Assembly (NCBI GenBank): GCA_001275005.1
Contig: JWZX01002835.1
Span: 1-31,106 of the forward strand
Source of the DNA: Chrysochromulina tobinii
Lineage: Eukaryota > Haptophyta > Prymnesiales > Chrysochromulinaceae
Direction of reading: 5' to 3'
Length of the DNA: 31,106 nt
In this document: positions 1 to 31,106 of the stretch, piece after piece
Layout of the letters: each line of letters opens with the position of its first letter
Numbering within the stretch: the first letter of the stretch is position 1
Position numbers and translations under genes: made by a program
The notes under the pieces: model-generated
Told to the model about the DNA's origin: nothing
Seen by the model: the letters and a program-made list of their open reading frames with translations, nothing else
The model's database searches: none

Positions 1-139
1 ACGCGAGGCACATGCGGCGGCGCACCGCATCAGGATTGTGCCAGTTGACGTTCCCTCCAAGGCCGATCAGCCGCGTGAGCTCCGCCTCGTTGCCGTCCCT
101 TGCGGCATTGTACACGGCCCGGCCCATCGAGTCGCTCAT
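1..139 (-). CDS. Ankyrin-repeat protein, 5' exon (partial)
   Basis: The minus strand opens with an ATG at 137-139 and stays open for 46 codons to the left edge. The peptide begins MSDSMGRAVYNAARDGNEAE and continues LTRLIGLGGNVNWHNP. This has the ankyrin pattern of two short helices (AVYNAARDGNEAELTRLIGLG) followed by a beta-turn (NVNWHNPD). Ankyrin repeats mediate protein-protein contact; no partner can be named. After HNPD the reading AVRRRMCLA departs from the repeat, and a GTGCGC that could be a splice donor follows, so an intron may begin near position 20-25. The rest of the gene lies outside the window. The start is chosen as the first ATG; upstream sequence shows no further repeat. Confidence 0.6.
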   Translation of the reverse strand, partial: MSDSMGRAVYNAARDGNEAELTRLIGLGGNVNWHNPDAVRRRMCLA

Positions 140-1018
140 CGCGTCCGCCGCGCTCTACAGGCCTTCGCCCGCTCGGACACCTGCGCATTCGGGGGGGCAC
201 GCGCGACTCCGCTGTGACGCTCGGGAGGCGGCGGCGCGCACTCCGTCGCGGCGCGGCGCATGCAGCTCGCCCACACGCCCCTCGACGCTCGATGCGACCA
301 CGGCGCGCAGTCGAGGCTGCCGCAACGCCTGGCTCCCGAGGCCCCGAGCGGCGTGGTGTGGGCGTGCGAAGCAGCGGGCGAAGCAGGCCATCGGGTTCGA
401 CGAGGGCATTGGGTAATGCGCGCCCGCACGAGGGGATTGCCGAACTCACGTCCACCATTACATTGGGATTGTCTGACCGCCAACTTTTGGAAGCCCTCTG
501 TGAAACGTTTTGTGCAACGTCTGTGAAGAGCCCGTGGGCGGCGCGCGAGGTGTGCGGTGGGCACTTGTCCCTGGTCCACGTGGGCGAACCTCCAAGCGGG
601 GTGCCTCGCCCGCTCGTGCCACTCTGATCATACTGGTAGGTGGGGGGCTGCAACCCTGAACCCACGCAGTTTGAGTTTTTCACCCGGAACGATCACCGCC
701 CCCGGCCCCGCACGATCGTCCCCGAAAGGGACTTGCAACAATCGCGAGGGCACGGCTGCGAGATCGGGCGAGAGGGGGAGTGCACGACCGTGACTAACCC
801 CGTCGACTAACCCCGCAGCTCTTGAGCCGCAATGGCCAATGCGCGCTGAACGGGGCGTGTACCGTGTTGCCTGATGCGTGATGGTGATGCGGGCCGTTCG
901 ATCCGACGGATCAGCCTCAACCAACGTGGACACCACGTCTTGGCCTCAACACTCGGTTTGCTGACACCGTACGACGCTTAGTATGCGACGAGCTGCCTGG
1001 GGGAGCCCCCCTCGCCAC
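140..1018. other. Intergenic, no gene recognised
   Basis: High-GC sequence with several overlapping open frames on both strands, none with recognisable domain structure; compositions rich in Arg/Pro/Ala/Ser are typical of shadow frames at this GC. It should hold the promoter of the ankyrin gene (right of 139) and distal 3' sequence of the calpain. A short GC hairpin (GGGGGAGCCCCCC, about 1000-1012) is the only visible local structure. Confidence 0.45.
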
Positions 1019-1058
1019 GTGTACGCTGCCCCTGTTGGCATGTGTTACTTACTTACTA
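1019..1058 (-). promoter_or_regulatory. Downstream element shared with the GH5 gene
   Basis: Read on the minus strand this stretch contains AGTAAGTAA, then ACAYGCCA, then GGCAGCGTA. The same order and spacing recur at 12275-12315, just after the stop codon of another minus-strand gene. Here it is about 400 bp beyond the calpain stop. It could be a 3' processing element or a dispersed repeat; GTAAGT also equals a consensus U1-binding donor. Confidence 0.3.
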
Positions 1059-1354
1059 GTAGACACATAACATGAAACATGTACGGCTCATCGAACTTCG
1101 AACACAGTCGCTCCTATGTGCGGCTGAGGTCTGGGGACGTGTAGGACGCAGGCTGTGCCTCGACCACCATTTCGCATCTGTCCCGATCCGCGTCTGCGTG
1201 CCTCTCGAGCCGGGCCTCTCCTTTCGCTCGCTCCCCGTCGCCACTGGATTCCGCTCGACCCAGCCACCGGCCACTCGCCCGCAGCGGCTCGGAGCACAGC
1301 GGCTCAGAGCACTTTCACAGCGGCTCGCTTTCACAGCGGCTCGCTTGGAGCAGA

Positions 1355-1483
1355 GCGGCTCAGAGCAGCACGTCGTAGTCGGCGATCAAGGGTCATCAAT
1401 GGCCATCAATGGTCATCAAGGCTCATCAAGGCTCAGAGCAGCGCGTCGAAGCGGCTCAGAGCAGCACGTCGTAGTCGGCGATC
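1355..1483 (-). repeat. Duplicated calpain terminal exon segment, period 96 bp
   Basis: A 33-bp block containing the last codons and stop of the calpain (sense IADYDVLL-stop) occurs at 1451-1483 and is repeated identically at 1355-1387. Between the copies lie CTGAT-like repeat units in sense orientation, the same material that fills the introns. Both copies encode the same C-terminus, so a splice between them would not alter the protein. Further left (1285-1355) are shorter CAGCGGCTCGCTT/GAGCGGCTCAGAG repeats. Confidence 0.7.
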
Positions 1484-4400
1484 TTGTGGCCGCGCGCCTT
1501 GAGCCGCTTGCGCATCTCGGGGAAGAAGGACTCCTTCGCCTCCGGGTTGCCCGTCAGTTGGATGTACGCGGACTCGAGCGCGTTGAGCGCGAGATTGATG
1601 TCGAGATAGCCCTCGTCGTTGTCACGCACGGGGCGTAAGAAGAAGGTGACGATGAGCTTGCGCGCGCGTGACTTGTCGGGCGGGCGCGCGCGCAGCAGCT
1701 TCCAGATGCGGCTGACGATGAACCAGCGCACGATGGTACGTGCGGCCTCGTTCTCGACCTGCTCGCAATTACGGCGCGCAATCGGGGAGGCTCATCAGGG
1801 AGGCTCATCAAGGGCAATCAGAGGTGATCAGAGGCGAGCACCTGCTCGACACGGCGCGCAACCGGGGAGGCTCATCAGGGAGGCTCATCATGGGCAATCA
1901 GAGGTGATCAGAGGCGAGCACCTGCTCGGCACGGCGCGCAATCGGGGAGGCTCATCAGGGAGGCTCATCAAGGGCAATCAGAGGTGATCAGAGGCGAGCA
2001 CCTGCTCGGCACGGCGCGCGTCCGCGGCCGCCTTGGAGAGTTGTTCGATGCGCAGGCTTGGCTGGTCGCAGTACACCTGCATGCAATGAGGGAGGGCACT
2101 CAGCATGCAATGAGGGAGGGCACTCAGCATGCAATGAGGGAGGGCACTCAGCATGCAATGAGGGAGGGCACTCAGCATGCATCGAAGGAGGGCTTTTTGC
2201 ACGGCCATCGGCACGCGGTCATCAGCATGGTCATCAGCACGGCCATCAGGGCGTCATCTGGGCGTCATCAAAGGTCATCAGCACGGTCATCAGCATGCTC
2301 CAAAAGGGCGCCCACCTCGATGTCATAGGGCATCTCCACGCCCTTCTTGTACGTCATTGGGATGAGCAGGTACGGTGTGTCGGCCTCGAGACGAAACGGT
2401 TTCGCCGTCTCGATCGCCTGACGAAACCCACTTTGGCAGCGCACGTCCTCGAGCGAGAGCGATCCGTCATCCACTGTGACGTAGAAGCCTATCCCTTCGT
2501 AATGGACGCCCACCTGAAACATAGGAAAGCCGTCCGTGGCCATCAGTGGGCCATCAGTAGGCCATCAGTAGGCCATCAAATGGCCATCAGTAGGCCATCA
2601 GGGCGTCATCAGGGCGTCATCAGGGCGTCATCAGGGCGTCATCAGGGCGTCATCAGGGCGTCATCAGGGCGTCATCAGGGCGTCATCAGGGCGTCATCTC
2701 GGAGCACTCACCTGACCCTCCGTGAAGCCGCCGCCCTCGGGCAGACGTTCACGCGACTCTTGCCGAAGGAAGAGCTCACACGTGGCCGTGCGCGAGGCGC
2801 GCATCATGTAGATAGGATTGCGCACCTGTGGGGAGAGGGCGCGCCGTAGTGAGCACTGGCATTCGAGCCGTCCATCAATGTCGAGAGGGTTGCGTACCCA
2901 GCTCGCGTGGTTGCGGCAGCCGCCCGCCGAGTTTCCCGCCCATTCGCCGGCGAGCTCGTGATGATGCCACGTCGACGGCTCAATGCGCCGCAGCTGCGCG
3001 CGCTCGTCATCCGTGTACCTGATGAAGTAGGTAATCAGGGAGGTCACTCAGGGAGGCCATCAGGGAGGTCATCAAGGAGCTCACTCAGGGAGGTCATCAG
3101 GGAGGTCATCAAGGAGCTCACTCAGGGAGGTCATCAGGGAGGTCATCAGGGAGGTCATCAAGGAGCTCACTCAGGGAGGTCATCAGGGAGGTCATCAAGG
3201 AGCTCACTCAGGGAGGTCATCAGAGAGGCCACTCAGCGTACACGAGCAGCTCGAAATCGCCCAGCTTGTGGGGCTCGAACGTGGACGGCACGATGGCGTA
3301 CGAGAGCGGAGGCTCCGCCGCGCCGCTGCCCGCGCCGCCGCGCGCCGCGCGCCCGCCGCCGCTGTAGAGCGCAAGCGCGCGCGCGCGTGCGCCCGTTGAA
3401 CGCCCTCTCGGCCCGTCTTCGTCGTGTGGGATCGGCGTCACAAACTCGGCGGCCACTTCGAAGGTGGGCGAGAAGGTCGTCTTGTCGATGATGTCGCCGC
3501 CGTCGGCCAGCTTGCGACCGTCCAAACGGAGCAACTTGCGCTCCGACTGCTCGGTAGGGAGCACTGCGACGATGAACCCCATGAGGAAGTTGGCGTCTTT
3601 GGGCTTCTTCTTCTTCTTCGACTGGACCGCCTTCTTCTTCGAGTGGAGCGCGGCTTCTGAGACTTCCGGGTTGTGGCGTGCGAGCACCACCGAGACTCGC
3701 GCCGGACGCGACAGCTGTAGATGGTACTGCTCGTTCTTGCGCCACGTGTAAAAGTTGCGGCAGCCGCCCGCGTTCGCCTCCGTCCACGCGCCCGCCACGT
3801 GTAGTGTCTTGAGAGGCGGGATGGGCTCAGGCGGCTGCTCGAGGGGCTCGGAGGTGAGGATGACGATGCGGAAGATGCCCTTGCCGCCGGGGGCGAAGGT
3901 AGACGGGATGAGGACGAACCTGCCGTAATCAGAGGCCATCAGAGGGCCATCAGCTGATTGCACGGGATGAGGGACGGACCGTCATCAGAGGCCATCAGAG
4001 GGCCATCAGCTGATTGCACGGGATGCGGGACGGACCGTCATCAGAGGCCATCAGAGGGCCATCAGCTGATTGCACGGGATGAGGGACGGACCGTAATCAG
4101 AGGTCATCAGAGGGCCATCAGCTGATTGCATGGGATGCGGGACGGACCGTTGCATAGAGAAGAGCCCGGGCTCATTCTCCTCGTCCATGGTGTTGCAGGT
4201 CACGTCACGGTACGCCATGAACGGCGTCGAGTCGACGACCTCATCTCCCTCGATCTCGTCCGAATCGAAGAGCACCCTGCGCCGGTAGACCTCATCGCCG
4301 CGCATGATGTACATACCGATCTTCTTCTCGTACACGGGGCCACCCTCGTCCCCGCCACGCTTGCGACCTCCGTCGCTCGCGGAGAGCACGCGACCCGTGA

Positions 4401-6435
4401 GCGCCGCTGGGTTGGTGCGCGGGTCGGGCTGCATGCAGCAAACGAAGGCAGGCCGTCAGTGGCAGTTGGTGTGGCAGTGCGTCGCAATACGTGGCGATCA
4501 GCTGCCAGCAGAGGCCATCAGCAGCCATCAGCAGCCTTCCGCAGCCCTCCGTAGCACTCCGTAGCACTCGCCTGCATGAGCAAGAAGACTGCCTGCGTCT
4601 CGTTCGGGCCCGTGCGGATCTCATACTGCGGATTCTTACGCCACTCTGGGAAATTGAAGCAGCCACCCGCCGTCTGCTCCGTCCACTCTCCCTCGATCTC
4701 GTAACGGCACCTGAGGAGGCAGGCAATCATAGGTGATCAGTGGCGACCCAGTGGCACTCGGATCTCCCTCAGATCTCGCTCAGATCTCGCTCGAGCTCGT
4801 GACGTCACCAGCTGCCCGGCGGCGGGCGCTCAACACGGCGCTGCCCACGCAGCAGCTTGGCCGGATTGCACTCCTGGAAGATGCGGCACACGTAGATCTT
4901 ATTAAAGTGCGCTTGGAAGTCCTCCCACGCCATCCAAAAGGTGCCATCGTCCTCGAACTGCACGTTGAGCTTCTCTCGAGCTCGCATGCCGATGGCCGTC
5001 TCCCACTCGCGAGAGTTGTCACTCCACGGGCCCTCCCACTCCTTCATACCCCAGGGGTTCCGCAGCTGGACGAGGCGCAGCTTGCCCTCGCCGTCCCCCA
5101 CCTCTTGCACGTCGATGAGCGAGTACGCGTGGTTCACGAGGATCCCCAGGTCGGTCACCTGCATGCGAACGACGGTTTGCAGCACGCACTCGGATCACTC
5201 AGCATGCACTCGGATCACTCAGCATGCACTCAGCATGCACTCAGCTGAATCTCAATCAGCATGCAAATGAGGAACCGCAGTATGCACTCAGGATGCACTC
5301 AGGATGCACTCAGGATGCAGTCAGCATGCAGTGCGGCGGCCACCTGCATCGCGCCCAGCCCGCCCTTATCCTCCACATCCGTGCGAGAAAGGGCTGCGCC
5401 GAGAAGGTAGGTCCCACCGCCGTCGTCGTGCTCGTGGCCCGCACCCTTCGAGTTGTAACGTTTGAGACGCTTCCAAAAGGAGCCATCGCCGATCTCGAAG
5501 CGAACGTCCTCATCGGTCATGTCGATCGACTCGCCCACGCCACCCGTTAGGTCCACGAGCGCCGCGCTCACCTGATGGGGGGGGCAATCAAGGGTCATCA
5601 GTGGCCATCAGCATGCAACTCTGTGGACAGTTCGCTCCTGCAGCGCCGCGCTCACCGACGCCGCCATCAAGGGCTTCGTACGAGCCGTGGCGGGCAATCA
5701 AGGGTCATCAGGGGCCATAAGCATGCAACGCTCACCGAGCCGCCATCAAGGGCTTCGTACGAGCCGTGGAGGGCAATCAAGGGTCATCAGGGGCCATAAG
5801 CATGCAACGCTCACCGAGCCGCCATCAAGGGCTTCGTACGAGCCGTGGAGCTTCGCGTACGCCTTCTCAAGCAGTGGCACCCAGAGCTCACTCGGGTCCT
5901 TGCCGTGAGCAAAGATGGGTTGGCTCTCCTCATTGCACGGGATGAGCGTGTCCACGCTCACCTCGACCCACTCACCGAACTTGTACAGCAGGAATGTGAT
6001 GAACCCCTTGTTGATGCACTCCCTCGGATCCACCCCTGGCTTGATGAGCGGCCCGAGCAGGTTGCGCGAGGCGATCGACGACATCGCGCCGAGCAGGTAG
6101 CAATCGCCGAGCTCGCCCTGCGCGACGTCGCCCGCGGCCAGGCCGTCCTTGATCAGATCGAGCTGCCCGTCCACCGCGCCCGCGATCTCGTGCGGGCGCA
6201 GCCAGCGCACCGGCTGTCCGTTGTTGAACGGCTTGTCGGCGGGCTCGCCGGTCACGTACAGTGTCGTCGGGATGTCGGCCGGAAAGCGCTGATCGGACCA
6301 CTGCGCATTGCGTGGCAGCCGCGCACACTCCTGCAAGATCTCCACCTGGGACAGATCCTGCGAGGGCGAGAGTCGCAGAGCCGCACAAACGTTGGCGGAA
6401 CAAATTCGTGGACGACGCTCATCTGATTGCAGCAC
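1456..6435 (-). CDS. Calpain-type cysteine protease, 11 exons
   Basis: Calcium-type calpain (peptidase family C2) of about 1035 residues. Exons (minus, 5' to 3'): 5815-6435, 5344-5571, 4809-5158, 4572-4710, 4148-4428, 3242-3919, 2898-3018, 2712-2825, 2316-2513, 2002-2076, 1456-1758; all phases agree and the sum is divisible by three. The active-site Cys is in QGELGDCYLLGA (about C112), His in LVNHAYSLID (about H293) and Asn in LRNPWG (about N317), with the usual 24-residue His-Asn spacing, so it should be catalytic. Three C2-like (calpain domain III) signatures follow: GEWTEQTAGGC, GAWTEANAGGC and GEWAGNSAGGC. No transmembrane segments or penta-EF-hand are seen. The first about 26 codons are uncertain: CTCTCGCCCTCGCAG before DLSQVEIL could be an acceptor, which would move the true start upstream. 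Divergent from the transporter. Confidence 0.9.
1759..2001 (-). other. Calpain intron 10 with 80-bp tandem repeats
   Basis: Joins ARRAEQ to VENEAART. Donor and acceptor both lie in GAGCAG|GT. The intron holds tandem copies with period 80 bp (GAGGCGAGCA at 1831, 1911 and 1991 on the plus strand), each repeating the exon end, donor and sense CTGAT units. Several equivalent donors therefore exist. Confidence 0.8.
2077..2315 (-). other. Calpain intron 9 with 24-bp tandem repeats
   Basis: Joins MPYDIE to VYCDQPSL (GAG|GTGGGC ... CATGCAG|GTGTAC). The acceptor half is a 24-bp unit containing CATGCAATGAGG repeated about four times (2089-2190); the donor half has CTGATGACC-type units in sense orientation. 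Confidence 0.8.
2514..2711 (-). other. Calpain intron 8 with 11-bp tandem repeats
   Basis: Joins GFTEGQ to VGVHYEGI (CAG|GTGAGT ... TTTCAG|GTGGGC). The core is about nine copies of an 11-bp unit, sense CTGATGACGCC, at 2597-2700, followed by CTGATGGCCTA units at 2530-2595. Confidence 0.85.
2826..2897 (-). other. Calpain intron 7, 72 nt, introner-like
   Basis: Joins HASW to VRNPIYMM; without splicing the C2-like repeat is interrupted, although the 72 nt can be read through in frame. The donor (GTACGCAACCCTCT) is a diverged copy of the downstream exon start (GTGCGCAATCCTATCT). The acceptor half contains a block (plus strand CTGTGGGGA, then CGCCGTAGTGAGCACT) that recurs in an intron of a different gene at 27174-27213. 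No CTGAT repeats. Confidence 0.8.
3019..3241 (-). other. Calpain intron 6, CTGAT repeat-filled
   Basis: Joins FELLV to YTDDERAQ (GT|GTACGC ... CATCAG|GTACAC). The body is an array of sense CTGATGACCTCC and CTGAGTGAGCTCC units. Donor and downstream exon start share GTAC-C. Confidence 0.85.
3920..4147 (-). other. Calpain intron 5 with 56-bp tandem repeats
   Basis: Joins FSMQR to FVLIPSTF in phase 2. A 56-bp unit is repeated four times (TGATTG on the plus strand at 3955, 4011, 4067, 4123). Each unit contains a copy of the downstream exon start: exon GTTCGTCCTCATCCCG, intron copies GTCCGTCCCKCATCCC, so every unit presents a potential GT donor. Confidence 0.85.
4429..4571 (-). other. Calpain intron 4, GC-AG
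   Basis: Joins FLLMQ to PDPRTNPA. The donor is CATGCAG|GCGAGT (GC rather than GT) and the acceptor GCATGCAG|CCCGAC; CATGCAG is present at both ends. Confidence 0.7.
4711..4808 (-). other. Calpain intron 3, donor copies next exon
   Basis: Joins PPPGSW to CRYEIEGEW in phase 2. The intron starts GTGACGTCACGAGCTCGAG and the downstream exon GTGCCGTTACGAGATCGAG: 16 of 19 positions match. A few CTGAG/CTGAT units separate them; acceptor CCTCCTCAG. Confidence 0.85.
5159..5343 (-). other. Calpain intron 2, CTGAGTGCATG repeats
   Basis: Joins LGAMQ to VTDLGILVNH. Donor GATGCAG|GTGGCCG and acceptor GCATGCAG|GTGACCG resemble each other; the body is sense CTGAGTGCATC/CTGAGTGCATG units. Confidence 0.85.
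5572..5814 (-). other. Calpain intron 1 with 79-bp tandem repeats
   Basis: Joins EALDGGS to VSAALVDL. The exon end and donor are present three times (CGAGCCGTGG on the plus strand at 5681, 5760, 5839; period 79 bp). The copy nearest the acceptor has donor GTGAGCGCGGCGCT, identical for 14 bases to the downstream exon start, so the uninterrupted ancestral sequence can be read directly. Confidence 0.9.
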
Positions 6436-6748
6436 GGTGTGTGCCAGGGGACGGCAGCGGCACGCACATCGTTTAACACGCGGGCCGTCGTGTCAGACGT
6501 GCCAAACGTCATTTGCCACCTCCAACCGTGTGCAGCCAAGCGGCGGAGTCGGTACGAGGCGGTGGAAGCGGCGGAGGTTGTCCAGAGAGCCGGCAAGTCA
6601 AGGCAAGTCAAGTTTCGAATTGCAGTCCTCTTCATCTATTTGCGGCCAGTCCATGGGTCGTAGATTGAACAGTTCGCATCCTTTAGGGCGAATTTTGCTG
6701 AGATGCGATCGGAGGCGCCGGATCGGGGAAGAACAGTGCTTCGCGAAG
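6436..6748. other. Divergent intergenic region, calpain/transporter
   Basis: Separates the minus-strand calpain from the plus-strand transporter, so it should carry both 5' ends. Locally lower GC around 6598-6700 than its surroundings. No clear TATA box or repeat. A short upstream calpain exon could also lie here. Confidence 0.4.
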
Positions 6749-8185
6749 ATGGCCGTCGCCAATGCGGCGGCGCCCATGAACCGCAACGTGAAGCTGGTGC
6801 TCATATACGTGACGTGCCTCTCCATGTACAGCAGCCTCACGTCCGGCACGCCCATGACCGCGTACGCCCTGCTCCTACGACCCGACGACTACACCGCCAT
6901 CGGCGTCATGTCGGGCATCCAGGGAACCATCAGCCTGGTGATGGCGCTGCCCGCCGGCGCCATCTCCGACTGCTTCGGCCGGCAGGGCATGCTGCGCATC
7001 GCGGGCGTCGTGGCGCTCGTGTCGGCGGCCTACATGGGGGCCATCCTGCTCACACTCGGCACTGAGCTCGAAAACTACTTGGATCAGCACCAGGAGCACG
7101 TGGTGAACGCCGCGATGCCCATCGAAGCTGACAGTCGGCAGCGGCGGCGGTGGCGCAGGTGTGGAAGCCAACCGCTATGGTTTCGATGGCAGCCTCTTCA
7201 GCGGCAGCAGCAGCAGCAGCAGCAGCAGCAGCGGTGGCGCCGGCGCCGACGCCGGCGACGCGAGCGGCCTCGCGGCGGCTGGCGCGGCGCTCGCCACCGG
7301 TAGGTGGAGGTGGGGCGGCACAGCCGATCTGCGGGGCAACTGGGCGGACGAGGCGGCGAGCGGCAATCAGCCGGGTAGCGGCGAGGACGCCGAGGCGACC
7401 CGTATCGCCAACGAACTCTTTTATACTCTGCTCGGCTCTTCAGCACTGTGGGGAATCTTCATGGGCCTGCACTCGGCGCCTCTCGAGGCCCTGTTTGCCG
7501 ATTCGACGGTGTCGGGGCAGCGCTCGAAGCTGTTCGTGTGGCGCTCGTCGCTTCGTACGCTCGGCAACGTCCTCGGGCCTCTTCTCTCGATCGTCATCTT
7601 CTCACAGGTGATCGCCCCTGATGGCCTCTGATTGTCACTGATGGCCTCGGACTGCCTTTGGTCGCCTCTGATCGCCTCTGATCGCCTCTGATCGCCTCTG
7701 GTCGCCTCTGATCGCCTCTGATCGCCTCTGATCGCCTCTGATCGCCTCTGATCGCCTCCGATTACGACTGTCTCACGTCTCGCAGGAGGATGAGTGGACA
7801 CTTTCGCAGCTGCGCCTCGTGATGCTCGTCGGCCTCATCGGCTCCGTCCCGCCCGCGCTCATCCTCTTCGCATTCTCCGATCGACACACGATCGACGCAT
7901 CCGAATCCATCCTTATAAGGAACGCATCCGAATCCATCCAAATAAGGAGCGACAGCAGTCGCGCCACGCGAGAGAGCGCGCGCGTTCCTTTGTTGGAGGA
8001 GAGTTGTGCCTCTGCCAACCTCTCCGCCGCCAACCTCTTCGCCGCCTCCGCCGCCGGCGCCCGCGTCGGCGCCTCTACTCGATCCGCCACCTTGCCGCCA
8101 CCCTTGCCGCCGCCCTTGCCGCCGCCGCCGAGGCCGCCCGCGGTGATCACGACGAGCTCCTCTTCGGCACACATGACCACGAGCT

Positions 8186-8225
<40 letters not shown>

Positions 8226-9840
8226 ACTCGCACATGAGCCCGGCCATCCAGGCACATCACCACGCTCACCCACGAGCCCAGCCAGCCTGACAGGCAGCAG
8301 CCCCGCCAACGGCCCCGCCAGCGTCATTGCCAACGGCCCCGCCAGCGTCGTTGCCCACGGCCCCGCCTACGGCACCGCCTACGGCACCGCCTACGGCACC
8401 ATCAACGGAGGAAGGGCGGTGCCCGACGGCCCACGTTGCCTTTGGTTCCGTCGAGAGCACATCCCCGCTCTCGTTGCGGGTGCGGACACGTTCCAATTCC
8501 TCGGCTCGGGCATGACGGTGAGTGCATGCTGATTGCATGCTGATTGCATGCTGAGTGCATGCTGATTGACGTTCCAATTCCTCGGCTCGGGCATGACGGT
8601 GAGTGCATGCTGATTGCACGTTGATTGCATGCTGAGTGCATGCTGATTGACGTTCCAATTCCTCGGCTCGGGCATGACGGTGAGTGCATGCTGATTGCAC
8701 GTGCTGAGTGCACGTGCTGAGTGCATGCTGAGTGCATGCTGAGTGCACATGCTGAGTGCACGTGCTGAGTGCATGCTGATTGCCCCGCCTCATCAGGTGC
8801 GCTTCTTCGCCCTCTTCTTTTGGCAAGAGCTCGGCATGTCACCCGTCGCCACGAATGCAGTGTATGCATGCGGGCCGGTCGGGATTGCCGCGCTCGCCTT
8901 TGTGATGCAGCGTGTGTCGCGCACGGCTGGCCGGCCGCTGACCACGATCGTGTGTCGCACGTCGTCCGTGCTATGCCTCGCGATGATCGCCGCCCTGACG
9001 CACTGGATGGAAGGCAGGGGAGGCTCGGGCGCAGCAGGGAGCGCGTTCATGATCGCGCAATGGTCGATCCCTCCGCTGTACATTATTCGCACGTGGCTGA
9101 TGAACTGCACGAGCGGGCTGACGAAATCGATCCTCAACGACTACGTGAGCAGACGAAACCGCGCTAAGTGGAATGCGCTCGAGAGCGTTAATCTCTTCTC
9201 ATGGAGGTGAAGACACGCTGACGGCCGCTGAAGGCTACCGATTGCCACTAATTGCCACTGATTGCCACTGATCGCCGCTGATGGCTACCGATTGCCACTG
9301 AGTGCCACCCTGTTGCCTCTCTTATGGTCACATGAATAGCCCCTCCTGAGTTCTCTGATGGAGATTCCGCGCTGCCCATTCCACACCTCCTGGCTCGTCA
9401 TTCACACCTCCGAATGCCCATTCCACAGTGGCTCGTCGATGCTTGGAGGCTACCTGATCGATATGTATGGGTTCGAGACGACCTTTCTGATCACTGCAGC
9501 GCTGCAGGTGGTCTCGATCGCTTGCCTGATCCCGCTGCTTTGCCTCGTCAGCAATGAGACGCGTACCCCGAGGCCCGAAGCTGCTGCTACTGCTGCTACT
9601 GATGACCTTAAGGGGGGCGTCGTGGTGAGCGTCATGGGGCATGCCGGCGTGCGCTCTTCGTCGCTGCTACCCACCACAGTGGTGCCGCTGCTCGCGCCGC
9701 CCCTACCAGTCGAGGCGTTCGGGGTCGGGGCTGGCCCATCGAGCAATAGCGACACTGATGGCTCCGCCCCCCCCAGTGCCGCGACACTGATGGCTCCGCC
9801 CCCCCCGGTGCCGGCCCGGTGCCAGCCAACCCGGAGGTGA
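6749..9840 (+). CDS. Major facilitator superfamily transporter, 4 exons
   Basis: Polytopic membrane transporter of about 800 residues; substrate unknown. Exons 6749-7607, 7786-8517, 8797-9206 and 9429-9840. TM1 is around VKLVLIYVTCLSMY; the MFS motif A is GAISDCFGRQGMLR after TM2; further hydrophobic spans include LFYTLLGSSALWGIFMGL, LVMLVGLIGSVPPALILF and GGYLIDMYGFETTFLITAA. The central loop is expanded by about 190 residues with Pro, poly-Ala and Asn/Gly/Pro/Ala repeats. Exon 1 changes frame between about 7100 and 7160: upstream reads to HQEHVVNA, downstream reads VGSGGGGAGVEANRYGF with a poly-Ser tract. No GT-AG pair of the right length explains this, so it is an indel or missed intron. 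MFS proteins of this type continue through SGMT|VRFFALFFW and FSW|SGSSMLGGYLID, which confirms introns 2 and 3. The Pro-rich C-terminus ends in GGAGGTGA repeats, so the final stop is slightly uncertain. Confidence 0.85.
7205..7231 (+). repeat. (CAG)9 microsatellite
   Basis: Nine perfect CAG triplets inside transporter exon 1, read as AGC (Ser) in the coding frame; part of a Gly/Ser linker. Confidence 0.9.
7608..7785 (+). other. Transporter intron 1, (TGATCGCCTC)n
   Basis: Joins SIVIFSQ to EDEWTLSQ in phase 0 (ACAG|GTGATC ... CTCGCAG|GAGGAT). About eleven copies of a 10-bp unit, CTGATCGCCT, fill it on the plus strand, the sense strand of this gene. Confidence 0.9.
7896..7949 (+). repeat. 27-bp direct duplication in transporter loop
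   Basis: Two adjacent near-identical 27-bp units (beginning CGCATCCGAATCCATCC) encode the duplicated loop peptides DASESILIR and NASESIQIR. Confidence 0.85.
8188..8223 (+). repeat. (GCC)12 microsatellite
   Basis: Twelve perfect GCC triplets encoding poly-alanine in the expanded central loop of the transporter. Confidence 0.9.
8518..8796 (+). other. Transporter intron 2 with triplicated donor, 81-bp period
   Basis: Joins LGSGMT to VRFFALFFW. The exon end plus donor (GGCATGACG|GTGAGTGCATG) occurs three times with donors at 8518, 8599 and 8680, exactly 81 bp apart. The remainder is sense CTGAGTGCATG/CTGATTGCATG units, acceptor CCTCATCAG. Using a later donor would insert 27-codon units that contain an in-frame TGA. 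Confidence 0.9.
9207..9428 (+). other. Transporter intron 3
   Basis: Joins NLFSW to SGSSMLGGY in phase 2 (TGGAG|GTGAAG ... TTCCACAG|TGGCTC). The first half holds CTGATTGCCA-type sense units; the second half holds the word CCATTCCACA twice. Confidence 0.85.
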
Positions 9841-10316
9841 GGAGGTGAGGAGGTGAGGAGGTGAGGAGGTGAGCCCGAGGTGGCGCCGCCTGGCGCGAGT
9901 CGTGCCGGTCGGGACACTGGACCCCGACCGCCCGCGATGTGTAACCTATAGATGACAGATGTACTCATGATCGGCGAGCGGGTCCACCACCCGCGCCAGC
10001 ACGCGCCGCCGTGGGCTACGACAATTGTACGGTGAGGGGAATAACTCAATGGGATACTGTATCCCCTCACCCCTGGTATCAGGTATCCCATTGAGTTATT
10101 CAAACGAAAGCTCAATTACTTTCAGAATCGAACATACTCGAAACCTCACACGAGACTGACTAGCGTTCGAGCGGAATCACGTTCTCGGCCCCGCCTCGAG
10201 ATCCTTACGACACGACCCGACCAACTATTGTGTACAGAGGCCTTAGACCATGGCATCTCTTGCCGAATTGTGCGAATCAATATGGCATGGCTTGAAATGG
10301 CGGATTGTGAAGCAGG
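9841..10316. other. Convergent intergenic region
   Basis: Lies between the transporter 3' end (+) and the coiled-coil gene 3' end (-). It begins with four or five GGAGGTGA units, then carries the inverted repeat listed separately. No gene seen. Base composition falls toward AT from about 10020 to 10260. Confidence 0.5.
10039..10101. repeat. Perfect 18-bp inverted repeat with nested palindrome
   Basis: Left arm 10039-10056 (GAATAACTCAATGGGATA) is exactly complementary to right arm 10084-10101, with a 27-nt loop. The loop start extends a smaller palindrome (GGGATACTGTATCCC). It sits between two convergent genes, so a 3'-end/terminator structure or a tiny MITE-like remnant are both possible. 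Confidence 0.85.
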
Positions 10317-12029
10317 TCACTTCGGGGCCATGTTCGGAGCCGATCCTCCTGTAGGGACCGGCGGTGGCGGTACCTCTGCCGGCGGCTCGACCAAGCGAGC
10401 GGACAACGGACGCGAACCAAGTCGTTGCGCGAAATCCATTACGGAAGACTGCTCTCCCCACGCCTGCTGCCTCCAACTGATCTCCTTCTTGAAGGCGCAT
10501 TGTGAATCGCTCCAATACTTGATTTTCTCCTCATCGGTCGCATAGTGCCACTCCATGACCGCGATCCGCTTTTCATCCTGGAGCTTCCGGTGGTTTTTGG
10601 CCTTCATCTGACGCATCTCCTCCTGATGCTGGGCCTTGGCCACCTGCGCTTGGTGCTCAGTCTGCTTCGCATGCCTCAGATCAGCCTCTGCTTGCCTCTC
10701 CGCCTCGATTCGGCGCTCGTTGTCCTCCTCGATCTTCTTGCGGGTCTCGATGGCGACGCGACGATTGCGTTCCCTCTCGGCCTGCTCCAGCTCCTCCTTG
10801 ACGCGTTTCTCCTTGGCCTGATTCTGTTGGAAGACGTTGGCAATCTCGCGCTGCGCCTTGACAATCTCGCGCTCGCGCTGTTTTGCCTGTCTCACTCTGG
10901 CTTTCTCTCTGGCAGCGTCGCGCTCGGCAATCAGCGCCTTGAGCTCCGCCATCTCCCGCGCTTCCTCCTCCTCGAGTGCGCGCATCTTCTTCATGCCCTC
11001 GATGAAGGGGTCCGCGATCTTGACAAGCTTGCCCGACTCGTCCTCCTTATAATGCATCGCCATGACCTCCTTGAGAGCTTTCTCGCGCGCCTTCTCGCGC
11101 TCGATAGCCTTGTCTCGTTCGAGAGCACGTTCCTGTTCGATCTTCTGCCGAAACGCGGCCTCCATCTCGGCCTTTGTCTGGCGCTCTTGCCGTTTCCTCT
11201 CCGTCTCTTCCATGAGGCGATGCGCCTCGGATTCCTTGAATCTCGCCTTCACCTCCGCCGCCTCGCGCGCCTTGGCCTCCGCTTCCTGGCGCGCCTTCCA
11301 CGCCCAAGCATCCCGCTTGGCCTTGCGCGACGCTGCCATCGCCTCTATGGCCTTCCGTTTGGCCTCCATCTCCTGCGCAGCCCGATCAGCCCGCTCTTCC
11401 TCCATCCATTTGAGCATCTCGAGATGCTGCTGGCGAGCCCTCCGCTCCTGCTCCGCCTTATTCGCCATGTGAACCTCGTGATCGCGCTGCGCCTCTGCCT
11501 GCTTCCTCAACTTCTCTGCGTACGCGGTTGCCTCCTCGGCGGCCTTCATGAGCGCTACCTCCTGCAGGCGCTGGCGCGCCGTGGCCTCGCGCTCACGAGT
11601 GGCCTCGAGCTCAGCGCGCCGCCGCTCTGTCGCCTCGCGCTCAGCCTGGCGTGTCATCTCCATCCGTGTCATCCTTGCGGTGAGCTTCTCCTGGCGTTGC
11701 GTCTCCGCATACTTGGTTTGAGCTGCGAGAAAGCGCTCCTGCTGCTCCCTGGCCGAGTGCGCCGACTGGCGCGCCGAGACGACCCGCATGGTTCCACTCG
11801 GAAACTGTCGGCGCCGGTCGATCTCGTGCTGCCAGACCTCATCTTTCCGTTCCGGGCTGAGGTGAGGGGCCGACTCTTCTTGTTGCTGATACGGCTTCGG
11901 GTCAGAGGGTTGGTGCGGACCGCGAAGCGAGACGTTGATCGGGCTTGCACTTCGTAGAATCAGCCTCGGAACCTTTTTCTTGGGCGACTTCTTCTTCTTG
12001 GGCGACTTCTTCTTGGGCGACTTGGCCAT
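10317..12029 (-). CDS. Lys/Glu-rich coiled-coil protein, intronless
   Basis: A single open frame of 570 residues starting at ATG 12027-12029. Residues 1-20 contain three SPKKK blocks (AKSPKKKSPKKKKSPKKK), the (S/T)PKK type seen in histone H1 tails and microtubule- or DNA-binding tails. Residues about 75-500 are almost uninterrupted charged heptad-like helix (REQQERFLAA, ERRRAELEATRERE, EKAREKALKEVMAMH), as in cytoskeletal or axonemal coiled-coil proteins. The C-terminus is Pro-rich (VEPPAEVPPPPVPTGG). No catalytic motif. I do not recognise the family; a flagellar or cytoskeletal role is only inference from composition. It has no introns and none of the CTGAT repeats that fill the neighbouring genes. 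A long opposite-strand frame (10545-11957) is its shadow. Confidence 0.8.
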   Translation of the reverse strand: MAKSPKKKSPKKKKSPKKKVPRLILRSASPINVSLRGPHQPSDPKPYQQQEESAPHLSPERKDEVWQHEIDRRRQFPSGTMRVVSARQSAHSAREQQERFLAAQTKYAETQRQEKLTARMTRMEMTRQAEREATERRRAELEATREREATARQRLQEVALMKAAEEATAYAEKLRKQAEAQRDHEVHMANKAEQERRARQQHLEMLKWMEEERADRAAQEMEAKRKAIEAMAASRKAKRDAWAWKARQEAEAKAREAAEVKARFKESEAHRLMEETERKRQERQTKAEMEAAFRQKIEQERALERDKAIEREKAREKALKEVMAMHYKEDESGKLVKIADPFIEGMKKMRALEEEEAREMAELKALIAERDAAREKARVRQAKQREREIVKAQREIANVFQQNQAKEKRVKEELEQAERERNRRVAIETRKKIEEDNERRIEAERQAEADLRHAKQTEHQAQVAKAQHQEEMRQMKAKNHRKLQDEKRIAVMEWHYATDEEKIKYWSDSQCAFKKEISWRQQAWGEQSSVMDFAQRLGSRPLSARLVEPPAEVPPPPVPTGGSAPNMAPK

Positions 12030-12274
12030 GGCTCCCGACCCTGCGCAATGGGGAAGCTCAAAGTTCTAAGTTGACTTTTTGGCAGACGGTTTCAATCGCG
12101 GGAACAGTTCTGGACGCGCTATATTCAGGCTCGGCTAAAAAAAGACCGCTGCGCAGGCATACGTCGACATCAAAACATCAATCAAGAACAACCCCTGAAT
12201 GAGTGCCCCCCGCCCTCAACTAACTCCCCTACCGGCACAAATAACACCGATCACCGTAACCGCTCTGCATCTGG

Positions 12275-12315
12275 GTATACGCTGCCATCTGGCGTGTTTT
12301 ACTTACTAACTTACT
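12275..12315 (-). promoter_or_regulatory. Downstream element shared with the calpain gene
   Basis: Starts about 12 nt beyond the GH5 stop codon on the minus strand and reads TTAGTAAGTAA, AACACGCCA, then GGCAGCGTATAC. It matches 1019-1058 downstream of the calpain, also in sense orientation. Candidate 3' UTR or 3'-end processing element; a dispersed repeat is the alternative. Confidence 0.35.
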
Positions 12316-12326
12316 CACCCCCACGC

Positions 12327-14276
12327 TCAAGCCTCATCCTTCTTGCTATCGATACTGACGATGACGCGCACGTCAACCGGGTAGGTTTCGTTACGATAGA
12401 TCGAGACCAGGCTACCGGTGCCATTGTACTCGATGCGCATGCTTCCAATGTCGGCCTTCGCCGTCACCGTCGCCCCACCCGGGTACCGTTCAGGCCACAC
12501 GAAGATCTCTGTCGCAGCTCGCTCGTCCAGCGACGTATTGGCCGGCACCACGTACTCGAGACGGAAGGCACTGCTACTCACCTGATGAGGGACGCAATCA
12601 GCATGCAATCAGCCATGGGCACGAGCGTACTCGATACGGACGGTCCTTGGCTCACGTTGAAGTGCATGGAGAGGGCCTCGCCAGCAATAGCCATGGCGTA
12701 CGTGCGCGCGTAGCCCCTCTGGAGATCCTCTGGAGGTTGGAGAGGCGATCGCTCCACATTTGGCCATTTGGCCCCATATCCGGTCTTGTCGGCGCCCCAG
12801 GCAGCCATCTGGCTCACCTGATGAGGGAGCCGATCAGCATGCAATCAGGATGCAATCAGCCATGGAGCCATACCCTCCGGTCGTGTCACCCATCCGATGC
12901 AGCCACCCGACTCACATTGCCGTCGGCGCCGCGGAAAAAGTTCTTCCATTCCCACGTGGCCCACGACTGAAGTGCCGCGTCCGCCGCGTCCCCCACAGCA
13001 CTATCGACCACCCTCCCAGGCGCACTGTCGCTCTCCGTCATGAACGCGGCCGTCCGAAGCCGCTGCGCCGCACGCTTGTACGCGCTGAATTGGAATGGCG
13101 CCGAAATCTGCGGCGGTGCGTAGTAATGGTACGCGACGACCGACCGGTTCGCATATGCGCCGCCGCCGGGCGGTGCAGTGAAGCCCACACCGAGATCGTC
13201 CCAGGTTGTCCCGCCGAAGAAGAGGAGCACCTGCCATCAGTCGCAATCAGCATGCAATCACGACGAAGAAGAGGAGCACCTGCCATCAGTGGCACCTGCT
13301 CGTCGACGGTGCGGATGGCAGAGGCACTCAGTCGCAATCAGGAGCAATCAGGGGCGCGCCTGCTCGCCGACGGCACGGATGGCAGTACTGATACGCTCGA
13401 AGAACGGTTGCAGGTTGTGCGCGTCCGCATTCTTCGGGCTTGGGTACGGGACCATGATCAGTGGCTCCTCGTACAAATCGCCTGCGAACGACTCCTTCAT
13501 CAGTGGCTAATCGGCGACCAATCAGCGACCAATCAGCGGCCAATCAGCGCGCCTGCGAACGGCTCGTTCAGCAGCTCGATGCCTAAGACCTCGGGACGGC
13601 GGACGAAGCGGGACGCGAGCTTGGCCTGCGCCATCGCGAAGGCGTCTGCCACACCCTGCCAGTTGGAGTAGATCGCCTGGTACGCCTGCGCCGTCTCGCG
13701 CGTCGTCTCGCCCCAGCCCGGCCCGTGGCTCGTGAGGCACGCGGACCGTGTAGGGAGCGTAGGTGCGCCGCCCATCTTCTCCTCCACGTAGAAGAGCGAG
13801 CTGTCGTTGAAGGCGGGCGCGAAGGGGAATGGGTAGCGCAGCTGTGGCTGCTCGGCACGCCGAATGGCCCAGCTGGGCGCGCCCTCGCCGCAAAAGTGCT
13901 CCGAGATCCCGTCTTGGTGCCAATCGAGGAGCGTGTACACCCCGTGCGCGGCGGCGAGCGTCACAATCGTGTCGAGCTGGTCGAGGTACGTCTCGTTATA
14001 GTGACCACGAGTGGGCTCGACGCCCGACCATAGCACGCCGAGTCGAACCACATTCAACCCGAGCCTTTGCATCCATTCAAAGTCCTCCTTGGCCATGCTG
14101 ATGTCGGCACTGAACGTGTACGGGTCTGGGTGCCACGGCGGCCCCTTGACGACAGCGTTCGTGCCGTGGAAGATGCGCTCGCGCCCGGCGGAATCGATGA
14201 AGACACGGTCGCCGCCTTGGCGCTGCAGCAGCGTGATGGGTAAGAGCCCTTGGACAGCTTGGAAGATCAACCACAT
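12327..14276 (-). CDS. Endoglycoceramidase-like GH5 glycoside hydrolase, 5 exons
   Basis: Predicted secreted or endomembrane hydrolase cleaving the bond between oligosaccharide and ceramide in glycosphingolipids, or a related glycolipid. Exons 13553-14276, 13360-13481, 12916-13230, 12656-12817, 12327-12581 give 525 residues in consistent phase. The N-terminus (MWLIFQAVQGLLPITLLQ) is a plausible signal sequence. Family features: FHGTNAVVKGPPWHPD, GLNVVRLGVLWSGVEPTRG, YTLLDWHQD, CGEGAPSWA, LLNEPFAG with the acid/base Glu near residue 238, DLYEEP...NLQPFFERI, AYHYYAPP, and AFMTESD with the candidate nucleophile Glu near residue 348. A beta-sandwich-like C-terminal part follows (LEYVVPANTS to the end). 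Both catalytic Glu are present, so activity is expected; the exact substrate is inference. Its 5' end faces the channel gene's 3' end. Confidence 0.88.
12582..12655 (-). other. GH5 intron 4, donor copies next exon
   Basis: Joins SMHFN to VSSSAFRLEYV. The 74-nt intron begins with GTGAGCCAAGG...TCCGTATCGAGTACG; the downstream exon begins GTGAGTAGCAG...TCCGTCTCGAGTACG. The copy extends about 38 nt, then CTGATTGCATG units and acceptor CCTCATCAG. Confidence 0.88.
12818..12915 (-). other. GH5 intron 3, donor copies next exon
   Basis: Joins RGADGN to VSQMAAWGADK. The intron start (GTGAGTCGGGTGGCTGC, then GACACGACCGGAGGGTATGG) is a diverged copy of the exon start (GTGAGCCAGATGGCTGC, then GACAAGACCGGATATGG) over about 55 nt. 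CTGATTGCATG units and acceptor CCTCATCAG complete the 98 nt. Confidence 0.88.
13231..13359 (-). other. GH5 intron 2, GC-AG, contains copies of both exon edges
   Basis: Joins IRAVGEQ to VLLFFGG. Donor GAGCAG|GCGCGC, acceptor ATGGCAG|GTGCTC. Inside the intron are a copy of the upstream exon end (CCATCCGCACCGTCGACGAG) and a copy of the downstream exon start (GTGCTCCTCTTCTTCG), giving alternative internal sites. Confidence 0.75.
13482..13552 (-). other. GH5 intron 1, GC-AG
   Basis: Splits the codon after NEPFA (71 nt, phase 1). Upstream exon end GAGCCGTTCGCAG|GCG and intron end GAGTCGTTCGCAG|GCG are near-identical, so the donor is GC. The body is CTGATTGGTCG units. Confidence 0.8.
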
Positions 14277-14922
14277 GTGTGCAAAGTTACGCCACGACCT
14301 GCTGTGATTCTCTCTCGATGTGTTGTGAACAGCGACTCCAAAGTCGTGTAAAATGTTCGACCGGCTAGCGGTTACATGTACAATTGTACGCGTGACGGAA
14401 CCAAATTACCTACAACATGATTGTGTTTGATCATTGAATGGTGTGTAGACACACGTGCAACCCTACCGCTCCCCCCCCTCACAGCCGGCCGGTGCCTGGT
14501 GCCCAGTTTCGGGTCCTGATGTTGGGGTCCATTGAGGGGCCCTCTCGTCCAAGCTCCCACAGAGCACACAGGCCCCACGCTCGCTCCCCCCACCCCGCCG
14601 CCCGGCGCCCGTCGATTATCTGTGTTGCGTGTTCAGCGAGCACAGACGTCAGACCTATCCCTCTCCGATCCCTCTCGCATCTCGACCCCGCCCCCCCGTC
14701 TCGATTGTTCGGCTGTCGCGGTTCGGCCACGGGGATGGTGTTTTCACCTCTCCCTAGTGCACCCCGCCGTCGGCCTCGTGTAGAATATTGCCATGGTATG
14801 TACGTGGAAGCGAATATGGCTTCGTTGTATGTTAGATTGTATGGGTTTGGTTTCGAATTGTATGCGTTTGGGTTTGGTTCGAATGGTATTGTTCCGTTGC
14901 GCTTGTTGGTGATGGTTGTGAT
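14277..14922. other. Intergenic region, GH5 5' side and channel 3' side
   Basis: No gene recognised. About 14280-14460 is the likely GH5 promoter region. From 14790 to 14922 the plus strand is T/G-rich with an imperfectly repeated phrase (GGGTTTGGTTTCGAATTGTATG and GGGTTTGGTTCGAATGG), lying directly downstream of the channel stop codon, where 3' processing signals are expected. Confidence 0.45.
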
Positions 14923-17900
14923 CTAGCACTCGATTTGTGGCTCGGTTTGTGGAGGTCCACCTCTGCCAAGCTTCTTGAAACCCGCCGCAAAGCCGGCAGC
15001 GGCATCAGCTGGCTTCGACGGCTCTGGAATCGTCGTTGACTTCACCGGCGAGTCGAATGTAAGCTTCGCCGACGTCGACTTTGATCTCTTCAACGTTTGT
15101 CTCTCCTCGAACTCTGCTTTGGTTGCCAGCTTGGCAAGCTCTTTCACGAGGTCTTTGGGATTCTTGATGTGCCTAAGACGATCGAAAGCAGTCTCGTGTT
15201 GCTTAGCTGGTGGATCTTTGGTGATCTTTCTCCCGTTGGCGAAAGCGTTGGTGACCATCTGCTTCCGCACCGCGTCCTTGAAGGTCTGCTTGACCTTCTT
15301 GCGGAAGCCAAGTAGCTCGAGTAGGGTGCGTTTGGGTGGTGCATCACGAACGGCTTGATCCTGAATTTGTTGCCAATCTTCCACAACGATTGCAAAGTCT
15401 TCGTAAGGAATCTCGTCCGCTTTGACGGCTTTCATGGCCTCGGTCACCTGCTGTCTGTTCAGGTTGGGATACATGGCATCGAGAATGAGGCGAACCTCCG
15501 CCTTCTCGAGCTTCTTCGACTTGTCAAGGTCGAAGGTGTCGAACGTCATACGCATGACCTTGTCCATCTGATCCTTGGTCAGCGTCTTCTGGACGTCGTC
15601 CGTCTTGAGCGCCTTGAGCGCCTTGACCATCGTCTGGCGGTTCTTTTCAATGTTCCAGGTCTTCCGCAGCGTCAGAAAGATCGAGTAGACTGTAAATGCG
15701 GAAAGGCCGCCAACGATGACAGCCAGGAAGGCTGTAGTTTCCTGCAAACCTTTGAGGATCCAGCCGACCACAAGGCACGGGAAGAGTACGAAGGGGAGCA
15801 ACTTCCGGAAGACGCCATCGACGGAGAGGGCCAGGATCTTGTGATTGAAGCGGAGGAGACAGTGCACGAAGATGGTCTCCATGAGCCCCGAGAAGATGAC
15901 GAAGAACTGGACGAGCGAGAACTCGTCCGTCCAGATGAGGGAGCTAAGTACACCCAGGCCGAGGTCTGCGCTGGCGCGGAGGACCACGAGCACCATGGCG
16001 AAGATGTGGATCGAGGCGCGGCCAGCCACGACCGGAGGGATGGTCGGGTCAAGCCACAGACTGATGAGCGGCGCCTCCGCGATGATGATGGTGGGCACCA
16101 GCTGCTTGATGACGAAGACGTTGTTGTTACGCCTGATCTTGAACAACACCGGGCAGTCGCCAGAGAATGCATCCCCGCCCGCCCGCTGGGCCGCCAAGAA
16201 TTCCGCATCGATGAAGACGTCTTTTTCGATCTTTTCTGGGTCGCACCCGCCCCCTGAAGTGCCACAACTTTCCCAGAGCCACGCCGCATTCCCGGGAAGA
16301 ATTCCACTTCCACGTGCCACCTCTTGGGCACGCACCTTGTCGACCAGCGCTTGGCAGCCGTTCATCCGCACGGTCGGCAGCCTGAGATCCAAGCGAATGG
16401 TCTGGTGGTCGAAGGGGAAAAATGTGTAGACGAAGTCGAATGAGACGGTGACAGCCTCGCGGATGTCAAGCAAGGCCGTGGCTGTCGTTTCTGTCAAGTT
16501 TGAAACCTTGAAGAAGGAATCCATTGTCGAGCGTGCCCGAGCGGGCTCCGTCTCAGTGCCGATGGCGAGTTTCGGGCGCCAGTAGGTAGCCAAATGCTGT
16601 GACGGCTCGGATCCCTTGCTGGAGAGCATCGCAGGGAGGACCACGCGGCAGGGCGAATTGGCCATGCGATCGTCCCGCCACGACAGATTGTACTTAAGGT
16701 TGAAGTCAATCTGCACGCCAGCGCCTTTCAGCCGATCGACACCAATGCGGAACTCTCCAATATCGAATGATGCAGTCACCAAGGGCTTCGACTCTTGGCC
16801 AGTTGGTGCGAAGGGATCGGAGGGCATCGAGGAATAGACGCGCCCCTGTTTGAGTTCGAGTGTTAGGCAAGCTAGAATTGCCGCCTGCGACGTGCAGTGA
16901 TGATGCCCGCACTCCGCGGTGTTGCACTGCGGCCAGCACTGGGCGTCCATGTACATGAACTCGAGGCAGGCTTCTTTTTCGTACGTGTTGCCTTCCACAG
17001 AATTCAGTGCTAGCGCCGAGCACGCGCTCGGGCAGCTCGTGCACATGCTGCGAAGCCCGCAGTCATCACAGTCAGTGCCGAGATCGCACTTGACCTGGCT
17101 CGTTCGATCAGTGGTCCCTGCAAATGGATCGACGCGTTGCGTTGGATTCCTACTGGCGCGAATCTGCGCTAATGCATCCGCAATAGCGTCCTCAGTCATT
17201 GCGCCATCGTCGCACTTGCCCCTGCTGCCCGGAAGCTTCTCATTGCACGTGTTGACGCACAGGGCGGGCGGCGCGAAGGGCGGCACCGGCGGTAGGGGAG
17301 GGGGTGGCTTGCTGGGCGGCGGCTTTGGCCTGGGAGGGGAGGATGGCGGCAAGTAGATTGCGACGGCGGAACGGTCATCCCCGGTTGTTACGCGGGTGAC
17401 TGTCATGTTGACCAACCCCAGGAGCGTGGACAAGTGCGTCATGTTGTAGCCTAGCAGCTGAGATTTCCTAATCGCTGGGGCGAGTTCGGCGCCTTGGACG
17501 AAGACTTTTGCGTCTGCGTATGGCGTGGGGGGTGGCGGCTTCGAGACAGGGGGTGGTGGCGACTTGGTCAGGAACCGCTCATGGTACAGCCCCATGCCGG
17601 TTGCAATCATGTCCACTGTCATGTCTGTAGACTCGAGGTAAGGAAGGGGAGGCGGCGGCGGCGGAGGGCGTGAGGGTTCTGACGGCGGGAGGGTCGGAGC
17701 TGCCGGAGGATAGGTGCGACGGATCTCAGCATCCGTCCATTTGACTATGACCTCGACATGTATCGTGGAGATGCCCGCCGCATCGGTGGTGTTCCATTCT
17801 GGTGGCAATGACAATGACGTAACGCATCTCGGCCTACCGGAGCAACCCATAATGGCATTCGTGCCAATGCGGAGTGCTTGGGTGAGACGGGAATCCCATG

Positions 17901-19071
17901 CTGTCGTGTTATCTACCGTAGGCGTGCATCCCACTGCGCACGACGGCACTGTAGCCACGCTGTAATTGTCAAACTGGTACGTGATGATCAGCGATGGAAC
18001 GACCATGGCAAAACCATTGGTGCCGGCATCAATCGGAGCGACTGGGGGCAACGCGGGGGGCGCGGGCGGAGGTCCCGGGAGGGGGACGGTGAACGTGAAC
18101 GTTTGGGAATAGACGTAGTAGCTCGATATCGTGTATGGGCCCACGTCCCCCCACGTCCAGGACGCTCCGTTCCATGTGTCGCCGTATGATTCCGTCAAAA
18201 TCAGCGTGCACGTCGCGCCCGCGATCAAGTTGGGATTGGCAACCGTCATCGGAACAGTATTCTGCGATAGGGTTCGGGCGTAGCCGTTGGTGCACGAGAT
18301 GCTCCAACCGCACTCAGATGGCCAGCTGCCCCCCGCGACAACGATTGGAGGGGCTATCTGAGGCGGCGGCGGCGGGGGGATTGAAACCAAACGAGGGCCG
18401 CAGTCGGTGCAATCGGTGCCGAAAGTGCAAAAAGGAAACTCAGAGCCCGGGCCGCCGTCCTGACACTCGCTGTCGCCGGCGTAGTACATCGCCATAGAAA
18501 ATCCGTTATCGAATGGTGAAGAAGAAACGCAGGTGTCCGAGCACACGTAGGTCGAGCCCGGTGGGGCAACGAGGGGGGGGGACCGAGGCGGAAAAGGGGG
18601 GGAATGAGGTGGAGGTGGCGAAGCTGGTGAAGAAACGGGGGCAGTTCGGGGGCCACAGTCCACGCAATCGGTTCCGACAGAGCAAGCGGAGTACTCGGCA
18701 CCCGGGCCGCCGTCGTCGCAGTCGTTGTCGCTCGCGCTAGAGCAGGTGTTGGTGCACAGGCAGTTGGAGGTGCACGAGACAGAAGGGGGGCTCGAACTTG
18801 CGCCGGAGCGCGGTCCGCAGTCGCCGCAATCGGTGCCGAGGGTGCAGTCGGAATACTCCGATCCGGGTCCGCCATCGTCGCACCAGCCGTCATAAGCGAA
18901 CATGCACGAGTCCGAGCAGGTCTGTGCTCTGGCGAAGCCCACCATCAGGGCGAAGAAGAGGAAGCGGGCGGGCCGAGGCGCGGAGCTCGGCGCCGAGGTC
19001 GCGGAATGGGTAGAGGAGTAGGCCTGTGCCGAGCTCATGCCGACGAGACCCAGCATCAGGGCGATCTGCAT
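14923..19071 (-). CDS. Pentameric ligand-gated ion channel homologue with Cys-rich ectodomain and EF-hand
   Basis: One uninterrupted frame of 1382 residues. A signal peptide is followed by three cysteine modules of the form DGGPGSEYSxCxxGTDCxDCGPR (about 52-228), Pro-rich linkers (PPPPHSPPFPPRSPP), and a fourth, variant module (about 605-675: CDLGTDCDDCGLR). The ligand-binding-type beta-sandwich spans about 745-985, with WRDDR, WRPKLAIG and the Pro-loop FPFDHQTIRLDL; the two Cys of animal Cys-loops are absent, as in prokaryotic channels. Four hydrophobic helices follow: VIKQLVPTIIIAEAPLISLW, ASIHIFAMVLVVL, SLVQFFVIFSGLMETIF and LPFVLFPCLVVGWIL/AVIVGGLSAFTVYSIF. A cytoplasmic tail carries an EF-hand loop (DLDKSKKLEKAE, about 1180) and a degenerate second one. 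Predicted plasma-membrane channel subunit with calcium-responsive tail; ligand and ion selectivity are not determinable. No introns. Confidence 0.85.
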   Translation of the reverse strand: MQIALMLGLVGMSSAQAYSSTHSATSAPSSAPRPARFLFFALMVGFARAQTCSDSCMFAYDGWCDDGGPGSEYSDCTLGTDCGDCGPRSGASSSPPSVSCTSNCLCTNTCSSASDNDCDDGGPGAEYSACSVGTDCVDCGPRTAPVSSPASPPPPHSPPFPPRSPPLVAPPGSTYVCSDTCVSSSPFDNGFSMAMYYAGDSECQDGGPGSEFPFCTFGTDCTDCGPRLVSIPPPPPPQIAPPIVVAGGSWPSECGWSISCTNGYARTLSQNTVPMTVANPNLIAGATCTLILTESYGDTWNGASWTWGDVGPYTISSYYVYSQTFTFTVPLPGPPPAPPALPPVAPIDAGTNGFAMVVPSLIITYQFDNYSVATVPSCAVGCTPTVDNTTAWDSRLTQALRIGTNAIMGCSGRPRCVTSLSLPPEWNTTDAAGISTIHVEVIVKWTDAEIRRTYPPAAPTLPPSEPSRPPPPPPPLPYLESTDMTVDMIATGMGLYHERFLTKSPPPPVSKPPPPTPYADAKVFVQGAELAPAIRKSQLLGYNMTHLSTLLGLVNMTVTRVTTGDDRSAVAIYLPPSSPPRPKPPPSKPPPPLPPVPPFAPPALCVNTCNEKLPGSRGKCDDGAMTEDAIADALAQIRASRNPTQRVDPFAGTTDRTSQVKCDLGTDCDDCGLRSMCTSCPSACSALALNSVEGNTYEKEACLEFMYMDAQCWPQCNTAECGHHHCTSQAAILACLTLELKQGRVYSSMPSDPFAPTGQESKPLVTASFDIGEFRIGVDRLKGAGVQIDFNLKYNLSWRDDRMANSPCRVVLPAMLSSKGSEPSQHLATYWRPKLAIGTETEPARARSTMDSFFKVSNLTETTATALLDIREAVTVSFDFVYTFFPFDHQTIRLDLRLPTVRMNGCQALVDKVRAQEVARGSGILPGNAAWLWESCGTSGGGCDPEKIEKDVFIDAEFLAAQRAGGDAFSGDCPVLFKIRRNNNVFVIKQLVPTIIIAEAPLISLWLDPTIPPVVAGRASIHIFAMVLVVLRASADLGLGVLSSLIWTDEFSLVQFFVIFSGLMETIFVHCLLRFNHKILALSVDGVFRKLLPFVLFPCLVVGWILKGLQETTAFLAVIVGGLSAFTVYSIFLTLRKTWNIEKNRQTMVKALKALKTDDVQKTLTKDQMDKVMRMTFDTFDLDKSKKLEKAEVRLILDAMYPNLNRQQVTEAMKAVKADEIPYEDFAIVVEDWQQIQDQAVRDAPPKRTLLELLGFRKKVKQTFKDAVRKQMVTNAFANGRKITKDPPAKQHETAFDRLRHIKNPKDLVKELAKLATKAEFEERQTLKRSKSTSAKLTFDSPVKSTTIPEPSKPADAAAGFAAGFKKLGRGGPPQTEPQIEC

Positions 19072-19500
19072 TGCCCTGTTTGACCCAGCAACAGGGCGTC
19101 ACCACGGGAAAAGCATTTGGTACCTGAGAGAAGGACGGCGATCGGGAAGCGGTTGAGCGTTTTATGACTTTTTGGAGAGGAAGTTTTTGGAGGACTTATA
19201 TGTAACTGAAAGAGCGACTCAGCCCGGAGAAACTGAACTGAACGGAGAAACAGCTTACCGTGTTCAAAAACTTCGGGGGTTCAGTTCAGTTCAGTTTCTT
19301 CGCGGTCCCCCCACGCTCACACATCGGGGGGAGCTGGGAATCACAACAAACACGATCAGTACGTTCCCGCCGTGTGGGCCAGGACCTCCCCTTTTCCCCC
19401 TTTTCCCCCACGCCCCCCCGTGTACACCCTCCGGCCTGTGCTCCCCTGATCCCTGATGCCGCCTCTGTGCTCTGACTCTGCCACATGCTACACTCTTCTG
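19072..19500. other. Intergenic region, heme lyase 3' side and channel 5' side
   Basis: Carries the probable channel promoter; a TATA-like ATATAAG reads on the minus strand near 19195, about 120 bp before the ATG. It also holds the inverted repeat at 19228-19299 and a pyrimidine-rich run (19380-19425). No gene seen. Confidence 0.45.
19228..19299. repeat. 16-bp inverted repeat with GTTCA pentamer run
   Basis: AGAAACTGAACTGAAC at 19228-19243 is exactly complementary to 19284-19299. The right arm lies in a run of TTCAG pentamers (19280-19294), so the arms may have arisen from slippage on one side. Confidence 0.8.
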
Positions 19501-20742
19501 CTACTGCGACGTAGCTTGCGCCAGCTGGCCCCAGCGCGACACGCATCCCTCCATTGCCTCGTATCGGCGGGAGGCCTCGGCGGCGCTCTCCGCCGACGAC
19601 CCGACCGACTCCTTCATTCGCCGGAACGCGTCGGCTTCGTCCGGGCACACCTGCTGCGCGATGCATGCCATCAGCCCGATATGGGCGACGGCGCAGCTGC
19701 GCTCCGAGTCGCACGCCTGCAGCGCGGCCATCTTCTCCGCACATGTCTGCTGCACGTGCTCGACAAGGCGCTCGCCCCCCCGCCGATCGGCCGCTGCTGC
19801 TGCCGCAGTTGGCGCGGCCTCCACCGCCGCGGGGACAGGCGCCGTCCCGAGCACGGCCTCCGCCGCGGCGGGGGCAGGCGCCGTCCCGAGCACCTTCGGC
19901 AGGCCCGCGAACGTGGCCTGCACCCTATCGAGCACGTCGGCGAGCGAGTCGCCCGCGGGGCGCACGTCGATCGAGATCGAAGGCACCGCGCCCTCCTCGT
20001 GCATGCTCACAGGCAGCCTGTCGTTCGGACGGGCGCTGGCGACGTCGTAATAGTCGATGATGTACCGCACCTCCTTGCCGCAACGGTCCACGATCCAGTC
20101 ATGACGATCAAAGGGGCGAGAGGCGAGGCCGAGGTAGTACTTGCATGCAGCCTTGGGCGAGAGCTCGTCGGGGCGGCCCATGAAGCTCTTGAGCGTGCGC
20201 GGTTGCTTGCATTCGGAGTGCCGCTCCTCCCAGGCGAGGACTTGCTTCCACGTGCTCTCATTCATGTTGTTGTGGATGGCCACGACCGCCTCCATCGCGT
20301 CCTCGTCCACGCCGTCGCCCTTGCCCTTGCGCACCAGTGCGTTGTAGAACATCTGCGCCGACGGGTAGACCCACTTCTCGCCCTTCCCGTCTGGGATGGT
20401 CGATTCGACGCGCTCGACCGGCAGCACGGCCGCCTGGCCAGGAGCTGGCGTCTGCGCGAGAGCAGGCATCATGTTGAGCGGGTTGACGGGCGCGTCGGAG
20501 GAGCACGGTGCCGGCTTGCGCATCACTGGACAGCCACCATCGCCGCTGCTCGAAGAGCTGGCAGCCGCGGCCGGCGTGGCCGGCGTGGCCGCCGCCGTGG
20601 ACACGAACACGGAGGCTGAGCCCTTGTGCATGACCGGGCATCCGCTGATCTGGCTTGAAGCGTCAGCAGGTGGCGGCGTGCTACCGCCAGTGGCACTGCA
20701 GGTGCTGAGCGCGCGCATGACGCCGCCGGCGAACCACGACAT
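19501..20742 (-). CDS. HCCS: Holocytochrome c synthase (cytochrome c heme lyase) with C-terminal CX9C pair
   Basis: 413 residues from ATG 20740-20742 (an upstream in-frame extension has only a GTG). HCCS attaches heme to the CXXCH of apocytochrome c in the mitochondrial intermembrane space. Two CP heme-regulatory motifs (CPVMHK near 35, CPVMRK near 71), NPLNMMP, WVYPSAQMFYNAL, the essential heme-ligand His in AIHNNMNESTW (about H157), WEERHSECKQPRTLKSFMGRP, SPKAACKYYLGLASRPFDRHDW and SISIDVRPAGD are all canonical. After an Ala/Pro linker the protein adds TCAEKMAALQACDSERSC and CAVAHIGLMAC: C334-X9-C344 and C350-X9-C360, the twin CX9C pattern of intermembrane-space CHCH proteins imported by the Mia40 pathway. 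This tail is not part of the ordinary enzyme. No introns. Confidence 0.93.
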   Translation of the reverse strand: MSWFAGGVMRALSTCSATGGSTPPPADASSQISGCPVMHKGSASVFVSTAAATPATPAAAASSSSSGDGGCPVMRKPAPCSSDAPVNPLNMMPALAQTPAPGQAAVLPVERVESTIPDGKGEKWVYPSAQMFYNALVRKGKGDGVDEDAMEAVVAIHNNMNESTWKQVLAWEERHSECKQPRTLKSFMGRPDELSPKAACKYYLGLASRPFDRHDWIVDRCGKEVRYIIDYYDVASARPNDRLPVSMHEEGAVPSISIDVRPAGDSLADVLDRVQATFAGLPKVLGTAPAPAAAEAVLGTAPVPAAVEAAPTAAAAAADRRGGERLVEHVQQTCAEKMAALQACDSERSCAVAHIGLMACIAQQVCPDEADAFRRMKESVGSSAESAAEASRRYEAMEGCVSRWGQLAQATSQ

Positions 20743-21046
20743 TGTGACGAGTCCACTTCGAAATTGCCACGAAATTGCCACGTGTTCGTCACTCACTGCT
20801 GCAAATCAGCTAGGTTGTGTCTGGAAAGGAGGTCTCGTCGCATGTCGTCGTCTATCGTCTCAAGGTGTTGCCTACTTCGTTTAAGCGACTGTGTTTGTAG
20901 GGACGCCCGAGCCTTACCGGTAGCGGTACCTCCCGAGCCCCGTTAGCCTCGGTGCCTCGCCCATCCCTCGGCTATCTTGTCTATCGGTCCTCTCACGGAC
21001 CTTACGAATGCACGTCAGCAACTTGCAAATCAACGGCTGAGACAAG
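20743..21046. other. Intergenic region
   Basis: Between the heme lyase start and the 3' end of the next minus-strand gene. A short direct repeat (GAAATTGCCACGAAATTGCCACG, in part) lies just upstream of the heme lyase start at 20759-20781. Nothing else recognised. Confidence 0.4.
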
Positions 21047-21796
21047 CTAGAACAGCCCGAACACCTTCTTCGCGGGCGCGGCGGGCGCCGGGTGGCCCTC
21101 GCACCCGTCCTCGGCCGACAGCCAGAGCTGATCTTCCCGATCGAGGTGCAGGTAGAAGCGATGGTGGAGCGTGTAGGCCTTGTCGCCAAACTTTGTGCGG
21201 AAGCCGGCGAAGCCCTCCTTCTCCAGCGTCTCGCCCGTGCGCCAGACGCGGCCGGCGTCATGTGCCCAGCCATCATACCCCGCGACCTCAGGCGCTGTCC
21301 AGCCCTCCGGGTCGTCCTCGCCGGCCTTGGAGAGGTGGATCGCGAAGCCCATGCCGCCCGTCGCCGTGGGCACCTGCCGGACCTCACGCCCGTGGAAGAT
21401 CTTGGCATTGTCCGCCTCTGCGGTCCGCGAGTAGCCCGGGATGCGTGCCATGCGACCGGCGTCCGCATCGAACACCACAGGCTTCTGGGCGTTGCCACTC
21501 GCGAGGTGCTCCCTGAGCTTGTCAGAGAGGATGAGCTGAAACATCATGCCGCCGCAAAAATTGAACGTCGCCTTCGCGTCGTGCAGGTCGACGAGGTACT
21601 GAGCCAGGTTGCCATCAGCGTAGTGGGAGTCTCGTGCCTCGGGCACGTGGAGGTGAGGCGGCATCATGGTGGTAGGCTCGGCGCACACAAGGGTGCTAGT
21701 GCGCGATTGGGTGCTAGTGCGCGATGTCGGAAGCACCAACGCGTTTGAGGCGGTCAGGAGGAAGGCCGCCGTCGCTGGCAAGATGCGACCGAGCAT
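21047..21796 (-). CDS. Conserved-looking protein of unknown function, probable plastid leader
   Basis: 249 residues from ATG 21794-21796. The N-terminus MLGRILPATAAFLLTASNALVLP resembles a signal peptide cleaved at an ASNA|L site followed by a Ser/Thr/Arg-rich stretch (PTSRTSTQSRTSTL), the bipartite leader type used for complex plastids in algae with secondary plastids. The mature part has globular composition with FNFCGGMMFQLILSDKLREHL, PVVFDADAGRMARIPGY, AIHLSKAGEDDPEGW, GYDGWAHDAGRVWRTGE and HHRFYLHLDREDQLWLS. I do not recognise a named domain. It ends KKVFGLF. No introns. Codon use and start context fit a real gene; an alternative is an endomembrane or secreted protein. Confidence 0.75.
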   Translation of the reverse strand: MLGRILPATAAFLLTASNALVLPTSRTSTQSRTSTLVCAEPTTMMPPHLHVPEARDSHYADGNLAQYLVDLHDAKATFNFCGGMMFQLILSDKLREHLASGNAQKPVVFDADAGRMARIPGYSRTAEADNAKIFHGREVRQVPTATGGMGFAIHLSKAGEDDPEGWTAPEVAGYDGWAHDAGRVWRTGETLEKEGFAGFRTKFGDKAYTLHHRFYLHLDREDQLWLSAEDGCEGHPAPAAPAKKVFGLF

Positions 21797-22077
21797 CTTC
21801 GTTGTTCAACACGACGCCGGGACGCCTGACTTACCAAAAAGCGGATACGTTGCGGTAGGGTTCCAACAGCGGTGCGCGCTTCGTTGAGAAAAGCTGAGCT
21901 TTGCTAGATTTATGTACCAGTCCCTAACCTGATGTGGCCCCTGAGGTAGGCCCTGCAGTAGTCGGTGTGCCAGGAAGGGCCTGGAGCGCTCTATGGGCTC
22001 TAAGACCACGAGCGTGTGAACAGTAGTGTGTGTGTGTGTGTGTGTGTGTGCAGTCGCGATGCGCGGTCCACGCGCGC
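21797..22077. other. Intergenic region with TG microsatellite
   Basis: Upstream of the plastid-type gene and downstream of the large low-complexity gene. Contains the dinucleotide run listed separately; no gene. Confidence 0.45.
22026..22050. repeat. (TG)n microsatellite
   Basis: Twenty-five perfect alternating G/T bases, 28 bp beyond the stop codon of the large minus-strand gene, so probably in its 3' UTR (as CA repeats in the transcript). Confidence 0.95.
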
Positions 22078-25000
22078 TCACTCAAAGTCGGACGGCGAGG
22101 ATGGCCGGGCAGCGGCCGGCAACTCAGCTGCGGCCTCACCCTTGTCGACGACTGTTGCAGGTGAGCGTGACCTGATCAGCGACTCGGCGCCCGACACGGC
22201 GCTGTGCCCGATGGCCTGCGCGTGTCGGTGCAACAGGGGCGGCGGCCGGTCCCCCCCCCTATGCCCAGGTGCGAGCGAGTGCTCAGGTGTGAATAGCTCC
22301 GGTGTGAATGGCTCGCCGTGCGAGGGCTCAGAGGGCGCCCACGACGGCGCTTGGCGAGCGGGCTGCTCTCGTGCGCCGAGGGGCTGCCCCTCCTGGAGAG
22401 GGTGCCCCGGGGGCGGTGCCCTGTGAATCGCTGGGGTGTGAATAGCTGGGGTGTGAATAGCCGGGGCGTGACGGCCTTGGTGCTCGCCGGCCGCAGTCAC
22501 GGCGGCGATGGCACGGCGCGCCCTCTCCTGCATCGGATCGGAGGGATCCCACCCGCCGCCGTAGATGGCCTTGCCGGCGGCGGAGCGCGCAGCGAGCGTC
22601 GCAGCGACCGATGCGCGGCCGGAACCCAAAGGGAGCGGCCGACGCGGGTAGGCGCCGTCGTGGGCGCTGGGAGGCGCCGCGCCGGTGCGCGGCGACGTGA
22701 CGCCGGCGCCCACGACGACGCCGAGACCGACGCCCACGACGGCGCTCGAGGGGCCACGCGGCGTAGCGGAGGTAGGGCGAGACGCTGACGGAGTTGACGA
22801 ATCCGGTGGCGGTTGGCAGAAGCCGAGCCTCGTGCCGTTGAGGCCCTCGCGCACCGGCGCCGCCGTGATTGACGAAGCCGAGGAGTGGGGAGGCCCGCCG
22901 ACGCCATGCTCGACGCTCACCACGGCGCTCCCCACGGCGCTCGCCACGGCGCTCGCCACGGCGCTCTCGGCCGGTGGCCGACGATCAGCCTGCCGTCGTG
23001 CGTCCGCACGCGCCGAGGCGGGGCGGGGGGGCGCCGCCTCGCGCGCTGTGACGGGCGCCGCCTCGCGCGCCGTGACGGGCGCCGCCTCGCGTGCCCGCAA
23101 GGGCGCGGCGAGGGAGCTGCTCACGCCGGCGCTGCTCGAGACCGCGCCCGACACGGCGCGCGCGCTCTGCGGCAGCGCGCCTGCTGACCGATTGGTGTGA
23201 ACAGACTGATGGGAGTGAACAGCCCGAGCGGCGCACGCGCCGCTGCCCTGCGGCGTCGGGCTGGCTCGAGTACTGCTCGGTACGGCGCTCGAGATCGAAT
23301 CTCGGCGGCTGAGCTCGCAGGTACCGCTCCGGTCGACGAGCGCCGTCGTGGGCGCTGGCTGTCCGTCCGACGATGCATGCGGATGGCATGCTGCGCGCAT
23401 CGACGCCATCTCCACCGCGTCCGTGGCTTCGATGGCGGCCTTGGCGGCAGCAGCAGCGTGCGCCGTCGGCTTGCTCACCACGGCGCTCGCCACCTGCCGC
23501 GTCGCCCTCCCCTTGGCCGCCACCATGATGGGATGTTCTGCGGCGGCGGCGGCGGGGCGCTGTGGTGAGCGCTGCGATGCGGAGCGCTGTGGTGAGCGCT
23601 GAGAGTGGTCCTCTGATGGTGAGGCGCGGCGCACGCCTTTGATGGTCATCGGGTGGGGTGCATTCGCGGGGTCAGCCGCGGCGCTCGAGATGAGCGAGCT
23701 CGCCGCCTGCGTCATCACCTGATGAGCTCCGAGCTCTTCGGTCGCAGCATGACGCCACGCGCACTCCCCTCGAAGCACGCGCCGCTCCATTCGATCTCGC
23801 GCCCAGCGAGATATGGACACCGACGTGGCACGAAGCTTCGGAAGCATGGCGCCCATTGTAACGGCCAGTAACTGCTGGGGCGTCTGCGCGGTGGCCGCCG
23901 GACGCAGTGTAGAGACGGCCAGACCGACCTCGCCGACGCCGCCTTCGGCCGCCTGGCCGCCGAACTCACCGCCGCCGCCTTCGGCCGCCTCGCCGCCGAC
24001 CTCTAGTGCGGCCGCGACGCTCGGGGCGCCCGCGACGGCGCCGGTGGCGCCCGCGATAGCGCCGGTGGCGCCCGTTGTGGAACTTGAGAGCCCCTCGAAG
24101 AAACGGACAAAGGCGTCAAAGAAGGCGCTCAGGACGGCGCCCTGCGCGCGGAGCACGAGGAGTTTCCATTTCCAGCCGAGCTGCATGCTGCGCGCGGCGG
24201 CGGCCTCGTTCACAGCCTGCTTCAGGGTGTGAACCGAGCGGGTCGCCACTGTGAAGACGCCAGCGAGCGGCGCCGGCAGGGACGGCGGCGGCGCATCACT
24301 CGCGGGGGAGTTGGGCCGAGCTCGGGGGGGGGAGATCGAGATCCCCTTGCCGTAGCCCGGAGGCGCCGTCCCGAGCGCGCACGGGTACGCGCCGGCGACG
24401 TTCTCGGAGGCGAGCACGATGGTGCCCGGCACAGCGGGGGCGGGGCGCGAGCCGTTGACGACGGGACGAAGCCCGAGCTCCGGCGCCACCCTGTGCACCG
24501 CAAGCCCGGGGGCAGGTGGCTGGGGGTACCTCCGTGACGTGGCCGCAGTCGCCGCCGGCATCGGCATCGGCGCCCCCGCCCCCAGCGCAGCACCCGCGGT
24601 CGCGCCCGACACGGCGCCCGGCGCGTCGATGCGGAAGGTGCGCCTGAGCTCTTCGAGCTCACTTAGGACGGCTGCCGCCGCGGCGCTCGCAAACTCATCG
24701 AGCAGTGATACCGGTAATGCGCGTCTCTCACCGGTAGGTGGGGGGTGGTACTGGCTGGCGGCGGCGGCGGCGGCGGCGCCATAGGAGAGGGGCCTTCCTA
24801 ATATGGACGAGGGGGTATCACGCTCGAGAGAGACGTTCCCAACGCCTCCGCCCATGACGGCGCTTCCGCTCATGACGACGCCTGCGCCTGCGCCCTCTGC
24901 CTCCCTCGCCGCCTGCCATTGCGCACGCCGCTCGGTGTGCATGTGAATCACCTCATGGCACGCGGCGAGGTACTCGGCAATGCGCGAGGGCCCACGCGGC

Positions 25001-25251
25001 GTCCGCTCGGCCGCCGACGAAGGCGGCATCGGGAACTGCGGAATCATCAGCGGCGTGGGGCCGCGCAGCCCCAGTATCGGCTCAAAGACGGTCCCAGTCG
25101 GCTGCAGCCCTTGCATGGCCGCCCACTTGACTTGCCGTTGGTACGCCTTGTTCCGGCGCGAGACGCTCGTCGGCTCGGTGGGGCGCCGTGCCGGGCGCCC
25201 GTGGGTGGCGCCCGCTGTGGAAGGCCGGTCGCCCGACACGGCGCCCCCCTC

Positions 25252-25282
<31 letters not shown>

Positions 25283-27724
25283 CCGCCGGTGCGGCCGATG
25301 CGATCTCCATACGCCTCGTCGGCCGAGATGCGATCTCCGTACGCCTCGTCGGCCGAGATGCGATGCAGATGATGACCTGGGTGATCTGGGGGCGGCGAGG
25401 GTCGCAGCCCCAAGGACGATGTGTCCCCGTGTTGGAGGCGCTGCTGCGGCGACGAGCGCTCGTCCCGAGATTGCATCTCGATCTGCGCGGCCATCTCGCG
25501 CTGCAGCCGTTTCGTCATCGGATGCTCCGATTGGGGCGACGGTTTCGTCATCGGATGGTCCGATTGGGGCGACGGCGGCGGCGCCCAAACCGCCCCAACC
25601 TCCGGATCCTCGAGATCGAGATCATCATCTCCCATCAAAAAGAGACTCGGGTCGAACATCTCGGCCGAGAGCCCCGCGGCCGCCGCCGGGCTGTTGGCAC
25701 ACGCGAGATCGGCGCATGCAAGCTCACGCAGCGCCTCTGCCGCGGCGCGTGCGCCTGAGCGTTGCGTGTGCGCTGATCGCTCCTTCCGGCTGCCCCCAGC
25801 GCCGCCGCCGCCTCCAGCAGCGCCGCCGCCGCCTCCAGCAGCAACGCCGCCGCCTCCAGCAGCGCCGCCGCCGCCGCCGGCGGCGGTCGTCCCGTTTCGG
25901 GGCAGCGGGTTCGTCACAGAGGCGTCGTTCTCGTCAGCCACAGCCTCTCCCATCCGCAGCTTGGAAGACGGCGCTGTGCCGGGCACCATCGCGGGCCCAG
26001 CGCCACCGGCCGATCCGGACACGCCCGACACGGCGCGGGACGATCCCAAATTAGGAACGTCGCCCGAGACGGCGCGCGCGGCCGCATGCGCGAGGTAGGG
26101 CTCGCGGCCTGCCCCGCAGGAAGGCGCCCATGACGGCGCCCCACAGGAAGGCGCCCACGACGGCGCCCCGCAGGAAGGCGCCCACGACGGCGCCCCACAG
26201 GAAGGCGCCCATGACGGCGCCCCGCAGGAAGGCGCCCACGACGGCGCCCTACAGGAAGGCGCCCACGACGGCGCCCCACAGGAAGGCGGCTGCGACGAGG
26301 GCAAGAGCTCGGGCTGCGCCCACGACGGCGCCGGGGGCGGCGGCGAGCCTCCGCGGGAGGAGCGCTCAGCACGGCGCTCGTCGGCCCCGTGCACCAGCGC
26401 CATGTTGAGCGCCATGCGGCTCTCGGCGTCGCGGGCGTACCTGATGAGGGAGGTCATCAGGGAGGTCACTCAGGGAGGCCATCAAGGAGGTCATCAGAGA
26501 GGTCATCAGGGAGGCCATCAGGGAGGCCACCAGATAGGCGATCCGCGCACATGGTACGCTTGTCCTCCATGTAACGGCCAATGATGAGGGAGGCAATCCG
26601 GCGGGGGCACTCAAGAGCCATCCGCGCACATGGTGCGTTTGTCTTCCATGTAACGGCCGATGATGCGCTCGGTACGCGCCTTGGCGATTGCCTGATCGCT
26701 CGGTGTGAAGCCGCGTCCTTCGCTCACAAGTGAGGCGATCTCCGCGCCCATCTCGGCGGCCATCAGAAGCGCGGCCTCGTTGATGCGAGCCTGATGAGGG
26801 TGACCTCGAGCAAGGCGGCACTCAGTGGCAATCAGTGGCAATTAACGACACTCACCTGGAGGGTGACCTCGAGCAAGGCGGCACTCAGTGGCAATCAGTG
26901 GCAATTAACGACACTCACCTGGAGGGTGACCTCGAGCAAGGCGGCACTCAGTGGCAATCAGTGGCAATTAACGACACTCACCTGGAGGGTGACCTCGAGC
27001 AAGGCGGCAATCAGTGGCAATCAGTGGCAATTAACGACACTCACCTGGAGGGTGACCTCGAGCAAGGCGGCAATCAGTGGCAATCAGAGGCAACTAACGA
27101 CACTCACCTGGAGGGTGACCTCGAGCAAGGCGGCGCGAGATCGCATCTCGAGCTCGACCCGCGCCGCGCGCACCTGTGGGGAAGCGCAGGGCGCCGTAGT
27201 GAGCACTTGCATGCAGGGGGAGATCGCATCTCGAGCTCGACCCGCGCCGCGCGCACCTCCATCTCGCCCACGAGATCATCGATGCTCGGTGGCGAGATCC
27301 TCGCGCAGCGACCGCCGCCACCGCCGCCACCGCCGCTTCCTTCTCCGCCGCTGCCGCCGCCCTCAACACCGCCGCTGCTGTTCACACCGCCGCTGCTGTT
27401 CACACCGCCGCTGCCGTTCACACCACCGCTGCTGTTCGAGGCCTGGACCGCAGCCTGTCCGCGTGTGAAGGCATCCGGTGTGAAGGCATCCGGTGTGAAG
27501 GCGGCATCATCCGCCCGACGGAGCGACGAGATCGCACTCTCGACCACATCGAGATTGCTTCTCGCCGGAGCTCGCACGCCCTCGACCGCGCCCACGACGG
27601 CGCCCCCATCGGCGCCCACGACGGCGCCAGGCGCCGGCGCCTCCTGCGTCGCCCACGCTGGCGCCTCTTGCGCCGCCCACGTGTCCGCGCCCGAGTCGCC
27701 CATTCGAAAAAGGCGAGCGCCCAT
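22078..27724 (-). CDS. Very large low-complexity protein of unknown function, 4 exons
   Basis: Exons 27257-27724, 27108-27173, 26630-26790 and 22078-26440 give about 1685 residues in consistent phase. Start taken at ATG 27722-27724 (MGARLFRMGDSGADTWAAQ); the frame stays open upstream into the divergent gene, so this could be extended. The only stretch that looks conserved and helical is residues about 145-245, spread over four exons: SIDDLVGEME, VRAARVELEMRSRAALLEVT, ARINEAALLMAAEMGAEIAS, ERIIGRYMEDKRTM, YARDAESRMALNMALVHGAD. The rest is Ala/Pro/Ser/Gly-rich with repeats (9-residue APSWAPSCG repeat, recurrent AVSGA/AVVGA, IHTPA, AREAAPVT). A second more ordered patch is HTLKQAVNEAAAARSMQLGWKWKLL followed by VLSAFFDAFVRFFEG. 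No known domain. The helical N-terminal part is probably the functional core. Confidence 0.75.
26117..26288 (-). repeat. 27-bp coding tandem repeat
   Basis: Unit starts CAGGAAGGCGCC on the plus strand at 26117, 26144, 26171, 26198, 26225, 26252 and, partially, 26279. It encodes the 9-residue repeat GAPSWAPSC in the large protein. Copies are nearly identical, indicating recent expansion. Confidence 0.95.
26441..26629 (-). other. Large-gene intron 3, contains copy of upstream exon end
   Basis: Joins EDKRTM to YARDAESRM in phase 2 (donor ACCAT|GTGCGCGG, acceptor CCTCATCAG|GTACGCCC). A second copy of the upstream exon end (about 45 bp, encoding IIGRYMEDKRTMCAD) lies inside the intron at about 26540-26585, followed by CTGATGACCTCC sense units. 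Confidence 0.8.
26791..27107 (-). other. Large-gene intron 2 with 63-bp tandem repeats
   Basis: Joins LLEVTLQ to ARINEAAL. CTCACCT on the plus strand recurs at 26851, 26914, 26977, 27040 and 27103, an exact 63-bp period. Each unit repeats the upstream exon end, a full CAG|GTGAGTGTCG donor, and CTGATTGCCA/CTGAGTGCCG sense units. Five donors compete for one acceptor (CATCAG|GCTCGC). Confidence 0.92.
27137..27258 (-). repeat. Perfect 39-bp direct repeat flanking an intron core
   Basis: Copies at 27137-27175 and 27220-27258 are identical over 39 bases (period 83). One copy is coding exon sequence (VRAARVELEMRS); the other is the first part of the intron. Confidence 0.95.
27174..27256 (-). other. 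Large-gene intron 1, 83 nt, recent introner-like insertion
   Basis: Joins LVGEME to VRAARVELEM in phase 0. The intron starts GTGCGCGCGGCGCGGG, identical to the downstream exon start through 37 bases, and ends in a core TGCTCACTACGGCG...TTCCCCACAG that is shared with calpain intron 7. Unspliced, the 83 nt shift the frame. Confidence 0.92.
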
Positions 27725-28039
27725 CGTCTGAGTGCCGAGGGTCCGTGTGGGCACAGGACGACGCACCCCATCGGGGCCGCCGCCGCCGCTTCCACTCTCA
27801 TCATTCGTATGCTCAGGACGACGCTCCGCATCGGTACCGAATGAAGGCTCCTCTCTGGGGACGTGTCCGACGCGCCGGACGGCGCGCCCCCCTCGGGGAA
27901 CGCAAAAAACGCGCTCGACACCGTCGCGTGACGACGGTGTAGAGCGCAGCACGCTCATGCACATGCTGCTCCTGCTGCACCTGCTTCTGCTGACCGTTGC
28001 AAGCCCAATTGACCACACGTCTCGCCCGCTCGTCCTCAG
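27725..28039. other. Divergent intergenic region between two opposed genes
   Basis: Lies between the large minus-strand gene and the plus-strand gene. It contains a segment (27866-27947) similar to coding sequence at about 28201-28290, including a hairpin. It may include an unrecognised first exon of the plus-strand gene; CTGAC near 27990 and CTCGTCCTCAG at 28029-28039 would suit a branch site and acceptor. Confidence 0.45.
27911..27947. repeat. Hairpin copy 1
   Basis: Arm GCGCTCGACACCG (27911-27923), 11-nt loop, arm CGGTGTAGAGCGC (27935-27947), 12 of 13 pairs. Similar to copy 2 at 28248-28284. Confidence 0.8.
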
Positions 28040-29547
28040 GTCTCGCAGCCGAGGCCGACGTATCCTCCTCCGCCATCGCCTTACCTTTTGGCGTGCCGTG
28101 CGCCGCCGCGCTCGGCGGCGTGGCCGGCGCTGCCGTTGCGCCGCCGCTCGCCCCAACAGGTGGGCCGCTCGCCCTCTGCGACGGCGTCGTCGACCTGGAC
28201 ACCGACGCGCCGAATGGCGCGTCGCCCCCACCAGGGGACGCAAAACTGCCCTCGACACCGTCGCATGACGGCGGTGTCGAGGGCGGGTCGGCGGTGGCGC
28301 TCAGCAGCAGCAGCAGCAAAAAGATGACGGCGGGATCGAGCTGGGAAGCGGCAATCACGTTCGATTGCGATGAGGAGGCTACCGGGACAATGTTCTCCAT
28401 CCCCTGGGCCAGCGGGTCATCATTGGCGCCAGCTCCATGGATGGAGGCAGATCCTGATCGCAGAATCCGCCAGTTCTGCCGGATGATCCAGCCAGAGATG
28501 ACGCCACATGGCTTGGAGGTCCTAATTTTCTGCCAAGAGACGGTCCTCAAAGACTGTCCCAAGGCGAGGTCGGGCGGGGCAGCGCTTGCGGCAGCCTGCA
28601 TCCTCCAGGTCCCGCAAGAGACCCTCGTCGAATGGATGAGAGACGCCGAGAAGCTCTTCGCCTCCGAGGTGCCGATCGCGTGGTTAGAAGCCACTCAACC
28701 GGAGACATTTCGGAAGTGGCTGGACGTGGCGCGGCGGCGACGCCCAACCGCCCTCGCGCTCGTGCCACCCGACGCGTCCGGCGACGCGCAGCTCGCGGCG
28801 AAGATGTGCAAGGAGGAGCGCTTCCTCCTGGGCACGCAGAGCACATCGACCGCGCGTCCGAACGCGGCGGTGATGGAGCTGGTGCGCTGGTTGTTGTTGG
28901 ACAAGCCCCGCCCGCAGATGGCCTTCTGTTACCTGAAGCTCAAGCCCATCTTCGAGGAGGGAGGAGTCATGCTCGACGGCGAGATGCCGCCGACCTGGGC
29001 GTCGCAGTGGGAGGAGCGCGCGTCCAAGGTCACCTCGCACAGCTTCTGGTGGTTTGGCCAAGGCGGCGAGATGCCGAGCGCCGGCGCCCTGGTGCGGGAG
29101 CAGATGGCGGCCGGCGAGCGCTACGCCCACGCAGCGCGCGAGCGCCTACGCTGTGTGCAAGCTGCCGCGCACGCTTTCCCCTCTTGCCTCGGGCCTTTGG
29201 GAAGCTTCGGTAGGATGTGCAAACGCTGCCGCGTGTTGCCGGAAGCACGGCTGCGCGACCATTGCCCAGGGGCGACAACCGGTTGTCGTCTGAATGCTCG
29301 TTGCAGCCGATGCACAGGAGAGGATCTCCGAAAGAACCGGGCAATTCACGGCAGAGATCGGACTGGCCGTGCTCGGCATTCTGAAGAGAGTCTCTGCCCC
29401 GGCGGATGCATAAGTACACGGACCGAAAAGCCGCGCAGCAATCAAGTGTGCCGGATAGGATTCGATAGACAAAAGACCGCAGCTGCGCAATTGGCCTGGT
29501 GCAAAGACCGATTCGACAAAATGAACTCTCCGACGACCGGTCAGTAG
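28040..29547 (+). CDS. Protein of unknown function, 5' end uncertain
   Basis: Open frame ending at 29547. The first in-frame ATG is at 28324 (MTAGSSWEAAITF, 407 residues); the frame is open without ATG back to 27994, so either translation starts at 28324 or an upstream exon is spliced at about 28039. The ordered part is about 28440-29160: RRIRQFCRMIQPEMTPHGLE, VLIFCQETVLKDCP, ILQVPQETLVEWMRDAEKLF, EVPIAWLEATQPETFRKWLD, MELVRWLLLDKPRPQMAFCY, KVTSHSFWWFGQGGEMPSAG. It looks helical and globular; I recognise no family. Beyond about residue 29170 the composition becomes Cys/Arg-rich and may be read-through into 3' UTR, so the true stop could be earlier through a missed splice. Divergent from the large minus-strand gene. 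Confidence 0.6.
28248..28284. repeat. Hairpin copy 2
   Basis: Arm GCCCTCGACACCG (28248-28260), 11-nt loop, arm CGGTGTCGAGGGC (28272-28284), a perfect 13-bp inverted repeat. It lies in the open frame (encoding PSTPSHDGGVEGG). Confidence 0.85.
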
Positions 29548-29659
29548 AGAGCGCGAGCATGAGCCGCGAGGAGAGCCAGAGAGCAGAGAGCAGAGCAGAG
29601 AGCAGAGGGCCATGGGATGCAATCGGAGGCACTCAGTGGTGCACTCAGAGGCGTGCCAT
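29548..29659. repeat. Purine-rich AGAGCAG repeats between convergent genes
   Basis: 29571-29610 is an irregular GAGCAGA/GAGAGCA run. To its right, CTGAGTGC/CTGATGGC-type words in minus-sense orientation (29620-29690) resemble the intron filler seen elsewhere, suggesting the right-edge minus gene has a further intron here and a last exon somewhere left of it that I cannot define. Confidence 0.5.
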
Positions 29660-31106
29660 CAGAGGCGCTCAGAGGCGCCAGCAGCCTCGAGCAAAAGCAA
29701 CCCCTCGAGGTAGCCAGCCGCGCCCGTGAAGCGAGCGAGTGACGCGAAGGGATTTGAGTACGCATCGGATACGGAGCTGACGAACCCGGCTGCTGACGAG
29801 CTGACGAACCCGGCAACTGCGGAGGTGACGAACCCGGCTGCAGACGAGCCCAGGAGCAGCTGAGCGAGCAGGGCATGCAGCTCGGGCACGCTGAGCTCTT
29901 CGAGGCGCAAAGGGTTTGTGGGGAGGAGCGAGAGGGATTGGTGAAGCATAGGCGTGTCGGCGCCTTGGTCGTAGGTGATCAGAGTGTGCTTGGTCGTAGG
30001 TGATCTGAGTGTGCTTTCTGAGGATGACATGGTCACCCTCGAGTGCCGCCGAGTCCTGACGCGCGGCCGAGGCGGTCGTGCTGCCACTGCGCGATGATGG
30101 CAACGACGACGAGTCACCATCCTTGCCGTCCTCGCCTCCCGTCTCGGCCTCAAAGTCCTTCGTGTGGTATCAAAGGCCTTCGAGCGCGCGCAGCTGGCTC
30201 ATGTCGCGCACCACCTCGATCGGGCGCGACTCCATCATTCGGCGGATGGTGCGCGTGAGCCGCTCGACGACCCCCACGTGCAGCGTCGAGAACTGCAGCT
30301 CGACGTTGGCTGGTTTGGGCCGTAACGGCTTTTTGGGGCTGCCATCCTGAGATCCACCCGGAGTTTCGGGCGGCAGCGGCCCGCCCATGCACGAGCGACT
30401 GGAAGCCATCGGTCGCGGCCGGAGTGCGCGCTCGTGCCTCGTCGGCCGCCTGCATGCACACGAGCTTCATGCGTTGGCCACACTGGTACTTGGTCGCAAA
30501 GTCGAGCACGATCTTCTTGAGCCTGTAAAAGGGCACGCGCAGCATGAGCCTTGGCCCGGCCGGGCACAGCTTCCAGGGCTCGCACACGTTGCACACGGCC
30601 GCGGTGGTCGGCTCGAGCAAGTAGATGGCGCGGTTGGTGACTACCAGCAAGCCCTGACCAACCAGCAACACCGAGGGCGCGCGCATGCGCCGCGGCAGCT
30701 CTTGCACCATCCAGGTGGCCTCGAGGATCCTCTCGCCGTCGGGCTCGAGCACAAACGCGGTCTTCGTGAGGAACGGAAAGAGGGCGCGCTTGTAGAGCTC
30801 CTCGGCCGTGATGGACTTGATCGCCGACATGAGCGCGGGGGCAGCGTGAAGCCCCAATCGCGCCTCCAGCCGAGCTCAAAACGGCGCTCCTCATCAATGA
30901 CGCAAAAGGCGGCGAGCAGTACCTTGATAGAGTTCATAGCGTCCTGCCGCGTCAGCTTATCAACGTCCGACCGGCCGACGCTGCTCCCCCCCGCGTGCCA
31001 TCCCTCCGCGAGGCGCAGCACCACATCGAAGAAGAGAGCGGAGAGGAAGGCGAGCAGAGCCGAGCCCTGTGCTCCCTTGGCCATCGCCGCAGCTGCCGGG
31101 CTGCTC
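29660..31106 (-). CDS. GRAM/PH-like domain protein, partial, frame-broken
   Basis: Runs off the right edge; a Met at 31082-31084 (MAKGAQGSALLAFLSALFF) may be the start, but the frame is open to the edge. Reading order: NSIKVLLAAFCVIDEERRFELGW; then, after a +1 change near 30850 in a GGGG/CCCCC context, SAIKSITAEELYKRALFPFL, GERILEATWMVQELPRRM, VLLVGQGLLVVTNRAIYLLE and LMLRVPFYRLKKIVLDFATK. The last three look like beta-strands of a GRAM/PH-type lipid- or protein-binding fold (weak call). A second frame change near 30430 leads to NVELQFSTLHVGVVERLTRT and PIEVVRDMSQLRALEG. An acidic Ser-rich link and TPMLHQSLSLLPTNPLRLEE, SVPELHALLAQLLLG and four AAGFVSS-type repeats end the readable part. The breaks may be sequence errors, missed introns or decay. 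Confidence 0.55.

Follow-up and report, generated by a model that had tools for sequence, protein, structure and literature searches.

Two short introns of a probable introner family with a defined core and duplicated exon sequence

Two short introns in the window, the 31,106-nucleotide stretch of DNA analysed here, are very probably members of one introner family which spreads by copy and paste, a new copy being made up of an insert corresponding to the 3' half of an intron and a duplication of approximately 30 nt of exon. What the sequence establishes is the size of the family, a defined core, the duplication of exon, a preserved reading frame, exonic sites resembling GT(A/G)CG and a few carry-overs of donor sequence. 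The origin of new spliceosomal introns is an old open question, and to our knowledge the introners understood so far are DNA transposons. In the present family, which has over 2,000 matches and in which 20 of 59 duplications are near-identical, the anatomy differs from that of DNA-transposon introners. Its donor-exon tags allow individual moves from donor to recipient to be traced, and the choice between a route through RNA and one through DNA becomes testable in a living alga.

The two introns and the family core

The following features were assigned in the window:
2826..2897, minus strand: introner copy A, an intron of 72 nt interrupting a calpain-like gene and reading GTACGC...CCCCACAG
2841..2861, minus strand: core of copy A, the 21-mer TGCCAGTGCTCACTACGGCGC, with two mismatches to the family consensus and CTCAC as the proposed branch point
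2826..2833, minus strand: 3' splice end of copy A, CCCCACAG
2883..2897, minus strand: 5' end of intron A, exon-derived, diverged from the exon start at 2811-2825 but matching it by eye at 12 of 15 positions
2811..2825, minus strand: exon copy of the intron A duplication
27174..27256, minus strand: introner copy B, an 83-nt intron
27191..27211, minus strand: core of copy B, TGCAAGTGCTCACTACGGCGC, with one mismatch to the family consensus
27174..27181, minus strand: 3' splice end of copy B, CCCCACAG
27220..27256, minus strand: left copy of the exact 37-nt target duplication, which forms the 5' end of intron B and starts GTGCGC
27137..27173, minus strand: right (exon) copy of the copy B duplication

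The initial annotation had reported two plus-strand blocks at both sites, in like order and with identical spacing. Block CTGTGGGGA was found at 2826-2834 and 27174-27182, and block CGCCGTAGTGAGCACT at 2842-2857 and 27192-27207, which confirms the coordinates, strand and order; the spacing is 7 nt in copy A and 9 nt in copy B. Read on the minus strand, the introns span 2826-2897 and 27174-27256. A private exon-derived duplication had been claimed for each intron. That of copy B is exact, whereas that of copy A is imperfect, 12 of its first 15 nt agreeing by eye (GTACGCAACCCTCTC / GTGCGCAATCCTATC), and the calpain copy did not reach the cut-off when the duplication test (described below) was run without the AG condition.

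Within the window the exact 16-mer of the second block occurs at the sites of copies A and B only, and with up to three mismatches it has 10 matches, where 100 shuffles gave 0.36 on average. Joining the exons of copy A yields GEWAGNSAGGCRNHASW|VRNPIYMMRASRT, with VRNPIYMM directly after the junction. The joined calpain exons align across this junction to calpain-7 (PDB 2qfe, E 0.0016; query 19-59, junction 38/39); a Pfam scan of them gave no match at E 0.001. Directly adjoining copy B is a tandem array at 26796-27134, in which a 63-nt unit containing exon-like sequence and a CAG|GTGAGT boundary is repeated 5.4 times. Further introns of the window hold tandem arrays with CTGAT/ATCAG units.

The assembly containing the window (53,154,812 bases in 2,253 contigs) was searched for additional copies. 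The exact 16-mer is present 68 times in these 53 Mb, and its reversed control is absent; the case of only two copies genome-wide therefore does not apply. The 21-mer TGCAAGTGCTCACTACGGCGC, with three or fewer mismatches, gave 2,236 matches (1,066 on one strand, 1,170 on the other) against 6 for the control. The exact 19-mer AAGTGCTCACCACGGCGCC was found 362 times, and the 19-mer core followed by CCCCACAGGT within 25 nt 192 times, with controls of 0 in both searches. Hundreds of copies with private flanking duplications had been anticipated for an introner family, and these counts bear out that reading, as does the finding that 59 of 89 copies have a GT/GC-led duplication.

In the sense of transcription the core reads GCATGCAAGTGCTCAC(C/T)ACGGCGCC and is followed by a pyrimidine tract and CCCCACAG. 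The CACCACGG form is commoner than CACTACGG; copies A and B belong to the T subfamily, which is rarer than the CACCACGG form. The conserved block starts sharply at GCATGC, outside the query (G in 93% at -3; no base above 62% from -4 outward), and fades past GGCGCC into the pyrimidine tract. The CTCAC motif is the putative branch point. The host genes of the family are unrelated, including calpain, dual-specificity phosphatase, JmjC, gelsolin and RNB-domain genes.

For detailed reading, 154 copies with up to four mismatches were collected from the 16-mer loci, the 21-mer loci (largely the same places), 30 loci with the core and CCCCACAGGT, and the window, and were reduced by shared flanking words to 89 non-redundant copies out of the more than 2,000 matches. 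The 30 loci, having been picked by the core with CCCCACAGGT, bias the sample toward intron ends, and the sample holds a few rows with four mismatches, such as that at position 19751 of the window, which possibly are chance matches.

Exon duplication, insertion site and reading frame

A copy was scored as duplicated when a GT- or GC-led stretch to the left of the core recurred right after a downstream AG with a score of at least 10. This was the case in 59 of the 89 copies and in none of 441 swapped pairs. Within the set selected by the 16-mer only, supplemented with three window rows, 26 of 38 copies passed. When the AG condition was omitted the threshold was reached by 65/89 copies and by 6/262 swapped pairs. 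A first run on the 154 redundant copies placed 56 above the 99th percentile of the control, as against 5 of 455 controls, a control which is spoiled by overlapping loci in that set. The intron length predicted from the duplication was 58-151 nt with a median of 76 nt (n = 59). Near-identical duplications (at least 20 nt, 96%) were present in 20 of the 59 and had lengths of 20-37 nt (median 30).

The CCCCACAG tail was found in 44 of the 59 duplicated copies, and within 40 nt in only 23 of 37 copies of the 16-mer set; L039, L045, L022 and L015 are insertions lacking it. A clear GT/AG duplication was absent in 30 of the 89 non-redundant copies, among them copies that look old (the calpain one), full-length copies (such as L005) and inserts in which the 3' splice end is missing. 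Some of them, such as the calpain copy, may be old. Many copies thus lie at intron ends as had been proposed, but the proposal that all do was too strong.

In the 59 pairs, the right (exon) copy begins with G (98%), T (83%), G/A (79%), C (61%), G (66%) and C/T (81%), the composition of the left (intron) copy is nearly equal, and the base preceding the insertion site is G in 85%. Since the exon copy resembles the intron copy, the insertion sites already looked like GT(A/G)CG. The motif CCCCACAGGTRCG occurs 449 times genome-wide, compared with 3 for the reversed control. The first six bases of the two copies were equal in 40 pairs and different in 19; among the latter the intron copy was closer to the 5' splice consensus in 11, further from it in 2 and tied in 6, which is what selection for splicing on the left copy would produce. 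Duplication length and the length of the 5' extension were negatively correlated (-0.46, n = 59), in agreement with selection that keeps the 5' splice site at least a certain distance from the branch point.

Both flanks of each of the 59 copies were scored with a codon model built from frames of the window. Coding was sense on both sides in 35, antisense on both sides in 3 and mixed in 21, so that the sense orientation suggested at first held for the majority and not for all. Once the intron was removed, the best frames on the left and right agreed in 44 of 59 copies, where one third would be expected, and the frames rejoined in 33 of the 40 introns with a length not divisible by three. A cruder strand test of the 89 copies classed 68 as sense, 40 strongly so, and 7 as strongly antisense; these 7 include copy B, whose scored flank enters a tandem-repeat intron, and the doubtful row at window position 19751.

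A Pfam scan of nine peptides revealed a domain across the junction in three, a domain off the junction in three (EMP70, starting at the junction, a second gelsolin and an F-box-like domain) and no domain in three. The domains across the junction were:
DSPc, locus L099: residues 58-190, junction at 150, inside HCQQGVSRSASLVI|AYVMW
JmjC, locus L097: residues 70-183, junction at 150
gelsolin, locus L125: residues 99-164, junction at 150

At locus L056 an RNB domain likewise spans the junction. In all, protein-domain homology crosses five junctions (DSPc, JmjC, gelsolin, RNB and calpain), and exact splicing of the copies is predicted from frame and homology.

Full-length forms and donor traces

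The core class had been regarded as a second intron class, distinct from introns with CTGAT filler. This did not hold, since the CTGAT-type introns include a full-length version of the same element, GTACGTTGATTGCCACTGATGACCTGCC(T)TGCATGCAAGTGCTCAC..., which joins the CTGAT type to the core type. The 5' end GTACGTTGATTGCCACTGATG, with two or fewer mismatches, has 210 matches (control 0), and exact joins of the 5' half to the core, GATGACCTGCC followed by GCATGCAAG within 4 nt, number 101 (control 0). Full forms extending from a GTACG-like end to the core were read at L005, L027, L035, L044 and in two places at L100. Because these carry both the 5' half and the core, the CTGAT introns and the core class are ends of one series, made up of a complete intron and many 5'-shortened copies. 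CTGAT-rich introns without the core are also present.

In a few copies there is coding sequence that belongs to a different host gene, which indicates that introns served as templates. The clearest layout is that of L063, in which its own exon copy (...CAGCTCG) is followed by GAGACCCGCG, GCCCTCGGCATGC and the core. The extra stretch is native coding sequence of the RNB-domain gene at L056 (exon CTCGACTCGGAGACCCGCGACCCC), the intron of which is present as two tandem units, and at the join the sequence CTCG is common to both genes. By reading, donor and recipient were also paired for L104 and L102 (one contig, with the same 3' part), for window copy B and L015 (with TCGAGATGC common at the join), and for L006 with both L009 and L057; the direction of copying in each pair is the one that the sequences suggest. 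L060 and L001 have a common extension to which no source was assigned. Altogether 43 pairs shared an extension scoring at least 10, and among the pairs listed these were mainly tandem neighbours or short matches. The idea that every 5' extension is a donor exon was dropped after genome-wide searches with two long extensions, of which that of L113 had no second place and that of L125 had one imperfect partner, which did not reveal a source, so that neither gave a clear donor.

Tandem units of the introner core were noted on contigs C608, C665, C244, C791, C1589 and C2193 of the assembly (G000) and at L028, L106 and L119. In the loci that were read, the exon duplication is repeated along with the core. 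Such repetition implies that introns lengthen by whole units.

Proposed mechanism and comparison with known elements

Based on these features, the insert would be a copy, about 40 nt in length, of the 3' half of a family intron already present in the genome. It would begin about 14-20 nt before the proposed branch point, or sometimes further 5', and run as far as the terminal AG. It would land in an exon, beside sequence already resembling AG|GT(A/G)CG, and about 30 nt of this exon would be duplicated at insertion. The upstream target copy would become the new 5' splice site and the first half of the intron, the insert would supply the branch point, pyrimidine tract and 3' splice site, and splicing would restore the original coding sequence. 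The intermediate may be intron RNA reverse-transcribed at a staggered nick, with which the fixed 3' end, variable 5' end and long duplication agree, or a DNA copy arising from break repair.

The first of these, in which a retroelement enzyme would copy an excised family intron into DNA at a staggered nick (target-primed reverse transcription), is plausible and falls only a little short of probable. Copies made in this way should stop precisely at AG on their 3' side, be shortened on their 5' side and lie between target duplications; CCCCACAG ends most of the duplicated copies (44/59), the 5' ends vary, and complete 5' halves exist (101 joins, 210 5'-end matches) beside the 2,236 core matches. 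The assembly yields 26 matches to reverse-transcriptase domains, 22 of them over the cut-off and none tied to the family. Selection for exact splicing would fix the 3' end as well, and in L015 and L039 the join falls within the core or directly behind it, and CCCCACAG is absent. In a more specific form, which is put forward tentatively, the family would be an RNA-mediated introner, its excised introns being reverse-transcribed, with 5' truncation, into exonic AG|GT sites with duplications of about 30 nt. If true, introns would be retrocopying elements, and new copies would be half intron and half exon, with tags of the source gene.

Repair of staggered breaks, copying a piece of an introner through short homologies, with selection for splicing keeping the precise products, is possible rather than probable. 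The short homologies at the 5' joins of L063 (CTCG) and L015 (TCGAGATGC) are of this kind, as are the G or AG which the 3' joins have in common with the exon, the inserts without a 3' end, and the multiplication of duplication-plus-insert units in tandem at several places. Repair alone would nevertheless leave unexplained why one and the same 26-nt block, sharply bounded on its left, recurs, and why one family has more than 2,000 copies.

An ordinary DNA-transposon introner, that is, a non-autonomous element which is bounded by terminal inverted repeats and makes a short target duplication, seems unlikely. Such a mechanism is known for introners elsewhere, and there too the target duplication gives one splice site, but the ends GCATGCAAG... 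and ...CCCCACAG are, by direct reading, not inverted repeats of each other, and duplications of about 30 nt are far longer than the 2-10 bp usual for DNA transposons. Chance convergence or splice-site conservation, or tandem duplication of an AGGT-containing exon without a mobile insert, is highly improbable: branch points and 3' splice sites are expected to be alike in all introns and the window is rich in tandem repeats (84 rows), but a common core of 21-26 nt goes far beyond the splice consensus (2,236 matches against 6), tandem exon duplication alone cannot place one core in unrelated genes, and the carry-over of donor exons speaks against it.

As in the DNA-transposon introners of Micromonas and Aureococcus, many near-identical candidate introns lie in sense orientation in unrelated genes, one splice site coming from the target duplication and the other from the element. 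Unlike those, the present copies have no inverted terminal repeats by direct reading, their duplication is about 30 nt and not a few, and the insert is only about 40 nt and may carry an exon of the donor gene. The introner-like elements of Dothideomycetes (fungi) are also short, multiplying spliceosomal introns, but are whole introns with both splice sites, whereas the copies described here are mostly half-introns completed by host exon. In many copies the pattern of a fixed 3' end, variable 5' truncation and duplications of tens of nucleotides resembles that of truncated retrocopies of the LINE/SINE (target-primed) type; here, however, no poly(A) or other tail was noticed and the 3' end is a splice site. 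The model of tandem exon duplication at AGGT has in common the creation of a new 5' splice site from duplicated exonic AG|GT, but in the present family a common foreign core between the copies brings the 3' splice site.

Origin from U6 snRNA was considered and dropped. The core sequence GTGCTCACTACGGC resembles the start of U6 in other species, but the single U6 of this genome begins GUUUUGGACUCUUCGGAG, unlike the core. This gene, the sole U6 snRNA gene found in the assembly, is at L096 1501-1693 (G000:C427:6299-6491, minus strand). Its conserved core has an insertion of about 85 nt (GTGAAG...CACAG) between AGCATG and GCCCC, which from its sequence looks like a spliceosomal intron and contains TGCTCACCA, as does the introner core.

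Viral carriage was likewise set aside. One IMG/VR contig, IMGVR_UViG_3300027760_000958 (L130), was matched at 4495-4515 of 4554, that is, at its very end; positions 4495-4554 hold the introner core and 3' splice end, and the remainder has terminase-like and other phage-like frames. The contig is probably a chimeric metagenome assembly, which would point to the presence of the alga, or of a relative, in the sample concerned. The longer introner pattern had no match in IMG/VR. In the prokaryote genome collection, the 19-mer core was found in four contigs, with one match each.

Matches to reverse-transcriptase domains in the assembly are mostly in long open frames (contigs C2236, C1050 and C1358 of G000, and others). 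The assembly also has 58 matches to light-harvesting proteins, and the host is probably a GC-rich, photosynthetic eukaryote.
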